A stretch of 64,000 bases of DNA from an uncultured Opitutia bacterium (GTDB lineage: Bacteria; Verrucomicrobiota; Verrucomicrobiia; Opitutales; Opitutaceae). Shown here one piece after another: positions 1 through 64,000 of this stretch. The notes under the pieces were generated by a model. The model ran no database searches, had not been told where the DNA came from, and was given only the letters and a program-made list of their open reading frames with translations. Location: positions 1-64,000 of the forward strand of contig CAIKHO010000079.1 in assembly GCA_903827245.1 (NCBI GenBank), read 5' to 3'. Each line of letters starts with the position of its first letter. Position 1 is the stretch's first letter. Made by a program: the position numbers and the translations under genes.

Positions 1-1155
1 CGAGGCGCGGATCAGCAGCGACTTGCTGCCGCCGCTCATGATGAAGCCCACGGTGAGCGACTGCCCGTTGATGCCCGCGGGAGCTCGCACCGAGAGGTTG
101 GCGATTCTGCCGGGGTTGGGAATGTCCACTACGAGCTGTGCAAAGCGGCTCGTGACCGAGCCTCCGGCGGTCGAGACCGCCACCGTATAGTAAGCGGCAT
201 CGCTAGCCTGCAGATTGGTCCGGACCAGGGTGTTGGTCGTGGCGCCCGCGATCGCCGCGCCATTCTTCTGCCACTGGTAGGTCGGGCTGGTGCCGGTGGC
301 GGTAACCGTAAAAGTCGCCGAGCCGCCCGGGGCCACCGTCTGGCTCACTGGCTGGACTGTGATCACAGGTGCCGCGCCGACCGGCGCAGTGACCGTGAGC
401 ACCGCGCCATTGCTGGTCGCCGAGCCGGCGCTGTTGGTCACGACGACCGTATACGTGCCGGCGCTCGCCGTGGTGACACTTGTCAGCGTCAATGTGCTGC
501 TGGTCGCCCCGGCAATGGCCGCGCCATTCTTCTGCCACTGAAAGGTCGGGGTCGGCGTACCGGTGGCCGCCACCGAGAAGGTCACGTTGGCCCCACTGTT
601 CACGGTCTGGCCCAAAGGTTGCGTCGAGATGGCCGGTCCGGTGGATCCGCCGCTAGCAGCGGAAACGATGATGGTGTAATCGAACGAGGGGGAAACGAAG
701 CCCTGGTCCGATCCGCTGAGTGTGAGGTTAAAGGAGCCGGCCTGCGTGGGCGTGCCACTCAGCAGCGGGTTGGAGGTGATGAACAGGCCGAGTTTGGTCT
801 GGCCGTTGATATTCAGGCCGGGAGGAAGCGAACCGTTGATCTGCCAGGAGGACGGGCTGGTTTGGGTGCCTTCGAGGCCGAAGGCCACCGAGGTGATCGG
901 CTTTCCGACCGTCGCCTGCAGGGGGCTGTCGACGTTGGTCGTGAGGGTGGTCGCCCCCGCGCGCGAATGCAGCGCGCCGAGCGCGGCCACCGTGGCGACC
1001 GACCGCAGCACGGCGCCCACCGGCGAGGCAATCACGAGTTCCTCGGCGGTGGTGGCGATCTGCACCACCGGCATGCGCTGCAGAAAGGCGATCAGCGAGA
1101 GCGTCGGGAGATTGAGCCATTGCAGCCGGCGTTGGAAGGCGAAGGAAAGTTTCAT
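1..1155 (-). CDS. Ig-repeat surface protein, C-terminus cut off by window edge
   Basis: This open frame runs off the left edge; 385 codons are visible from the ATG at 1155. It reads as a secreted or surface-anchored structural protein with no visible catalytic domain. Residues about 75-165 resemble a putative-Ig (He_PIG) fold, with the pattern LPPGLNIN...SGTPTQAGS. Two Ig-like domains follow at about 175-255 and 263-343. Each carries a Tyr/Phe-Gln-Trp-Gln-Lys-Asn-Gly-Ala strand and a closing Tyr-Thr-Val-X-Val-X-[TS] strand. From residue 350 a further repeat begins (RIANLSVRAP...SLLIRAS). It matches the NLSTR...VLIRAVGP repeats of the DUF1800 protein at 17176-20388. There is no clear classical signal peptide at the N-terminus. 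Binding partner and function are unknown. Confidence 0.8.
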   Translation of the reverse strand, partial: MKLSFAFQRRLQWLNLPTLSLIAFLQRMPVVQIATTAEELVIASPVGAVLRSVATVAALGALHSRAGATTLTTNVDSPLQATVGKPITSVAFGLEGTQTSPSSWQINGSLPPGLNINGQTKLGLFITSNPLLSGTPTQAGSFNLTLSGSDQGFVSPSFDYTIIVSAASGGSTGPAISTQPLGQTVNSGANVTFSVAATGTPTPTFQWQKNGAAIAGATSSTLTLTSVTTASAGTYTVVVTNSAGSATSNGAVLTVTAPVGAAPVITVQPVSQTVAPGGSATFTVTATGTSPTYQWQKNGAAIAGATTNTLVRTNLQASDAAYYTVAVSTAGGSVTSRFAQLVVDIPNPGRIANLSVRAPAGINGQSLTVGFIMSGGSKSLLIRAS

Positions 1156-1308
1156 CGGCTAAGGGTACTATCTGGGTTGGTGACGTTCCGCCCGCTCAGC
1201 GGGCTTCACCAAATCTTGCGAGTCAGAGCCGTTGGGGAAAGTGGATAATCGTAACGGGGCTGTTACCCGTTGGCGGACCGGCCGCGGCCCGGGTCCGGCG
1301 TAATCGCG

Positions 1309-2556
1309 TCAAAACCGCAGCACAAACTGCGAAGCCAGCGTATGCGTGTAGACGCGCGGGCCCCCGTCATCATGGAGCAGGCTGTATTGCAGCTTGAGCT
1401 GCGTGTGCGCGGTAAAACGGTAGCCGGGTGCAAGGTCGATGCGCCAGACATCCCGGCCCCAGCCCGTGGCACCAGTCGCATCGGGAATCGTGCCGAAGAC
1501 CTGTTGGTTCCAGCGCACCGCTCCCGAAAGTTGCGGCGTCAATTTGTATTTCACCTCCGTGTAATAGGCGAACGTGCCGGCATGGCCGACGGCGGGATTG
1601 GAAAATCTCACCTCGTATAACTCGGTCCAGACCTGCAGGTGATGCCATGCGAAGCTGACGTCCTGTCCCAGCACTTCCTCGCGGTAATCGCCGAAACCAC
1701 GACCGGGCGCGGGCAGCGGCGCGGCTTCCGGCCGGAGATAGGTTCCGGTACTGGCGGACAGGCCGAGATTCCACCGCTCGTCCGGTGCGTAGCCGAGGCG
1801 GCCGCTGAACGTCGGGTGACGCCAGTCGTCGCCGAGGTCGTTCCACGTGTCGGGCCGGGAGGAAAGCGCAGCGTTCTTCACTTCCAGTGCATACCGGAAA
1901 CGATCAAGCGCCCCGGAAACCGCGAGACCGGTAGTGTAGGAAGGCCCCCAGATGATGGGGATTCGCAGATATTTTTCCACCGCCGTGATGCGCGCCGGCA
2001 ACCCCGGGCGGACATGCGCCCATTGCAGCAAGACATTGCGCGACGGAGCCGGCTCCGCATCCCAGATGCCGGTGGGATTTTCGTACAGCAGCGGTGCGCC
2101 GACAAAGGGATTATCCCACGCACCATGCCGGGGCACCCAGTTGCCGACGGCGGTCGCGAATTTACCGACCTGCACGTTGAAATGGCCGCTCGTTCCCGGG
2201 GTCAGGCGGAGGGCATATTCGTCGAGCCGCATTCGGAGCGCGTCCGAAGCCGGATCGAACCCGCGGTCCACGCGCGCCTGGGCAAAGGCGTAGACATGCC
2301 CGCCGACCTGGGTGTCGAGGAAGAGGACAAGGCGCGGGTTGAAAAGCTCATGACCGGCGGAGTCAATCAGGCCCGGCGCCGGCCGGGGAAATTCATAGCC
2401 CTCGAGTTCGAGGCTGCCGCTGAGCCGGGCCCGGACGTCATCATGGGCTGCGCTGACGGTGAGGGCCTGGTCGACCTCCTCCAGCAGGTCATCCGCGGCG
2501 AGAACCGCGCTGGCGCCGGCGGTCAGGCAGAAAAAAATACGGCGGATGATCCTCAT
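1309..2556 (-). CDS. Outer-membrane beta-barrel (porin-like) protein
   Basis: 415 residues from ATG 2556, which overlaps the upstream kinase stop in an ATGA arrangement. The N-terminus MRIIRRIFFCLTAGASAVLAA is a signal peptide. The remainder alternates hydrophobic and polar residues with many aromatic strand ends, and it closes on a terminal phenylalanine (VLRF), as in outer-membrane barrels. Its layout resembles porins that give no family name by eye, so the substrate is unknown. As the last gene of a block containing a two-component system and a cupredoxin, it is probably the outer-membrane component regulated by, or coupled to, that system. An upstream in-frame GTG/ATG extension was rejected because it lies inside the kinase gene and lacks a signal peptide. 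Confidence 0.7.
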   Translation of the reverse strand: MRIIRRIFFCLTAGASAVLAADDLLEEVDQALTVSAAHDDVRARLSGSLELEGYEFPRPAPGLIDSAGHELFNPRLVLFLDTQVGGHVYAFAQARVDRGFDPASDALRMRLDEYALRLTPGTSGHFNVQVGKFATAVGNWVPRHGAWDNPFVGAPLLYENPTGIWDAEPAPSRNVLLQWAHVRPGLPARITAVEKYLRIPIIWGPSYTTGLAVSGALDRFRYALEVKNAALSSRPDTWNDLGDDWRHPTFSGRLGYAPDERWNLGLSASTGTYLRPEAAPLPAPGRGFGDYREEVLGQDVSFAWHHLQVWTELYEVRFSNPAVGHAGTFAYYTEVKYKLTPQLSGAVRWNQQVFGTIPDATGATGWGRDVWRIDLAPGYRFTAHTQLKLQYSLLHDDGGPRVYTHTLASQFVLRF

Positions 2557-4337
2557 GCGGCGGATCCGGCCGGCGCCTCCGGGGCGCGGGTGAAGCGGAA
2601 GTTGGCCTCGAATTCCGTCCATTGCTCGTCGGAGCGCACCAGCCGCAGATCCCCCTCGTGCAAGCGAGCCAGTTCGCGGGCGAGATTCAGGCCCAGACCG
2701 TAGCCCGGGACGTTTTCCCCCATGGCCCCGCGATGGAAACGCTCAAAAATATGCGCCTGTGCCGACGGCGGGATCGGCCGTCCCGTGTTCCCGATGGTCA
2801 GGTAGACTCGCCCGTTCTCCGCGCGGGCCGCGATGCGGATACGCCCCCCTGGGCGGTTGTACTTCCGCGCGTTCTCCAGCAAATTCTGCAGGATCAATGA
2901 CGTGAAACGCTTTTCGCCGGCCAGGTGGAGGTCGGGTGGAAAGTCGGTCTCCACTGCGACGTTGAGTTCGTCGGGCAGCGCGCCGAGGTCATCGAGCGAG
3001 GCCTCGATGAGTTGCGAGAGATTGACGGGGCTGTAGACGAGCTGGAGCCGGCCGGCGTCCATCCGCGAGAGCAGCAACAGGTCCTCGATCACGCTGGAAA
3101 GGCGGTACGTTTGATGAATCAGGGCGGACAGCTGGTCGCACTCGCCGGGCGTGAGGGTTTCGCGCGCCAGCAGTTCCTCGAGCCCGGCGCGAAGGACGGT
3201 GACGGGGGTCTTGAGCTGGTGGGAGGCATCGGCGGAAAAGCGGGCGGAGCGCTGCAGTTCGGCGCTGGTGAGTTCCAGCGCCGCCTCGGCGCGCGCGCGC
3301 AGCGTCCGGTCCTCCTCCGAGTCGACCGCGAGTTTTTCCACGGGCCGGGAAAGCCGCGCGGAGAGAAAATGGCTGGCACCGAGCCCGCCGAGCAGCAGGA
3401 GTCCACCCACCCCCATCACCTGCCAGCGCAATTGCCGCTGCCGCTCCTGCAAACCGGCGAGCGGATAGACGCACACCTCGTAGGCGGGCGGGAAGAGCGA
3501 TCCGGGGTTCAGCCGCTTGTAGAAAAGCAGCTGCGGTACCCCGCCCACGGGCAGGCGAAAACTGCTCTCCGCCGAGCCCGGCCCGCTGCCGGCGGCGCGC
3601 CACACCTCGCTGGACAACACCGCCTGCGTGGCGGGGTCGAAGGCCGAGAGATAGAGCCGGCCGTTCACCCAGACGCCGCTGCGGAGGCCCGGGCCCGGCC
3701 CGACGGGTTGCGCGGGCTTGAATCCGAGCACGAGGGCGGCGATCACCTCGCCGTTTTCGCTCGAGATGATCGGCATGGTGACGATTTCCGAGAGCTCGGA
3801 GACCGCGTCGCCGGCCTGGCCCGGCAGGTAGCCCAGCTGCTGCCGGTCGGGCAAACCCTTGAGGGCGAGCTGCGCTTCCTCCTCCGGACGCAGCACGCCC
3901 GTCTTCCCGGTGCCCGGCGGCGAGATCACGGCGCCCTGGCGGTCGAGAAACCGGTAGAATCGCGCGTGCAACGCATGGGCCGCCTGCTCCGCCGGTAGCT
4001 CGTCCTCGCCGTCCATCACGTCATGCAGCTCGTCCTCCGCGCTCGGATAGAGCAGGTCCAGCGCGTTGTCCTCCAGCGCGGCGTGGATCCGGGGCTTGCG
4101 CACCAGCGCCCGGCAGCGCTCCACCATCGCGGCCTGCCGGATCTCCTGCACATTGTGCAGCACGGCCAGCTCGGACTGGAACTGGCGCTGCAGGTCCTGC
4201 TCCACGTTCGCCTCGAGGTTGCGCTGCGCAAAGTAAAGCGCCAGGGCGGTGCTGGCCGAGATCACCAGCATCATTGCGACCAGCAGTCTCCGGCGGAAGC
4301 CGGTCACCCGGGATGGCCTGGGTCCGGACCGCGCCAT
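2553..4337 (-). CDS. Membrane sensor histidine kinase
   Basis: 594 residues from ATG 4337, which shares one base with the upstream stop (TGATG). Membrane segments lie at about 14-34 and 304-322 and enclose a roughly 270-residue extracytoplasmic sensor domain of no recognised family. A short HAMP-like linker follows. The dimerisation/phospho-acceptor box reads FSADASHQLKTPVTVLR, with the phosphorylated histidine at about 373. The ATP-binding domain shows the N box (LLENARKYNRPGG) and G box (GYGLGLNLA). It is the partner of the response regulator at 5003-5680. The cupredoxin gene lies between the two, suggesting that copper or periplasmic redox state could be sensed; that is inference. Confidence 0.9.
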   Translation of the reverse strand: MARSGPRPSRVTGFRRRLLVAMMLVISASTALALYFAQRNLEANVEQDLQRQFQSELAVLHNVQEIRQAAMVERCRALVRKPRIHAALEDNALDLLYPSAEDELHDVMDGEDELPAEQAAHALHARFYRFLDRQGAVISPPGTGKTGVLRPEEEAQLALKGLPDRQQLGYLPGQAGDAVSELSEIVTMPIISSENGEVIAALVLGFKPAQPVGPGPGLRSGVWVNGRLYLSAFDPATQAVLSSEVWRAAGSGPGSAESSFRLPVGGVPQLLFYKRLNPGSLFPPAYEVCVYPLAGLQERQRQLRWQVMGVGGLLLLGGLGASHFLSARLSRPVEKLAVDSEEDRTLRARAEAALELTSAELQRSARFSADASHQLKTPVTVLRAGLEELLARETLTPGECDQLSALIHQTYRLSSVIEDLLLLSRMDAGRLQLVYSPVNLSQLIEASLDDLGALPDELNVAVETDFPPDLHLAGEKRFTSLILQNLLENARKYNRPGGRIRIAARAENGRVYLTIGNTGRPIPPSAQAHIFERFHRGAMGENVPGYGLGLNLARELARLHEGDLRLVRSDEQWTEFEANFRFTRAPEAPAGSAA

Positions 4338-4972
4338 CACGGGAAATCCACCTGCAGGGTCCCGTCGCCCTTCAATTCGACCGGCCGCTCCAGCGTGGTC
4401 TTGCTGTCGATCCAGGCCTTGAGGGTGTAGCGCCCCGCGGGCAATCCGCTGAGCCGGAAATTTCCCTCCGTGTCTGTCATCACAAAATACGGCGTGGCCA
4501 GCACGAGGATCAGCGCCCGCATGTGCTCGTGGATGTCGCAGTGCAGGGTCACCAGTCCCGCCACGTCGAAGACCTGCGACGGCACCGGCTTTTCGTCCGG
4601 CCGGTAGCGCCCGAGGTCGAAGCGCTTCGCCGCCGAGTAGGAGAAGATGTTGTGGTAGGTGTCGTCGAGGTTGGGAAACTCCACCTTCGTGCCCACCTGG
4701 ACCGGCAGGAGCGACGGCACAAACGTCAGGTCCTTCTGCACCATCTGCGCCACCGGAATGGCGGCCGGCGCGGGAAAGGAACCCTCGAGGTAAACCACCG
4801 CCAGCGGCGGGTTCGTCGAGAGCACCCCGCCCTTCGCGACGATCTCGTACCGCTTGTTCATGACGGGCGCGGTGCGTGACTTCGGCAGCGGCACATGGCC
4901 TTCAATCACAGCCTGGGCGTGCAGGAGCCCGGAGGAACAGGCTAGGACGAGCAGGAGGCGGAGGGGGTTCAT
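4337..4972 (-). CDS. Periplasmic cupredoxin-like protein with carboxypeptidase-regulatory-like tail
   Basis: 211 residues with a signal peptide at 1-20 (LLLVLACSSGLLHAQ). The central part has a type-1 copper-site pattern: His107 in TYHNIF and the cluster Cys145-X2-His148-X2-Met151 within TLHCDIHEHM. This matches the His, Cys, His, Met ligand set of blue copper proteins. The last 50 residues (GNFRLSGLPAGRYTLKAWID) resemble a carboxypeptidase regulatory-like beta-sandwich. Similar proteins are often annotated as methylamine-utilisation-like cupredoxins. The gene sits between response regulator and kinase genes and shares a TGATG junction with the kinase, so it is probably co-translated with it. 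The role could be electron transfer or ligand presentation to the sensor. Confidence 0.8.
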   Translation of the reverse strand: MNPLRLLLVLACSSGLLHAQAVIEGHVPLPKSRTAPVMNKRYEIVAKGGVLSTNPPLAVVYLEGSFPAPAAIPVAQMVQKDLTFVPSLLPVQVGTKVEFPNLDDTYHNIFSYSAAKRFDLGRYRPDEKPVPSQVFDVAGLVTLHCDIHEHMRALILVLATPYFVMTDTEGNFRLSGLPAGRYTLKAWIDSKTTLERPVELKGDGTLQVDFP

Positions 4973-5002
4973 CGGGATTGGGGGAAATTTGCGACGGCCG
5001 GG

Positions 5003-5680
5003 CTAGCTGGAGGCGCACACCGCGTAACCGACACCACGAAACGTGAGGATCAGCGCCGGAGTGAAGCCCGCGTCGACCTTCTTGCGCAGGCGGGCAATGA
5101 AGATCTCCACCGTCCGCGTGTCGTATTCATGGTCGCGCTGCCAGACCCGCTCGCAAAGTTCCGTGCGCGAAAAGGGACGTCCCGGCTCCTGCATCAGCAC
5201 CTGCAGCACGTCGAACTCGCGCGGGGAAAGCGCGATCACGCGGCCCGCCCGCGTGACCCGGCGGTGGTGCACATCCAGCTGCAGGTCGGCGACCTTGAGC
5301 AGGTCCGCCGCGTTCGGGGTGCTGACCCGGCGCCCGAGGGCCTCGACCCGCGCGATGAGCTCGTCCATCGCGAAGGGCTTGGCCAGGTAGTCGTCGCCGC
5401 CGGCCTGCAGGCCCTTGACCCGGTGCCCCACCTCGCCGCGCGCGGTCAGGATGAGGACGCGGGTCGAGCCATTGACCTGGCGCAGCCGGGCCAGCACGGA
5501 AAGCCCGTCGAGGCCGGGCAGGTTGAGGTCCAGGACGATCAGGTCCGGCGGTTCGCCGAGCGCGGCCTTCAACCCCTCGGCCCCGTCATGCTGCGTGGTG
5601 ACGAGGTGACCGCGCCGGAGCAACGCGCGGGCGATATGCCCGGCGAGCTGGGCTTCGTCTTCAATGACGAGGATGCGCAT
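5003..5680 (-). CDS. OmpR/PhoB-family response regulator
   Basis: 225 residues. The N-terminal receiver domain has acidic residues at 7-9 (IEDE), the phospho-acceptor Asp51 (VLDLNLP) and the conserved Lys in YLAKPF. The C-terminal winged helix of the OmpR/PhoB class (about 125-220) contains LSPREFDVLQVLM and the recognition region TRTVEIFIARLRKKV. It lies 30 bp upstream of the cupredoxin gene and is probably the cognate regulator of the kinase at 2553-4337. Length is normal for the family. Its targets are not visible, but the surrounding operon is the natural candidate. Confidence 0.93.
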   Translation of the reverse strand: MRILVIEDEAQLAGHIARALLRRGHLVTTQHDGAEGLKAALGEPPDLIVLDLNLPGLDGLSVLARLRQVNGSTRVLILTARGEVGHRVKGLQAGGDDYLAKPFAMDELIARVEALGRRVSTPNAADLLKVADLQLDVHHRRVTRAGRVIALSPREFDVLQVLMQEPGRPFSRTELCERVWQRDHEYDTRTVEIFIARLRKKVDAGFTPALILTFRGVGYAVCASS

Positions 5681-5726
5681 GGGGGTTCGTCAAAGCCGGG
5701 GCAGTTTCGCGGGCCGGGCGGAAACC

Positions 5727-5987
5727 TCAGTTGCAGCCGCAGCCGCTGCCGCCGACGCCGCGGCCGCCGGTCGCGGACTCGCGCGAGAAATAAATATGCT
5801 CAGCCATCGCGGTGGCGAGCGGGTCGCGATCCGGGCGCATCGAGTAGTCGGCCAGCGTGGCGCGTTCCCACGGCTGCACGCGGACGGGATTGAAGCTGGC
5901 GCAGCCGCCGAGGGCCGCCGCCAGCCCGGCGAGGAGGACCGGCAGGAACACGCGCAAACGAGGGAGGGATGGGCGGGTAATTTTCAT
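5727..5987 (-). CDS. DUF4266 small lipoprotein
   Basis: 86 residues from ATG 5987. A lipoprotein signal peptide ends in a lipobox-like LGGCAS (Cys at about 28). The mature part carries the DUF4266 signature: PWERATLADYSM, a DPLATAMAEHIYFSRE core, and the glycine- and cysteine-rich end GVGGSGCGCN. DUF4266 genes are, to my knowledge, usually found with DUF3570, as here. Function is unknown. Two cysteines at the C-terminus could bind metal or form disulfides with the adjacent TlpA-type thioredoxin (inference). The gene is 4 bp from the thioredoxin gene upstream and 46 bp from the response regulator downstream. The longer in-frame start was rejected because it destroys the signal peptide. Confidence 0.82.
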   Translation of the reverse strand: MKITRPSLPRLRVFLPVLLAGLAAALGGCASFNPVRVQPWERATLADYSMRPDRDPLATAMAEHIYFSRESATGGRGVGGSGCGCN

Positions 5988-5991
5988 GGGG

Positions 5992-6492
5992 TCAAATTTT
6001 TTCCGCGAGGAGTGCCTCGATTTCCTTGCGCAGCTCGCGCTCGGTCTCGTCGCCGTGAAAGCCCTGGTGGACAAAGCGCACCCGGCCGTCGCGACCGACG
6101 AGATAGCTGGTGGGCATCGCGGGCACGGCGACCTGACTGACCAAGGTGTGGTTCTGGTCGAGGACCGTGGCGAAGGGCGGATGCAGTTTCTTGACGAAGC
6201 CCGCGTAGTCGGGCGCCTTGTCGTCGACGCTCACGCCGATGATGACCAGCCCGCGGGCGGAATAATCCCCGTGGATCTTCGCGAAGACCGGGAACGACGC
6301 CTTGCATGGAGCGCACCACGAGGCCCAGAAGTCGACGATCACCACCTGGCCGGCGGTCGCCGGCAGCGCGCCGCTGAGGCCGGCCGTGCCGAGGGAGGGA
6401 AACGCGTCGCCGGCCTTCACCTCGGCACGGCCGACGGCCGCGAGCCAAAGTACAAGCAGGGCGAGGGAGCAGGATTTAATTTGATGCGACAT
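5992..6492 (-). CDS. TlpA/ResA-type periplasmic thioredoxin
   Basis: 166 residues from ATG 6492, overlapping the end of apbE by 17 bp. A signal peptide or anchor spans 1-23. The thioredoxin fold has the active site WASWCAPCK (Cys60, Cys63), the peroxiredoxin-like GVSVDD strand and the cis-Pro region AMPTSYLV. TlpA-like proteins keep periplasmic cysteines reduced. Overlap with apbE implies coupled translation, and the neighbour DUF4266 ends in Gly-Cys-Gly-Cys-Asn, a plausible substrate. Assignment to the TlpA/AhpC-TSA superfamily is firm; the specific partner is inferred. Confidence 0.9.
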   Translation of the reverse strand: MSHQIKSCSLALLVLWLAAVGRAEVKAGDAFPSLGTAGLSGALPATAGQVVIVDFWASWCAPCKASFPVFAKIHGDYSARGLVIIGVSVDDKAPDYAGFVKKLHPPFATVLDQNHTLVSQVAVPAMPTSYLVGRDGRVRFVHQGFHGDETERELRKEIEALLAEKI

Positions 6493-7468
6493 ATTGAAAA
6501 AATCCACGGGTCTGGGCGCGGGCCTTGTCCGTGACCAGCAGCCCCTCGGCGCCGGGAAAGGCCTGGATGAACTCCACGCCCTTCGGCACCCCGAGCACGA
6601 AGGCCGTGGTCGAGAGCACGCCGGCATGGAGGCAGGTGCCGGCGATCACGGTCGCCTGCAGGCAGGCATTGGCGACCGGCCAGCCCGTCCGCGGGTCGAT
6701 GATATGGCCGTAGCGGCGGCCTTCGATCTTGAAGGAGCGGATGTAGTCGCCGGACGACGCAATGCCACGGCCGCTGAGGCCGACGCTGGCCCAGGACTCA
6801 CCGGGCTTCTGCGGATCCTCAAGCCCGATGTGCCAGGCCGGCCGGCCCGGCGGTGCGCCGAGCGCGCGCAGGTCGTGACCGAAATCCACCAGGACATTGG
6901 CGATGCCGTGGTCGACGGCGATCGCCGCCACGAGGTCGACGGCGTACTCCTTGCCGAAGCCGCCAAAATCGAGCGCCATGCCCGGCTCGGGCAGGAAAAT
7001 CCGTCCCGGCTGCCGCTGCACCTTCGCCCATCCGACCAGCTTGCGCGCCGCGGTAATTTCCTCCGCGGACGGCACCCGGGGCTTCTCCGCCTTCCAGTTC
7101 CACAGTTTGATCAACGGGAGGGCCGTCGGGTCGAGCACGCCCTGCGTCATGAAGTGCAGCGTACCGCACAGCTGGAGCAGCTGCTCCATTTCCGCATCGG
7201 TCTCCACCCAGGAACGCCCGGCGGCGGCGTTGATGCGGCTCACGAGGCTGTCCGGGCGGAAACGCGAGTACTTCGCCTCGAACGCCTGCACCCAGCCCGT
7301 CGCGGCGCGCTCGAACGCCGTGGCCTGGGTGTCGCCACCCGGGGCCGCATATTGCACCTCGCAGGTCGTGCCGAGCGCGGGAAAGGTCAGCCGGCGCAAC
7401 GGCTCAACCGACATGCCCATGGCCACCGCAGGCGGAGGGGTGCGCAGGGACTTGGCGAGGAGGGCCAT
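6476..7468 (-). CDS. apbE: FAD:protein FMN transferase (ApbE)
   Basis: 330 residues. ApbE enzymes split FAD and attach FMN through a phosphoester bond to Thr or Ser in extracytoplasmic proteins, using Mg2+. Family motifs are present: YSRFRPDSLVSRIN near the N-terminus, the nucleotide-binding DFGGFGKEYAVD, and the metal/FAD motif HIIDPRTGWPV. The late threonine-rich strand (STTAFVLG) is also typical. No obvious lipobox or signal peptide is seen at the ATG at 7468; internal ATGs at 7420 and 7414 do not add one, so its side of the membrane is unclear. It overlaps the thioredoxin gene and starts 15 bp after the DUF3570 gene, which holds a candidate target motif. Confidence 0.93.
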   Translation of the reverse strand: MALLAKSLRTPPPAVAMGMSVEPLRRLTFPALGTTCEVQYAAPGGDTQATAFERAATGWVQAFEAKYSRFRPDSLVSRINAAAGRSWVETDAEMEQLLQLCGTLHFMTQGVLDPTALPLIKLWNWKAEKPRVPSAEEITAARKLVGWAKVQRQPGRIFLPEPGMALDFGGFGKEYAVDLVAAIAVDHGIANVLVDFGHDLRALGAPPGRPAWHIGLEDPQKPGESWASVGLSGRGIASSGDYIRSFKIEGRRYGHIIDPRTGWPVANACLQATVIAGTCLHAGVLSTTAFVLGVPKGVEFIQAFPGAEGLLVTDKARAQTRGFFQYVASN

Positions 7469-7483
7469 GGCGACGGCAGGGAT

Positions 7484-8653
7484 TTACCAGGAGAACTTCA
7501 CCCCGCCGGTCACGATCGTGGCCCGGGGATAGGCGCTCTGGGACGTGACTCCGTCCTTGCCGCGCATGTCATAGCGTTCGAGCGACGCGTCGAATTGCAG
7601 GCGGTCGGTCGCGGTCCACACGGCCTTCAGGCCGTACGTGAAGGTGCGCAGCGCGGACAGCCGGTAATCGGAGGAGTAGAAAACCCCCCGTGGATTCGGC
7701 GGCCCGCCGACGGGGACGATGGAAGTGTCATCGAGCCGGTAGTGATAAAAATCCGCCGCGCCCTGGTCGTAGTACCGCAGGTGTGGCGTCAGGATGAAAC
7801 GCCCGCCGAGCCGCTGGAGCCAGGCGAGGTCCAGCGTGCCGGCATTGGTCCCGAAGGTGTCGTGATAGAAACGGTAGCTGGCATCGAGCGCGCCGTTCAC
7901 CTCCGGGAAGGCGTGGTTCACGGCGGCGAGTGCCGTCCATTTGTCGCGGTCCGCCGGCCGGTTTTCCCCGAAGGTGGTGCGGAGAAAAATCCCCGGGAAA
8001 ACCTCGACGTTTTTCTGCACGAGCTTGTACGGGTCGGCGAGGTAGCCGGTCGCCCGGCTCCATGAGACATTGAACGTGACCGCGGTGCGCGGGTCGAGGA
8101 GCTGGGTGACGCCGGCGATGAGGTCGTTGCTGCGCTTCTTCACGTATTGCGGCTGGAAGAAGACCTTCTCGTCGTCATCGGTGCCCGCCACGCCCGCGAG
8201 CAGCGTGGTGTTCTTCTGGTTGAAATCCGTGACGGTGTTGAGCGACCAGCCCGTGGAAACATAGTCGCTCTCCCGGCTGTTCGCGACGCCGAGGGAGACG
8301 TTGACCCGCGGGAACTGGCGCGCGAATTCGGCATTCCACGCCTTGCGCCGCTCATGCATCTGCACGAGTACCACCTGGTCGGTGCCGGCGGGAGCGGGCT
8401 GGCCGTTGGGCGTTGCACCGGCAATGGCGTCGATCGTCCCCTCCACCTTGATGCGCATGTCCGGGCCAAGGTCCTTTTCCACCTGTGCGCTTTGCGTCTG
8501 CACGGCGATCCGTCCCCCGGCCTCGCGGTAATCCTCGTACTTGTAGCTGACGGCGTCCTCGCCCCGGCCCGCCCGCGGCAGCGCGAGGGTCAGGCCGGTC
8601 AGCAACAGAAAGGGATCAATTCTCGGCAAACACAGGGGTAAACGCATGGTCAT
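7484..8653 (-). CDS. DUF3570 outer-membrane barrel with putative flavinylation motif
   Basis: 389 residues from ATG 8653 (an ATG at 8647 is also possible). A signal peptide covers about 1-31. The mature protein is a repetitive, aromatic-rich beta-strand protein ending in KFSW, typical of outer-membrane barrels, and fits DUF3570. Residues 75-81 read DAIAGAT (codons 8411-8431), close to the Asp-X-[Ile/Leu/Val]-[Ser/Thr]-Gly-Ala-Thr motif that ApbE modifies in NqrC/RnfG-type proteins; Thr81 would be the acceptor. It is the first gene after the MarR regulator and heads the block DUF3570-apbE-tlpA-DUF4266. A candidate operator lies about 56 bp upstream of the start. Flavinylation is an inference from motif and neighbourhood. 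Confidence 0.82.
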   Translation of the reverse strand: MTMRLPLCLPRIDPFLLLTGLTLALPRAGRGEDAVSYKYEDYREAGGRIAVQTQSAQVEKDLGPDMRIKVEGTIDAIAGATPNGQPAPAGTDQVVLVQMHERRKAWNAEFARQFPRVNVSLGVANSRESDYVSTGWSLNTVTDFNQKNTTLLAGVAGTDDDEKVFFQPQYVKKRSNDLIAGVTQLLDPRTAVTFNVSWSRATGYLADPYKLVQKNVEVFPGIFLRTTFGENRPADRDKWTALAAVNHAFPEVNGALDASYRFYHDTFGTNAGTLDLAWLQRLGGRFILTPHLRYYDQGAADFYHYRLDDTSIVPVGGPPNPRGVFYSSDYRLSALRTFTYGLKAVWTATDRLQFDASLERYDMRGKDGVTSQSAYPRATIVTGGVKFSW

Positions 8654-8708
8654 TTGCTGGCTCTTGGGTGTTGGATGACTGCTTGGGACCGTTGACGTCC
8701 CAAATAGT

Positions 8709-8722
8709 TGCATGTGCATGCA
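8709..8722. promoter_or_regulatory. Candidate MarR operator, 6-2-6 palindrome
   Basis: TGCATG-TG-CATGCA is a perfect inverted repeat in the 76-bp gap between the marR stop and the DUF3570 start, about 56 bp upstream of that start. MarR proteins commonly bind palindromes of similar size near their own or neighbouring genes. No experimental support is visible. Confidence 0.4.
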
Positions 8723-8729
8723 CCTTTGA

Positions 8730-9302
8730 TCAGTGCGCGCTGATTACAAGCAGATTGCCGGGCGGAGAACCGGGCTGGGCCGCAGGCGTAGCCGCCGGCC
8801 GGCGACGCGCCATGCCGGGCGGCCGCGGGCGTTTCCGCGGAAATTTGGGCTGAATGTTCCGCATGCTTTGGTCGAGGGTACCGAGGAGCTCGCCGAGTTG
8901 CTTCGGGCCCAAGAGTTCGCCCATGCGCCGCTGCGCCTCCTGCCAGTGCCCATAGCCCTCCGCCAGCGACCGGTGTCCGGCCGCGGTCAGGGTGATCCGG
9001 CGGGTGCGCCGGTCGTCACCGGGGATGATCGTGAGCAGGCCGCGGTCCTCCAGCGGGCGCACCGTACGGCTCAGCACGGAACGGTCCGTCGACACCGTGT
9101 CGGCCAGCCGCAGGAGCGAGGTTTCGCCGAGCAGGCGCACGGCGAGCAGCAGCATGAACTGGCCCGAGCTCAGCCCCAGCGGGGCCAGCGCATTGTCATA
9201 AATCTGTGTGACCGACCGCGAGACCCGGCGCAAATTGAAGCACGCGCAATCGCGGACCGCCTCCTGGACCTGCTCGAGTTTGAGATCGGGGGTTTGTTTC
9301 AA
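8730..9302 (-). CDS. MarR-family transcriptional regulator
   Basis: 190 residues. Helix-rich N-terminus (CACFNLRRVSRSVTQIYD), then the winged HTH: SSGQFMLLLAVRLLGETSLLRLADTV leads to the recognition helix TDRSVLSRTVRPLEDRGL, with the wing GDDRRTRRITLT. The C-terminal 45 residues are an unusual Arg/Pro/Ala-rich tail (KFPRKRPRPPGMARRR...). The gene starts 5 bp after gspM and ends 76 bp before DUF3570. It could therefore be read through from the pseudopilin operon while controlling the downstream block. The two N-terminal cysteines (DCACF) could make it redox responsive, which is speculative. Confidence 0.9.
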   Translation of the reverse strand: MKQTPDLKLEQVQEAVRDCACFNLRRVSRSVTQIYDNALAPLGLSSGQFMLLLAVRLLGETSLLRLADTVSTDRSVLSRTVRPLEDRGLLTIIPGDDRRTRRITLTAAGHRSLAEGYGHWQEAQRRMGELLGPKQLGELLGTLDQSMRNIQPKFPRKRPRPPGMARRRPAATPAAQPGSPPGNLLVISAH

Positions 9303-9307
9303 GCACC

Positions 9308-9868
9308 CTATCGATTGACCTCAATCGAGGTCGCACGCAACCTCACTGTCATCGTGCCGCCGGCGCCATTCCGCCCCGCCCCGGTGGTGGTGACACGGAA
9401 ATCTTCGAGGCTGATGTAAGGGAAAAGCTTCTGCAGATCCAAGTAGAACTTCCGGAGGAGATCCCAGTCCGCCTCGGTATTGGTGGCGTTGATGTTCGCC
9501 GTGATGGAGTTGATGGCGAACTGCCCCGACTGCTTGGCCGGCTCGGTCGTGACCTGCAGCTTGTTGCCGAACTCCTCCTTGCCGAGCCGGTTGATCTCGG
9601 CGAAGAGCCGCGTGTCGTTGTAGGTCTTGAGCGGGTCCAGCTTGGAGACTGCCGCCTTCGAGCGGGCCTCGATCGCGTCGCTCCGGCTCAGCCAGGCCGT
9701 CTGCGTGGCCAGCGTGGCGTTGGCGGTCTTCGCGTCCTGCCAGAACAGAACGGCACGGACGCGGAACGACGAGAGCCAGATGGCCACGCCGGCGGCGATG
9801 AAGATCACCAGGAGGAATTTTTCGCGCGCTTGGCGCGCGAGGAAAAAGGCTTTGAACGCTTTGATCAT
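9308..9868 (-). CDS. gspM: GspM-like type II secretion inner-membrane protein
   Basis: 186 residues. A short cytoplasmic stretch is followed by one membrane helix (about 18-34, FLLVIFIAAGVAIWLSSF), a coiled periplasmic segment and a ferredoxin-like domain with a closing beta-strand (GGTMTVRLRATSIE). This layout matches GspM/PilO-type proteins, whose sequences diverge greatly. It is last in the gspG-to-gspM cluster, 2 bp after gspL, where GspM is expected. Assignment rests mainly on topology and position. Confidence 0.7.
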   Translation of the reverse strand: MIKAFKAFFLARQAREKFLLVIFIAAGVAIWLSSFRVRAVLFWQDAKTANATLATQTAWLSRSDAIEARSKAAVSKLDPLKTYNDTRLFAEINRLGKEEFGNKLQVTTEPAKQSGQFAINSITANINATNTEADWDLLRKFYLDLQKLFPYISLEDFRVTTTGAGRNGAGGTMTVRLRATSIEVNR

Positions 9869-9870
9869 GA

Positions 9871-11016
9871 TCAGGTCGCCGGCTTGATGGCGTCGGGTTT
9901 GAAGGTGATGATCAACTGGAAGGTCGTCACCCCGTTGCGCGAATCCGGCTTGGGAATGTTGACCTGGGCGACCGAGGGCAGCTTTTCGAGCGTCGTGCGG
10001 TAGAGCTCCAGCTCGGCGGAATTCTGGGTCTGCGCCTGGATCTGCAGGGTGTACAGCCCGTTGGTGGTGCTCGACGTGAAGCTGGTGAACAGGATGCCGC
10101 CGCGCTTTTCCTTGCCCCCGATCAGGGAAACCATCTCCAGCGGCAGCAGGCGCTTGGTGGAGAGTTCCTCGATGCGGTTGGCGAGGTCATTGGCCGCCGT
10201 GACCTTGTCGACGAGCGGGGCCTGGGCCCTGATCCGGATCGTCTGGGTCTTCAGCCAGAAGGCGCGCCCGCCGGCAATGGAAAGCTCGCCCACGAAGAGC
10301 AGCACCAGCGCCCAGACGCAGCCTGCGAGAACCCGCCACAGCACCAGGTCGCGCGCCCGGCCGCGGCGCAGCGTCGTCAGCTCGGTCTTGTCCCGCACAT
10401 CGAGCGCGGCCGAAACTCCCACGGGCAGGCGGGCGGTGAAATCGCCGGCGCGGAAAAGCAGGGTCTTCTCGTCGGGCGATACCGCGATCTCCGGCGCCGC
10501 GGTGAGGTCAATGATGGCCCGGCTCCCGCCCATGGCGCGCAGCAGTTCCTCCCGGGCCTGCGCCCGGTCAGCGTCCGTCGCGTCGGCCGCCAGCGTGCGG
10601 GTGCGCACCGCCGCCGGCACGGTCCCGCTGTCCCAATAAAGCGCCGTGAGCCCGTCCGCCGAGGGAAAGAGCAGCGTGGTGGCGGGTTCGTGCTCCACCC
10701 CGAGCAGCGCGGCAAAGGCCGGGGCCACCAGGTCGGCCTCGCCCCAGCCGGCGGTCTGCTCCGCGGAGAAACGCTTGCGGTAGGAGGCAAAGACGAGCGC
10801 CTGTGGCGCCCCGGGCGTCCAGTAGTAACCGTGGTAAAGCTGCGCCGGCGGAAAGGGCGAGAGGGTCTCGAGCGCGAGTTCCACCTGGGCGGCGACATCG
10901 GCCGGCGTGGCGGCGTCGGCCACCGGGACCAGGCGCACGAAGAAGCGGTGATCGGGCAGCAACACGACCCGCGGGGCGGGCGGCCCGGATTTGATGAAAT
11001 CAAGCAGCTTGGTCAT
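9871..11016 (-). CDS. gspL: GspL/PilM-PilN-like inner-membrane assembly protein
   Basis: 381 residues. The N-terminal 220 residues are soluble and resemble the actin-like GspL/PilM fold (RVVLLPDHRFFVRLVPV; LSPFPPAQLYHGYYW). A membrane helix lies at about 228-248 (LWRVLAGCVWALVLLFVG). It is followed by a periplasmic coiled coil and a PilN-like domain (SFTSSTTNGLYTLQIQAQTQNSAELELY). GspL links the cytoplasmic ATPase to the pseudopilus platform. The ATG overlaps the gspK stop by 4 bp, so translation is coupled. Confidence 0.75.
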   Translation of the reverse strand: MTKLLDFIKSGPPAPRVVLLPDHRFFVRLVPVADAATPADVAAQVELALETLSPFPPAQLYHGYYWTPGAPQALVFASYRKRFSAEQTAGWGEADLVAPAFAALLGVEHEPATTLLFPSADGLTALYWDSGTVPAAVRTRTLAADATDADRAQAREELLRAMGGSRAIIDLTAAPEIAVSPDEKTLLFRAGDFTARLPVGVSAALDVRDKTELTTLRRGRARDLVLWRVLAGCVWALVLLFVGELSIAGGRAFWLKTQTIRIRAQAPLVDKVTAANDLANRIEELSTKRLLPLEMVSLIGGKEKRGGILFTSFTSSTTNGLYTLQIQAQTQNSAELELYRTTLEKLPSVAQVNIPKPDSRNGVTTFQLIITFKPDAIKPAT

Positions 11017-12224
11017 GCGGCGGGTGGAGGCGGCGGGGCGACGGGCACAGGCTCATCATTCTCGTGAATTTCAAGGACTGTAAAGGGGTAGTTCAGCTTG
11101 GCCGGGGCGGCGGTCGAGCTGTTGTTGGCCGCGGCGGCGGAGGCGGCGCCGGTTTGCGCGGTGGTGGCGGAGGTGGAAGGGTTGGCCGCCGGGGCGGTGG
11201 TTCCCGTGGCAGACGCCCCGGAGGTGCCGTTGGTTGCACTCGATTGCACGGTTTGCGCCGCTTGCTGGCCCGGGAGGGTGACAACCGCGCCCAGACGGTA
11301 GACCGCGCGGCCGTCATGGACGGTGATGTGGATCCGCAGCGCACTGATCTGGGTTGTGAAACCCGTGACGTTCCCCTGCCCGATCACTGGCGCCGCGTCG
11401 CGCACGTTGCGAAAGTACGTCGGGCCCTTGGCCTGATAGCTGCCCGCGCCATTCACATAGTCACTGATGTTTTGCTGCTGGGTGGCGTCAAAGCTGCCCA
11501 GCGCCGCCAGCACGTCCGGACGCGCGCCGTTGAGATTGGGCTGCCGGAAATTGAGCAGCGAGAAATCATCGGCAAAGCGATGCCACAGGTCGTTGGGCCG
11601 GCCATCCTCGCCGTAGAACACGTCCCGCGCCACGTCGATGGCCGCGAGTTCGTCAAAGGAACGCAGCGACCGGGCCGGAGGCGTGTACGGGATGACGGCC
11701 TGGTCGTAGTCGGGCGTGAACGTGCCCGACGGCGTGTAGTTCGGCTTCATCCAGCCCAACAGGGCGTCGGTCAGTTTCTGGGCGTCCGGCTGCGTCATGT
11801 CCCACAGCTGGAAGAGGGCGAGCAGCGTGGGGCTGTCGACATTCGGCAGGGAAAGTTTCCCGCTCTCGTCCTCGAACGTCACCTCGACCGTGCGCCCCTC
11901 GGTGGGGGTGTAATTGGCGAAGGTGAGCGGATCGCCCCAGCCCTCGGCCGGGCTGCGCAGCGCGCCGACCGTCTGGTTGAAGCAGGACAACACGCTGAGC
12001 GTGACCTCGAGCGCGGAATACGCTTCCTGCCGCAGGCGGCGCGCGTCGGCTTCCCGCGCCGCGACGATGAGGTCGCTGCTGGCCTTGTCGAGGAACGCGG
12101 TCAGGGCGAACGCGGTGATCACCAGCGTGACCAGGACGATCACGAGCACCGAGCCGCCTCTGGGCGGGGTGGGACGGGGCGCGGTGTCGCCCGGTGCTGG
12201 TTGCGGGTGGCTCGTCTTCATCAT
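11013..12224 (-). CDS. gspK: GspK-like minor pseudopilin
   Basis: 403 residues from ATG 12224, sharing a base with the gspJ stop; a second ATG three bases on is equally possible. A hydrophobic pilin-like helix follows PRGGSVLVIVLVTLVITAFAL, with Gly-Ser rather than the usual Gly-Phe at the cleavage region. GspK family features include the SGKLSLPNVD motif and a helical domain with DDFSLLNFRQPNLNGA. GspK caps the pseudopilus tip. Unusual is a Ser/Thr/Ala low-complexity insertion at about 310-375 before a proline-rich end (VAPPPPPAA). Confidence 0.8.
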   Translation of the reverse strand: MMKTSHPQPAPGDTAPRPTPPRGGSVLVIVLVTLVITAFALTAFLDKASSDLIVAAREADARRLRQEAYSALEVTLSVLSCFNQTVGALRSPAEGWGDPLTFANYTPTEGRTVEVTFEDESGKLSLPNVDSPTLLALFQLWDMTQPDAQKLTDALLGWMKPNYTPSGTFTPDYDQAVIPYTPPARSLRSFDELAAIDVARDVFYGEDGRPNDLWHRFADDFSLLNFRQPNLNGARPDVLAALGSFDATQQQNISDYVNGAGSYQAKGPTYFRNVRDAAPVIGQGNVTGFTTQISALRIHITVHDGRAVYRLGAVVTLPGQQAAQTVQSSATNGTSGASATGTTAPAANPSTSATTAQTGAASAAAANNSSTAAPAKLNYPFTVLEIHENDEPVPVAPPPPPAA

Positions 12225-12904
12225 CAGAAGGTGGGCAGGCCCTCGGTGTTCGCCGGCAGGGTGATGACAGTCTCCCGCGTCATGTTGTCGTAGGAAAACT
12301 TCAACCGCAGTCGCTGCGGCGTCATCGGCTGGCCGTTGGAATCCTTCTTCAGCACCGTCTCGGTCGACCAAGTTTTGAAACCGGTGTCGTAGTAGTCGTA
12401 GTTGAGGGCCGTGACGAGAGATGAAACGACGGTCTCCCGCGGCGGGTCGTCGGCAAACTTGGTTTCAATGCTCGAATGCCACAGCAGGACCAAGCCGTCG
12501 CCCTCGCGCGCCTGCAGCGAGCACACCACATCGGGCAGCGGGTGGTCAGGCCACGTCACGAGCCGGCTGCCGGCCGGAAGATCGAAGGTCAGCAGGTTGT
12601 CGGAGAGGCCGGAGATCGGCTTGATCTCGGGTGCAGTGATCGCCGGGTCGCCCATGCGCGTCGCGGGCGGCAGGGTGGCCATGCGCAATTCGCGCTCGAG
12701 GTAGCGCGTCACGGCAAACACATGCTGGTCAAAGAGCCGCTTGTCCGTGCCCCGGCCCCAGAGTTCGCCCATCGAAAAAACCGCGGTGTTCATCGCAATG
12801 AGCAGCAGCGCCACCAACGCGAGCGAAAGCAGCACCTCGAGCAGGGTGAAGCCGCGCGGCTGGCCGGGCGCCCCCGGCTGGTTCAATGGACGAGGCCGGT
12901 TCAT
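12224..12904 (-). CDS. gspJ: GspJ-like minor pseudopilin
   Basis: 226 residues from ATG 12904 (ATGA overlap with the upstream gspI-like gene). The prepilin motif GFTLLEVLLSLALVALLLIA begins at about residue 18, with Glu5 of the mature form conserved. The soluble domain contains ELRMATLPP and a long beta region (FADDPPRETVVSSLVTALNYDYYD) typical of GspJ. It forms part of the tip complex with GspI, GspK and GspH. The longer upstream frame was rejected because it lies within the glycine-rich tail of the preceding gene. Confidence 0.85.
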   Translation of the reverse strand: MNRPRPLNQPGAPGQPRGFTLLEVLLSLALVALLLIAMNTAVFSMGELWGRGTDKRLFDQHVFAVTRYLERELRMATLPPATRMGDPAITAPEIKPISGLSDNLLTFDLPAGSRLVTWPDHPLPDVVCSLQAREGDGLVLLWHSSIETKFADDPPRETVVSSLVTALNYDYYDTGFKTWSTETVLKKDSNGQPMTPQRLRLKFSYDNMTRETVITLPANTEGLPTF

Positions 12905-13689
12905 CCGCCCGCGCCCCCCCGCGGCACCCGGTTGCCCGGCGTGCCGTTGCCGCCGCCATTGCCACCATTCTGGCCGCCGCCCTGGCCACCGCGACGCCCA
13001 CCGCCCTGCCCGCCCTGGCCACCGGGACCTCCCTGACCACCCGGACCGCCGAAACCATTGCCGCCCGCGCCGTTGTTCCGGCCGCCCCGGCCACCGGCGC
13101 CGCCCGCCCCGCCCCCGCGGCCGCCCCGGCCGCCGCCGGCACCACCACGACCTCCGCCACCGCCACCCGCCGGTGCGGGGCTGGCCGCGACAAATCCGTT
13201 GGGCTGCTTGCCCTGGAGGTCGGCGATGCGGTCCTTGATGTCCTGCATGAGCTTGGCGCGGGCCGTGGGATCCGTGGACCATGTGGGCCGGAGGGACTCG
13301 AATGTTTGCGTGATCTTCTCGGGCTCCGGTGCGCCGGACTCCGTCACTTCACAGAGGAAGGTCACCGTGAAAAGATCGGGCATGGTGACATCGGGATCGA
13401 TGGTCGCGGACCACTTCACATGGCGCCCGTTGGTGGAATCGAACTCGTCGCCCGCCTGGGCCTTGAGGATGTCCGGCTCCGCCAGCAGCGCCGCCCGGGC
13501 GAACTTCACGTCCTCGTCCGCCTCGCGGCTGCGCGCGATGCCGTTGTAACTGCTGAGGATATTGACGTAGGCCGAGAGGAGCACGATGAACGCCATGGCG
13601 AAGATCGCCAGCGCGACCAGCACCTCGAGCAGCGAGAACGCGACATCGCGCTGCTTTCCACTGCGGCATTCGCGGACACCGGATTTCAT
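12901..13689 (-). CDS. gspI: GspI-like minor pseudopilin with Gly/Arg-rich tail
   Basis: 262 residues from ATG 13689 (TGATG junction with gspH). A prepilin helix starts at AFSLLEVLVALAIFAMAFIV (Ala rather than Gly before the mature Phe). A GspI-like globular domain follows to about residue 165, roughly the whole length of a normal GspI. Residues 175-262 are then an extraordinary Gly/Arg/Gln/Asn-rich tail with RGG and GGQGG repeats, encoded at about 12904-13167. Such tails are atypical for pseudopilins. The tail could be surface exposed and adhesive, or a slippage-prone repeat. Family call rests on position and the prepilin motif. Confidence 0.8.
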   Translation of the reverse strand: MKSGVRECRSGKQRDVAFSLLEVLVALAIFAMAFIVLLSAYVNILSSYNGIARSREADEDVKFARAALLAEPDILKAQAGDEFDSTNGRHVKWSATIDPDVTMPDLFTVTFLCEVTESGAPEPEKITQTFESLRPTWSTDPTARAKLMQDIKDRIADLQGKQPNGFVAASPAPAGGGGGGRGGAGGGRGGRGGGAGGAGGRGGRNNGAGGNGFGGPGGQGGPGGQGGQGGGRRGGQGGGQNGGNGGGNGTPGNRVPRGGAGG

Positions 13690-14270
13690 CAGGGCGGGGT
13701 CTTCGTGGACTCGAGCACCGGGGCGCAGGTCCATGGGTCGATGGCCATGCTGCTGACGCCGCCGTCGATCCGGAATTGGACGCGAAACGGGCTGCAGGTG
13801 CCCTCGGGAAAGAACGTGACGAACGGCAGCGTCTGCGTGTCGACCGCCACGCCGCCGATGAGAATCGCGCTGCCGCCCTTCTGCGCGGCCACAAAATCGA
13901 TGTTCACGTCGCCGCCGGTGTTCACCGGATAACTGCGCACGCCGTCGTCCGTGGTGGCCTTGAACGCCTTTTCCTTCGGGTCAAAACTGAGGCGCACCTC
14001 GAGGTTCTTCTCGACGGCGTACTGGCGCGACTCGGTCAGGGCCTTGCGGAAAATATCCGCGGGGGTCGAGGGCTGGTCGCTCAGGAGGCGCGAGGAACCG
14101 CTGATCAGCACCGCCGAGAGCAGCGCGATCAGCGCGAGGGTCACAAGAATCTCCAGCAGGGTAAAACCACGCCGCCCCAGCTTGACGTCGGGGACGGTTT
14201 CCACCGGAAAATAACAACCGCGCGAGTCGGCCGGGGTCCGGGCTTTCAGCCGGCCGGATGGGGACGGCAT
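13689..14270 (-). CDS. gspH: GspH-like minor pseudopilin
   Basis: 193 residues from ATG 14270. A 33-residue leader precedes the canonical cleavage site RRG/FTLLEILVTLALIALLSA. The C-terminal domain has the GspH-type pattern: FRKALTESRQYAVEKNLEVRL followed by GDVNIDFVAAQKGG and a closing strand with two cysteines (GTCSPF and WTCAP) that may form a disulfide. The leader is long for a prepilin. The gene lies 13 bp downstream of gspG. Confidence 0.82.
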   Translation of the reverse strand: MPSPSGRLKARTPADSRGCYFPVETVPDVKLGRRGFTLLEILVTLALIALLSAVLISGSSRLLSDQPSTPADIFRKALTESRQYAVEKNLEVRLSFDPKEKAFKATTDDGVRSYPVNTGGDVNIDFVAAQKGGSAILIGGVAVDTQTLPFVTFFPEGTCSPFRVQFRIDGGVSSMAIDPWTCAPVLESTKTPP

Positions 14271-14283
14271 GGTGCGCTCCGTT

Positions 14284-14784
14284 TCACTTCTGCGCTTCAC
14301 CGTCGACCGGCGGCGGCCAGTTGCCGATGTCATCCGCCGTGCCGCTCTGGCCGTCCGGGCCCATGGACCAAAGATCATACTCCCCCTTGTTCTTCGTGCC
14401 GGGATAGGCGTACTGGTACTCGTGGCCCCACGGGTCGAGCGGAACCTTGCCTGAGGGCGAGTCCATGTAGGGCCGGCGCCAGCGGTCCGCCTTGCCCGCG
14501 GGGGCGGTCAGGAGCGCCTGCAGGCCCTCGCCGGTCGACGGATAGTCGCCCACGTCCAGCTTATAGGAAAAGAGCGACGGCTTGAGGCTGTTTTGCACAA
14601 ACATTTTCGCAATGTCCTCCTGCTTGTTGCTGAAGATGCCCTTGATGTTGGTGACCGCGAGGCCGACCAGCAGGCCGATGATCCCCAGTACGACCAGGAT
14701 CTCGAGCAGGGTGAACGCGTCACGGGTGGAGCGCGGGAGGGAACGGCGGGAGCAGTTGGCAGGGGTTGGGGAGAGGAAACGCAT
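14284..14784 (-). CDS. gspG: GspG major pseudopilin
   Basis: 166 residues from ATG 14784. The prepilin sequence is RDA/FTLLEILVVLGIIGLLVGLA, with Ala at -1 and Glu5 conserved. The soluble domain has all GspG hallmarks: LDVGDYPSTGEGLQALL, then DPWGHEYQYAYPG, and the calcium-site loop SMGPDGQSGTADDIGNW. GspG polymerises into the periplasmic pseudopilus of type II secretion. It is the first gene of the cluster; no gspC, D, E or F is visible in the window. Confidence 0.93.
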   Translation of the reverse strand: MRFLSPTPANCSRRSLPRSTRDAFTLLEILVVLGIIGLLVGLAVTNIKGIFSNKQEDIAKMFVQNSLKPSLFSYKLDVGDYPSTGEGLQALLTAPAGKADRWRRPYMDSPSGKVPLDPWGHEYQYAYPGTKNKGEYDLWSMGPDGQSGTADDIGNWPPPVDGEAQK

Positions 14785-14902
14785 GGCGGGAGGCACGATA
14801 AGGGATAAGGTGTCCCTGTCGAGACGCCGGCGGCCCACGAAAGTTGCAAGGTTAATGCCGCCGCCCGATCTCCCCCAACCCGCCTGCCGCATGGCCCGGA
14901 CT

Positions 14903-14928
14903 TAGTGTCAGCTATTGGTTGACACTGG
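14903..14928. repeat. 26-nt palindromic repeat, copy 1 (AGTGTCA-N9-TGACACT)
   Basis: A 7-bp-arm inverted repeat between the gspG start and the upstream gene's stop. The same 26 nt, with two mismatches in the loop, recurs at 58561-58586, also preceded by a GGCCCG-type sequence. It could be an operator for gspG or a small dispersed repeat. Confidence 0.7.
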
Positions 14929-14947
14929 CTCGGCCGACCGGGCCCGG

Positions 14948-15496
14948 CTACGGGCTGAACGCGGCGTCGTCAGGCGTGCCGAATTGCCGGTCCGGGCCGG
15001 CGGAGCGGATTTCCATCCGGGTGCCGCTGAGCTGATGGAAACGAAAGGGCGTCCCCCAGCGGTCGCACAGCTCGCCGCGGGCATTGATCGCCGGGTGGTT
15101 GCGCGAGATCAGCGCCAGTTGCAGCCGGTTGTCCCCGGTCAGGGCCGCGGTGATCTCGCTGTTTTCACCCACGGGATTGCCGTCATGCGGGAAATTCGTC
15201 TGCCAGGCCTCGAAAATGTCGTTCAACACACGCAGGTCCGACTGGATATCGCGTTCGCGGGCATTGAGCGGGTCGGCCAGCGCGATCCGTTCCTCCGCCG
15301 GCGACAGCGTGGAGATGGCGCCCGGAGCCTCAACCACCGGGGCTGGTGTCGAACGAGACGGCCCGGCCAGTGGCGAATGGACGGCTAAAGCCAGGGTCGC
15401 GGGCGCTTCCCTGCCCTCACTTCCCGGCCAAAACCGCCACGCGGCCAGACCCAGCAGGATGAAAACGATGGCAGAGAAAAATACGCGACGGTTCAT
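14948..15496 (-). CDS. Membrane-anchored protein with GspG-like C-terminal calcium module
   Basis: 182 residues. A single N-terminal membrane helix (about 6-22, FFSAIVFILLGLAAW) is followed by a Pro/Ala-rich linker and a helix (SDLRVLNDIFEAWQTNFP). The C-terminal 45 residues read DRWGTPFRFHQLSG...IRSAGPDRQFGTPDDAAF. This is the same pattern as the GspG end (DPWGHEYQY...SMGPDGQSGTADD). The prepilin cleavage motif GFTLxE is missing. It is encoded upstream of gspG and in the same direction. I do not recognise a named family. It may be an accessory to, or an evolutionary offshoot of, the pseudopilins. Confidence 0.7.
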   Translation of the reverse strand: MNRRVFFSAIVFILLGLAAWRFWPGSEGREAPATLALAVHSPLAGPSRSTPAPVVEAPGAISTLSPAEERIALADPLNARERDIQSDLRVLNDIFEAWQTNFPHDGNPVGENSEITAALTGDNRLQLALISRNHPAINARGELCDRWGTPFRFHQLSGTRMEIRSAGPDRQFGTPDDAAFSP

Positions 15497-15543
15497 ACGG
15501 GGATGGTCAGAACGTTTTTAGTTATTCTGAGCTGGCGCCTGCG

Positions 15544-15650
15544 TTGCAGGAGCCTGCCGGCACGCGATTTTCCGTAGCGGAACGGCTTCCCGTTCCGCGG
15601 CGGAGCCGGAAGCGGCTCCGCTACGAATCGCCTGCCAGCAGGCTCCTACA
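15544..15650. repeat. 105-bp composite palindromic element, copy 1
   Basis: Outer arms of about 24 bp (GCAGGAGCCTGC... and ...GCAGGCTCCTACA) enclose two inner hairpins, one starting GTAGCGGAACGG and one ending CGGCTCCGCTAC. The same architecture and largely the same sequence recur at 56322-56426. It lies in the gap downstream of the DUF1501 gene. Confidence 0.85.
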
Positions 15651-15710
15651 GCTGCAAACATGGGACACCAGCACATGAACCATCCAGATTCCTTCCGGCG
15701 GTCATTCTCC

Positions 15711-17159
15711 TCAGCCGAGGAAGCCGAGATTGGGCTTCGCAAAGCGCCCGATGTTAGGCAGCACGACGGGGAGATTGGTTGCGCTGACACCGAACCAGCT
15801 GGCCAGGGTCGCGCTGTACTCGTCGACACTCGTGCTCGGAATCCACCGCCCGCGGCCGGTGTCGTCCGGCCCGTTGATGGTCCAGTCGGGCATGCGGCCA
15901 TAGATGTCGCCGCCCTTCAGGGCGCCGCCCATCAAGAGATGGTGGCTGCCCCAGCCATGGTCGGAGCCGTCGCCATTGGTGTTGTAGGTGCGCCCGAAGT
16001 CGGAGGCGGTGAACGTCGTCACCTGGTTGTCGGCCCCCAACTCCTTGGTCGCGCTATAGAAGGCCGACAGTGACTTGCTGACATCGCCGAGGAGATTGGC
16101 GTGCGCGCCGGTCGCGGTGTTGCCGAGGACCACCTGCTGGTCGTGGAGATCCCAACCGCCGATGCGGGCGAAAAAAATCTGGCGCTTCAGGCCCAGCTGG
16201 GGCGCGGCGGCCACGAGGCGCGCGATGATGGCGAGCTGCCGGCCGAGGCTGCTGTTGGGAAAGGTCGTCGCGAACGGCGCCGCGCCGCCGAGGATGCCGG
16301 CGAGCTGCGCGCTGTCCGCCACCGAGCCGGCCGTCGTGCCGGCAAAGGCGGTCGCGAAGAGATTGCTGTTTTGCGCGGCGAGCAGGTCGTTCTGCGCCTT
16401 GGTGCGCACACCGGCGGCGGTCGTCATGACGGCGGAGGAGCCCGTGAGCGAAACAGCGCCACTCTCGCTCACGGAGTACTGGACCACGTTGTTGCCGACC
16501 TGGAAGGAATTCTGGCCGTTGAGGCTGATCGACATCGAGACGCTGTTGTTCGAGTTGAACGCATTCGTGAGGTCGGCCAGGCGCCCGCCCCAGCCGGTGG
16601 TGAACGCCTTGTCCGGCACGCTGCTCTGCCACTCGACCTGCTGGTCGCTGTGCGAGAAAAGCTGCGAGGGCAGCGGAACGGAGTGGGCATTGTACTGGGC
16701 CTTGGTGGTGGGCACGCAGAGCGTGCCGACATTCGCCATCACGGCGAATTTGCCCTGGGCGAACAGGCTCTGCAGCTCCGGCATCGACGGATGGAGACCG
16801 TAGGTGTGCCCGTCGGACGTGCGCGGAGTGATGCCGAGGAGGCTTGCCTGCGGCAGCGCGAGCGCGCCGCGACCGATGAGGTAGGCACCGTAGCCAGACG
16901 TGTCGCTGGGAACGACGAGATTGTTGGCATCGTTGCCGCCGGCGAGAAAGAGGCAGACCAGCGCCTTGAAGTCCGACGGCAGCGCCTCGGCGGTCAATGT
17001 GTTGCCCAACGCGGGGCGGATGTTGTCGGCACTGGCGACGGCTCCCATGAGGCGAAGCTGGGCCAGCGCCGAGAGCATGCCCGTGGCGCCGACGGCCGCG
17101 CAGCAAGAACCCAGAAATTTGCGGCGCGCGGGATCAAAGGGCTGGTTTTTCGGGTTCAT
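15711..17159 (-). CDS. DUF1501 secreted protein
   Basis: 482 residues with a twin-arginine-type start (DPARRKFLGSCCAAVGATGM). DUF1501 signatures include CLFLAGGNDANNLVVP, GLHPSMPELQSLFAQGKFAVMANVGTL in parts, HSDQQVEWQ, GGWDLHDQQ and DFGRTYNTNGDGSDHGWGSHHLLMGG. The family is related to the sulfatase/alkaline phosphatase superfamily but has no proven activity known to me. It nearly always accompanies DUF1800, as it does here with a 16-bp gap, so the two probably form one exported complex. Export through Tat is suggested by the Arg-Arg motif. Confidence 0.92.
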   Translation of the reverse strand: MNPKNQPFDPARRKFLGSCCAAVGATGMLSALAQLRLMGAVASADNIRPALGNTLTAEALPSDFKALVCLFLAGGNDANNLVVPSDTSGYGAYLIGRGALALPQASLLGITPRTSDGHTYGLHPSMPELQSLFAQGKFAVMANVGTLCVPTTKAQYNAHSVPLPSQLFSHSDQQVEWQSSVPDKAFTTGWGGRLADLTNAFNSNNSVSMSISLNGQNSFQVGNNVVQYSVSESGAVSLTGSSAVMTTAAGVRTKAQNDLLAAQNSNLFATAFAGTTAGSVADSAQLAGILGGAAPFATTFPNSSLGRQLAIIARLVAAAPQLGLKRQIFFARIGGWDLHDQQVVLGNTATGAHANLLGDVSKSLSAFYSATKELGADNQVTTFTASDFGRTYNTNGDGSDHGWGSHHLLMGGALKGGDIYGRMPDWTINGPDDTGRGRWIPSTSVDEYSATLASWFGVSATNLPVVLPNIGRFAKPNLGFLG

Positions 17160-17175
17160 GGCAGGAGGGGCCGCG

Positions 17176-20100
17176 TTATTTCTGGATGCTGCCGTCGGCG
17201 GAAGTCGTCACCAAGTAGATGGCCGAGCGGGCCTTCTCGGTGGTGCTGGTGCCGTTGGGCATGCCGCTGATCGCGGCCACGATCCGGTCGCTCGTGGCCT
17301 TGCTCATCGTGCCGCCGGTCAGCACCAGGTTGAGGTTGTCGACCAGCTGCTGCGGCGTGGCGGTCAGCGGCAGCAGGGAGGTGAGGTCGAGGCCGATGGT
17401 CTGCTGGGTGCCGTCGGTCGTGGACCGCGTGTTGTAGATATAGGTATAGAGGAAATTCGGGACGGTGATCGCCGTTGTAGCCGTGAGGATCTGGAATTCC
17501 GGGGCATAGAGACCCGCCGACGCCAAGTCGCCGGGGAGCACGAAATCGGGCATGAAGAAATTGAAAACGGTCGCGGAGCGAAGGGCGGCCTGGTCGAGGT
17601 TGGTCTCCGGGTTGGAAATATTGAAGCGGCCGCTGTTGGAGCCACCCCCGAAGGCGCGCAATACCGCGGTGGCGCGCAGCAGCGGCTCCTTGAGCTTTCC
17701 ATGGCCCGCGGTGCTGAGGAGCGTGGACGAACGCGCCTCGTAATCCGTGAGAATCGCCTGGACCACCGCACCGAGGTCTCCCCGCACCCCCGCACCGTTG
17801 TTGGCGAACACCTGCGCCACCCGGTAAACGTAGCCCGGGCTCGGATTGCTCGTGACCAAGCGCTGGATGAGTTGCCGCGAAATGAAGGGTCCGGTGTTGG
17901 GGTGGTTGAACAGCGTGTCCAGCATGTCCTTCAGGTCCTTCGCTCCCCCTTGCGCCGCGGGAATGATCCGGCCGCCGACCACCGTCTTCTGCCCGTCGTC
18001 ATGAAACGCCGGGTAAAGCATCATCGGATTGATGTAGTCCGCCGCGCCGCCCCGGAAATTCGGCAGCGCAGCCGTCGAGTAAAACGCCCAGCCGGTGAAC
18101 ACCTTCGCGGTCTCCGTGATCGTCGTCTGGTCGTACGTGGGAATCGGCTGCCCCGTCGAATCGAGCTGCAGCGTGCCGTCCGGCTGGAGCAGGTTCAGGC
18201 CGATGGAGAAGAGCTGCATCACCTCGCGCGCATAATTCTCGTCCGCGGAGGTGAGCACATTGCCCTTCGTGTCGAACGTGCCCTTGGCATTGCGCAGCGA
18301 GCTCAGGTAGATCCCCATCATCGGGCTGAGCGTGACGTCCTCGAGCAGCTGGCGGTAATTGCCGAAGGCATCGCGCGCCAGCAGGTCGTAGTAGTTGGAC
18401 GCGCCTTCCTGCGCGTTGCTGATCGTGCTGTTCTGGTCGGAAATCACGAAAATCTCGCTCAGCGCAAAGGCCACCCGCTGCCGGAGCTGGTCGGGCGCGG
18501 TGACGGCGATCTTCCACCACGCCGCCTGACGGTCGGTTCCGGTCGGGGCGGTCGTGGTCGCGTTCTGCGTGTACTGGGTGAAATCGGCCAGCGTCGCCGT
18601 GCGCTGGAGCGTGGGGGCCATGGCCGTCTGCTCGTTCAGCCATGTCGTGTAACCCTTGGCGACGAGCGCGTTGATGTCCGCTAGCGAGGCTCCGAAGGTC
18701 GCCTGGGCCAGGAAACGGCCGGCATCAGCCTGCGTGATTTGCGTGAGATTCTGCGGGGGCGATGCGGGCGGGACGGTAAAAACCCCGCTGCCGCTGCTTT
18801 TCAAGAAGGTACCGGTCAGCTCGCCTGCCGGATAGCCCGAGGTGTCGATGCTGACGTAGACGCGGCCAGCCTTGATCGCGGCGACCAGATCCGCGGCGCT
18901 GTAGGTGCCGGTCGGCTGGAAGACCCAGACGGAGCCGTTCACCTGTCCCGGTGGAACGCCCTGCACAAAGACGCCGTTGATCACGAGGTGGGCGGTGATC
19001 TCGGGGGAACTCAGGTTCGAGAACGACACGTTGACCAAGGCGTACTTTTCGTCGGGGCTGAGCTGCAGCGTGGCCGTGCCGTAGGCCGTGGAATTGGTGG
19101 CGCCGGTGGCCGCGCGGAGATTGGCCACGTACAGCGAACCCGCATTGTAGAAAATCGTAACGCTGGCGTTGCCCGTGCCGATGCCATAGCTGAGCCCCGC
19201 GGCGATCGTCAGCGTGACCGTGGTGTTGGTGCTGTTCTGGCTGGTAGTGCTCGCCACCACCGGAACATTCACCGAGCTGGAACCGGCGGGAATCGTGACG
19301 CTGCCGGGCAAGGCCGTGTAATCCACGCCGGCAATGGCCGATCCTGAAACCGTGTAATAGACCGTGACCGGGGAAGTGGTAGGCCCAAGACGCGTCAAGG
19401 TGAACACCGCCGGCGCCGCACCGTTGTTATCGGTCGATGCGACCGAGGCGGTCACATTGACCGTCGCAAGATTGTCGGGCGTGAGATCATAGACCTCGAC
19501 CAGGCCGAGCCCGGTGGATCCGTCGATGCTGCTGACCTGGATGGTGTAGTTGGCGTTGGGCTGCAGGTCGACGATCAGCGCGGCATCCCGGCTGTTCGCC
19601 TGCAGCGGAAATGCCCCGCTCTGGGCAAAGGCCGCCTGGAGCTCGCCGTTGATGTCCGCCGTACCCCAGTTGTCGTTGCTGGCGATCACGCGGCCGCTGC
19701 TGTCGATCACCGAAAACACCGGGTCGGCCAGGGCGCCACCCACCCCGAGGCCCGTTAGCCCGGGACCCACCGCCCGGATGAGTACCTTGCGGATGCCGCC
19801 GTTTGGCGCCACGACGAGGCCGGAGATGAGCATGTTGGCGTCGGCACCGACGAGGGCGCGGGTCGAAAGGTTCATCAGGCGGGCGGCGCCGCTCACGTCA
19901 TAGACCTCAAGCAGGGCGATGCCGGTGCCGTTGTTCAGCCCGCTCACCTGGGCGGTGTAGGAGCCGGGCGCAAGCGTGACAACCATGGCGGCGTCGTTGC
20001 TGCCGGTCTTCAGCGAGAACGCGCCGACCGACGTCATGGTCGCCGCGTCGACGGTCAGCCACTTGCTGTTCGTTGCGACCAGGACGTTGCTGCTATTATA

Positions 20101-20388
20101 GAGAGAGAGCGTCGGACTCGCGATCGTGCCCGGCACATTGAAGGGCGCCGCGCCGAGCGTGGGGCCCACCGCGCGAATCAACACCTGCTTGGGTGTCCCC
20201 GGCTGGATAATCAGGCCCGTGATCATGACGCTGGAGCCCGTTCCGACCTGGCCGCGCGTCGAGAGATTAGCCAGACGCTGGTCGAACTGGGCGGCCTGCA
20301 GCGTCAACGCGGCGACCCATGCGACCGCCAGCAGGCGGAAAAACCTTCCGGCGAAACCTGCCACTGCATTAGGGGTTAAATCAATCAT
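17176..20388 (-). CDS. DUF1800 multidomain surface protein with NLSTR repeats, Calx-beta and CHRD domains
   Basis: 1070 residues. Signal peptide about 1-33. Two tandem repeats of about 130 residues (36-165 and 167-302) each start with R-L-x-N-L-S-T-R and contain VLIRAVGP and an ALLEVYD/GLVEVYD end. A Calx-beta-like domain lies at about 308-412, a CHRD domain at about 418-535 (NGSVWVFQPTGTY; GELTGTFLKS) and the DUF1800 domain at about 548-1068 (RFLAQATFGAS; NYAREVMQLFSIGLN; HDDGQKTVVGG). DUF1800 proteins are secreted partners of DUF1501. The adhesive-type N-terminus suggests surface display. The ATG has AAGGAG only 2 nt upstream. Confidence 0.92.
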   Translation of the reverse strand: MIDLTPNAVAGFAGRFFRLLAVAWVAALTLQAAQFDQRLANLSTRGQVGTGSSVMITGLIIQPGTPKQVLIRAVGPTLGAAPFNVPGTIASPTLSLYNSSNVLVATNSKWLTVDAATMTSVGAFSLKTGSNDAAMVVTLAPGSYTAQVSGLNNGTGIALLEVYDVSGAARLMNLSTRALVGADANMLISGLVVAPNGGIRKVLIRAVGPGLTGLGVGGALADPVFSVIDSSGRVIASNDNWGTADINGELQAAFAQSGAFPLQANSRDAALIVDLQPNANYTIQVSSIDGSTGLGLVEVYDLTPDNLATVNVTASVASTDNNGAAPAVFTLTRLGPTTSPVTVYYTVSGSAIAGVDYTALPGSVTIPAGSSSVNVPVVASTTSQNSTNTTVTLTIAAGLSYGIGTGNASVTIFYNAGSLYVANLRAATGATNSTAYGTATLQLSPDEKYALVNVSFSNLSSPEITAHLVINGVFVQGVPPGQVNGSVWVFQPTGTYSAADLVAAIKAGRVYVSIDTSGYPAGELTGTFLKSSGSGVFTVPPASPPQNLTQITQADAGRFLAQATFGASLADINALVAKGYTTWLNEQTAMAPTLQRTATLADFTQYTQNATTTAPTGTDRQAAWWKIAVTAPDQLRQRVAFALSEIFVISDQNSTISNAQEGASNYYDLLARDAFGNYRQLLEDVTLSPMMGIYLSSLRNAKGTFDTKGNVLTSADENYAREVMQLFSIGLNLLQPDGTLQLDSTGQPIPTYDQTTITETAKVFTGWAFYSTAALPNFRGGAADYINPMMLYPAFHDDGQKTVVGGRIIPAAQGGAKDLKDMLDTLFNHPNTGPFISRQLIQRLVTSNPSPGYVYRVAQVFANNGAGVRGDLGAVVQAILTDYEARSSTLLSTAGHGKLKEPLLRATAVLRAFGGGSNSGRFNISNPETNLDQAALRSATVFNFFMPDFVLPGDLASAGLYAPEFQILTATTAITVPNFLYTYIYNTRSTTDGTQQTIGLDLTSLLPLTATPQQLVDNLNLVLTGGTMSKATSDRIVAAISGMPNGTSTTEKARSAIYLVTTSADGSIQK

Positions 20389-20570
20389 GGCTCCTTGGGG
20401 CTAGCGGAACATGAGACTCTCTCTTGCCAAAGAGTTTCGTTATACTTTTGGGCGATGTCAATCAACCACCTCGCAAATAAGTCGTAAATAAGGCGGCCGA
20501 ATAAAGAATGCTCCCTCGATTTTGACCGTCGATCACGTGTCGAATCAGAGCCGAGCGCTGCGCCCGCAAC

Positions 20571-20646
20571 TGGTGCCCCCGCCCGGACTTGAACCGGGAC
20601 AAGCGGTTTAGGAAACCGCTGCTCTATCCAGTTGAGCTACGGGGAC
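20571..20646 (-). tRNA. tRNA-Arg (anticodon CCT)
   Basis: On the minus strand the 76 nt fold as a standard cloverleaf. The 7-bp acceptor stem is GTCCCCG/CGGGGGC with one G-U pair. The D-arm contains AGCTCAACTGGATAGAGC. The anticodon arm is CGGTTTCCTAAACCG, giving anticodon CCT. The T-arm is CCCGG-TTCAAGT-CCGGG. The 3' CCA is encoded. It lies between the DUF1800 gene and the divergent hybrid regulator. Confidence 0.96.
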
Positions 20647-20781
20647 GATGGTCGGGGCGCCAAATTATGGCTGCAAAAAGCAAAGGCCAGCCCTGACTGC
20701 AAACCGGAAGGTGCCGGCTGCCAAGCCTGTTGCCAAACCGGCCTTGATCAAATATCTACCTCGCCTCACCCGTAACCCGCC

Positions 20782-21879
20782 ATGAAACGAATCCTGATCA
20801 TCGACGACGAGGAGCCGATGCGCATGACGATGAAGATGATCCTGGAATCGGCGGGCTACGAAACGCTCCAAGCCGATTCGGGCAGGCAGGGATTGCTCCA
20901 GGCCCGCGAGCACCTCCCCGACCTCACGCTCTGCGATGTCAACATGCCGGAAATGGACGGGACCGCCGTGCTCAAGGCCTTCCGGGCCGATCCCGACCTG
21001 GCCACCCGGTCGTTCGTGATGATGACCGGGAATCCCATGCAGACCCCACAACGCGTGGGCATGAACCTGGGCGCCGATGACTATCTGGCCAAGCCGTTCA
21101 AGATCGACGAACTCCTCCAATGCGTCGAGACCCGCCTCAAACGGGCCGAGGTGCACTGGCGGGTGGAGGGCAAGACCCTCCAGGAACTGCGCACGACGCT
21201 CAACTCGGTCCTGCCGCATGAATTTTTCACCCCGCTGGTCGGCATCATCGGGCTGAGCGAAGTGCTGAAGGAGGAGGCCGGCACGCTCTCCCGCGAAAGC
21301 ATTATCGAGTACGCCACGAATATCGAGCGCAGCGGCCAGCGCCTGCACCGGACCCTGCGCAATTATCTCAAGATCCTTGATCTCGATCAGACCGAGTCCG
21401 AGTCCCGGCCGGCTCGTCGGACCAGTCCGCTGGCCGCCGCCGACGCCCAGACGCTGGTGGAAAGCACCGCCCGGGCGGTCGCCGACAAGCATGGGCGCGC
21501 CGCCGACCTCGTTCCCCGGCTTCAGCCCTGCGCGCTCTCCCTCGACCGCGACACCTTGGCCGTGCTGGTCGAGGAACTGGTGGAAAATGCCTGCAGTTTT
21601 TCCCGCCAGGGAACGCCGGTGATGGTCGAATTTTTCACGGAAAAAGGCGCGGCCATCCTGCGGATTTCCGACCGCGGCCGCGGGATGACCAGCGAGCAGG
21701 TCAGCCGGGTCGGGGCATTTACGCAATTCGACCGCAAGCGCTACGAGCAGCAAGGCCTCGGACTCGGGCTTTCGCTCGTCGGCCGCCTGCTCCAGCGCAC
21801 GGGTGGCTCGCTTGCCCTCCGGAGCATCATGGGCGAAGGTACCACGGCCACGGTCAGCCTGCCGGGTGCTCCCGCCTGA
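20782..21879 (+). CDS. Response-regulator/histidine-kinase hybrid (REC-HK)
   Basis: 365 residues. An N-terminal receiver domain (acidic pocket IIDDEE, phospho-acceptor Asp52 in LCDVNMPEMDG, Lys in YLAKPF) is joined directly to a cytoplasmic kinase. The H box reads NSVLPHEFFTPLVGIIGLSE (His146). The ATPase has the N box VEELVENACSFS, the G1 box SDRGRGM and the G2 box QGLGLGLSLVGRL. There is no membrane segment. REC-HK proteins of this form usually receive signals through the receiver and act in branched phosphorelays; no partner lies next to it. Confidence 0.92.
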   Translation: MKRILIIDDEEPMRMTMKMILESAGYETLQADSGRQGLLQAREHLPDLTLCDVNMPEMDGTAVLKAFRADPDLATRSFVMMTGNPMQTPQRVGMNLGADDYLAKPFKIDELLQCVETRLKRAEVHWRVEGKTLQELRTTLNSVLPHEFFTPLVGIIGLSEVLKEEAGTLSRESIIEYATNIERSGQRLHRTLRNYLKILDLDQTESESRPARRTSPLAAADAQTLVESTARAVADKHGRAADLVPRLQPCALSLDRDTLAVLVEELVENACSFSRQGTPVMVEFFTEKGAAILRISDRGRGMTSEQVSRVGAFTQFDRKRYEQQGLGLGLSLVGRLLQRTGGSLALRSIMGEGTTATVSLPGAPA

Positions 21880-21900
21880 TTACATGGTCCGCCAGCGATT

Positions 21901-21967
21901 AATCGTTCTCGTTCGTCGTTCTCCTCTTGGCTGAGGGCGAGAACGAGAATGAAGTACGAGAACGATT
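21901..21967. repeat. GTTCTCGTTC-type inverted repeat
   Basis: AATCGTTCTCGT and ACGAGAACGATT form 12-bp arms around an imperfectly paired centre in the gap before rpsR. Related GTTCTCGTTC/GAACGAGAAC palindromes occur around 37085-37151 and 49741-49808. It may terminate the REC-HK transcript. Confidence 0.6.
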
Positions 21968-22062
21968 TTAACGCGCAGGCAGGGAAATCCGGCCATACCC
22001 CTTTAAAAATCACAGGTTGACAAGCGCCCCCGTGGTTTCACTGTCTCCCCTCCTTTTCAGCC

Positions 22063-22260
22063 ATGAGCACCACCGAACAGAAGCAGCAGACCCTCACCCC
22101 CGCGGAAATCCCGTTTACCAACGTGGTTCTGGCGATGAATCGCTATGTCACGGACACGGGCAAGATCCTCCCGCGCAAGTACACGCACCTCACCGCCAAG
22201 CACCAGCGCGCCATCACCAAGACGATCAAGCACTCGCGCAACATGCTCCTCGCGCAGTAA
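22063..22260 (+). CDS. rpsR: 30S ribosomal protein bS18
   Basis: 65 residues. The bS18 core is clear: a Tyr-Val-Thr-Asp-Thr-Gly-Lys-Ile-Leu-Pro-Arg stretch followed by THLTAKHQRAITKTIKHSRNMLLAQ. It binds 16S rRNA with bS6 in the small-subunit platform. No zinc-ligand cysteines are present (C- form). It is monocistronic here, without rpsF or rplI neighbours, and is followed by a strong intrinsic terminator. A TTGACA hexamer occurs at 22017 but without a good -10. Confidence 0.96.
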   Translation: MSTTEQKQQTLTPAEIPFTNVVLAMNRYVTDTGKILPRKYTHLTAKHQRAITKTIKHSRNMLLAQ

Positions 22261-22287
22261 GCGGCGTCCCTCGCAAAAATCCCCTTT

Positions 22288-22316
22288 GGCCGGAGTCTCA
22301 CGACTCCGGCCTTTTT
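22288..22316 (+). terminator. Intrinsic terminator after rpsR
   Basis: GGCCGGAGTC-TCAC-GACTCCGGCC is a perfect 10-bp stem with a 4-nt loop followed by TTTTT. It lies 27 bp after the rpsR stop and ends just before the sua5 start. Confidence 0.92.
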
Positions 22317-22322
22317 CATGTC

Positions 22323-23330
22323 ATGAGCAAACCCGCCGCCCGCGCCCGGATCTATCGCGGCACGCCGAGGAATCTCGCGATGCTGGCCCGCGCTTTGCGG
22401 CGCGGCGGGCTGGTCGCGGTGCCGACCGAGACGGTCTATGGGCTCGCCGCCGATGCCCTCAATGCCCGGGCCTGCCGGAAAATTTTCACGGCCAAGGGCC
22501 GGCCCGCGAACGATCCGCTCATCGTGCACATCCTGGCCCGCGGCGACCTCGACCGGATCGCCCGGCCGAATGACGCCGCGCGCATCCTCGCGCGGAAATT
22601 CTGGCCCGGTCCGCTCACGCTGGTGCTGCCCAGGCAACCGGCCGTGCCCGATGTCGTATCCGCCGGGCGATCCAGCGTCGCGGTGCGCATGCCGCGTCAT
22701 CCCCTTCTCCGCCGTTTGCTCAAGCTGGGCGGCCGGCCACTCGCCGCGCCCAGCGCGAATCCTTTCGGCTACGTGAGCCCGACCACCGCCGGGCATGTCC
22801 TGGCCGGGCTCGGCCACCGGATCCGATACATCCTCGACGGCGGTCCTTCGGCGATCGGCTTGGAGTCCACCATCGTCGACCTGCGCGACCCGCGGAAACC
22901 GCGGTTGCTGCGGCCCGGAGCGATCACCCGCGCCCAGCTCGAGCGCGCGCTCGGCCGCCCGGTGCTGACGGCCCGGGTTTCCCGCCGGCCCGTGCGCGGC
23001 GCCCAACTCGCGCCGGGCCTGCTCACGCGCCACTACAGCCCGCGCACGCCGCTCGTCCTCCATCGCCGGATCGATCCCAAGGATGTCCGCGCGGATCATG
23101 GCCGCGACCGAGCGTGGCTTTTCATCGCCAAGCCTCGCAACCTCGCAGGAACGAACATCCACTGGCTCGATCCCCGCGGAAACCTCCGCGGTGCTGCACG
23201 GAGACTCTTCGGTGCGTTGCGCTCGCTCGACGCCGGCGGATTCAAAGCCATTCACGCCGAGCTGCCGCCAGGCAACGGCCTCGCCGAGGCCATCAACGAC
23301 CGTTTGCGCCGGGCCGCCGCCCGAGGCTGA
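22323..23330 (+). CDS. tsaC: L-threonylcarbamoyladenylate synthase (Sua5/YciO/YrdC)
   Basis: 335 residues from ATG 22323; the earlier in-frame start would run through rpsR. It makes threonylcarbamoyl-AMP from Thr, bicarbonate and ATP for the t6A37 modification of ANN-decoding tRNAs. Seen motifs are the substrate-binding GGLVAVPTETVYGLAADA, KGRPANDPLIVH, FWPGPLTLVL, SVAVRMPRHPL and APSANPFGYVSPT. The length and the C-terminal Rossmann-like Sua5 domain (about 210-335, beginning APGLLTRHYSPRTPLVL) mark the two-domain Sua5 form rather than the short TsaC. Confidence 0.94.
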   Translation: MSKPAARARIYRGTPRNLAMLARALRRGGLVAVPTETVYGLAADALNARACRKIFTAKGRPANDPLIVHILARGDLDRIARPNDAARILARKFWPGPLTLVLPRQPAVPDVVSAGRSSVAVRMPRHPLLRRLLKLGGRPLAAPSANPFGYVSPTTAGHVLAGLGHRIRYILDGGPSAIGLESTIVDLRDPRKPRLLRPGAITRAQLERALGRPVLTARVSRRPVRGAQLAPGLLTRHYSPRTPLVLHRRIDPKDVRADHGRDRAWLFIAKPRNLAGTNIHWLDPRGNLRGAARRLFGALRSLDAGGFKAIHAELPPGNGLAEAINDRLRRAAARG

Positions 23331-23350
23331 GCCGGAGCGCAAGATCGCGG

Positions 23351-24145
23351 CTATTTTTTAAGGTCTGCCAGTTCGCGACGCACAATCGCGAGGGCTCGGT
23401 GTGCCTTAGCCTCCGTGAAACGTATGACCGGCCACTTGATGCAGATGATGGGTGCAATCGTCGAGGGCGGGCCGGCCCAGGTCGCCACCGCCATGATATT
23501 GGGATCGGACTCGCGGCGGTTCCAAGCCATGCCGGTTGTCCGTGCATCCTCGATTTCCGACAAAAGGCGGCGATCGGTCAGTCCACTGCTGAGATCCGGA
23601 CGCTGTGACAGTAGCAGTTTACCCGTGGCGGTCTGATGGAGAGGGTAGACGGCGCTTTTCAGCGGATCGATCGTGATCGGATGCCTGGGCTGCTCCCAAT
23701 GGATGTAGCGCACCCCGCCCGCCTCCCCGATTCCGAGCTCAACCAGTTCATCAACTTCCACCGCCACGGAATGAATCACCCGGCCGTAGCGCTTGACGAT
23801 TTCATTGTGGGTATCGCGGGAAGACCATTCGTAGAACTGCTCGGTGGCACACCATGCCCGGCCTTTTTTTGCCACCAATCCGTAGTGCTGCAATGTTGTC
23901 AGCATCCGGAAAATGGAGGTGCGCGGCAGCTGCAGCTTGCGCATGATCAGCGACATTGGCAGCCCTTCCGGGCGCCGCGCGAGGATCGTCATCAGGTCCA
24001 GTCCCTTGAGGAATGATGTGGCGACTGCCCGGTCCTGAAAACGGGTCCTTCCTTCGCTCCGGACGCTTGGTGCCGGTACTGCGGGATTTGTTTCAATGAA
24101 GAAGTGTACACCCTTCCTCGCCAAATGGGAATGCTTCATCGGCAA
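23351..24145 (-). CDS. IclR-family transcriptional regulator
   Basis: 264 residues. The winged HTH spans about 40-105 (SFLKGLDLMTILARRPEGLPMSLIMRKLQL, recognition helix RTSIFRMLTTLQHYGLV). The effector domain follows, with TATGKLLLS and the end region SDPNIMAVATWAGPPSTIAPI, as in IclR proteins. The first 35 residues are not conserved-looking, so the start is uncertain. Base composition is lower in GC than its neighbours. No catabolic genes lie adjacent. A GTCCG-N5-CGGAC palindrome about 100 bp upstream could be its operator. Confidence 0.88.
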   Translation of the reverse strand: MPMKHSHLARKGVHFFIETNPAVPAPSVRSEGRTRFQDRAVATSFLKGLDLMTILARRPEGLPMSLIMRKLQLPRTSIFRMLTTLQHYGLVAKKGRAWCATEQFYEWSSRDTHNEIVKRYGRVIHSVAVEVDELVELGIGEAGGVRYIHWEQPRHPITIDPLKSAVYPLHQTATGKLLLSQRPDLSSGLTDRRLLSEIEDARTTGMAWNRRESDPNIMAVATWAGPPSTIAPIICIKWPVIRFTEAKAHRALAIVRRELADLKK

Positions 24146-24240
24146 TCCGAAAATCAGCGGTGCTGCACCCTTGCTGGTCGGTTTGGGTATTAATCCCTAT
24201 TGCAGGATTGATGCCGCGATTCTGGCCGAAATTTGGGTGC

Positions 24241-24255
24241 GTCCGCCATACGGAC
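24241..24255. promoter_or_regulatory. Candidate IclR operator (GTCCG-N5-CGGAC)
   Basis: A perfect 5-bp-arm palindrome 96 bp upstream of the IclR start, in a gap of about 300 bp (24146-24444) that otherwise shows no gene. IclR-family sites often have a TCCG...CGGA character. It is short, so chance is possible. Confidence 0.3.
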
Positions 24256-24444
24256 ATATTTCCCCGCCTCCGCGGTTTGCTGAAAATCATCACTTTTCCC
24301 TTTCGCCGCGGGTCGATTCTGACCGGCCTGTCTGAAGCTATGCCGGTCCGACAAATTGCCGGAAGCGATTTACGCTCGTCAGGCGCGACCACTCCCGTGC
24401 GCCTCCCGAGTCAGTCTGTGCCAGAGACCAGATCCGCCAGAAAA

Positions 24445-25536
24445 TCAGCGGAGGAGTGTCGTCAATTCCTCCAGCAGCCGCTCGTTCTGCGCCTTCGTGC
24501 CGACCGTGATGCGCAGCCACTCCGGCATGCCGTAGGACGCCACCGGCCGGACGATCACGCCGCGGCGCTGCAGGGCGTCGAACAGCCGCATCCCCTCGCC
24601 CACTTTCACCAGGATGAAATTGGCCACGCTCGGCACGACCTCCAGGCCGAGGCCGCGCAGGCCGGTCTCGAGTTGGACTAGTCCCGCGCGGTTTTCCCGC
24701 GCACATTTCTCCGTGAAGGCGCGATCATCCAGCGCCGCAAGGGCCGCCGCCTGGCCGATCGCGTTCACGTTGAAGGGCTGCCGCACACGGTTCAGCACCG
24801 CCGCCAGACCGATGCCGGCATAACCGTAGCCCACCCGCAGCGACGCCAGCCCATGGATTTTTGAAAACGTGCGCAGGCCGATCACTTTCCGGCCCTCGCG
24901 CACCAGCGGGCGAAGGTCCGGCGGATTTTCCTGATACTCCAGGTAAGCCTCGTCAAAGACGCCGATGACATGCTCGGGCAGGCCCCGGGCGAAGGCCAGC
25001 AGCTCGTCCGCCGTGTTCGCCGTGCCGGTCGGGTTGTTCGGGCTCGCCACAAAAACCAGCTTGGTCCTTGGCGTGATCGCGCGGGCCAGCGCCGCCAGAT
25101 CGTGGCGGTGGTTCACCAGCGGCACCTCCACCGCGCGGGCGCCAAAGAGCAGCGTCACCAGCTTGTAGACGATGAACGCGGGGTTCCCCATCACGACTTC
25201 GTCGCCCGGCGCGAGGAAGGCATGCCCCAGCAGCTCGATGATCTCGTTCGAGCCGTTGCCCACGATGAACTGGTCCGCCCCGAGCCCGTGCACCTCCGCC
25301 AGCTTTTGCCGCAGGGCGAAACACCCGCCGTCCGGATAGAGCTGGCCCGCCTCCAGCGCGCGCCGGGCGGCCTCCAGCGCGCGCGGCGACGGGCCGTTCG
25401 GATTTTCGTTCGACGCCAGCTTGATGATGCCTGCCGGGTCCAGCCCGAGTTCGCGGGCCACATACTCGATGGGTTTGCCCGGCTCATAGACCGGCTGCGC
25501 CAGCACCGAGGGTTTGACCAGCGATTCGATGTTCAT
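24445..25536 (-). CDS. hisC: Histidinol-phosphate aminotransferase
   Basis: 363 residues, normal for HisC. It transfers an amino group from glutamate to imidazole-acetol phosphate, step seven of histidine synthesis, using PLP. Visible features are KLASNENPNGPSPRALEA, the substrate/PLP region NGSNEIIELLGHAF, VFVASPNNPTGTANT, DEAYLEYQ, and the PLP-lysine segment TFSKIHGLASLRVGYG. No other his gene is nearby. Class I/II aminotransferases overlap in function, so activity on aromatic 2-oxo acids is also possible. Confidence 0.9.
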   Translation of the reverse strand: MNIESLVKPSVLAQPVYEPGKPIEYVARELGLDPAGIIKLASNENPNGPSPRALEAARRALEAGQLYPDGGCFALRQKLAEVHGLGADQFIVGNGSNEIIELLGHAFLAPGDEVVMGNPAFIVYKLVTLLFGARAVEVPLVNHRHDLAALARAITPRTKLVFVASPNNPTGTANTADELLAFARGLPEHVIGVFDEAYLEYQENPPDLRPLVREGRKVIGLRTFSKIHGLASLRVGYGYAGIGLAAVLNRVRQPFNVNAIGQAAALAALDDRAFTEKCARENRAGLVQLETGLRGLGLEVVPSVANFILVKVGEGMRLFDALQRRGVIVRPVASYGMPEWLRITVGTKAQNERLLEELTTLLR

Positions 25537-25592
25537 GCCCCCACGAGAACACGATTCGACTCCGGCGCGAAAGCCATAAATATTCCATCGCG

Positions 25593-26777
25593 ATGTTTCG
25601 TCCCTTGCTCTCCTGCCTGCTCGTGCTGGCCGCCTTCGCCCCGGCCCCGGCCTCGGCCGCCGACCCGCGCGCCGCGAAATCCGCGGTCCCGGCCAGGACC
25701 GCCCCGCCGCCCGACCAAGGTGAAATTGCCGGAGCCAGGTATGCCATCGCCCGGCCCGTCAACTGGAACGGCCGGCTTCTGTTGATCGCTCACGGGCAAC
25801 GCCCCGAATCAGCACCGCTCTCGGCGGATCTCCTGCCCCTGCGTCCCGCCTACCAGGCCTTGTTCGACCAAGGCTGGATGATCGCACTGACCAGCTACCG
25901 CCGCAACGGCATGATCATTGCCGACGCCGTCGCCGACGTCGATGCGCTCCGCAATTACATCGAGCAAACCTACGGCCGCCCCGACCGCGTCCTGCTGGAG
26001 GGCGAATCCATGGGTGGCCTCATTGTCACACTCATCGCCGAGCGAACCCCCGACCTCGATGCCCGGGGCCGGCCATTGTACTCCGGTGCGGTCGCCATCG
26101 GAGCCTCCCTCTCCGCCCACGAGGCCAACAACACGGTCGGACTGTCCCTGCAGCCGAAGATGCCGGTCATTTTCCTCGCCACCCTGAACGAGCTCGAGGG
26201 CCCGGCCAGGTACGTGCAGGCCCGTGTGCCCCACGACGTGGTGGACGTCCGCCCCGTGCTCTTTCGCATCGCGCGCGATGGCCATGTCAACGTCAACCAG
26301 CGCGAGCGCCTCGCCACGCTCAACGCGCTCAATACCTGGCTCGACGCCGGGCCCGCCGCCCTCCCGCACCCTGCCTCCGGCGAGGCGTATTTCGACGCCA
26401 CCGTCCCGCCCGAACCGCGCCCTTCCATGGTCACGGCGCAATCCGACGGCCGGGGTTTCACCGCCCGGGTGGAGGAAATCGCCGCCGACTATGGCAACGT
26501 CGTGCTCAACGCCCAGCCCGGCGACTTCGCCGCGGCAGGCATCCGGCCCATGACGTGGTTCCAACTCAAGGCCGGCGCCAAAACCTACCGCGTGCGCTAC
26601 GGCCACGACTTCGACAGCGTGAAGCGCGGCGAATGGGTCGCATTTCCCAATGGAGACGGCCTGACCTTGCTCGCGCGCAATCTCGGCGACGCCGCCGGCA
26701 CTGCAAGCCTGGGCCGCGGCGATGCCGTCGTGCTGCGTCGCTACGACGAGCCGCAGGCTGAGACTGCCGCTCCTTAA
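25593..26777 (+). CDS. Secreted alpha/beta-hydrolase fused to a SAM-hydroxide-adenosyltransferase-like C-terminal domain
   Basis: 394 residues. Signal peptide 1-22 (LLVLAAFAPAPASA). An alpha/beta-hydrolase domain at about 45-255 has LLLIAHGQR, the nucleophile elbow GESMGG (Ser139) and a possible catalytic histidine (His231 in RDGHVNV). Residues about 286-383 form a separate beta domain: ADYGNVVLNA, then GHDFDSVKRGEWVAFPNGDG, LLARNLGDAAGTASLGRGDAV. This resembles the C-terminal barrel of DUF62/SAM hydroxide adenosyltransferases (DxFGNxxTN ... GsAaxxLGxxxGD). No catalytic N-terminal DUF62 domain is present. Substrate is unknown. The gene is divergent from hisC. Confidence 0.75.
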   Translation: MFRPLLSCLLVLAAFAPAPASAADPRAAKSAVPARTAPPPDQGEIAGARYAIARPVNWNGRLLLIAHGQRPESAPLSADLLPLRPAYQALFDQGWMIALTSYRRNGMIIADAVADVDALRNYIEQTYGRPDRVLLEGESMGGLIVTLIAERTPDLDARGRPLYSGAVAIGASLSAHEANNTVGLSLQPKMPVIFLATLNELEGPARYVQARVPHDVVDVRPVLFRIARDGHVNVNQRERLATLNALNTWLDAGPAALPHPASGEAYFDATVPPEPRPSMVTAQSDGRGFTARVEEIAADYGNVVLNAQPGDFAAAGIRPMTWFQLKAGAKTYRVRYGHDFDSVKRGEWVAFPNGDGLTLLARNLGDAAGTASLGRGDAVVLRRYDEPQAETAAP

Positions 26778-26801
26778 GGGCGAGCCCGGATGCCCCCACG
26801 C

Positions 26802-26831
26802 TTGCAGTCCCGGCTTCAGCCGGGACTGCAA
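26802..26831. repeat. Perfect 14-bp-arm palindrome, CAGTCCCGGCTTCAG type, copy 1
   Basis: TTGCAGTCCCGGCT-TC-AGCCGGGACTGCAA lies between the convergent hydrolase and HAD genes. A longer element built from the same arm occurs at 46057-46146. It may act as a bidirectional terminator. Confidence 0.8.
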
Positions 26832-26849
26832 GCGCGCAGAAATCTGATC

Positions 26850-27443
26850 CTATTTTTTCCGGCTCGGCACGCGGACCAGTTTCATGCCCGCCGCCTGGGC
26901 CGCGCGCATGCCTGGCTCCGCGTCCTCGAAGACCAGGCACTGCCCCGGCGGCACACCCATGAGTTTTGCCGCGAGCAAAAACATGTCCGGGGCCGGCTTG
27001 CCATGCGTCACGTCGTCCGCCGTCACCACCACCTTGAAGAGGGGCGCCAGGCCCGCGAGCTCCAGCGAGCGCCGCACGATCTCCCGCGGCCCGCCGGAGG
27101 CGATGGCTACAGGGTGGGTCACCGCCACGCGCCGGGCAAACGCCACCACCGGCTCGATCAGCCGTGCATCGCCCTGCAGCTTCCGGAAGAGCTTCTCCTT
27201 GGCATGAAATACCTGCTCGGAGTCAATCTTCAGGCCGTAATGGGTCGCGATCAGCTCGGCGACTTTCCGGGTCGGCACGCCGCCCATGGAATAAAAAAAA
27301 TCCTCGTCCAGCGGCTGCTTCAACCCCACGTCGCGCATCGCCTCGTCCCACGCCTTGTAATGCAGCGGCATTGTGTCGATGAGCGTGCCATCGAGGTCGA
27401 AGATGTAGGCGGCAAAGTCACCGGCCGGGATGTCGAGTTGCAT
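26850..27443 (-). CDS. HAD-superfamily phosphatase (beta-phosphoglucomutase/YqaB-like)
   Basis: 197 residues. HAD motif I is FDLDGTLIDT (nucleophile and acid Asp), motif II IASGG, motif III Lys in THGKPAPD, and motif IV FEDAEPGM. The small helical cap after motif I (PLHYKAWDEAMRDVGL) is of the C1 type seen in beta-phosphoglucomutases and YqaB fructose-1-phosphatase. The Asp-X-Asp-Gly-Thr core fits phosphatase or mutase chemistry on a small sugar phosphate. It follows acr3 by 81 bp on the same strand but need not belong to the arsenic operon. Confidence 0.88.
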   Translation of the reverse strand: MQLDIPAGDFAAYIFDLDGTLIDTMPLHYKAWDEAMRDVGLKQPLDEDFFYSMGGVPTRKVAELIATHYGLKIDSEQVFHAKEKLFRKLQGDARLIEPVVAFARRVAVTHPVAIASGGPREIVRRSLELAGLAPLFKVVVTADDVTHGKPAPDMFLLAAKLMGVPPGQCLVFEDAEPGMRAAQAAGMKLVRVPSRKK

Positions 27444-27524
27444 GATGAAAAACCGTCAAGCGCAGATGCAATCGGCGCGCCGTGCAACTTAATCCCCGTT
27501 CCCGCGTGAATTGTCCGGCTGTGC

Positions 27525-28595
27525 TTACGGCCGGCCCGGTAGGCTCCGGGCCGCCAGCCGGCGCTTCCAAGCCAGGGCCACGGTCACCAGTCCGATCAGC
27601 GCCGGCACTTCCACCAGCGGCCCGACCACCGCCGCAAACGCCGCGCCCGAGGCGAGCCCGAACACCCCCACCGCCACCGCGATCGCCAGCTCGAAATTGT
27701 TGCCGGACGCCGTGAAGGCCAGCGTCGCCGCCCGCTCATAGTCCGTCCCCGCCCGCAGGCTCATCCAGAACGTCGCGAAAAACATGATCCCGAAGTACAC
27801 CGCCAGCGGCACCGCGATCCGCACCACGTCGAGCGGGATGCGGAGCACCGTGTCGCCCTTCAGGCTGAACATCACGAAAATCGTGAAGAGCAGCGCCAGG
27901 AGTGTCAGCGGGCTGATCAGCGGCACGAACTTGCCGTCATACCAGGCCACCCGGCCGCCGCGCCGCAGCCCCAGCCGGGTCAGCCAGCCGGCCAGGAACG
28001 GGATGCCGAGGTAAATGAACACGCTCCGCCCCACGCTGACGATGGTGATGCTCGAGAGATCGAGCGCCCCCGTGTCCACGCCCACCAGCGGCGGCAGCAC
28101 GCGCAGAAACAGCCACGCCAGCGGGGCGTAGAAAAAGACCTGGAAAAGCGCGTTCACCGCCACCAGTCCCGCGCAATACTCGCGACTGCCGCCCGCGAGG
28201 TCGTTCCACACGATCACCATCGCAATGCAGCGCGCCAGGCCGATCAGCACGAGCCCGGCGAAATACTCTGGGCGGTCGCGCAGGAAAATCACCGCCAGCA
28301 CGAACATCAGCACCGGCCCCACCAGCCAGTTTTGCACGAGCGACAGCGACAGCACCTTCTTGTCGCGAAAGACATCGCCAAGCTCCTCATAGCGCACTTT
28401 CGCCAGCGGCGGATACATCATCACGATCAGCCCGATTGCGATCGGCACCGAGGTTGTGCCGACGCTCCACGCGGTCAGCGCGCGCGGGATCCCCGAGAAA
28501 AAGCGCCCGGCCAGCACGCCCGCCACGATGGCGAGGAAGATCCACAGCGTGAGAAACCGGTCGAGGAACGAGAGCCTTTTCAGCAGGGGATTCAC
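27525..28595 (-). CDS. acr3: Arsenite efflux permease Acr3
   Basis: 356 residues from GTG 28595; this start gives normal Acr3 length, and the longer frame reads through the upstream gene. About ten membrane helices extrude As(III) using the proton gradient. Family features are [30 protein letters not shown], the conserved cysteine region [27 protein letters not shown], and [15 protein letters not shown] near the end. It is the last ars gene after arsR, arsC and DUF6428, 17 bp after the latter. Confidence 0.93.
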
Positions 28596-28612
28596 CGTGT
28601 CGCGGGCCGGCC

Positions 28613-29119
28613 CTAGCAACACCCGGTGCCCGCGCTTTTCGCGGTCGATGGCAGGCACACGTCCTTGGCCAGGCAATCCGTGTGCTTCCCGCCCAGCCGC
28701 ATCACCAGCCGCCCTGGCTCCCGGTCCACCCGCACCACGGTGAACTGGATCACGTTGCACGCCTCGTACTCGAGTTCGACCGGCAGATCGTCGGTTCCCA
28801 GCACGGGCGCAGCATGGGCGAACGCCTTGAGCAGTTGGCCCGCCGTGAGACGATGGTCCACATCCTCGCCCACCCAGGTCTGCAGCAGGCAGGTCACCGT
28901 GCGACGCACCGTGCCACCGCAATCGACAAAGTCCCGTTGCACTCGGCCCACCTCGGTCACGTGAAAATGAGCCTCGATCGGATCGCCGTCCGGCCAGAGC
29001 ACGGTCAGCGGCAGCGCCGGTTCCGCCGCCAGGGCCTGCTTGAGCACGGCGACGGTCAGCGCCGGTTCCGCCTCCGGAGCCGGACAGTCGCAGCCGGACG
29101 TGTTTTCATCCGTGCTCAT
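28613..29119 (-). CDS. DUF6428 family protein of the arsenic operon
   Basis: 168 residues, soluble, with four cysteines in clusters near the ends (GCDCP; TGCC) and others inside ([22 protein letters not shown]). It overlaps arsC by 4 bp and precedes acr3. It is a small beta-rich protein ([25 protein letters not shown]) that I recognise as the DUF6428 type found in arsenic clusters. Its role is not established. Cysteine pairs suggest binding of As(III) or a metal, possibly as a chaperone (inference). Confidence 0.75.
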
Positions 29120-29628
29120 TTCTTCAGGGCGGCTTCGCCTTCAAGGATGAACTGCCGCCCGACCTCGCGCACCGCCACCGTGTCGCGCAACTTGTCGTCG
29201 GGAAAGGCGCAGAAGAGATCCACGCGCCGCGCGATCTGCGACGCCACCGTCACAAAGAAGCGGAATTTCTCCTCCTCCGTGCCTCCGAAGGCCGCCGGGT
29301 CGGGCGAGCCCCAGTGCGCGATCAGCGGCTGGCCCGGCCACACCGGGCAGGCCTCGCGGGCGTTGTCGCACACGGTGATGACAAAATCGAACTTCACGCC
29401 CTTGAATTCATCCCACGACTTCGACCGCGCATCGCCAGCGTCGAGCCCGTAACGCTCGCGCAGGGTTCGCACCGCGAGCGGGTTGACCCGACCGGAGGGA
29501 TGCGAACCGGCGCTGAACACCTCGAAGCGCCCCTTGCCCTTGGCGCGCAGGAGATATTCACCGAGGACCGAGCGGGCCGAGTTGCCGGTGCAGAGGATCA
29601 GGACCTTGAAGGGTGGTTTTTGGCTCAT
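29116..29628 (-). CDS. arsC: Arsenate reductase, low-molecular-weight phosphatase type
   Basis: 170 residues. It reduces arsenate to arsenite for export. The phosphatase P-loop CTGNSAR (Cys13-X5-Arg19) lies at the N-terminus. The redox pair lies in TVCDNAREACPVWPG (Cys87 and Cys94), the triple-cysteine arrangement of thioredoxin-coupled ArsC. HWGSPDPA is also typical. The gene is 7 bp after arsR. Confidence 0.95.
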   Translation of the reverse strand: MSQKPPFKVLILCTGNSARSVLGEYLLRAKGKGRFEVFSAGSHPSGRVNPLAVRTLRERYGLDAGDARSKSWDEFKGVKFDFVITVCDNAREACPVWPGQPLIAHWGSPDPAAFGGTEEEKFRFFVTVASQIARRVDLFCAFPDDKLRDTVAVREVGRQFILEGEAALKK

Positions 29629-29635
29629 TGGAAAT

Positions 29636-30049
29636 TCAGGACGTCCCGCTCACCGCACGCCGGACGCGGCGAGGGGCGTTGCAGGTGCAGCTCCGTTCAT
29701 CGCAAACCGCCGCCACCGCCTTCTCCGGCGCCAGCTTTTTCAGCTGTGCGAGATCCCGCCGGAACACCGGGTTATCCTGTGCGCAGTCCTGCAGGCAGGC
29801 CAGGTTCGCCTGCAGCTCCCGCGTCGGCTTCGCGGGCAGCTCGTAGACCATCCAGTTGCCCTGCCGCTCGCACCGGACCAGCCCGCGGGCGCGCAGATAC
29901 GCGAGGTGCTTGGAGATCTTCACCTGCGGCTCGCGCAGGATCGACTGGAAGTGGCAGACGCACAGCGGACCCTGCGCCAGCACGTTCAGCAGGCGCAGCC
30001 GCGTGCGGTCGCACAGGCATTCGTAGATTTTCACGAGCTCCACAACCAA
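29636..30049 (-). CDS. arsR: ArsR/SmtB-family arsenical repressor
   Basis: 137 residues. The start is TTG 30049; a GTG two codons later is an alternative. The As(III)-sensing pair is GPLCVCHF (Cys30 and Cys32), matching the classical ELCVCDL site. The HTH recognition helix lies in PQVKISKHLAYLRARGLV and the wing in RQGNWMVYEL. Two more cysteine pairs near the C-terminus (CLQDC; CTC) may add metalloid binding. It represses ars transcription until arsenite binds. A perfect 9-bp-arm palindrome abuts the start codon. Confidence 0.93.
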   Translation of the reverse strand: MVVELVKIYECLCDRTRLRLLNVLAQGPLCVCHFQSILREPQVKISKHLAYLRARGLVRCERQGNWMVYELPAKPTRELQANLACLQDCAQDNPVFRRDLAQLKKLAPEKAVAAVCDERSCTCNAPRRVRRAVSGTS

Positions 30050-30050
30050 T

Positions 30051-30074
30051 CTATATTCCTACCATGGAATATAG
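30051..30074. promoter_or_regulatory. ArsR operator palindrome
   Basis: CTATATTCC-N6-GGAATATAG is a perfect 9-bp-arm inverted repeat one base upstream of the arsR TTG and in the gap shared with the divergent aquaporin gene. Its size and position fit an ArsR operator. It would also overlap the arsR ribosome-binding region. Confidence 0.75.
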
Positions 30075-30815
<741 letters not shown>

Positions 30816-30837
30816 TCCGCGAAAAAATTCTAACTCA

Positions 30838-30867
30838 AGCCGCGGGGAAATTCCTGCGGCTTTTTTT
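30838..30867 (+). terminator. Intrinsic terminator after the aquaporin gene
   Basis: The stem AGCCGC(GGGG)...(CC)TGCGGCT is followed by a run of seven T. It begins 23 bp after the aquaporin stop. Confidence 0.85.
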
Positions 30868-30982
30868 ATCGCGGAAACGCGAAAGGGCGGAAGCACGGAA
30901 AGCCGGAATCAGGGGGCTTCAGGCTTTCCCCTGAAACCGGTCCCGCCTTTTTCCGCGTTTCATTTCCCCCGTGTTTCCGCGA
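30868..30982. repeat. ATCGCGGAAACGCGAAAG-type nested inverted repeat, copy 1
   Basis: The ends ATCGCGGAAA and TTTCCGCGAT pair across 115 bp. Inner arms AGGGG/CCCCT and GGCGGAA-like segments are nested inside. It fills the gap between the convergent aquaporin and DEAD-box genes. A shorter relative is at 42957-43023. Confidence 0.7.
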
Positions 30983-31002
30983 TCCGGATCGAGCCCGGTC
31001 CC

Positions 31003-32718
31003 TCAGCGCCGCATCCCGCGGTGCAGCCGGCTCACCGGCTTGACCGATGCCGCGGCTGTCTCGGCCAGCGCCTTCTCGTCGAAGAGCGCCGAATAAATGT
31101 ACGGGAAGCCCTCGAGCTTCTTCCGCTCCACGCCCACGCCCATGTAACGCTCGATCGAGCGCGCGTCGCGCACGTCCTCCTCCGTCACAAGCGTGAAGGC
31201 GTCGCCGGTGGCCTGCGCGCGGCCGGTGCGGCCGATGCGGTGCACGTAATCCTCGGCGTTCTCCGGTACGTCGTAGTTGATGACGTGCGAGACGCCCGCG
31301 ATGTCGAGGCCGCGCGCCGCGATGTCGGTCGCGACCAGCACCTCGAACTTGCCGGACTTGAAGCCGTCGAGCGCCTCGATGCGCTCGCGCTGGCTGCGGT
31401 CCGAGTGCATCACGCCCACGGTGTGGCCCTTGCTCACGAGCCGGTTGGCGATGCGGTCGGCGCCCATCCGGGTGCGGCAGAAAATCAGCACGCTCTTGAA
31501 GTCGGTCTGCTCCAGCAGCAGTTGCAGCAGCTCGAACTTCTGCGTGGCCACGACCGGGTAAAACCCGTGCGACACCGTCACGGCCGGCGAGCGGTTGCGG
31601 CCGATCTCGACCTTGGCCGGGTCGCGCAGCGCCCAGGCGGCGAGCTGCTCGATTTCCGCGGGCAGCGTCGCGGTGAAAAACAGCGTCTGCCGCGCCTTCG
31701 GGCACTTGGCCACGATGCGCTTCACATCCGGCAGGAAACCCATGTCGAGCATCCGGTCCACCTCGTCCAGCACGAGGATGTCGATCTTCTCCAGCGAGCA
31801 GTTGCGCTGCTCCAGGTGGTCGAGCAGGCGGCCGGGCGTGGCGGCGAGGATGTCCATGCCGCGCTTGAGGTCCTCCAGCTGCTTGCCGTAGCCGACGCCG
31901 CCATAGACGATCGTCACGCGCAGGTCGGTGAACTTGGCGAATTTCTGGAACGCCTCCTCGACCTGCAGCGCGAGTTCACGCGTGGGCTCGAGGATGAGGC
32001 AGCGCAGTTCGCCGTGGCCGGACAGGCGCTGGATGATTGGCAGCGCGAACGCCGCGGTCTTGCCCGTGCCGGTCTGGGCGGAACCGATCAGGTCGCGCCC
32101 CGCGAGGATCAATGGGATTGCCTGCGCCTGGATCGGCGTCGGCTCGACATAGCCCATCTCCTGCACGCCAAACGCCAGGGCGTCCGAGAGGCCGAGCTTG
32201 GTAAACGCCGTGTCCATCTTCGGCACGTCGACCGGCACCACCGGTTTCACCGGGTCGCGGCGCGGATGGTCGTAGGTCTTGTCGATCACCGGACGCTCGC
32301 GTTTGCCCCCTTGGGCAGAATCGAAGGGCGCAGCACCCGGGCCGCTCCGGCCGCCGCCGCCCGAGCGCGAGTGCAGGCCGCGCCCGCCGCCCGAACGCGG
32401 GCCATCATGCCTGCCCTGTGCAGAGTCGGCGGACCGCCCTTGGGCGGACGCGGAGGGCCGGCCCTGAGCGGAGTCGGAGGGCTCGTCCCGCGGATCGCGG
32501 GGCTGGCCGCGGTACTTGTCGCCATGGGATCCTCCACCGGTGCCGCGTCCACGCCGGCCACGGGAGGAATCAGGGGAGTCGTGGCGGGCCTCGCCCCGGT
32601 GAGACGAGGCGTGCGGCTTCGCGTGGGAGGCAGGTTTGCCGGCCTCGGCGTGGGCGGACTTGGTGGGGCGCGAAGGCGAAATGGTAGCGCGCAGCTTCGC
32701 CAGGAATTTCTTCAGCAT
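31003..32718 (-). CDS. DEAD-box RNA helicase, RhlE-like
   Basis: 571 residues. The helicase core starts at about 167 with the Q motif (FTKLGLSDAL...YVEPTPIQAQAIP). It continues with motif I AQTGTGKT, Ia PTRELALQ, Ib TPGRLLDHL, motif II as DEVD rather than DEAD, motif III TAT, and the second RecA domain with CRTRMGADRI, VATDIAARGLDI and HRIGRTGRA. The basic 165-residue N-terminal extension is Gly/Arg/Ser-rich and holds four DSAQG-like units (about 82-103 and 132-137). It probably remodels RNA in ribosome assembly or cold adaptation. Confidence 0.93.
   Translation of the reverse strand: MLKKFLAKLRATISPSRPTKSAHAEAGKPASHAKPHASSHRGEARHDSPDSSRGRRGRGTGGGSHGDKYRGQPRDPRDEPSDSAQGRPSASAQGRSADSAQGRHDGPRSGGGRGLHSRSGGGGRSGPGAAPFDSAQGGKRERPVIDKTYDHPRRDPVKPVVPVDVPKMDTAFTKLGLSDALAFGVQEMGYVEPTPIQAQAIPLILAGRDLIGSAQTGTGKTAAFALPIIQRLSGHGELRCLILEPTRELALQVEEAFQKFAKFTDLRVTIVYGGVGYGKQLEDLKRGMDILAATPGRLLDHLEQRNCSLEKIDILVLDEVDRMLDMGFLPDVKRIVAKCPKARQTLFFTATLPAEIEQLAAWALRDPAKVEIGRNRSPAVTVSHGFYPVVATQKFELLQLLLEQTDFKSVLIFCRTRMGADRIANRLVSKGHTVGVMHSDRSQRERIEALDGFKSGKFEVLVATDIAARGLDIAGVSHVINYDVPENAEDYVHRIGRTGRAQATGDAFTLVTEEDVRDARSIERYMGVGVERKKLEGFPYIYSALFDEKALAETAAASVKPVSRLHRGMRR
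32307..32475 (-). repeat. DSAQG-type coding minisatellite in the DEAD-box gene
   Basis: Three near-tandem units encode SDSAQGRP, SASAQGRS and ADSAQGRH (32410-32475), and a fourth encodes FDSAQGGK (32307-32325). The units share a GACTCYGCNCARGG nucleotide core. They lie in the disordered N-terminal extension. Confidence 0.7.
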
Positions 32719-32809
32719 GACAGGTGTTTAAAGGAGGTACGATTTCGCCTTTTGACCGCCTTTGCAACCCCCGAACTGGCATCGGCGCCAAAACCGGGTA
32801 AGGTCGGTC

Positions 32810-33583
32810 ATGCTCGAACTCCGCCACCTTCAATTGCGCGTGGGCGACTTGGCCCGCAGCGTCGATTTTTATGCCCGCCAGCTTGGCTTTGTCTTGGTTC
32901 GGGAAAATCCCGGCCGGGCCGAACTCGCCGTGGAATCCGGCGGTCCTGTGCTCCTCACCCTCGTCGAGGACCACACCGCCCCGCCCGCCCCGGCGGATGC
33001 CGCCGGCCTCTTTCATGGCGCGTTGCTGCTGCACGGCCGGGCCGCGCTCGGGAGCTGGCTGCGGCGCGCCGCCGACGCCGGGGTTCAGTTCGACGGGTTC
33101 TCCGACCATGGCGTGAGCGAGGCGATCTACTTCACCGATCCCGATGGCAACGGCCTGGAGTTCTACGCCGACCGTCCGCCCGAAACCTGGCCGCGACGCG
33201 ACGGCGAACTCGCGATGTCCACGCTGCCGCTCGATCTGCCCGGCCTGCTCGCCGCCGGCGCCAAGGCTTCGCCCGCTCCACCGCTGGCGGGCGCCCGCTG
33301 GGGTCATCTCCACTTGCGGGTCACCGATCTCGAGCGCAGCGACGCCTTTTATCGGTCCGCGCTCGGCGTGAACGTCACGCAGCGTTCCTATCCCGGCGCG
33401 CGTTTCCTCGCCGCCGACGGCTACCACCACCACCTCGGGCTCAATACGTGGGGCCGACCGCGGCAGCCCCGCCCGGCCTCGGCCCTCGGGCTGGCCGAGG
33501 CGACCTTCGCGCGCCACGGCCTCACCGCGGAGCAACGCGTGAATGATCCCGACGGTATTTCCCTGAGACTGGTGGCCGTGTGA
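32810..33583 (+). CDS. Two-domain VOC/glyoxalase protein (CatE-like)
   Basis: 257 residues from ATG 32810. Two vicinal-oxygen-chelate modules: about 3-115 (LRHLQLRVGDLARSVDFYARQLGFVLV ... FTDPDGNGLEFYAD) and about 165-257 (GHLHLRVTDLERSDAFYRSALGV ... VNDPDGISLRLVA). Metal-ligand candidates include the first-strand His residues, the Glu of EFYAD and the YHHHLGLN segment. The family includes catechol 2,3-dioxygenase-like enzymes (YwbC/CatE). The substrate cannot be told. It is divergent from the helicase. Confidence 0.85.
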   Translation: MLELRHLQLRVGDLARSVDFYARQLGFVLVRENPGRAELAVESGGPVLLTLVEDHTAPPAPADAAGLFHGALLLHGRAALGSWLRRAADAGVQFDGFSDHGVSEAIYFTDPDGNGLEFYADRPPETWPRRDGELAMSTLPLDLPGLLAAGAKASPAPPLAGARWGHLHLRVTDLERSDAFYRSALGVNVTQRSYPGARFLAADGYHHHLGLNTWGRPRQPRPASALGLAEATFARHGLTAEQRVNDPDGISLRLVAV

Positions 33584-33703
33584 AGGTCTTCCCCTTTGCG
33601 GCCCGTCCGTCCTTGGACCGTCCGAGTCCTGAAGAACAAGCGTCCCGGTCCGGCGCCTTAGCGCTTGGCTTGCCCGTCCGCACCCCGCAAACTTTACCCG
33701 CGC

Positions 33704-35137
33704 ATGAATAATGAGATCCGCTGGTTCGCCCGCCTCGGCATCGACCAGGCCCTTTTCAACCGCGCGCAAATCCTCCAGTTCCGCTCCGCCCTCGGTGATG
33801 GCACCGGCCTGGCCGATTTTGCGCAGGCCTTGATTGACCAGGACATCGTCAAGGACGTCGATACCCTCGAAAAACTGGCCAACCTCGCGGTCGCCAAGGC
33901 CAAGGCCGGGCCGCCCGCAAGCGATCCGTTCGATGCGGCCGAGGAAGAGCCCGAGCCGGCGCCCGCACCCGCCCCGCCGGGCAAAACGCAGGAGGCCGCC
34001 AAGAGTGCCCCGGCGGTGGTAGGCCCCGCCCCGAAGTTTGCCTTCGAAACGATCGGCACGATGGACGATGCGACGCTCGACACCGGCCTGCGCGAGCTGT
34101 TGAAGGCCACCGGACGCTTCGGCGCCAGCGACCTTCACCTCTCGACCGGCACCCGCCCGTTCATCCGCAAGGATCGCGAAATTTCCTTCATCTCCGATTA
34201 CGCGCTCAAGCCCGAGGATGCCCTGCGTCTCAACACCGCCCTGTTGTCCGAGGGACAGAAAAAATCCTATCTGGAGCACAAGGACTTTGACTACGCCCTG
34301 GCGCTCAGCGCCACCGACCGCTACCGCGTCAACCTGATGTTTCACAAGAACGGCGCCGCCGGCGCCTACCGCCTCGTCCCCGAGAAGGTGCGCACGATGG
34401 CCGACCTCGGCTACACCGCCCACCTCGAGACGATCAAGAAGCTTCTCTCCTACCACAACGGCCTCATCCTCATCACCGGCCCCGTCGGCTCCGGCAAGAC
34501 CACCACCCTCGCGTCGATGGTCGCCTATCTCAACGAGACCCGCACCGACCACATCATCACCGTCGAGGACCCCATCGAGGTCGTGCAGCCCGCGAAGGGC
34601 TGCAATGTCACCCAGCGCGAGGTCGGCCCGCACACGAAGTCGTTCGCCTCCGCGCTCAAGGGCGCCCTCCGCGAGGACCCGGACATCATCGTCATCGGCG
34701 AACTGCGCGACCTCGAGACGATCGAGATGGCCGTGAGCGCCAGCGAGACCGGCCACCTCGTCATCGGCACCATGCACACGAGCGACGCCGCCACCACGCT
34801 CAACCGCATGCTCGATGTGTTTCCACCCGCGCAGCAGACCCAGATCCGCGCCAGCGTGGCCGAGAGCCTGCGCGGCGTCATCTGCCAGCGCCTGCTCCCC
34901 GCGGCCAAGGGCGGCCTCGTGCTCGCCTGCGAGATCCTCGTCAACAACACCGCCATCGCGGCCCTGATCCGTGAGGGCAAGACCACCGGTCTGCGCAACA
35001 CCATGGAAACCGGCGTGAAGGAGGGCATGTGCCTGATGGACAACGTCGTCTTCCAGCTCCACCGGGAGGGCAAGATCGCCTCCGGCACCGCCCTCGCCAA
35101 TATCACCAACCGCGTCCTGCGCGCGAAGATCACCTGA
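33704..35137 (+). CDS. PilT/PilU-type retraction ATPase with N-terminal extension
   Basis: 477 residues from ATG 33704. A 115-residue N-terminal extension (FARLGIDQALFNRAQILQFRSAL..., then a Pro/Ala linker) precedes a PilT core. Core motifs are SDLHLSTGTRPFIR, Walker A GPVGSGKTTT, the Asp box ITVEDPIE, Walker B DPDIIVIGELRD, the His box HTSDAATTLNRMLDVFP and AALIREGKT. It is a hexameric ATPase that powers retraction of type IV pili. It ends 1 bp before a second PilT gene. The two probably act together as PilT and PilU do. Confidence 0.9.
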   Translation: MNNEIRWFARLGIDQALFNRAQILQFRSALGDGTGLADFAQALIDQDIVKDVDTLEKLANLAVAKAKAGPPASDPFDAAEEEPEPAPAPAPPGKTQEAAKSAPAVVGPAPKFAFETIGTMDDATLDTGLRELLKATGRFGASDLHLSTGTRPFIRKDREISFISDYALKPEDALRLNTALLSEGQKKSYLEHKDFDYALALSATDRYRVNLMFHKNGAAGAYRLVPEKVRTMADLGYTAHLETIKKLLSYHNGLILITGPVGSGKTTTLASMVAYLNETRTDHIITVEDPIEVVQPAKGCNVTQREVGPHTKSFASALKGALREDPDIIVIGELRDLETIEMAVSASETGHLVIGTMHTSDAATTLNRMLDVFPPAQQTQIRASVAESLRGVICQRLLPAAKGGLVLACEILVNNTAIAALIREGKTTGLRNTMETGVKEGMCLMDNVVFQLHREGKIASGTALANITNRVLRAKIT

Positions 35138-35138
35138 C

Positions 35139-36215
35139 ATGGCCGCCATCGACGCCCTCCTCCGCACCATGCTCGAAAAGGGCGGGTCCGACCTGCACCT
35201 CACGGTTGGCCTGCCGCCCAAGATCCGCGCCTCAGGTGCCCTTCAGCCGCTGACCCCCGATCCCATCGATGCCGCCACCATGGCCAATCTGCTCAAGGAG
35301 ATCGTCCCCGAGCGGCGCTGGAAGGAATACCTCGAGCGCAAGGACCTCGACCTCGCGCACGAGATCCCCGGCGTCGCGCGCTTCCGCGGCAACTACCTCT
35401 ATAATCACTGGGGCCAGGCCGCCGTCTTCCGCCAGATTCCCGCCAAGATCCTGTCGTTCGACGAGCTCAAGCTCCCCGAGGCGCTGAAGAAGCTCTGCCA
35501 CCTCAACGAAGGCCTCGTCGTCGTCACCGGCCCCACCGGCTCCGGCAAGTCGACCACGCTCGCCGCGATGATCGACTACATCAACACGAACCTCTGCAAG
35601 CACATCATCACGATCGAGGACCCGATCGAGTTCGTGCACCCGGTGAAGAAGAGCGTGATCGTCCACCGCGAGGTCGGCGAACACACCGAGTCCTTCGCCG
35701 CCGCGCTCAAGGGCGCCATGCGCCACGACCCCGACATCCTGCTGGTCGGCGAAATGCGCGAGCTCGAGACCATCAAGCTCGCCCTCGGCTGCGCCTCCAT
35801 GGGCATGCTCGTCTTCGGCACGCTCCACACCAACAACGCCCCGAAGACGATCGACCGCATCATCAACGCCTTCCCCTCCGACCAGCAGAACCAGGTGCGC
35901 GTCATGCTCGCCGGCTGCCTCGCCGGCGTCGTCGCCCAGCTCCTCTGCAAGCGCATCCCCAAGGGCCGCTGCGCGGTCCACGAGATCCTCCTCCAGCACG
36001 AGGCCCTGCCCAACACCATCCGCAGCGGCCAGATCGGCAACATCAAGTCCATCATCGAGAGCGGCGGCGGCGACGGCATGGTCACGATGGACACCAGCCT
36101 GATGAACCGCGTGAAGGACGGCACCATCGAGGCCAAGGAAGCCTACATGAAGGCCGCCAACAAGGCGACCTTCGCGCCGATGCTCAAGCCGGGCGACCTC
36201 GACGCGGGGCATTGA
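35139..36215 (+). CDS. PilT-type twitching-motility ATPase
   Basis: 358 residues, typical PilT length. Motifs are SDLHLTVGLPPKIR, Walker A GPTGSGKSTT, Asp box ITIEDPIEFVH, Walker B DPDILLVGEMRE, His box HTNNAPKTIDRIINAFP. It lacks the exact AIRxLIRE box; instead ALPNTIRSGQIGNIKSII is present, closer to PilU-type proteins. Codon use is highly GC3-biased like its tandem neighbour, consistent with strong expression. Type IV pilus structural genes are not in this window. Confidence 0.9.
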   Translation: MAAIDALLRTMLEKGGSDLHLTVGLPPKIRASGALQPLTPDPIDAATMANLLKEIVPERRWKEYLERKDLDLAHEIPGVARFRGNYLYNHWGQAAVFRQIPAKILSFDELKLPEALKKLCHLNEGLVVVTGPTGSGKSTTLAAMIDYINTNLCKHIITIEDPIEFVHPVKKSVIVHREVGEHTESFAAALKGAMRHDPDILLVGEMRELETIKLALGCASMGMLVFGTLHTNNAPKTIDRIINAFPSDQQNQVRVMLAGCLAGVVAQLLCKRIPKGRCAVHEILLQHEALPNTIRSGQIGNIKSIIESGGGDGMVTMDTSLMNRVKDGTIEAKEAYMKAANKATFAPMLKPGDLDAGH

Positions 36216-36233
36216 GCCGGCCCGCCAGTCCTG

Positions 36234-36320
36234 ATCTTTCTCTTTCCTCTTTATCTTCATCCTTCTCCCGGACTGGGGCTCGAACCGTCCTGACGAAAGA
36301 GAAAGAGGAAAGAGAAAGAT
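36234..36320. repeat. 19-bp perfect inverted repeat between convergent genes
   Basis: Arms of purine/pyrimidine asymmetry (ATCTTTCTCTTTCCTCTTT at 36234-36252 and its exact complement at 36302-36320) flank a loop of 49 nt. It occupies the gap between the PilT gene and the rhomboid gene, which converge. It may serve as a bidirectional terminator, although no U-run follows the stem directly. Confidence 0.85.
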
Positions 36321-36322
36321 TC

Positions 36323-37006
36323 CTAACGCCGCCGCACCCAGCCGGCGTCCTTCGCCCAGAGGACCAGACAGATGCCGGCGACAAACCCGCCCGCGTGCGC
36401 CCACCAGGCTACCCCGCCGGCCGCGTTCGTTCCGCTGAGCAGCGCGCCCACGCCGTTGTAGGCCTGCAGCACGAACCAGAGCACCAGGAACAAGACGGCC
36501 GGCACGGGCACGAGCGGCACGACCCACGGCACGAGCGCGACCACCCACGCCGTCGGGAATAGCACCAGGTACGCCCCGAGCACCCCCGAGATTGCGCCGC
36601 TCGCCCCGACCATCGGCAGCACCGAGCCGGGCTCGACGGCGATCTGTAGCGCCGCCGCCGCCAGTCCGGCCGCGACGTAGAAAAACAGGAAAGTGAACGA
36701 CCCGAGCCGGTCCTCGACGTTGCCGCCGAAGATCCAGAGGAACCACAGGTTGCCCAGCACGTGCGCGAGGCCGCCGTGCAGGAACATGTGCGTCAGCAGC
36801 GTGAGCCACTGCTGCTCGTCCGCGTAATGCGCAACCAGCCGGCCGGGCACCAGCGCGTACTGCGACAGGAACGATTCCAGCACCCGGCCGCCACCGGTCA
36901 GCGACAGCCACACTTCCCAGCCAAAGACGGCCAGGTTCGCCATGACCAGGAGGCCGGTCATCACCGGCGCGCGCCGCTGGCGGGCGGTGTCGTGGAGTGG
37001 GATCAT
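36323..37006 (-). CDS. Rhomboid-family intramembrane serine protease
   Basis: 227 residues from ATG 37006. Six membrane helices. Key features are the WLTLLTHMFLHGGLAHVLGNLWFL segment (oxyanion His and Asn), catalytic Ser in GASGAISGVLGAY, and catalytic His in WWAHAGGFVAG. Rhomboids cleave single-pass membrane proteins. It is the six-helix type with an extended loop (LGSFTFLFFYVAAG). Substrate unknown. The longer frame was rejected for lack of a signal or membrane helix. Confidence 0.9.
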   Translation of the reverse strand: MIPLHDTARQRRAPVMTGLLVMANLAVFGWEVWLSLTGGGRVLESFLSQYALVPGRLVAHYADEQQWLTLLTHMFLHGGLAHVLGNLWFLWIFGGNVEDRLGSFTFLFFYVAAGLAAAALQIAVEPGSVLPMVGASGAISGVLGAYLVLFPTAWVVALVPWVVPLVPVPAVLFLVLWFVLQAYNGVGALLSGTNAAGGVAWWAHAGGFVAGICLVLWAKDAGWVRRR

Positions 37007-37228
37007 GCGCGGTAGAAAATCGCCAAATCGCCGTCTGCCAAATCCCAAAGCGCCCGGGCATACCCGCGGGAAATCGTTCTTCGTTCTCGTTCTCAACACT
37101 CCGTGCAAAATGGTTGGGTCCGGCCCGCACCATCGAACGAGAACGGGAACGAGCAACGGTAAGCGGGCCGAAATGCTAAGGCGCGCTTGCACGACCGCTC
37201 CGCTCCCGTCTCACTTTTCTCCCTGCCG

Positions 37229-39706
37229 ATGCCCGCCGCCGCCCGCCAACTTCCCCCCACCTCCGCGCCCCAGCAGCGCGCTTGGCGCCAGCGTCTCCGG
37301 TCGGTCATCCGCGATGCCGGGTTCACCGAGCCTTCCTCCCGTGACGCCCAGCCGCTCCGTGACGATGGTCCATTCTGGGAACTCGAGCCCACTCCCCTCG
37401 TCATTGGCGATGCCGAGTGGTCGCTGCTCTCCGCCGGGCTCCGCCAGCGCGCGCGTTTCGTCAATGCCCTGCTCGTCGACCTCTACGACCGTCAGGAAGT
37501 CCTGAAGCAGGGCCTCGTCCCGCCCGATGTCATTCTCGGCGACCCCTACTATCGCCGCCCCTGCCTGCGGCTCGAGCCGGGCCGCGACCTGCCCGCGACC
37601 CTCCTGCGCTTCGACCTCATGAAATCCGCCGCGGGCTGGCACATCGCCCAGACGCGCGCCAACACGCCGGTCGGCCTCAGCTATGCGGTGCAAAACCGCC
37701 GGTTCATGACCCAGGAGGCCGCCGAGCTCTACCGCCGGCTGCCGGACTACCACAGCATCATCAATTTTCCGCTCCAGCTCCTCGACACGCTCCGCCGGCT
37801 GGCGCCGCGCGGCACCGACACGCCCGCCATCGTGATGCTGACCGCCGGGCCCCACGATCCCTTCTACACGGAGCACAGCTTCCTCGCCCGCAAGATGGGC
37901 CTGTCGCTCGCGCGCGGCGACGACCTTCTGGTCCTGGACAACCGCGTCTACTTCAAGACCATCGCCGGCCTCGAGCGCGTCGATGTAATCTACCGCCGCC
38001 TCAACGACGCCCATATCGACCCGGTCGTCTTCGATACCGACCGCGAGACCGCGGGCGTGCCCGGCCTGCTCCAGTGCATCCGCGCCGGCAACGTGACCGT
38101 CGCGAACGCCATCGGCGCCGGCGTGGCCGAGAGCCGGGCCCTCGACGCGTGGCTGCCTCGCCTCATGCGTTTCTACCTCGGCGAGAAACCGCTGCTGCCC
38201 TCGCTCCCCACCTACACCTGCGGCGACAACGACCAGCTGGATTTCATCCTCGATCACCGCAGCGGCCTCCGCATCCGTCCCGCGCACGATCCCCGGCTTG
38301 GCGATCCGCGCCTGCACCGCCCGGCGCCGGTCCTGCTCGACGAGCACGGCCTCGCCAAGGAGGTCCGCGAAAATCCCTTCGCCTACGTCGCCCAGACCAT
38401 GGTGCCGTCGCTGCCCATCGATCCGGCTGTCAGGAACTCTCCTCCCTTTCAGCTCAGCGCCTTCGTCCTCGGCCAGGGCCGCGAGTTCTTTGTGCTGCCC
38501 GGCGGGCTCGTCCACCTCGGCGCCGGGCCCCCGCCCGTGGACCGCGTGGGCGCGACCGCCGATGCGCTTGTGCTCCGCGGCGACGACGCCACCACCTGCG
38601 AATTCCCGCCCGAGACCGCCGAGGCGGATGAACCCGCGCCCCACGCGCTGCGCCACACCCTCGGTTCGCGCACGGCCGAGACACTCTTCTGGCTCGGCCG
38701 GTACGTCGAGCGCGCCGAGACCACCGCGCGGATGCTGACGATCATCGACGACGTTGCCCTCGAGGAAATCCCCGCGCGCGAGCGCCGCCGCTGGACCCCG
38801 CTCTGGCAGGGCCTGCTCGAGGCCACGGGCAACTCCAGCCGGCGCATTACCACCCGCGAGCGCCCCGAGGCCGCGCTCGCCGGCGACCTCACCTGGCGCA
38901 TGACGCTCGACTCGCGGCACGCCAGCTCGATCTATTCCTCCGTGGAGAGCGCCATTTTCAACGCGCGCAAGCTCCGCGACTACGTGAGCCCGGAGGCCTG
39001 GACCGTGCTGCACGGGCTGCTCGAGCGCCTCGAGGCCCTGCGCCGGCACGGCGAAAGGGTGAAGCCGCCGAATGCCCGCGCGCAGACCGCGGCGGCCGTC
39101 ACCGCCGTCCTCGAGGACGTGAATGCGTTCCTCGCCACCGCCGAGCGCACCATGCTCCACGACTCCGGCTGGCATTTCCTACGCATCGGCCTGCACCTCG
39201 AGCGCGCGATCATGACCTGCGGCGCGCTCCGGCATGTGCTCGCGTCCACCGCCGGTCCCGCCCCCGATCCCCGCGCCGCGCGCGACAACCCCGAGCTGTC
39301 GGCGCTGCTGCGCATGCTCGGTTCGCAGGATGCCTACCGCCGCCTCTACCAGACGCGCAGCCGGCCCCGCCATGTCGCGGATTTTTTCCTGCGGCAGCCC
39401 GCCGCGCCGCGCAGCCTGTTCCACAATCTCACCCGCATCGCGGAGGCCCTGCATGCCATCGATGCCGCGCCGGACGAGGCCGCCCCGGTCGAGGCCGCCA
39501 TCGCCGGCCTTCTGCGCAAACTCCGCGAGCTCGACCCGGCGCACGACTTCAAGGCGGAACCCGGCGCAGCCAAGTCCCTCGGTGAATTCCTCTCCACCCT
39601 GCTGCGCGACCTGGGATCGTTCCATCCGCTGCTGAGCGATCACTACTTCAGCCATCAGGCCCGCGTGACCGGAAACACCGCCGAGCCCAAGCTGGCGTCG
39701 GCCTGA
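37229..39706 (+). CDS. Circularly permuted ATP-grasp / alpha-E (DUF403) fusion protein
   Basis: 825 residues from ATG 37229; a TTG 14 codons earlier is possible. Residues about 55-480 form a circularly permuted ATP-grasp (DUF404/DUF407 type): LLVDLYDRQEVLKQGLVPPDVILGDPYY, RFDLMKSAAGWHIAQTRANTPVG, NRVYFKTIAGLERVDVIYRR, FYLGEKPLLPSLPTYTCGD. Residues about 500-810 are the alpha-helical alpha-E domain: SRTAETLFWLGRYVERAETTARML, then HDSGWHFLRIGLHLERA. In other genomes these parts are often separate genes with a transglutaminase. Here they are fused and no transglutaminase is adjacent. The reaction is probably an ATP-dependent peptide-like ligation of unknown substrate. Confidence 0.88.
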   Translation: MPAAARQLPPTSAPQQRAWRQRLRSVIRDAGFTEPSSRDAQPLRDDGPFWELEPTPLVIGDAEWSLLSAGLRQRARFVNALLVDLYDRQEVLKQGLVPPDVILGDPYYRRPCLRLEPGRDLPATLLRFDLMKSAAGWHIAQTRANTPVGLSYAVQNRRFMTQEAAELYRRLPDYHSIINFPLQLLDTLRRLAPRGTDTPAIVMLTAGPHDPFYTEHSFLARKMGLSLARGDDLLVLDNRVYFKTIAGLERVDVIYRRLNDAHIDPVVFDTDRETAGVPGLLQCIRAGNVTVANAIGAGVAESRALDAWLPRLMRFYLGEKPLLPSLPTYTCGDNDQLDFILDHRSGLRIRPAHDPRLGDPRLHRPAPVLLDEHGLAKEVRENPFAYVAQTMVPSLPIDPAVRNSPPFQLSAFVLGQGREFFVLPGGLVHLGAGPPPVDRVGATADALVLRGDDATTCEFPPETAEADEPAPHALRHTLGSRTAETLFWLGRYVERAETTARMLTIIDDVALEEIPARERRRWTPLWQGLLEATGNSSRRITTRERPEAALAGDLTWRMTLDSRHASSIYSSVESAIFNARKLRDYVSPEAWTVLHGLLERLEALRRHGERVKPPNARAQTAAAVTAVLEDVNAFLATAERTMLHDSGWHFLRIGLHLERAIMTCGALRHVLASTAGPAPDPRAARDNPELSALLRMLGSQDAYRRLYQTRSRPRHVADFFLRQPAAPRSLFHNLTRIAEALHAIDAAPDEAAPVEAAIAGLLRKLRELDPAHDFKAEPGAAKSLGEFLSTLLRDLGSFHPLLSDHYFSHQARVTGNTAEPKLASA

Positions 39707-39720
39707 AGGGGGCGAGGGGG

Positions 39721-39985
39721 AGCCGGGCAGTCGAGAGTCGAGAGCTCTGCCAGCAAGCCCCGGCCAACCCGAAGCGCACAGTCGCTTAGCCGGAACGATT
39801 CAATTGAACCGCAGCGATTGATGTAGCAGCCGAGGTAACGAGGCTGGGTTTGGCGACTCACCTCAAACCAGCCTCCTCACGTCGGCTGCTACGAGCGACT
39901 GCATGGTTACGGCTTAGGCCCGCTGTTTTCCAGCTCTCGACTCTCCGCTCTGGACTCTCGACTGGCTGCTCTGGACTGCCCGCGG
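39721..39985. repeat. Nested inverted repeats filling a convergent gap, including 70-bp element copy 1
   Basis: Outer arms pair GGGGGAGCCGGGCAGTCGAG with a segment ending GGACTGCCCGCGGCCCCC. Inside lies the GTAGCAGCCGAGGTAACGAG...GTCGGCTGCTAC hairpin at 39823-39892. The 70-bp element recurs at 45015-45084 (inverted) and 51794-51863. Conserved flanking sequence (TTGAACCGCAGCGAT...) extends it at the left. Confidence 0.8.
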
Positions 39986-39990
39986 CCCCC

Positions 39991-40419
39991 TCACGCATCC
40001 GGCTCATGCCGCTGCTCGGGCAGCACGCCACTGATGTGCCAGCCGTCAGCCTCACGGGTGAGCTGATACCGGTAATCCGCCGATTTGCCGCCCGCCCCGA
40101 AGACCCGTACCGGGAGCGTGGCGGTCTCGCCGTCATCCATCGGCAGGCCGGGCTCGTCGCGTTCATTGTGGGCAATGAAAGGATAACTGTGGGTCACCAT
40201 CGCCGAGAATTCCTTGAGCGTGAAATGGGCCCGCAGCGGCCGGGCCGCGAAGGTGTAGGCCCGGGCGAAATCACCCGCCCGGAAGGCCGCCAGCTGCCCG
40301 TCCACCACGCCGACCAGCTCCTTGCGCACGTCCGCCTTGCTGTAATGCATCGCCTCGGCCTCGGCGGCCCGCCCACCGGGCGCGGCCAGCAGCAGGCAAA
40401 GGACGATCAGCGGGCGCAT
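39991..40419 (-). CDS. DUF4864 secreted protein
   Basis: 142 residues from ATG 40419. Signal peptide 1-18 (LIVLCLLLAAPGGRA). The mature domain is a small alpha+beta fold of the NTF2-like kind: VVDGQLAAFRAGDFARAYTFAARPLRAHF, MVTHSYPFIAHN, and closing strand DYRYQLTREADGWHISGVLP. It matches DUF4864, which has no known activity. It stands alone between convergent palindromes and a divergent membrane protein gene. Confidence 0.78.
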   Translation of the reverse strand: MRPLIVLCLLLAAPGGRAAEAEAMHYSKADVRKELVGVVDGQLAAFRAGDFARAYTFAARPLRAHFTLKEFSAMVTHSYPFIAHNERDEPGLPMDDGETATLPVRVFGAGGKSADYRYQLTREADGWHISGVLPEQRHEPDA

Positions 40420-40550
40420 GGAATCACCATGCACCAGCCATCGCCCGGCGCAATCCCGCGCTCACATTCCGCCGCAGCCGGCATACAGCACCAGCCCGGT
40501 TTTCTCTTTCGGAACTAGAACGAAGGACGAGAAAGATTAAGTAGCCCGAG

Positions 40551-41009
40551 ATGGGAAAACTCCGCCGTTCTCACGCCATCGGCTCCCGCCCGCCTCCTTC
40601 GGCCTTGGCGCGGGCGCCCGCATCGGCCAGGGTGCACCCCGTGCCGACACTCGTCCTCCTCGCCCCGCTGCTCTTCGCCTTCGAGGTATGGCAGCTCGTG
40701 ATCAGCGAGCGCTACCTTGGCATCAAGCAGATCGAACATGACATCGACCCGCGCACCCTCGGCCCCGGCGAGGCCACGGCTTTTTTTTGGAGCACCGGCA
40801 TCCTGCTCTCGTGGGCCTGGATGACCGCCCTGCTGTTCGAGCCCATGGGCCGGGTGCAGGCCGTCTGCATGCTGGCGGTCTCCGGCGTGGGCTTTGTCCT
40901 GCGGCGGAATTGCGGGCTCAAGCGCGTCCTCGTCATCCTCACCGTCGAGGGCGCGATCCGGGTGGGCATGCTGATGTCGCTGATGGGCATGGCCTGGCGC
41001 AGCCTCTAA
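40551..41009 (+). CDS. Small membrane protein, unknown function
   Basis: 152 residues. Four likely membrane helices at about 31-49, 78-97, 101-116 and 125-147, with an N-terminal basic stretch and a polar loop (SERYLGIKQIEHDIDPRTLGPGEA) after the first helix. No family is recognised. The two adjacent cysteines-containing segments (AVCML; NCGLKR) show no clear motif. It is not closely spaced with its neighbours. Confidence 0.6.
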   Translation: MGKLRRSHAIGSRPPPSALARAPASARVHPVPTLVLLAPLLFAFEVWQLVISERYLGIKQIEHDIDPRTLGPGEATAFFWSTGILLSWAWMTALLFEPMGRVQAVCMLAVSGVGFVLRRNCGLKRVLVILTVEGAIRVGMLMSLMGMAWRSL

Positions 41010-41027
41010 ATCGGGGCGGGTAGTTAA

Positions 41028-41095
41028 GGCAGGAGCCTGCTTGCAGGCGATTTTACCTCGGTCCACGCTGCTCGTCGCCTGCAAGCAGGCCTACA
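41028..41095. repeat. REP-like inverted repeat (GGAGCCTGC-TTGCAGGCGA type)
   Basis: GGAGCCTGCTTGCAGGCGAT and ...TCGCCTGCAAGCAGGCCTACA form a paired head-to-head unit in the gap downstream of the small membrane protein. Each half is itself a hairpin. Confidence 0.85.
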
Positions 41096-41206
41096 ATGGA
41101 ATGAACGGCCTCGACCGGCCCGTTTTCCGTGGCTGGCGCAGTGCGTAGAACTACACCGTCACGCGCGTAGTTGTACCGATGAAAATCCCCGGGGGCATTT
41201 GGTACG

Positions 41207-41497
41207 ATGTCGGGCATGAAAGCTTCCACCCGCCTCCTCGCCCTCCCCCTCCTGGCCGTGGCCGCCCTTTTCCTCAGCGCCTGCCAGAGCGCCTCGTTCG
41301 AGCGCACCGACACCCTGGCCTTCGCCTCCGTGCCGGCCGTCCTCCAGGCCAATCCCGATATTCTCGGCGGTTTCGTGGGCCGCGAAGCGCTCGGTGCCGG
41401 CTCCGCCCCCCGCGACCTCGGCAGCAACACCCGCCTCCAGCGCGCCGAGCTCGACCAGCGCGCGTACCTGATCTGGAAGCATTCCCAGAAGTCCTGA
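41207..41497 (+). CDS. Small lipoprotein
   Basis: 96 residues from ATG 41207; the ATG at 41216 gives a more usual signal sequence (MKASTRLLALPLLAVAALFLSAC). The lipobox LSAC marks a lipoprotein. The mature part of about 68 residues (SFERTDTLAFASVPAVLQANPD ... LDQRAYLIWKHSQKS) is hydrophilic and unrecognised. The EF-hand gene starts about 20 bp downstream, so the two may be co-expressed. Confidence 0.75.
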   Translation: MSGMKASTRLLALPLLAVAALFLSACQSASFERTDTLAFASVPAVLQANPDILGGFVGREALGAGSAPRDLGSNTRLQRAELDQRAYLIWKHSQKS

Positions 41498-41517
41498 TCC
41501 GCCCCGGGTTTATGACC

Positions 41518-42138
41518 ATGAAAACGCGCCTTCTGACCGCCTTGGGTGCGCTCCTGCTGTTTCTGCCCGTCGCGCGCGCCCTGCCCTCCGCCCCGGAGAT
41601 CAAGACCGCCTTTGACGCGATCGACGCTGACCACAACGGCGTCATCAGCCTCGACGAATGGGAGAAGGCCTCCTTCGCCCTCTTTCATGCCGCGGACAAG
41701 AACAACGACAATGTCCTCGACGCGTCCGAGCTCGCCGGCACGAACATCACGCAGGACACCTTCGCCCTCGCCGACGAGAACCACGACGGACGCCTGAGCA
41801 TCGCGGAGTTCATGCGCCTGCGCCGCGCCATCTTCACCGCCGCCGACATCGATCGCAGCGGCGGCCTCTCGTTCGTCGAGTTTGAGCTGCTCACGCTCCT
41901 GGCCCAGACCGGCTGGACCGACCGGAATCACAACGGCCGCATCGAGCCCTCCGAGCTCAAGGCCGCCCTCGTCCAAGCCTTCGGCCAGCTCGACCTCGAC
42001 CACGACGGCTTCCTTTCCCCAGCGGAAACCGCCTACATGAGCCCGGAGCAGTTCAAGCTCTGCGACGAAAACAAGGACGGCAAGCTGACGCAGGACGAGT
42101 TCGTCCGCGGCTACCTCACCGCCCTCGGCGCCATTTAG
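41518..42138 (+). CDS. Secreted protein with seven EF-hand calcium loops
   Basis: 206 residues from ATG 41518 (41512 also possible). Signal peptide 1-21. Seven canonical 12-residue EF loops start at Asp36, Asp60, Asp86, Asp110, Asp135, Asp159 and Asp183, spaced 24-26 residues apart. Examples are DADHNGVISLDE, DENHDGRLSIAE and DENKDGKLTQDE. Every loop has Asp at 1, an oxygen ligand at 3 and 5 and Glu at 12. The protein is almost nothing but EF hands, so it probably buffers or senses periplasmic calcium. It could also bridge other surface proteins. The odd number of loops is unusual because EF hands normally pair. Confidence 0.9.
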   Translation: MKTRLLTALGALLLFLPVARALPSAPEIKTAFDAIDADHNGVISLDEWEKASFALFHAADKNNDNVLDASELAGTNITQDTFALADENHDGRLSIAEFMRLRRAIFTAADIDRSGGLSFVEFELLTLLAQTGWTDRNHNGRIEPSELKAALVQAFGQLDLDHDGFLSPAETAYMSPEQFKLCDENKDGKLTQDEFVRGYLTALGAI

Positions 42139-42172
42139 CGCGGCCTGGCCCGAAGTCCGGTCGTTGTACCGC

Positions 42173-42244
42173 TGTAGGAGCGGCTTTATGCCGCGACGAT
42201 TGGGCCTGCCGGGTGACTCATCGCGGCATATAGCCGCTCCTACA
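42173..42244. repeat. GTAGGAGCGGC REP-like hairpin pair
   Basis: TGTAGGAGCGGCT...GCCGCGA and TCGCGGC...AGCCGCTCCTACA pair end to end over 72 bp. The GTAG...CTAC tips and GGAGC core are like Pseudomonas/Xanthomonas REP sequences. Lies in the gap (42139-42366) after the EF-hand gene. Confidence 0.88.
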
Positions 42245-42366
42245 TCCAATCATCGGCCAATTGCTACGCAACCCGATGTCCGCGCGGCTCGACACCGGAT
42301 GCGCTGGCGTTTTCAGTCCGTCCCAGGCCTTCCGCCTCGCGCTTCGCCCTCCTGCTTCATTTTCCC

Positions 42367-42855
42367 ATGGGTTTTCCGGAAATCACCCGTCTCTCCCCCA
42401 ATCGCGATGCCACCCCGCCGCATGAAAGGCTCGGGGTCCTGTTCCATCATAGCGTGACGTCGTTCGACGACACCATCGCGCTCATGCTGAGGCCCGCGAG
42501 CAAGGTAAGCTACCACTGCCTGATCGGCGTCGATGGCACCCGCTGCACCCTGGTGCCGGACAAACAGATCGCTTGGCACGCCGGCGCGTCATCCTTTCTG
42601 GGTCGCACCCGCTGCAACGATTTCCTCCTCGGCGTCGCCTTCGCCGGTGACACGAATCACGCGCCCCTGACCGACGCGCAGGTCGCCTCCGCCCTCGAAT
42701 GGCTCGCCGCACGCTGGACCGGGCACGGCTGGACTCCGGACCGCATGACCGACCACCGCCAGGTTTCGCCCGGCCGCAAGGACGACCTGAATCCGATCGA
42801 ATGGATCCGGCTGCACGCCGCTATCGCCGGGAAATTCGGGAGTGGGTCAGTTTGA
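42367..42855 (+). CDS. N-acetylmuramoyl-L-alanine amidase (Amidase_2/PGRP type)
   Basis: 162 residues, no signal peptide. The fold is seen in GVLFHHSVTSFDDTIALM (zinc His), SYHCLIGVDGTRCTLVPDKQIAWHAG, and TDHRQVSPGRKDDLNP (second zinc His and the Lys/Asp pair of AmpD-like enzymes). It would cleave the amide between MurNAc and the stem peptide, either in peptidoglycan recycling (cytoplasmic AmpD role, suggested by the absence of a signal) or lysis. Confidence 0.88.
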   Translation: MGFPEITRLSPNRDATPPHERLGVLFHHSVTSFDDTIALMLRPASKVSYHCLIGVDGTRCTLVPDKQIAWHAGASSFLGRTRCNDFLLGVAFAGDTNHAPLTDAQVASALEWLAARWTGHGWTPDRMTDHRQVSPGRKDDLNPIEWIRLHAAIAGKFGSGSV

Positions 42856-42863
42856 GGAATCTT

Positions 42864-42919
42864 GGCAGGCCGCGAGCCTGCTCGCGCTCTCATCGCGCCT
42901 GCAAGCAGGCGGCCTACGA
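42864..42919. repeat. REP-like inverted repeat, CCGCGAGCCTGC type
   Basis: GGCAGGCCGCGAGCCTGCTCGCG and CGCGCCTGCAAGCAGGCGGCCTACGA form interleaved hairpins after the amidase gene. Related to the copies at 41028-41095 and 60438-60500. Confidence 0.75.
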
Positions 42920-42956
42920 GGCAAACGGACCCACGACCGGAAATTCGGATAGGTTG

Positions 42957-43023
42957 ATCGCGGAAATGCGAAAGCGCTGAGGCGATCCATCCTGCCCCGG
43001 AAAAATTCCGCGTTTCCGCGATC
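42957..43023. repeat. GATCGCGGAAATGCGAAAG-type inverted repeat, copy 2
   Basis: Ends GATCGCGGAAA and TTTCCGCGATC pair across 67 bp in the 285-bp gap before the coiled-coil gene. Same family as 30868-30982. Confidence 0.75.
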
Positions 43024-43140
43024 CCATCAGTCATTCCGCGTTTCGTATTTCGCCTTGAGAAATCCACCGCCGCCTCGCACAAACTCTCCGCCGCCCGCGT
43101 GTCGCGCAGGAGCCTTGCCGAAGGCGGAGGCACCCCTCCC

Positions 43141-44553
43141 ATGCTTCCCGCCGACACGCCCAAATTGCCCAAATGGCCTTTCCTCGCCGGTGACGCCGCG
43201 TTGCTCGGCCTCGCCTGGTTCATCGCCAGCGAGAGCCGCAATCCATTCATCGGCACGCCGTTTGTCGTCATCGTGAGCTGCGTGGCGCTCGGCGCCTTGC
43301 TGGCGGTCGTGCCCTTTCTCACCGACTATGCCCGAAAGCAGGATGAGGCACTCGACGAACGCCAGCGCGCGCTCGACGCGCTCTCCCGCACCGTCGCCGC
43401 CTCCGCCGAGCAGATCAGCATCGCCGCCAGCGGCCTGCACGAGATCACCACGCTGGCCCAGCGCAACCTCCAGGCCGCGGAACAGCTGCCCGACAAACTG
43501 CAGGAAAAAATCGCCGGGATCAAAAACCAGCTCACCAGCGCCCGTGACAGCGAACGCGAGGAATTGAAAAAGGAGCTCGCCCGGCTCCGCGCCTCCGAGG
43601 GCGAGCGGCTCCAGTCCGCCGCCGACAAGCTCGCCCAGGTCGTCGCCGAACTGACCCGGCTCGAGGCCGCCACGCAAAAACTCCTCGCCGCCCGCCCTGA
43701 GCCCATCGCGCCGGCCAGCCCCGCGCCTGCCGAAAGGGCCAGCCCGGCTCCGCCCCCGGAATCCTCCGGCGCGCCCGTCATGGAAAGCACACCGCCACCC
43801 CGGCGGATCCGCAAGCCCCGCACCGAGTCAGCTGCCGGCCCAGCCGGGACGCCCTTGGCGGACACCGTGATCACCCCGCTGGAATCTCCTCTCCCGAGCC
43901 CGCTGTTGGAAGAGCCTCCACCCCTCGCCGCCGCGATTCCGGAAATCGTGCCCGTGGCCCCCGACTCTGTTCCCCCCATTGAGGTGCCCGCCGCCGCGCC
44001 CGCCGCGGTTGCAGCCGCGGACGCACCGGTCCCGTCACCGGCCGCAACGGACACGCCGGCGCCCGAGGCGGCCCAGGCCGGTGAACCGGCGAAGCCGGAG
44101 CGCAAGCGCGCCCCCCGGAAACCCAAATCCGATCTTCCCGCCGCGGAAATTCCCGCGCTGGAAAGCTCCCCGCCGGCCCCCGCTCCTTCGCCCCCGGAGG
44201 AACCCACCCTCGGACTCGAGGCTGCGCCCGACAGCTCCCCACCGGAATTGACCGAAAGTCCGGCTCCCGTCGAGCGCGTGGTCTCGTCGGATGGCGCCAC
44301 GCGCCTGCTGGTCACTGCCTACATCGGCATCGGCAACCGCCTTTTCATCCGCGGCGCGGGCCCCGGCCTGACCTGGAACAAGGGCCTGCCCCTGCAATTC
44401 GTCTCGATCGGCAAATGGCGCTGGGAAACCAGCGACGCCACCACCCCGGTGCAGTACAAGCTCTACAAGAACGACGACATCGAGTCCGCGTCCGTGGGAC
44501 TGCAGACGCTTGATCCCGGCCAGCAGCAGGAAGTGACGGCCACCTTCCCGTGA
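43141..44553 (+). CDS. Membrane-anchored coiled-coil protein with Pro/Ala-rich linker and C-terminal beta domain
   Basis: 470 residues from ATG 43141. Two N-terminal membrane helices (about 15-31 and 39-58) are followed by a coiled coil (about 62-185, LDERQRALDALSRTVAASAEQ... ELTRLEAATQKLL). A 190-residue Pro/Ala/Glu linker with basic patches follows (ERKRAPRKPKSD). The last 95 residues form a compact domain: TRLLVTAYIGIGNRLFIRG, GLPLQFVSIGKWRWE, VQYKLYKNDDIESASVG. This domain looks like a carbohydrate-binding beta-sandwich but I cannot name it. The stop overlaps a VOC gene (GTGA), so the products are co-translated. Function unknown. Confidence 0.72.
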   Translation: MLPADTPKLPKWPFLAGDAALLGLAWFIASESRNPFIGTPFVVIVSCVALGALLAVVPFLTDYARKQDEALDERQRALDALSRTVAASAEQISIAASGLHEITTLAQRNLQAAEQLPDKLQEKIAGIKNQLTSARDSEREELKKELARLRASEGERLQSAADKLAQVVAELTRLEAATQKLLAARPEPIAPASPAPAERASPAPPPESSGAPVMESTPPPRRIRKPRTESAAGPAGTPLADTVITPLESPLPSPLLEEPPPLAAAIPEIVPVAPDSVPPIEVPAAAPAAVAAADAPVPSPAATDTPAPEAAQAGEPAKPERKRAPRKPKSDLPAAEIPALESSPPAPAPSPPEEPTLGLEAAPDSSPPELTESPAPVERVVSSDGATRLLVTAYIGIGNRLFIRGAGPGLTWNKGLPLQFVSIGKWRWETSDATTPVQYKLYKNDDIESASVGLQTLDPGQQQEVTATFP

Positions 44554-44933
44554 ACGCCGGCGTGCAGCTCGTTTCCGACCTTGGCCAGGTCGCGATAACC
44601 GTCAGCGACGTCGCCCGCGCCAAACCATTTTATCACGGCGTGCTCGGCCTCAAACACCTGTTCGCCGCCGGGCCGGGCCTCGCCTTCCTCTCCGCCGGCA
44701 ACGTCCGCCGCATGTTCACCCTCCCGCAGGGCGCCGGGGCCGCCGGTAAAAATTCGATCCTCTATTTCCGCGTGTCCGGGTTGGAATCGGCCTACCCGGC
44801 ATTGCTCGCCCGCGGCGCCACCGGCGAACAGGCACCCCAGCTCACGGCGAAGCTGCCGGACCACGAGCTGTGGATGGCGTTCGTGCGGGATCCGGATGGA
44901 AACCTGGTCGGACTGATGGAGGAGCGCCGTTAG
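44550..44933 (+). CDS. VOC-family (glyoxalase-like) protein
   Basis: 127 residues from GTG 44550, overlapping the preceding stop. One glyoxalase/bleomycin-resistance fold: GQVAITVSDVARAKPFYHGVLGLKHLF, MFTLP strand, SILYFRVSGLESAYPALLARG, and the end AFVRDPDGNLVGLMEER. Glu of LMEER and the first-strand residues are probable metal ligands. Substrate unknown. Such proteins form dimers with the metal at the interface. Confidence 0.85.
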   Translation: MNAGVQLVSDLGQVAITVSDVARAKPFYHGVLGLKHLFAAGPGLAFLSAGNVRRMFTLPQGAGAAGKNSILYFRVSGLESAYPALLARGATGEQAPQLTAKLPDHELWMAFVRDPDGNLVGLMEERR

Positions 44934-45014
44934 CGGACGGGAAAGTCCGGCCGGAATGAAACCACCGCGACCTCACGGCATGAGTCCGGCTGCGCCGGGT
45001 CCATACAGTTGAAC

Positions 45015-45084
45015 GTAGCGGCCGACGTGAGGAGCCTGGTTTGAGGTGAGTCACCAAACCCAGCCTCGTTACCTTGGCTGCTAC
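45015..45084. repeat. 70-bp GTAG...CTAC element, copy 2 (inverted relative to copy 1)
   Basis: Near-identical to the reverse complement of 39823-39892, with only a few mismatches in 70 bp. Flanked by CAGTTGAAC/GTTCAACTG arms. Fills the gap between the convergent VOC and SlyX genes (44934-45149). Confidence 0.88.
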
Positions 45085-45149
45085 ACCGATCACTGCGGTT
45101 CAACTGCATCGCTCCGGCTGGGACAAGCTCGGGTGTATCTCGGCCAGCC

Positions 45150-45353
45150 CTAATAATGCGGCGGACGCTCGTCAGTCGGAGCCGTGTCGCTGTCACCGAC
45201 TTGGGCGGGCGCCAGCCGTTCCCGCGTTCTCTGCAGCTCCTTGCGCAGGCGCGCTAGGTCCCCGGCGAACTCCAGCATCGCCTTGTCCTGCTCCACCACG
45301 TGGCGCTCGAGGTAGGCGATCTTCTCCTCGAGTTGTTTAACGCTTTCGTTCAA
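45150..45353 (-). CDS. slyX: SlyX family protein
   Basis: 67 residues, mostly one coiled coil: LEEKIAYLERHVVEQDKAMLEFAGDLARLRKELQ in part, followed by a polar end with the family's typical PPHY terminus. SlyX proteins are small and of unknown function. The start overlaps the end of the response-regulator gene by 17 bp, so it is translationally coupled. Confidence 0.88.
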   Translation of the reverse strand: MNESVKQLEEKIAYLERHVVEQDKAMLEFAGDLARLRKELQRTRERLAPAQVGDSDTAPTDERPPHY

Positions 45354-45945
45354 CGGAAGGGGTTGGGCCCGCGCCCGGCTTGATCTTCAGGCTCTCCAGC
45401 TCGGGCAGCACCACATGCTGGTAGCAGTCGGGACAGACCGAGTGGCTGAATTCGCTGCCCGTCCGCTCATTGATGTAACCCTCGATCTGCTGCCAGTAAT
45501 TATGGTCGTCGCGGATCTTTTTGCAGTAGGAACAGATCGGCAGCATCTCCTCGAGCTGCTTCACCTGCGTCGCATAGCGGAGGATGCGCTCGGCCACGCG
45601 CAGCCGGTTCCACAGCTCGTCGAAATTCAGCGGCTTGGTCAGGAAATCGTCTACGCCCGCGTCGGCCGCCTCGCGCTGGTTGTCCGCGGTGGCGTCATTG
45701 CCCGTGAGCAGGATGAAATAGGTGTACTCGGCCCCGGGCCGCGCCCGGACGCGCCGGCAAAGCTCGAGGCCGTCCAGCTTCGGCATCAGCCAGTCGCTGA
45801 CCACGACCCGCACGGGCTCCTTCTCCAATAGCTCCAGTGCCTGCTCGCCGTCCGCCGCCTCGATCGCCTCATGCCCCAGCCGGCGCAAGGCCTGACGGAG
45901 CACCGCCCGGGCCACGGCATCGTCTTCGACAGCGAGGATTCTCAT
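45337..45945 (-). CDS. Response regulator with C-terminal zinc-ribbon-like motif
   Basis: 202 residues. A receiver domain (VEDDA pocket, Asp51 in VVSDWLMPKLDG, Lys in FLTKPLNFDEL) is followed by a helix and a cysteine motif: LPICSYCKKIRDD ... SHSVCPDCYQ. The two Cys-X2-Cys pairs about 30 residues apart suggest a zinc site. This tail recurs in response regulators and sensor proteins of many bacteria, but its role is not known to me. There is no DNA-binding domain, so output is probably protein-protein. No kinase is adjacent. Confidence 0.88.
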   Translation of the reverse strand: MRILAVEDDAVARAVLRQALRRLGHEAIEAADGEQALELLEKEPVRVVVSDWLMPKLDGLELCRRVRARPGAEYTYFILLTGNDATADNQREAADAGVDDFLTKPLNFDELWNRLRVAERILRYATQVKQLEEMLPICSYCKKIRDDHNYWQQIEGYINERTGSEFSHSVCPDCYQHVVLPELESLKIKPGAGPTPSVERKR

Positions 45946-46056
45946 GGTGTGCTAACGTGAAGCGCGTTTCCCCTCGCGCGCAACTGGGAACGCACGACCT
46001 CCCCTTTGACCCGGCCGACCCGCAACCCCGGCCGCGCCGCCTCCGGTTTGGGTAGC

Positions 46057-46146
46057 GGTACGTTTTGATGGCTTCCAGTTTGCAGTCCCGGCTTCAGCCG
46101 GTCCGGAATTCCGGCTGAAGCCGGGACTACAAACACAAAACGTACC
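46057..46146. repeat. CAGTCCCGGCTTCAG palindrome, extended copy 2
   Basis: The outer pair GGTACGTTTTG/CAAAACGTACC encloses GCAGTCCCGGCTTCAGCCGG and CCGGCTGAAGCCGGGACT. It shares its arm with 26802-26831. Located in the gap between the zinc-ribbon regulator and the DUF255 gene. Confidence 0.8.
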
Positions 46147-46175
46147 ACTACGCCGGGTTGCCCCCGGGCGGCACC

Positions 46176-48440
<2,265 letters not shown>

Positions 48441-48447
48441 CAGTAAT

Positions 48448-48537
48448 AAGGGGTAAGAGCGTAAGGTTTAAGCTGTAAGCAAGCGGACGGGCGCTGAACC
48501 GCAACCACCGGCCTAAAACTTACGCTCTTAACCCTTA
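48448..48537. repeat. Inverted repeat AAGGGGTAAGAGCGTAAG / CTTACGCTCTTAACCCTT
   Basis: Near-perfect arms of about 20 bp across a 90-bp gap between the deoxyhypusine-synthase-like gene and the DUF255 gene. They are AT-richer than the surroundings. Confidence 0.75.
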
Positions 48538-48548
48538 AAACTTGCCCC

Positions 48549-49595
48549 CTACTCTCCCAGCACCCAGCTGAAGATCAGCGGCGCACAGATCGTCGCGTCG
48601 CTCTCGACGATGAACTTGGGCGTCGACGCGCCGAGTTTCCCCCAGGTGATCTTCTCGTTCGGCACGGCCCCGGAATAACTGCCGTAGCTCGTGGTCGAGT
48701 CGCTGATCTGGCAGAAGTAGCCCCAGAGCGGCACGCCCGTGCGCTGCAGGTCCTGGTGCAACATCGGCACCACGCAGATCGGAAAGTCGCCCGCGATGCC
48801 GCCGCCGATCTGGAAGAAGCCGATCGAGCCCTCGCCGTTGCGCAGGAGCTTCGCGCTCTTGGTGTACCATTCGGCCAGCTCCATCATGTACTCGATGCCG
48901 GTGCGGACGGTGTGCACGTTCTTCACGTCGCCGCTGATGACATGGCCGGCGAACATGTTGCCCAGCGTCGCGTCCTCCCAGCCGGGGACGATCATCGGCA
49001 GGTTCTTCTCGCACGCCGCCAGCATCCAGGAATTCTTCGGGTCGATCTGGTAGCTCTTCTTCAGCTTCCCGCCGCGGAGAATCTTGTACATGAACTCGTG
49101 CGGAAAAAAGCGCTCGCCCGCCCGGTCGGCCGCCACCCATTCCTCCAGCACCACCTTCTCGATCCGGCGCATGGCCTCCATCTCGGGGATGCAGGTGTCC
49201 GTCACGCGGTTCATGTGCCGGTCCAGCAGCTTCTGCTCATCCTCGGCGGTGAGGTGACGATAATGCGGCACGCGCTCGTAGTAGTCGTGCGCCACCAGGT
49301 TGAAGATGTCCTCCTCGAGGTTCGCCCCGGTGCAGACGATGGCGTGGACCTTGTCCTTCCGGATCATCTCCGCGAGGCTGATGCCGAGCTCGGCCGTGGA
49401 CATCGCGCCGGCGAGAGTGACGAGCATCTTGCCGCCGGCCTGCAGGTGCGACTCGTAGCCCTTGGCGGCGTCCAGCAGGGACGCGGCGTTGAAGTGACGG
49501 TAGTTTTTCGCGATGAACCTCGAAACCGGGCCCTTCGACCTGGCGATGGCGGCATTGATGTCTTCGGGACGTTTCGAGACGCGTTTGGCTTTCAT
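48549..49595 (-). CDS. Deoxyhypusine-synthase family protein
   Basis: 348 residues from ATG 49595. The family transfers an aminobutyl group from spermidine, NAD-dependently, to a lysine of eIF5A in eukaryotes and archaea. Bacteria lack eIF5A, and homologues there are reported to act in polyamine synthesis (for example homospermidine). Seen features are LAGAMSTAELGISLAEMI, VCTGANLEEDIFNLVAH, the NAD-binding GGGIAGDFPICVVP, and the active-site lysine region ITWGKLGASTPKFIVESDAT. Its product here is probably a polyamine or modified amine; the exact reaction cannot be told. Confidence 0.9.
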   Translation of the reverse strand: MKAKRVSKRPEDINAAIARSKGPVSRFIAKNYRHFNAASLLDAAKGYESHLQAGGKMLVTLAGAMSTAELGISLAEMIRKDKVHAIVCTGANLEEDIFNLVAHDYYERVPHYRHLTAEDEQKLLDRHMNRVTDTCIPEMEAMRRIEKVVLEEWVAADRAGERFFPHEFMYKILRGGKLKKSYQIDPKNSWMLAACEKNLPMIVPGWEDATLGNMFAGHVISGDVKNVHTVRTGIEYMMELAEWYTKSAKLLRNGEGSIGFFQIGGGIAGDFPICVVPMLHQDLQRTGVPLWGYFCQISDSTTSYGSYSGAVPNEKITWGKLGASTPKFIVESDATICAPLIFSWVLGE

Positions 49596-49740
49596 GGTGC
49601 AGCAGCGACTAAGAAAACGCCGCGGTGATTTGGCCACAAAAAACACCGGGCCGCGAAAAGATCCGGGGTAGCCGGTGCGCCGCCGCCGAATCGTCACGCC
49701 GCCGAATCCTCGGGTACCGGCCTGATTTCATATCCGATCT

Positions 49741-49808
49741 TTCCGTTCTCGTTCTTCGTCCTCTTTCCAGCTCTCCCTCCGAATACCAAGCCGGGAACGA
49801 GGAACGAT
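49741..49808. repeat. GTTCTCGTTC-type imperfect inverted repeat
   Basis: CGTTCTCGTTCTTCGTCC pairs imperfectly with GGGAACGAGGAACG in the gap (49596-49872) upstream of the ABC-F gene. Related to 21901-21967 and 37085-37151. Confidence 0.5.
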
Positions 49809-49872
49809 TTTGAAACAACCGCAGCGCGCCATTGACGCCGCCCCCCCGGATGGGGTTTGCTTGCCGGTTTCC

Positions 49873-51732
<1,860 letters not shown>

Positions 51733-51793
51733 ATTTCCCCGCTCGTTGTCCCGCCTTTAGCCGGAGCGCTGCGGCCGGATCACCGCGATCAAT

Positions 51794-51863
51794 GTAGTGG
51801 CCGAGGTAACGAGGCCGGGTTGGTTGAATCGCCTCCATCCAGCCTCCTTACGTCGGCTGCTAC
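51794..51863. repeat. 70-bp GTAG...CTAC element, copy 3
   Basis: GTAGTGGCCGAGGTAACGAG...TACGTCGGCTGCTAC follows copy 1 (39823) in sequence and orientation. Conserved flank with CCGGAGCG...CCGCGATCAAT precedes it. It lies just after the ABC-F gene in the 353-bp gap before deoA. Confidence 0.85.
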
Positions 51864-51950
51864 GCCTGCCGGATGGATCCGGATGGGTCATGCCAACCTC
51901 CGCTGGATTTTGCACTTTCGCCTTCTGGCCAATGCATGCGAGTAGACACA

Positions 51951-52040
51951 GGTGGCCGCCGACCTCCGGGCGGCGGATTCCGAGTGTCGGATTCCAAGTG
52001 GCCGCTGTGCCACACCGCCGCCCGGAGGTCGGCGGCCACC
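51951..52040. repeat. Palindrome with 26-bp perfect arms
   Basis: Arms at 51951-51976 (GGTGGCCGCCGACCTCCGGG...) and 52015-52040 (exact reverse complement) enclose 38 bp that contain a GATTCC direct repeat. It lies in the convergent gap between the ABC-F and deoA genes. Confidence 0.9.
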
Positions 52041-52085
52041 TTGGGCGACAATAAGTCCAAAACCAACGGGACGTTGGTATCAGTC

Positions 52086-53414
52086 CTACCCGATCACCTC
52101 GTCGATGAGGTCCGCTGCCGTGGCCGTGGCCTCGTCAACGGCGATCGCCTTCCCGAGGATCGCCTTGGCCTCGGCCAGCGTCGCCTCGTCGCTCGCGTGG
52201 ATCACGCAGAGCGGTGAGCCGGCCTCGACCCGCTCGCCGATTTTCACAAGGGCGCTCACGCCAACGGCGTGGTCGATTTTGTCCTCGGCCTTGGCGCGGC
52301 CGGCCCCGAGACGGAGCGAGGCGAGGGCCACGCCAAGCGCATCGACATCGCGGACCTGGCCGGCCTGCGGAGCGGCCAGGGCAAATCTCAGCTTTGCCTG
52401 CGGCAGGCGAGCGGAGTCATCGGCGACGCGGGCGTCCCCACCCTGCGCGGCGATCAGGTCGCGGAATTTGGCCAGCGCCGATCCGTTTGCGATCGTCACC
52501 TCAAGCTGCTTTCGCGCGGCCTCCTTCGTCGCCGAGACTTTTGCCAGCAACAGCATCTGCTCGCCGAGCGCGTAGGTGACCTCCATGGTGTCCGCCGGAC
52601 CGTTGCCCTTCAGGCATTCGATCGACTCGGCCACTTCCAGCGCATTGCCCACCGTGCGACCAAGGGGCTGGTCCATCGCCGTCAGCACCGCGCGCGTTGG
52701 CTTGCCCATCGCGGTCGCCACCGACACGAGCGCCTGGGCCAGCTCCCTCGCCCGCGCCTTTTCCGGCATGAACGCGCCGCGGCCGAACTTCACGTCCAGC
52801 ACCAGCACGTCGATGCCCTCGGCCAGTTTCTTCGAGAGGATGCTCGCACAGATCAGCGGGATGCTTTCCACCGTGCCCGTCACGTCCCGCAGCGCGTAGA
52901 GCTTCTTGTCCGCCGGCGCGAGCTCGGCGGTCTGGCCGATGAGCGCGAGGCCGATCTTCTCCAGCTGGGCGCGATACTCGGCCAGCGTGAGGTTCACCCG
53001 GAACCCCGGGATGGACTCCAGCTTGTCCAGCGTGCCGCCGGTGTGGCCCAGTCCACGGCCGCTGATCATCGGGACGGCCACGCCGCACGCCGCCACCATC
53101 GGCGCGAGGTGCAGCGAAACCTTGTCTCCCACCCCGCCGGTCGAGTGCTTGTCGGCCTTCGGCAGGTTGATGCCGGCAAGGTCCGCCACGATGCCGGAGC
53201 GCATCATCGCGTCGGTCAGCATCGCCGTCTCCGCCGTGTCCATGCCGCGGAGAAACACGGCCATCAGCATCGCGCTCAGCTGGTAATCCGCCCACGAGCC
53301 GTCCGTGGCGCCGCGCACGAACGCCGCGATCTCGTCGCGCGTCAGCGCGTGGCCGTCGCGTTTGCGCGCGATGACATGCTGGGGAAAATAACCGGGGATC
53401 ACGCCCGCAGCCAA
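52086..53414 (-). CDS. deoA: Thymidine/pyrimidine-nucleoside phosphorylase
   Basis: 442 residues from TTG 53414; GTG 53402 is an alternative. It phosphorolyses thymidine (or uridine) to the base and (deoxy)ribose 1-phosphate. Signatures are the phosphate/nucleoside-binding KADKHSTGGVGDKVSL, MISGRGLGHTGGTLDKLE, the LYALRDVTGTVESIPLI region and a C-terminal barrel-sandwich domain (GVSALVKIGERVEAGSPL). A 29-bp palindrome lies about 50 bp upstream. The upstream neighbour is a methyltransferase. Confidence 0.93.
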   Translation of the reverse strand: MAAGVIPGYFPQHVIARKRDGHALTRDEIAAFVRGATDGSWADYQLSAMLMAVFLRGMDTAETAMLTDAMMRSGIVADLAGINLPKADKHSTGGVGDKVSLHLAPMVAACGVAVPMISGRGLGHTGGTLDKLESIPGFRVNLTLAEYRAQLEKIGLALIGQTAELAPADKKLYALRDVTGTVESIPLICASILSKKLAEGIDVLVLDVKFGRGAFMPEKARARELAQALVSVATAMGKPTRAVLTAMDQPLGRTVGNALEVAESIECLKGNGPADTMEVTYALGEQMLLLAKVSATKEAARKQLEVTIANGSALAKFRDLIAAQGGDARVADDSARLPQAKLRFALAAPQAGQVRDVDALGVALASLRLGAGRAKAEDKIDHAVGVSALVKIGERVEAGSPLCVIHASDEATLAEAKAILGKAIAVDEATATAADLIDEVIG

Positions 53415-53464
53415 CCACGCCTGCGCACCTCCCGCAAAGCCTCAATTCCAGTCCGGCCTCCCGG

Positions 53465-53493
53465 CATTTTGTCACCTAATAGGTGACAAAATG
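53465..53493. promoter_or_regulatory. 29-bp palindrome, CATTTTGTCACCTA-A-TAGGTGACAAAATG
   Basis: Perfect 14-bp arms around one central base, overlapping the stop codon of the methyltransferase and about 50 bp upstream of deoA. The TTGTCACC...GGTGACAA core and AT-rich edges look like a repressor/activator operator rather than a REP element. A terminator is less likely, since no U-run follows on the minus strand. Confidence 0.65.
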
Positions 53494-54215
53494 TCTGGGA
53501 CGGGCGCGCGAGGACGTTGCAGCACGAGCATCGTACCGCTGCCGGCGAAGAACTCGTAGTCCACTTTCGCCACCGTGCTCATGATGCCGGCTTCCTCCAG
53601 CTCGCGGCGCAGCCGGGCCAGACCGGGATAGGTCCGTCCGTCGGTGCCGCAGAGCGGATGAAGGCGCACCTCGCCGGCGCTCACGCGCACGAGCTCCCGG
53701 CAGGCAGCCAGGTGCCAGGCGAAGTCGAACTTCCGCGCGTAGACGAAGAGCAGGTGCGCGCAGAGCACGAGGTCGAACGCCCCGTCGAAGAACGGCAGCC
53801 GGGGCAGCGCGCCGCCCACGTAGCGGTTGTGGAGGAAGCCCGACTCGTAGTCGGCGAGGAACCGCTGCGCCGCCAGCCGGCGGTCGGCCTCCGCGGCGTC
53901 GATGCTGGGAAACGAGCGGAACCGCAGCAGGTGCGGCTTCGCCCGCATCTGGGCCAGCATGTGCGCGTAGTCGAGCTGCACGTGCGTGGCGAGCGCGTCG
54001 GGCGTGCAGCCGTAGAGCGGGTCGACCGCCACGGCTTCCAGGCCGCGCCGGGCGGCCTCGGCGGTGAAGGACGCGGGACCGGCCGCGACGTCGAGCACCG
54101 CGCGGCCGCGCAGCTCCGCGAGGTCGAGGGCGAAAAACTGGCTGTACTCGGCCAGCGTGCGGCCGAAGAAGGAGACTGAGGGCAATTCGATTTCAGTGGG
54201 AGCGGTGGAGATCAT
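53472..54215 (-). CDS. SAM-dependent methyltransferase
   Basis: 247 residues from ATG 54215. Class I Rossmann fold: motif I VLDVAAGPASFTAEAARRG, motif II VAVDPLYG, and the DLVLCAHLLFVYARKFD segment after the fourth strand. The middle portion (LATHVQLDYAHMLAQMRAKPHLLRF...) is helical and probably forms the substrate lid. The substrate is unknown. The gene has a structured 5' leader with an intrinsic terminator 41-68 bp before the ATG. Confidence 0.82.
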   Translation of the reverse strand: MISTAPTEIELPSVSFFGRTLAEYSQFFALDLAELRGRAVLDVAAGPASFTAEAARRGLEAVAVDPLYGCTPDALATHVQLDYAHMLAQMRAKPHLLRFRSFPSIDAAEADRRLAAQRFLADYESGFLHNRYVGGALPRLPFFDGAFDLVLCAHLLFVYARKFDFAWHLAACRELVRVSAGEVRLHPLCGTDGRTYPGLARLRRELEEAGIMSTVAKVDYEFFAGSGTMLVLQRPRAPVPDILSPIR

Positions 54216-54255
54216 GGCATGGCGGGAAAAAGGGAGGGCGGAAGGAAACGGGCAC

Positions 54256-54283
54256 AAAAAAACCCGACTCGGCAGGAGTCGGG
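54256..54283 (-). terminator. Intrinsic terminator/attenuator upstream of the methyltransferase
   Basis: On the minus strand CCCGACTC-CTGCC-GAGTCGGG is followed by TTTTTTT. It lies 41-68 bp before the methyltransferase ATG, and 420 bp after the nearest upstream stop on that strand. The position suggests conditional termination in a leader RNA. Confidence 0.85.
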
Positions 54284-54480
54284 CTCGACGGAAGGGAAAC
54301 AGGCGGCCAGGCCGCCTTGCGCCATCGGCGCATCACCATCGTCGGGCCGCCCCGCGCCAGACAGCGCGTTTGGCAACCGTCACGCAGACGGAGACGATCG
54401 CACGATGCTGGACGGGAAAATTCATCACGCGATGTGATGCGTCCTCCACGCCCGGCGTGCAAGTGGATTTTTCCCGCGCC
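54284..54480 (-). ncRNA. Candidate structured leader RNA (possible riboswitch or attenuator)
   Basis: Read on the minus strand, the segment has nested pairings: GGGAAAA with TTTTCCC; CATCAC-N5-GTGATG; GCGCC-GAT-GGCGC; GGCGGCC-T-GGCCGCC; then the terminator hairpin. No convincing gene occupies it. It does not match the S-box, SAM-II, SAH or cobalamin consensus as I know them. The class is therefore unassigned. Confidence 0.4.
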
Positions 54481-54564
54481 CAAAACCGCGAAGGCTGCTT
54501 CAGGCCGCGTTCAAATCCGTGATTCGTTCCATTTTCATTCCGCGTGCAGCAGAATCGCGTTGTT

Positions 54565-54601
54565 GGAGACGCGACCTCGCGGTCGCGTCCGGACAGCAAC
54601 C
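54565..54601. repeat. GGAGACGCGACCTCGCGGTCGCGTC hairpin
   Basis: GACGCGACC and GGTCGCGTC pair around a short loop in the 448-bp gap (54258-54705). The TTGGAG-GCGACC core recurs at 60355-60385. Confidence 0.7.
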
Positions 54602-54705
54602 TTTTTGCGCCAAGACTTCGCAGGGCAGGCCGGGAGGTCGCTGCTCCTGCTGGATTGCCGCAGCGTCCCATCAGTGCGACCCAAAGCCGCTCCCGCCTGC
54701 GGCCC

Positions 54706-56082
54706 CTATTCCTTCCGGGCGCCGAAGACGGCGCGGGCCATTTCCATGGGTGCACGGGTGAAATTCCTGATGCCCGCCGGGGCAGCGGCGGGGGGCGGCG
54801 GCGGGGGCAGCTCGCTCAGCGTCTTCTCCCGCATCGAAAGCTGGATCTCGCGGTCGCGCACCTGTTCCTCCCGGCGCTTCACCGCCCGGTGGTGCTCCTG
54901 CATCGCGAGGCGGTCGTCCTTGAAGTTCGCCCGCTCCGCCTCGAGCAGCTCAGTCGCGCGCTGGAGCTTCGCCCACGCCTCGCGCAGTGCGGCATCGTCG
55001 GTGAACGGCGAGGGGGAGGACGGACGCGTGCTCGCGCTGAACCAAAGCACCCGGTCGGCCTCGAGCTGGGCCTGGATCTTCCGCAACCGCTCCTCGTAGG
55101 CGCGAAGGTTTTCCTCCTGCGAACGGAACAAGTCGAGGTCCTCGTGCCAGCGGCGGCGCTCCTGGGCGAAGCGCGTCGATTCCTCGCGGAACCGCGCCGT
55201 CTCTTCCGCGAGGCGGTCCTCTTCCGCCGCCAGGCGCTCGCGCCAGGCGATGATCTCGGCGTGCCCGGCAGCAGGCTCCGGCGCCATCACCGCCGCAGGC
55301 GTGGATTTCTCGCGATTCTGGCGCTCATGCTCCAGTTGCGAGCGCTCGCTCGCGATCGCGGCCCGGGTCTCGGACAGGGCCCGCGCCTTTTCGTCAATCG
55401 CGGCCTGCGTGGCCGCGGCCAGCTCGCGCTCCGTGCGGAGCTCGGCGAGTTCCGCCTGCAGGCGGCCGGCATCGGCGTTCTGCCCGAGCAGCGTCTTGAG
55501 CTCGGCCTCCAACGCGTCCTTTTCATGCTGCAGCCGCTCGACGCGCGCCTCGAGCACGGCCTTGTCCTTGGACACGCGCAACAGGTCGGCCCCGGGCTCG
55601 CGGGTATGCACACCGAGCGGATGGGCGCTCCGGCCGGCCCCGGAAAGATTTTCCAGCATGGACTCGACCTGCGCCAGGTCCTCCGGCGTGACGCTCTCCG
55701 GTTCGCCGAGGGATTCCAGCCGCAGCAGCGTCCGGACCCGCCGCAGCATGACCCGCGGCTCCTCCTGGGCGGCGAGCACATCGGCCACGCCGAGGCGGAT
55801 GCCCTGGACCACGAGCGGGAGCTCAAGCCGCGAAACCAGCAGCAGCACGGGCACGGTCGGCTGGATTTTCTTGAGCATGTCGACAAACACAAAGCCGGGC
55901 GCGCCGGAGAGCTCGTGATCGATGACGGCGAGGTCGTACCATTCGCCACGCGCATTGTCCGCGGCCGATTCCGCAGTGGCGAAGGCCCGCACGTCGAAAC
56001 CGGCGTCGGCGAACAACAGCACAAGATGGCGGCGCACCCGGGCGTCACCATGCACAACGAGGATTTTTTTGACGAGGTTCAT
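54706..56082 (-). CDS. Receiver-domain protein with long coiled coil
   Basis: 458 residues. A receiver-like domain (1-120: KKILVVHGDARVRRHLVLLF; Asp in LAVIDHELSGAPG; hydrophobic VLLLVSRLEL) lacks the usual acidic pair after the first strand (HGD instead of DDD) and the Lys of the KP motif is not evident. It may thus be a pseudo-receiver. Residues about 160-430 are a charged coiled coil rich in Glu/Arg/Ala, followed by a Pro/Ala end (SELPPPPPPAAAPAG). No output enzyme is present. A scaffold role in cell organisation is possible. It ends about 420 bp before the structured leader. Confidence 0.8.
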   Translation of the reverse strand: MNLVKKILVVHGDARVRRHLVLLFADAGFDVRAFATAESAADNARGEWYDLAVIDHELSGAPGFVFVDMLKKIQPTVPVLLLVSRLELPLVVQGIRLGVADVLAAQEEPRVMLRRVRTLLRLESLGEPESVTPEDLAQVESMLENLSGAGRSAHPLGVHTREPGADLLRVSKDKAVLEARVERLQHEKDALEAELKTLLGQNADAGRLQAELAELRTERELAAATQAAIDEKARALSETRAAIASERSQLEHERQNREKSTPAAVMAPEPAAGHAEIIAWRERLAAEEDRLAEETARFREESTRFAQERRRWHEDLDLFRSQEENLRAYEERLRKIQAQLEADRVLWFSASTRPSSPSPFTDDAALREAWAKLQRATELLEAERANFKDDRLAMQEHHRAVKRREEQVRDREIQLSMREKTLSELPPPPPPAAAPAGIRNFTRAPMEMARAVFGARKE

Positions 56083-56321
56083 GGGAATTTGGATCGCAGG
56101 ACTCTTGACTGTTTTTGACTGCGCTCAGTGTAGACCGCGCGGTGCTTCCTCCGCCATAGCCCGGGCCGGCTTTTACCGGGTGTTTACCAGCGCGGCCCCG
56201 GTTTCGGAAAATTTTTACCCCGTTTCCGGGAAGGGGCTCACCCCAGGCGATAAAGGGGACAGGATCATGCCGTTGATTCTTCCCTGCGCGGGTCAGAGAG
56301 GGAAATTGTTCGATCACTCCA

Positions 56322-56426
56322 TGCAGGAGCCAGCTGGCAGGCGATGAGCGTAGCGGAAGGCTTCCCGTTCCGCGGTGGAGCCCGGAAGCGGCTCCGTTAC
56401 GAATCGCCTGCCAGCTGGCTCCTGCA
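56322..56426. repeat. 105-bp composite palindromic element, copy 2
   Basis: Outer arms TGCAGGAGCCAGCTGGCAGG... and its reverse complement pair perfectly over about 24 bp. Inner hairpins GTAGCGGAAGGCTTCCCGTT and GGAGCCCGGAAGCGGCTCC match copy 1 at 15544-15650. Lies in the 360-bp gap 56083-56442, beside the NatB-like gene's stop. Confidence 0.9.
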
Positions 56427-56442
56427 ATTTATTGACTCCGGC

Positions 56443-57639
56443 TCAGGAGCGGAAAAGCACGTCCTCGCGATTGAACATCCGCACCGCCAGCGCGAGCGCG
56501 ACGCCCGCATAGGCGCAGGTGGATCCGAAAATCAGCGCGATGTAATTCCAATGCCAGACGCCCGAGAGCATTTCCTTGCAGACGAGCGAGAGATTCAGGA
56601 TCGGAACCAGCGCGAGCCGGCTGTTGAGCTCGATCCCCGGGAGCAGCCCGACGGCCACGGGCAGGAGGACGACAAAGGCGAGCGGCGTGAGGTAGGTCTG
56701 CGCCTCCTTGCTGCTTTTCGCGCAGAGCGCGATCGTCAGGAGCAGCGCGGAGAACAGCACCGCCACCGGCAGGACCATCGCCAGCACTCCCGCCAGGCCG
56801 AGCGGATCGAGCGGCGGCAGCGCCCCCCGCACGGTGGCGCCGATGCCTGCGCCCGCGAGCGCCATGGTCAGCGCCATGGAAAGGAGCGAAAGCCCGATCG
56901 CGCACAGCGAGCTGGTGAGGACCGTGAAAAACTTGCCCAGCACGATGTCGACCCGCGCCACCGGGCTGCACAGCAGGGTTTCCATCGTCCCGCGCTCCTT
57001 CTCGCCCGCCGTGAGGTCGATCGCCGGATAAACCGCCCCGGTGAAGCACAGCATGATGATGAGATAAGGCACGAGGCCGCCGATGGCGTTGCCCCCGACC
57101 TTCTCGGGCGGCGCGACATTTTCCCGCTGCACCGCGAATGGCGTCACGAGCGACGCCGGCAGGCCGTGCGCGGCCAGCGAGGCGGTGACGGCCTTTTCCC
57201 GCACGTCGCGGAAAAACGCCTCGATCTCGCCCACCGCGAAGCCCGATTTCAACTCTCCCTGGTAGTGCAGGATCACCACCGGCCGGGCGGCGCCGGCCCC
57301 CAGCCCGGCGTCGAATCCCGGCGGGATCTGCACCGCCGCGCGGATTTTCTTGTCGGAGATGAGCTGCCGGTAGCCGGCGGCCTCGGACACAATCCTGAAG
57401 CGGGGCGACTGCCGCAGCGCCGCGACCGTCCGCGGCGAATCCGCGCCGCCGAGCAGCATCACGACGGGAATTTCCTCGCGGGCGCTGGCGTAGGCGCGGG
57501 AGCCGATGCGGCTGACCGCGTACACCAGGACGGGCACAACGAGCAGCGGAATGATGATCATCGACAGCAGCGTCCGCCGGTCGCGCAGCGAGTCCCTCAG
57601 CTCCTTGCCATAAACGGTGGCGATGTTTTTTCCGTTCAT
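56443..57639 (-). CDS. ABC-2 type exporter permease (NatB-like)
   Basis: 398 residues from ATG 57639 (ATGA overlap with the ATPase). An N-terminal helix (LLSMIIIPLLVVPVLVYAV) and a roughly 150-residue extracytoplasmic domain precede five or six membrane helices. Features are AGEKERGTMETLLCSPVARVDIVLGKF, LLTIALCAKSSKEAQTYLTPL and LVPILNLSLVCKEML, as in sodium-extruding NatB and related ABC-2 exporters. The substrate may be Na+ or another small molecule. It works with the ATPase encoded immediately upstream. Confidence 0.88.
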   Translation of the reverse strand: MNGKNIATVYGKELRDSLRDRRTLLSMIIIPLLVVPVLVYAVSRIGSRAYASAREEIPVVMLLGGADSPRTVAALRQSPRFRIVSEAAGYRQLISDKKIRAAVQIPPGFDAGLGAGAARPVVILHYQGELKSGFAVGEIEAFFRDVREKAVTASLAAHGLPASLVTPFAVQRENVAPPEKVGGNAIGGLVPYLIIMLCFTGAVYPAIDLTAGEKERGTMETLLCSPVARVDIVLGKFFTVLTSSLCAIGLSLLSMALTMALAGAGIGATVRGALPPLDPLGLAGVLAMVLPVAVLFSALLLTIALCAKSSKEAQTYLTPLAFVVLLPVAVGLLPGIELNSRLALVPILNLSLVCKEMLSGVWHWNYIALIFGSTCAYAGVALALAVRMFNREDVLFRS

Positions 57640-58379
57640 GCGACGGCCTCCGTGCCGGCGATCCTGACGAAGATCTCCTCCATGTCCTGCTCTCCCGTGC
57701 GGGCGCGCAGCCCCGCGAGCGTGTCCTCGGCGAGCAGGCGTCCGCCGTGGATGATGCCGATGGTGTCGCAGAGTTTCTCCACCTCGCTCATGACGTGGGT
57801 CGAATAGATGACCGTCTTGCCGCGGGCCCGGCACTCGCGCACAAAGCGCACGACCGACCGCGCCGCCATCACGTCGAGCCCGAGGGTGGGCTCGTCAAAG
57901 ATCATCACGGCGGGATCGTGGATCAGCGTGCGCGCGATGGAGGTCTTCTGCTTCATCCCCGTGGAAAATTTTTCGCAACGGCGGTCGAGAAACTCGTGGA
58001 GGTCGAGCTCGTCGGCCAGGCGCTGGATGCGGGCCGCGATCTCGGCGTCGGGGAGACCGTTGAGCCGCCCGAAATACGCGATGGTCTCCCGCGCGGTGAG
58101 GCGGCCGTAGAGCGCGGTGCTGGTGGCGAGAAAGCCGACGTTCGCCCGGACCCGGGCCGGCTCCGCCACGACGTCAAAGCCCGCCACCGTCGCCGTCCCC
58201 GAGGTTGGCTGGAGCAGCGTGGCCAACAGGCGCAGCGCTGTCGTCTTGCCCGCCCCATTGGCCCCGAGCAGCCCGTAGATCCGGCCGGGCTCCACCCGGA
58301 ACGAAAGATCCTCGACCGCCCTGATTTCTCCGCGCTTTTTGTCCCGGAAGGTCTTGGTGAGTGAGCGGGCCTCGATCAT
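57636..58379 (-). CDS. ABC transporter ATPase (NatA-like)
   Basis: 247 residues. Walker A GLLGANGAGKTTALRLLATLL, Q-loop region, signature FSTGMKQKTSIARTL, Walker B VMIFDEPTLGLD, switch His in YSTHVMSEVEKL. The FSTGMKQK signature is typical of NatA/CcmA-class exporters. It energises the adjacent ABC-2 permease. Confidence 0.92.
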   Translation of the reverse strand: MIEARSLTKTFRDKKRGEIRAVEDLSFRVEPGRIYGLLGANGAGKTTALRLLATLLQPTSGTATVAGFDVVAEPARVRANVGFLATSTALYGRLTARETIAYFGRLNGLPDAEIAARIQRLADELDLHEFLDRRCEKFSTGMKQKTSIARTLIHDPAVMIFDEPTLGLDVMAARSVVRFVRECRARGKTVIYSTHVMSEVEKLCDTIGIIHGGRLLAEDTLAGLRARTGEQDMEEIFVRIAGTEAVA

Positions 58380-58560
58380 GGGCGAGTTTTCACGCCCGGC
58401 CGCTGGGAACGGCAGCCGGCGGCGGGGTTGGATTCCATGCGCCGAGGCTACGGCGCAGGGCCCGGCCGAGGCAACCCTTCGGCATCGCGGATGAGCCGCA
58501 GGATATCATTCCAATCGTGTTTCGCGCAGCGGCGCAGCGAAAAGCCGGGAGGCCCGAGCC

Positions 58561-58586
58561 TAGTGTCAGCTAATCGTTGACACTGG
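58561..58586. repeat. 26-nt palindromic repeat, copy 2 (AGTGTCA-N9-TGACACT)
   Basis: Same as 14903-14928 apart from two loop bases. It lies in the 352-bp divergent gap (58380-58731) between the ATPase and the kinase gene. Around it, TTTCGCGCAG (near 58520) and CTGCGCGAAAC (near 58660) form a further inverted pair. Confidence 0.75.
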
Positions 58587-58731
58587 GATCGGTCGGGCGG
58601 GCCCCATGGTTCCATGAAGGAGACAATGCATTCTCTCCGCTTTGCGCCGCGGCGTCTCTGCGCGAAACATTGCACCTGCTTCCGCCCTCGGGCGGCTTGT
58701 CAGCACCTTGGAGCCAGCCTAGCTTGGGCCC

Positions 58732-59688
58732 ATGAAACCCCTTGTCGTTGTCGTCGGCAGCTTCGTGCAGGATCTCTGCTGGCAGTGCGCCGAGTTTCCC
58801 CGGGCCGGCGAGACCGTCATCGGCACCTTCGTCACGGGCCCGGGCGGCAAGGGCTCCAACCAGGCCGTGGCCGCGGGCCGGGCGGGTGCGCGCACGCTGT
58901 TCATCGGCGCGGTGGGGCGTGATGTCTTCGCCGACGCGGTCCGGAAATTCTATCGCGCCGAGGGCATCGGCGCCCGATTCATCGAAAAGCCCCGGCAGGC
59001 CACCGGCTCCGCCGCCATCCTCGTCAACGCCGCCGCGCAGAACGAGATCGTCGTCGCCCTCGGCGCCAGCGCGCACCTGCTGCCACGCGACATCGACGGC
59101 GCCCTGATCCGCGGCGCAAAGGTCGTCGTCTGCCAGCACGAGGCCAATCTCCCGGTCAACGCCCACGTTTTCCGCCTCGCCCGCAAGGCGGGCGCCGTGA
59201 CCGTGCTGAATCCCGCCCCGATGCGGCCCGACTTCGATCCGTCGATCCTCGCGCTGACCGACGTGCTGATTCCCAACGAGACCGAGTTTGTGGCGCTGGT
59301 GAACCTGCTGCGGCCGGTTCCGGGCGGCACCTTCACCGAGACCGCGCTGCACGCCATGAGCCACGGCGAGCTGCACGGGCTTTGCCAGGACCTCGGCGTG
59401 GCCACCGTCATCGTCACGCTCGGCAAACGCGGCTGCCTTGTCTCCACGCGCCGCGGACCCACGTTCATCGCGGCCCACGCCGGGATCAAGGTCGTCGACA
59501 CCACCGGGGCGGGCGACGCGTTTGTCGGCGGCTTTGCCGCCGGGTTCGTGCAGTCCGGCGGCGACATCGTGGCCGCCGCCCGGCACGGCAACGCCGTCGC
59601 CGCGCTATCGGTCACGAAATACGGCACTGCGCCGGCGATGCCGACGAAGGCGGAAATCGCGCGCTTCCTGCGCCGGTCTGCCGCCTGA
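58732..59688 (+). CDS. PfkB-family sugar kinase (ribokinase-like)
   Basis: 318 residues. Signatures are GPGGKGSNQAVAAGRAGA (PfkB signature 1), GAVGRDVFADAV, LNPAPMRPDF, IPNETEFVAL, ATVIVTLGKRGCLV and the anion-hole/catalytic-base motif DTTGAGDAFVGGFAAGF. It phosphorylates a sugar such as ribose, using ATP. The adenosine kinase and fructokinase subfamilies are alternatives but the GGKGxNQA start and NPAP motif favour ribokinase. No transport genes are adjacent. Confidence 0.9.
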   Translation: MKPLVVVVGSFVQDLCWQCAEFPRAGETVIGTFVTGPGGKGSNQAVAAGRAGARTLFIGAVGRDVFADAVRKFYRAEGIGARFIEKPRQATGSAAILVNAAAQNEIVVALGASAHLLPRDIDGALIRGAKVVVCQHEANLPVNAHVFRLARKAGAVTVLNPAPMRPDFDPSILALTDVLIPNETEFVALVNLLRPVPGGTFTETALHAMSHGELHGLCQDLGVATVIVTLGKRGCLVSTRRGPTFIAAHAGIKVVDTTGAGDAFVGGFAAGFVQSGGDIVAAARHGNAVAALSVTKYGTAPAMPTKAEIARFLRRSAA

Positions 59689-59851
59689 ACCGGATTCACG
59701 CGGTTGAAAGCTGAAGGTTGAAAGTCCGGGCTCCGAGCCCAACCGCCTGCCTTACTCCGCGGCTTTGCGACTCTGCGCGAAACCGGCTTGGTCGGATCGA
59801 TCCCAAATTGTACCATTACCAGCCCGGACGGTGTCCGGCAAAAATCCTGTC

Positions 59852-60322
59852 ATGCCCACCTTTACCGCCCGGATTGAAAAACACTGGATCATGCGCGCCG
59901 TGACCGTGCCCGCCGCCGTCATGCGGGAGCTCGGCGGCGGAACTCGCATTCCGGTCGTCGCCCGGTATGCGGGTGAGACGGTGGCGACGACCGTGATGCC
60001 GGCGGGGCGGGGACGCGGCCGGCTCACCGTGCTCATGGACATCTTGCGGCCGGCCAAGCTGGACGCGGGCGACCGGATCGAGGTCACGCTCGCGCGCTCG
60101 ACCGATCCGCGCGAGCCGGTGGTGCCGGCGGATCTGCGGCATGCGCTGCAATTCCGGCCGCGCGCCCGCGAAGAGTTTGAGAACGGGCCGCCTTCCCAAC
60201 GCCGCTGGATCGTCAGGTATATCGAGGAAACCCGGAGCCCCGAAACGCGGCAGCGCCATCTGGAGCTGGTGCTCGAACGCCTGGCGGAACGCACCGCGCG
60301 GCGCCCGCGCAAACCGGGCTAG
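59852..60322 (+). CDS. DUF1905 / YdeI-OmpD-associated family protein
   Basis: 156 residues from ATG 59852. The N-terminal DUF1905 barrel (FTARIEKHWIMRAVTVPAAVM, GGTRIPVVARYAG, LMDILRPAKLDAGDRIEVTL) is followed by a YdeI-like helical region (VPADLRHAL...FENGPPSQRRWIVRYIEETRSPETRQRHLELVLERL). Members have been linked to bacteriocin protection, but the activity is unclear. The earlier in-frame start adds an unlikely leader. Confidence 0.82.
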   Translation: MPTFTARIEKHWIMRAVTVPAAVMRELGGGTRIPVVARYAGETVATTVMPAGRGRGRLTVLMDILRPAKLDAGDRIEVTLARSTDPREPVVPADLRHALQFRPRAREEFENGPPSQRRWIVRYIEETRSPETRQRHLELVLERLAERTARRPRKPG

Positions 60323-60324
60323 GC

Positions 60325-60402
60325 GTGTTTTCAAACCCCGCCAATCGTTCAGAGTTGGAGATGCGACCTCCCAGTCGCGTCTCCATCACGCTTTGAAAAC
60401 AC
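60325..60402. repeat. Nested palindrome, GTGTTTTCAAA / TTTGAAAACAC
   Basis: Outer 11-bp arms enclose an inner hairpin TGGAGATGCGAC/GTCGCGTCTCCA. The inner core is related to 54565-54601. It directly follows the YdeI-like gene and may end its transcript. Confidence 0.85.
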
Positions 60403-60437
60403 CCCCTGGAGCAGATTCGATTTAGTCAGACGCAATC

Positions 60438-60500
60438 GGTAGGCCGCCTGCTTGCAGGCGCTTTGGAGCACCCGGGCGCGAGCAAGCTCGCGGCCGATCA
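60438..60500. repeat. REP-like GTAGGCCGCCTGC element
   Basis: GTAGGCCGCCTGCTTGCAGGCG is a hairpin unit, followed by GCGCGAGCAAGCTCGCGGCC, a second unit. Same type as 42864-42919. Confidence 0.75.
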
Positions 60501-60581
60501 GCCAGTTCGATTTCCCTCGGTGCCTTGTGCGTCCAATAAAACCGAAAATGTTCTAGCCTGCGCTGCCGGTTTCGTCGGGGC

Positions 60582-60619
60582 AAAAAAGAGGCGGCCCTCT
60601 GTTCCACGAGAGGGCCGCC
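60582..60619 (-). terminator. Intrinsic terminator on the minus strand
   Basis: On the minus strand GGCGGCCCTCT-N8-AGAGGGCCGCC is followed by a TCTTTTTT run. It lies about 380 bp after the kdpE stop, so it could end either the kdpDE transcript or a separate small RNA. Confidence 0.88.
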
Positions 60620-60870
60620 AAGGACATATGTCGCTATTTTCCAACTTCCACGCTGGAAAAATGATTAGAGCCGCCGGTGAAGCGTTCTCCAGACGGCGAT
60701 GGTACCCGGTTCCGGCGCACGAAACCCCGTCATGCGCAAAAAGCGATCTGCGCGAAAAACGGGATTAAGCATGAGTGGAATAGGAGTCGCCGAGATGGTG
60801 GAACGAACTTCCGCACAGCAGCACGGAACTACCTTGTTATTGTGCAACCCCCGTACCAATGCCGATTAAC
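60582..60870 (-). ncRNA. Candidate small RNA in an AT-richer gap
   Basis: A TATACT -10-like hexamer (complement of 60875-60880, preceded by TG) would start a transcript near 60868. This would run through a segment with no credible gene to the strong terminator at 60582-60619. Internal pairings include TTTTCCA-N10-TGGAAAA. It does not resemble 6S RNA, tmRNA or a tRNA by eye. No good -35 is present. Confidence 0.35.
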
Positions 60871-60996
60871 AGAAAGTATACAAACGCCGATAAAGCGTGA
60901 ACGAAACGTATATCAGGCCGTTATCCGGGCAAAACAACGGTGCACATAAAAAAACACTCCATCCGTCCCTATGGTTATCCGACAATTCGTTTCGCG

Positions 60997-61698
60997 CTAC
61001 GATCCATCGCTGACCAGTCGGTAGCCGATGCCCGATTCCGTTTGGAAATACTTCGGCGCGTCCGGCTCTTCCTCCAGTTTGCGGCGCAGGCGCATCATGA
61101 AGACCCGGAGATAGTGCGTCTGCCTTTCCGCCTTTGGCCCCCACAGGTCGTTCAGAATCTGGCGGTGCGTCAGCACCTTGTCGCGGTGGGAAACGAGCAG
61201 CCGCAGGAGCGCGTATTCCTTGGCGGTAAGTTTCACCACTTGGCCACCTTTCGTCACGCGCCGCCGCTCGAGGTCCATGACGATCGCCCCAAACTGGATC
61301 ACACTGCCCACCTCCGCGGGTTTTGTGCGCCGGAGGAGTGCGCGCAGGCGCGCCAGTAGTTCACCGCCCGCAAAGGGTTTGGTTAGGTAGTCGTCGGCTC
61401 CCGCGTCGAGCCCGGCAATCTTGCTGCCCTCCTGGCCAAAGACCGACAGGATCAGGACCGGCGTCGTGCTCCATTCGCGCAGCCGCTTCAGGACCTCGAC
61501 ACCGTTCATGTCAGGCAGTCCCAAGTCCAAAATGATCGCATCCGGGTGCGAGTGAACCACCTCGGCCAGCCCGGCGTGGCCGGTGTCGGCCTCGCAGACC
61601 TCGTAGCCCGCATCCTCGAGGGTAAAGCAGAGAAGCCGGCGAATCTGCATTTCGTCGTCCACCACCAGCACCTTGGGCTTGGCCGCATCCCCGTTCAT
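60997..61698 (-). CDS. kdpE: KdpE-like response regulator
   Basis: 233 residues. Receiver domain with VVDDE, phospho-acceptor in IILDLGLPDMNG, Lys in YLTKPF; winged-helix output with LTAKEYALLRLLVSHRDKVLTHRQIL and THYLRVFMMRLRRKLE, the KdpE-type sequence. It normally activates kdpFABC potassium-uptake genes under low K+ or osmotic stress; those are not in the window. The start overlaps the kinase stop (ATGA). Confidence 0.92.
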   Translation of the reverse strand: MNGDAAKPKVLVVDDEMQIRRLLCFTLEDAGYEVCEADTGHAGLAEVVHSHPDAIILDLGLPDMNGVEVLKRLREWSTTPVLILSVFGQEGSKIAGLDAGADDYLTKPFAGGELLARLRALLRRTKPAEVGSVIQFGAIVMDLERRRVTKGGQVVKLTAKEYALLRLLVSHRDKVLTHRQILNDLWGPKAERQTHYLRVFMMRLRRKLEEEPDAPKYFQTESGIGYRLVSDGS

Positions 61699-63218
61699 TC
61701 GTTCGGCACAGTACCGTGCAACATGTGGGGCAGGTAAACCGTAAACCTCGCCCCGCCCCCGGGATTGTCGTCCGCCACCACTTCACCTCCCTGGGCCAGC
61801 ACGAACCCGCGCACAATCGAGAGGCCCAGGCCCAGACCGCCGGCCCGCGCCTCGCTGCCGCGGCAAAATTTATGAAACACATGCTCGCGCATTTCCGCCG
61901 GGATGCCCGGGCCGCGGTCCGCCACCGCGATGAAGACCCGCCCGCTCCCGTCATCGAGGCCGGCCGTGATCGTCAGCGGGCTGCCCGCCGGCGTGTGCCG
62001 CACGCCGTTGAGCAGGAGGTTGGCCAGGACATGCTCCATCAGCGGGGCGTCGGCCATGAAGAGCGGCATGTCGTCGGGGATTTCCGTCTTCAGCGGCCGC
62101 CCGGCCAGGGCCTCACCGAGTCCGCGACGGGCCGCGCTGATGAGGTCCCGCACGTCGCACCAGTCGGGCTGGGGCTGGACCGCGCCCGATTCCAGCCGGG
62201 TCTGGTCGAGCAAGTTGGCCACAAGATGATCCAGCCGGCTGGTCGCCATGCGGATTTCGGCGACCAGGCTGGCGCGCCTGGCCCCATCGTCCCCGCCGAG
62301 GTTCTCGGCCGCCGAGCGCAGCACTGCCAGGGGCGTGCGCAATTCGTGCGAAACGCTGTCGAGCAGCGTACGATGCAGCCGGTTCGACTCGGCCAGCAGT
62401 TTTTCCCGCTCGCCGGCGGCGCGCAATTGCTCGCGCTCCACCAGCAGCGCGATCTGCGCGGCAAATCCCTCCAGCAGTTCCCGCTGCTCCGTCGTCGTCA
62501 GGGCCGCCTCCGGGGGCAGGCAGACCGCAAACACCCCGAGACACACGCCCGCCCGCAGCATGGGCAGGTGCAATCCCGCTGCCGTGGCCGACACCTCCGT
62601 GAAACGTCCGGCCTCCCGTCCATTGCGCCAGACCCATTCAGCCACCCGGCGCTCTTTATCGCGGAGATGAAAAGAACCCGCAGGATGCGCGGCCAACCCG
62701 CCCTTTTCCCCCGCCAGCAACGCCGCGGTCCGGGCGCTGAAGAGCTCATCCGCCTGCCGCAAGGCCGCGTCCACCGCCTCGTCGAGGGTCCGGGCCCCGG
62801 CCATCGCCCGCGTGAGATGGAACAGGGCGGTCGCCCGCTGTTCGCGTTGCTGCTCCTCGCGCTGCTGGGAGCGAATCCGCGCCGTGAGCTGCCCCGCAGT
62901 CAACGCCACGACGAAATAGATGCCCAGCAGCAGCGCATCGTCGAAATCGAGCACCGAAAACGACAGGTGCGGCGGAATGAAAACATAGTTCCAGACCACG
63001 GCACTGACAATCGCAGCGAAGAGGACCGGCCCGCGCCCCACCCGCAGGCAGAGCGCAATCACCACCAGGAGGTACACATGCCCGAGCGCATGATAGGTGA
63101 ACGGGGCAAACGAACCGGCCACGGTCACGGCCGCGATGACGGCCAGAACCTCGAGGTATTCACGAAGTGGCGAAAGGCCGCGCGGCGACCAGTCAATTCC
63201 CTTGGACCGCCTGCTCAC
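61695..63218 (-). CDS. Short KdpD-like sensor histidine kinase (DUF4118, GAF, HK)
   Basis: 507 residues from GTG 63218, which has GGAGG 8 nt upstream. About four membrane helices form the KdpD transmembrane DUF4118 domain (VLAVIAAVTVAGSF ... YHALGHVYLLVVIALCLRVGRGP, FIPPHLSFSVLDFDDALLLGIYFVVAL). A GAF-like domain follows (about 150-275), then SVSHELRTPLAVLRSA (phospho-His) and the ATPase (LLNGVRHTP, DRGPGIP, GLGLGLSIVRG). The roughly 380-residue cytoplasmic KdpD sensor and Usp domains at the N-terminus are absent. Signal input is thus different from classical KdpD. Confidence 0.9.
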   Translation of the reverse strand: MSRRSKGIDWSPRGLSPLREYLEVLAVIAAVTVAGSFAPFTYHALGHVYLLVVIALCLRVGRGPVLFAAIVSAVVWNYVFIPPHLSFSVLDFDDALLLGIYFVVALTAGQLTARIRSQQREEQQREQRATALFHLTRAMAGARTLDEAVDAALRQADELFSARTAALLAGEKGGLAAHPAGSFHLRDKERRVAEWVWRNGREAGRFTEVSATAAGLHLPMLRAGVCLGVFAVCLPPEAALTTTEQRELLEGFAAQIALLVEREQLRAAGEREKLLAESNRLHRTLLDSVSHELRTPLAVLRSAAENLGGDDGARRASLVAEIRMATSRLDHLVANLLDQTRLESGAVQPQPDWCDVRDLISAARRGLGEALAGRPLKTEIPDDMPLFMADAPLMEHVLANLLLNGVRHTPAGSPLTITAGLDDGSGRVFIAVADRGPGIPAEMREHVFHKFCRGSEARAGGLGLGLSIVRGFVLAQGGEVVADDNPGGGARFTVYLPHMLHGTVPNE

Positions 63219-63480
63219 CGGCAGCCCTCCAGCCGGACGTCCAAAAGGGCGGTGCAGGCGTCGGGGTGGAAACACCCGGCCAGCGTTTGCCGGTGTCGAT
63301 CGTGAGGCATGGGGAGGGCGGACTTACCGCAGCAACCGTACCACTTTCCGCCGCCGAACTCCATCTCGGCCTGCGCCCGGATGGAAACAAGGGGAAATCG
63401 GACGATGGGCCCGGCTTGCGCCGCGCACCCGCGACAGAGGAGCGCGGCGCCGGGCGGGGCCAAAAATTAATCCGGCGTGC

Positions 63481-63498
63481 TTGGCATCACGCCTGCTT
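63481..63498 (+). promoter_or_regulatory. Probable sigma-54 promoter of amt
   Basis: TTGGCATCACGCCTGCTT contains GG and GC with the exact 12-bp spacing of a -24/-12 promoter (consensus TGGCAC-N5-TTGCW). It lies about 67 bp before the amt ATG. Amt genes are classic nitrogen-regulated sigma-54 targets. Confidence 0.6.
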
Positions 63499-63509
63499 AA
63501 GCTGAGGCC

Positions 63510-63555
63510 TTCCACGCCCAAGGCTTCCACCTTGGGGTTCCACCGTAATTCCAAC
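63510..63555 (+). repeat. Direct TTCCAC repeats in the amt leader
   Basis: TTCCAC at 63510, 63525 and 63539 and TTCCAAC at 63549, spaced 15, 14 and 10 nt. A further TTCCAC is at 63575 inside the gene. Could be a protein- or RNA-binding array, or chance. Confidence 0.45.
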
Positions 63556-63564
63556 GTAAGTGTT

Positions 63565-64000
63565 ATGCACATCCTTCCACGTGTGTTAGGGAAACTGGCC
63601 GCCTGCACTGTTCTCGGCCTGCTGTTCAACCTCGCAGCTTTGGCCGAAGAGGCGAAGCCCGCCCCCGCCCCCGCTCCCACCCCCACGCTCGAGCAGCGCG
63701 TCGCCGGCCTTGAAGCCTACCTGACGAACAGCGATCCGACCGCGCCGCTCAAGGACGCGAAGGGCAACATCCCCGCCGGCCTCACCACGCCCGCCGTGGG
63801 CACGCCCGGACCGGGGCACAACGCCTGGATGATGACGAGTGCGGCGCTCGTGCTCTTCATGACGCTGCCCGGCCTCGCGCTGTTCTACGGCGGCCTGGTG
63901 CGCACCAAGAACGTGCTGTCTGTGATGGCCCAGTGCCTCGGCCTCGCCGGCCTCGTCACCATCCTCTGGTGGGCCTTCGGCTACAGCCTGGTGTTCGGCA
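63565..64000 (+). CDS. amt: Ammonium transporter (Amt), N-terminal part
   Basis: 145 codons are visible from ATG 63565 before the right edge. A signal peptide (about 1-27, LAACTVLGLLFNLAALA) and a Pro/Ala stretch lead to LEQRVAGLEAYLTNSDPT, a short coiled-coil-like prefix. The first Amt helices follow: GHNAWMMTSAALVLFMTLPGLALFYGGLVRTKNVLSVMAQ and LWWAFGYSLVFG. Amt trimers pass ammonium/ammonia. The prefix before the first helix is longer than in E. coli AmtB. A probable sigma-54 promoter precedes it, fitting nitrogen control. Confidence 0.93.
   Translation, partial: MHILPRVLGKLAACTVLGLLFNLAALAEEAKPAPAPAPTPTLEQRVAGLEAYLTNSDPTAPLKDAKGNIPAGLTTPAVGTPGPGHNAWMMTSAALVLFMTLPGLALFYGGLVRTKNVLSVMAQCLGLAGLVTILWWAFGYSLVFG

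Follow-up and report, generated by a model that had tools for sequence, protein, structure and literature searches.

A nested REPIN, apparently spread as a unit, in the genome of an uncultured Opitutia bacterium

Introduction

REPINs are mostly treated as units with a passive spacer, and the REPIN study is reportedly the work of Bertels and Rainey. The insertion of REPINs into or beside other REPINs has already been noted in part of the literature (a section of PMC3116915). According to part of PMC3733652, O. terrae (Verrucomicrobia) is rich in GTAG REPs, one family of which forms head-head (HH) dimers with the units 1-2 bp apart, and in some species REP dimers lie within longer palindromes. 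Recognition by the TnpAREP of E. coli requires the GTAG head, as stated in part of PMC8266576.

Here we analyse a window of 64,000 nucleotides, the whole stretch of DNA that was read, from the genome of an uncultured Opitutia bacterium. The window, located on contig C79 of an assembly (G000) of 3.55 Mb in 91 contigs that is 97.4% complete, carries two copies of a composite in which one inverted pair of REPs encloses another. The element is non-coding and of a known mobile kind; what is new is that a nested composite has apparently spread as a unit. Searches of the openly licensed literature, and parts of three papers, gave no earlier account of a nested REPIN spreading in its turn.

Results

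The composite is situated at 15546-15649 (copy 1) and 56323-56425 (copy 2), and in both copies the reading of the window gives the order A-B-B'-A', an inverted pair of the 22-nt GTAG-headed palindrome A (GTAGGAGCCTGCTTGCAGGCGA and variants) placed around an inverted pair of a second palindrome, B. Copy 1 consists of the outer REP A (head GCAG; 15546-15567, + strand), the inner REP B (GTAGCGGAACGG...; 15574-15598, + strand), the inner REP B' (GTAGCGGAGCCG... on the - strand; 15600-15624) and the outer REP A' (head GTAG; 15628-15649, - strand), the inner pair being GTAGCGGAACGGCTTCCCGTTCCGC and GTAGCGGAGCCGCTTCCGGCTCCGC. The corresponding units of copy 2 are A (head GCAG; 56323-56344, +), B (56350-56373, +), B' (56375-56400, -) and A' (head GCAG; 56404-56425, -). 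The outer arms are 25 nt long and 88% complementary in copy 1, 24 nt long and 100% complementary in copy 2. The first-pass annotation had described one four-part palindrome with GGAGCC outer arms and a second copy in the window. The second copy and the four-part layout are real and the arms are present, however, it is a GCAG or GTAG head that precedes GAGCC (GCAG in place of GTAG in three of the four outer units of the window, and also in several copies of A), and the evidence favours two separate elements, one within the other, over a single palindrome.

Copies in the rest of the genome were gathered by DNA search, pattern searches and a covariance model (R2) built with a named structure on the six full-length composites; R2 replaced an earlier model (R1) that included truncated copies and took only 24 pairs. 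The first R2 scan scored 150 of 1651 candidates, hence weaker copies may be missed. The genome-wide search that had been suggested from the window indeed yielded further copies: the DNA and pattern searches and R2 together give eleven composite or composite-derived loci, six of them full-length (two on C79 and one each on C72, C78, C7 and C51, the last with a decayed A') and five truncated or decayed (C47, C86, C81, C45 and C65). A short junction pattern matches at least 114 loci; these matches were discarded as chance, no A arm adjoining in the 80 that were checked (L075-L154).

The outer pair also occurs by itself. In the same scan, R2 found A..A' pairs without B at 27 loci (E≤0.1), one of which (C33) has a different inner pair; the span of the 27 is 68 bp in 16 and 66-69 bp in 20. 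Two of the pairs without a B core, obtained by pattern and R2 search, lie in the window at 41029-41096 and, in a short form, at 46949-47008. Two simple A..A' pairs fold into single hairpins (z -8.2 and -9.6). A itself is an imperfect palindrome within the range of 20-40 nt with a GTAG-type head, dispersed in many copies above chance: at ≤1 mismatch it is matched 48 times in G000 and not once in the reversed control. A looser pattern (≤3 mismatches) gives 156 matches against 81, therefore isolated weak A matches carry little meaning. Of 120 family genomes, 45, G000 included, have A-type units at ≤1 mismatch, with a reversed control of 0 in all. Since A..A' consists of two GTAG-type REPs face to face with their heads outside, forms one hairpin and differs in presence between relatives (the copy 2 locus in G002, see below), we conclude with high confidence that it is an ordinary REPIN (BIME). 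In one A..A' pair (L247:826-934, on C89 of G000) the left A hairpin is broken near its loop by about 38 nt, which by eye resemble a stretch at L245.

B-B' is a separate REPIN, solitary in relatives. As a GTAG-headed inverted pair without A it is present once in G000 (C9:31734), and in two relatives (G022, on C44 and C85; G045, on C27); clear B-B' pairs are found in G000, G022, G045 and G057. B gives 19 matches in G000 at ≤2 mismatches against none in the reversed control, and 21 at ≤3 mismatches against 5. B-type units at ≤2 mismatches occur in 12 of the 120 genomes, G000 included, several of them partnerless and possibly due to chance. No B unit (≤5 mismatches) was found at 52 Y1/RAYT loci (20 + 32, with some overlap), and hence no cognate RAYT flanked by B among the loci examined.

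The way in which the two elements are joined bears on the origin of the composite. The right, B'/A' junction can be read in all composites but C65. In nine of these ten, C81 being the exception, the inner pair is connected to AATC of the outer unit, the orientation of the inner pair being identical in these nine, and none of four non-composite cores (C9, two in G022, one in G057) has the AATC junction. On the left, two kinds of junction are seen: five loci have GATGRGC, another five have GATT and 3-5 further bases, and C47 has a deletion there. The common right junction makes it most likely that the nested unit arose once and then spread. Given the two left-junction classes, a single origin is not the sole reading: we favour one founding insertion, with subsequent spread and later alteration of the left side, but two founding events are possible.

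An empty site is found in a same-genus genome (G002). The flanks of copy 2 (55181-56260 and 56442-57512) align to it at 78.9% and 82.6% identity, respectively, and the matching G002 stretches overlap by 19 bases, which implies that about 180 bp are missing at the orthologous site. The insert, approximately 56261-56441, comprises the composite and flanks similar to those of other copies (termed T); its ends are approximate, as the comparison of this site with G002 gave neither a clean target duplication nor exact insert ends. The copy 1 locus in G002 also has no composite, in a region that is more diverged and less cleanly aligned. The mobilisation that the first-pass annotation had offered as one of two explanations is thus supported, as far as sequence comparison goes, by the eleven composite-derived loci, the common junction and the insert absent from G002. 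We hold with good confidence that the nested composite, as it appears, spread as a unit.

The outer unit can be linked to a transposase in relatives. In G018, a RAYT gene (L058:1248-1766, - strand, 172 aa) has A units with 1-2 mismatches on both sides, one of which contains the stop codon of the gene within its GTAG. The protein scores 90.1 bits with NCBIfam NF047646 REP_Tyr_transpos (cut-off 80) and 24.6 bits with PF01797 (Pfam Y1), just above the cut-off of 23, and matches E. coli TnpAREP (4er8) at E 2.2e-5. When the eight top genomes are each represented by their best RAYT match (L209-L216, of which L209 is the G018 protein itself; a second G087 match, eighth by score, was left out), A or A-like units (≤4 mismatches) lie within 300 bp in 8/8 and on both sides in 7/8, and all four flanking A units of G127 (L211) are exact. 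HxH and a tyrosine, which we take to be the RAYT motifs, are kept in 8/8 and 7/8 of these proteins, respectively; L214 (G040) has a serine at the presumed catalytic tyrosine position. In the larger set of 20 RAYT-relative loci (L209-L228), nine (L209-L216 and L221) have A-like units within 300 bp, L219 has them about 740 bp away and ten have none. A-bearing genomes make up 20 of the 25 with a RAYT relative at E≤1e-35 and 25 of the 95 others (Fisher p 1.4e-6, and p 2.5e-7 to 0.035 over 12 threshold pairs, in a test that treats related genomes as independent, which they are not). Fifteen of the 31 genomes with at least five A units have no RAYT relative at E≤1e-35. Among 32 Y1 loci (L026-L037, L055-L074) A adjoins only the G018 locus, an A pair lying about 1.2 kb from L037, and in G012, which has 22 A units, no A was found beside any of the 11 Y1 loci examined. 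A cognate RAYT flanked by the same REP is found for A in some relatives, and our confidence in a RAYT mechanism in this lineage is moderate.

The RAYT link that had been proposed is supported for those relatives, however, no such gene was found in G000 itself. No match to the Y1 transposase profile and no relative of the G018 RAYT (E≤0.001) was detected in this 97.4% complete assembly; when relatives were searched with the Y1 profile, 28 of 38 genomes matched, with G000 counted as a miss. Both same-genus genomes have Y1 matches (L070-L072), and the stretches examined around these contain neither A nor B nor any other GTAG dimer. Consequently, we infer the mobiliser from the relatives, and the copies in G000 are probably relics of past activity, or else served by a RAYT gene that lies in the unassembled part. 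Since species with REPs and no REPtron are reported in part of PMC3733652, we do not take the missing RAYT as excluding a REPIN.

Nesting recurs elsewhere. By eye, C33 has A around an unrelated inner pair, and in the relative G057 (L197) B-B' lies inside another inverted pair. Within the window, the element at 46052-46151 (fold z -13.2) has outer GTAGCGGTACGTTTTG.. arms and, inside them, a pair of G(C/T)AGTCCCGGCTTCAGCCGG; this element and L003:1641-1750 have similar outer arms, GTAG(C/T)GGTAC.., and different inner pairs. At 44994-45118, T-like inverted arms enclose a GTAGCGGCCGACGTGAGGAG..GCTGCTAC dimer. Five nested pairs were counted in the window (A[B] twice, T[A], T[F] and 46052-46151), against a rough expectation of 0.57-1.42 from 14 dimers with a mean spacer of 40 bp and an assumed intergenic fraction of 20% to 8%. 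Two of the five are copies of one composite, which reduces the count to four (P(≥4) 0.003-0.056), and it is suggestive only that nesting is commoner than chance. A dimer search of the window gave 10 matches, two of which are one dimer read in shifted registers; 20 block shuffles gave 4 in total. A strict nested-dimer scan of 181,345 bases of partly overlapping own-genome loci returned 15546 and 46052 (= L048) of the window and L003:1641, and its sole match in the 309,501 bases under other genomes was L022, an own-genome locus; as only one full-length composite out of six was recovered, and both C33 and the G057 case were missed, the scan is uninformative on absence.

The window also contains other repeats. 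A different REPIN (GTAGGAGCGGCTTTATGCCGCGA) at 42174-42243 has many matches in the same-genus G002, and a perfect 27-nt inverted repeat lies at 51950-52041, its repeat having many matches in the other same-genus genome, G001. Three dimers, at 39823-39892, 45015-45084 and 51794-51863, belong to a further GTAG family (GTAGCAGCCGAGGTAACGAGG.. and variants), and a 32-nt inverted repeat at 48442-48542 is 84% complementary and, by eye, A+T-richer.

Discussion

The probable explanation, in our judgement, is a nested REPIN, enlarged by the insertion of B-B' and copied by a RAYT in trans. A single landing of a B-B' REPIN in the loop (spacer) of an A..A' pair would have given a longer hairpin, which was then copied to new sites, on this reading, by a RAYT that acts in trans and recognises the A ends, head and hairpin, in single-stranded DNA.

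The same loci could have been produced by B-B' REPINs that inserted repeatedly and independently into A..A' loops, hairpin loops being preferred single-stranded landing sites, with the composite never moving as a unit. The recurrence of nesting (C33; 46052-46151 and L003:1641-1750; 44994-45118; L197 of G057) and the two classes of left junction agree with this, however, separate events can hardly give one right junction at nine of ten loci together with one inner orientation, and copy 2, C72 and C65 are alike over 59-69 bp to the left of the element as well; we deem repeated insertion unlikely. Flanks common to some copies also mean that the mobile unit may exceed the REPIN. A larger repeat, T, does enclose part of the A family, and the mobile unit could be this MITE-like repeat with inverted ends, moved by another transposase with the REPIN as its cargo. 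At 40 A-containing loci the left flank resembles the T consensus in 12 and the right in 17, each above 198 of 200 shuffles, both counts being inflated because the consensus drew on part of these loci and the better orientation was taken; at L252, T flanks enclose, by eye, a mere remnant of A, and the whole of the approximately 180 bp is missing in G002. Against a T unit, 28 of the 40 loci have no left T flank and 23 no right one, copy 1 having neither, the T arms are 81% complementary where measured (44994-45118), and no transposase is tied to T. The ends of T are inverted and similar, with no clear target duplication. That T is the mobile unit seems to us improbable, and it is compatible with the nested REPIN as the explanation of the copies without T.

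Far less probable is that selection maintains the four-part palindrome as an RNA element, such as a hairpin between co-directional genes that stabilises the mRNA or acts as an attenuator. Both window copies do lie between - strand ORFs, which we take for genes on the basis of mechanical ORF lists, REPs have been proposed to play roles in transcripts (in part of PMC3733652), and predicted folding is strong: as single-stranded DNA, copy 1 folds at -50 kcal/mol (z -9.13) and copy 2 at -48.4 kcal/mol (z -10.42), with 0 of 200 shuffles equally stable in either case, each into a long A:A' stem leading to a junction with two B hairpins. The first-pass annotation had read compensatory changes in the arms as a sign of selection for a DNA or RNA structure. 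Double-sided changes do exist in the six full-length copies, where they affect two of 45 pairs (columns 10-96 and 14-92), but they do not exceed the shuffled controls (mean 1.7); 91.4% of the cells are paired against 90.6% in shuffles, a value matched by 63 of 500, and 24 of 500 shuffles attain the covariation score. The composite structure beats its slid versions, which is expected of any structure derived from these same sequences. All this is weak evidence of selection on structure, and the pairing of the arms is sufficiently explained by inverted copies that share a recent origin. An Rfam search of the window gave a tRNA as the sole match and nothing at the composites, which consequently have neither an Rfam match nor covariation above controls to place them in a structured RNA family; moreover, the element is absent at orthologous sites and several of its copies are decayed. 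With pair counts no better than shuffles and no Rfam family at the composite, the claim of selection is not supported and we dropped the RNA-structure reading.

The nested pair at about eleven loci suggests that repeats of this kind build larger mobile units from each other, and the remains at these loci that a spacer can take a cargo of about 50 bp and still move; the requirements of a RAYT at the ends, and its tolerance for what lies between them, thereby become directly testable. Nesting with several partner pairs would indicate where REPINs land. We tentatively suggest, as a possibility somewhat short of an even chance, that REPIN loops are preferred landing sites of REPINs, and that composites of two or three layers recur in this lineage, keep the ends recognised by the transposase and move as larger units. 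If so, REPINs would grow by capture, like composite transposons.

Several known systems resemble the composite in part. IS elements found in REPs (part of PMC1525189) likewise have REPs as insertion targets, although the insert here is a REPIN and not an IS. The BIMEs of E. coli (part of PMC8266576) are also inverted REP pairs, and E. coli TnpAREP (PDB 4er8) is matched by the RAYT of the relative G018; those pairs are often arranged in tandem, whereas the composite is concentric, and the E. coli enzyme is said in that part of the source to tolerate no change in GTAG, whereas three of four outer heads in the window are GCAG. The GTAG-tagged HH dimers of PMC3733652 have, in the part of that paper on which we draw, GTAG heads outside and spacers of 1-100 bp, as here, and the O. 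terrae dimers 1-2 bp apart are, by description, like B-B'; the enclosing palindromes of that paper, unlike the outer pair A..A', are not termed REP dimers in the same part. REPINs, as described in part of PMC3116915, share with A..A' two inverted REPs in one hairpin, dispersal and a link to RAYTs; the present nested form differs from them in that it is fixed in its architecture, has eleven derived loci and has apparently spread as a unit.
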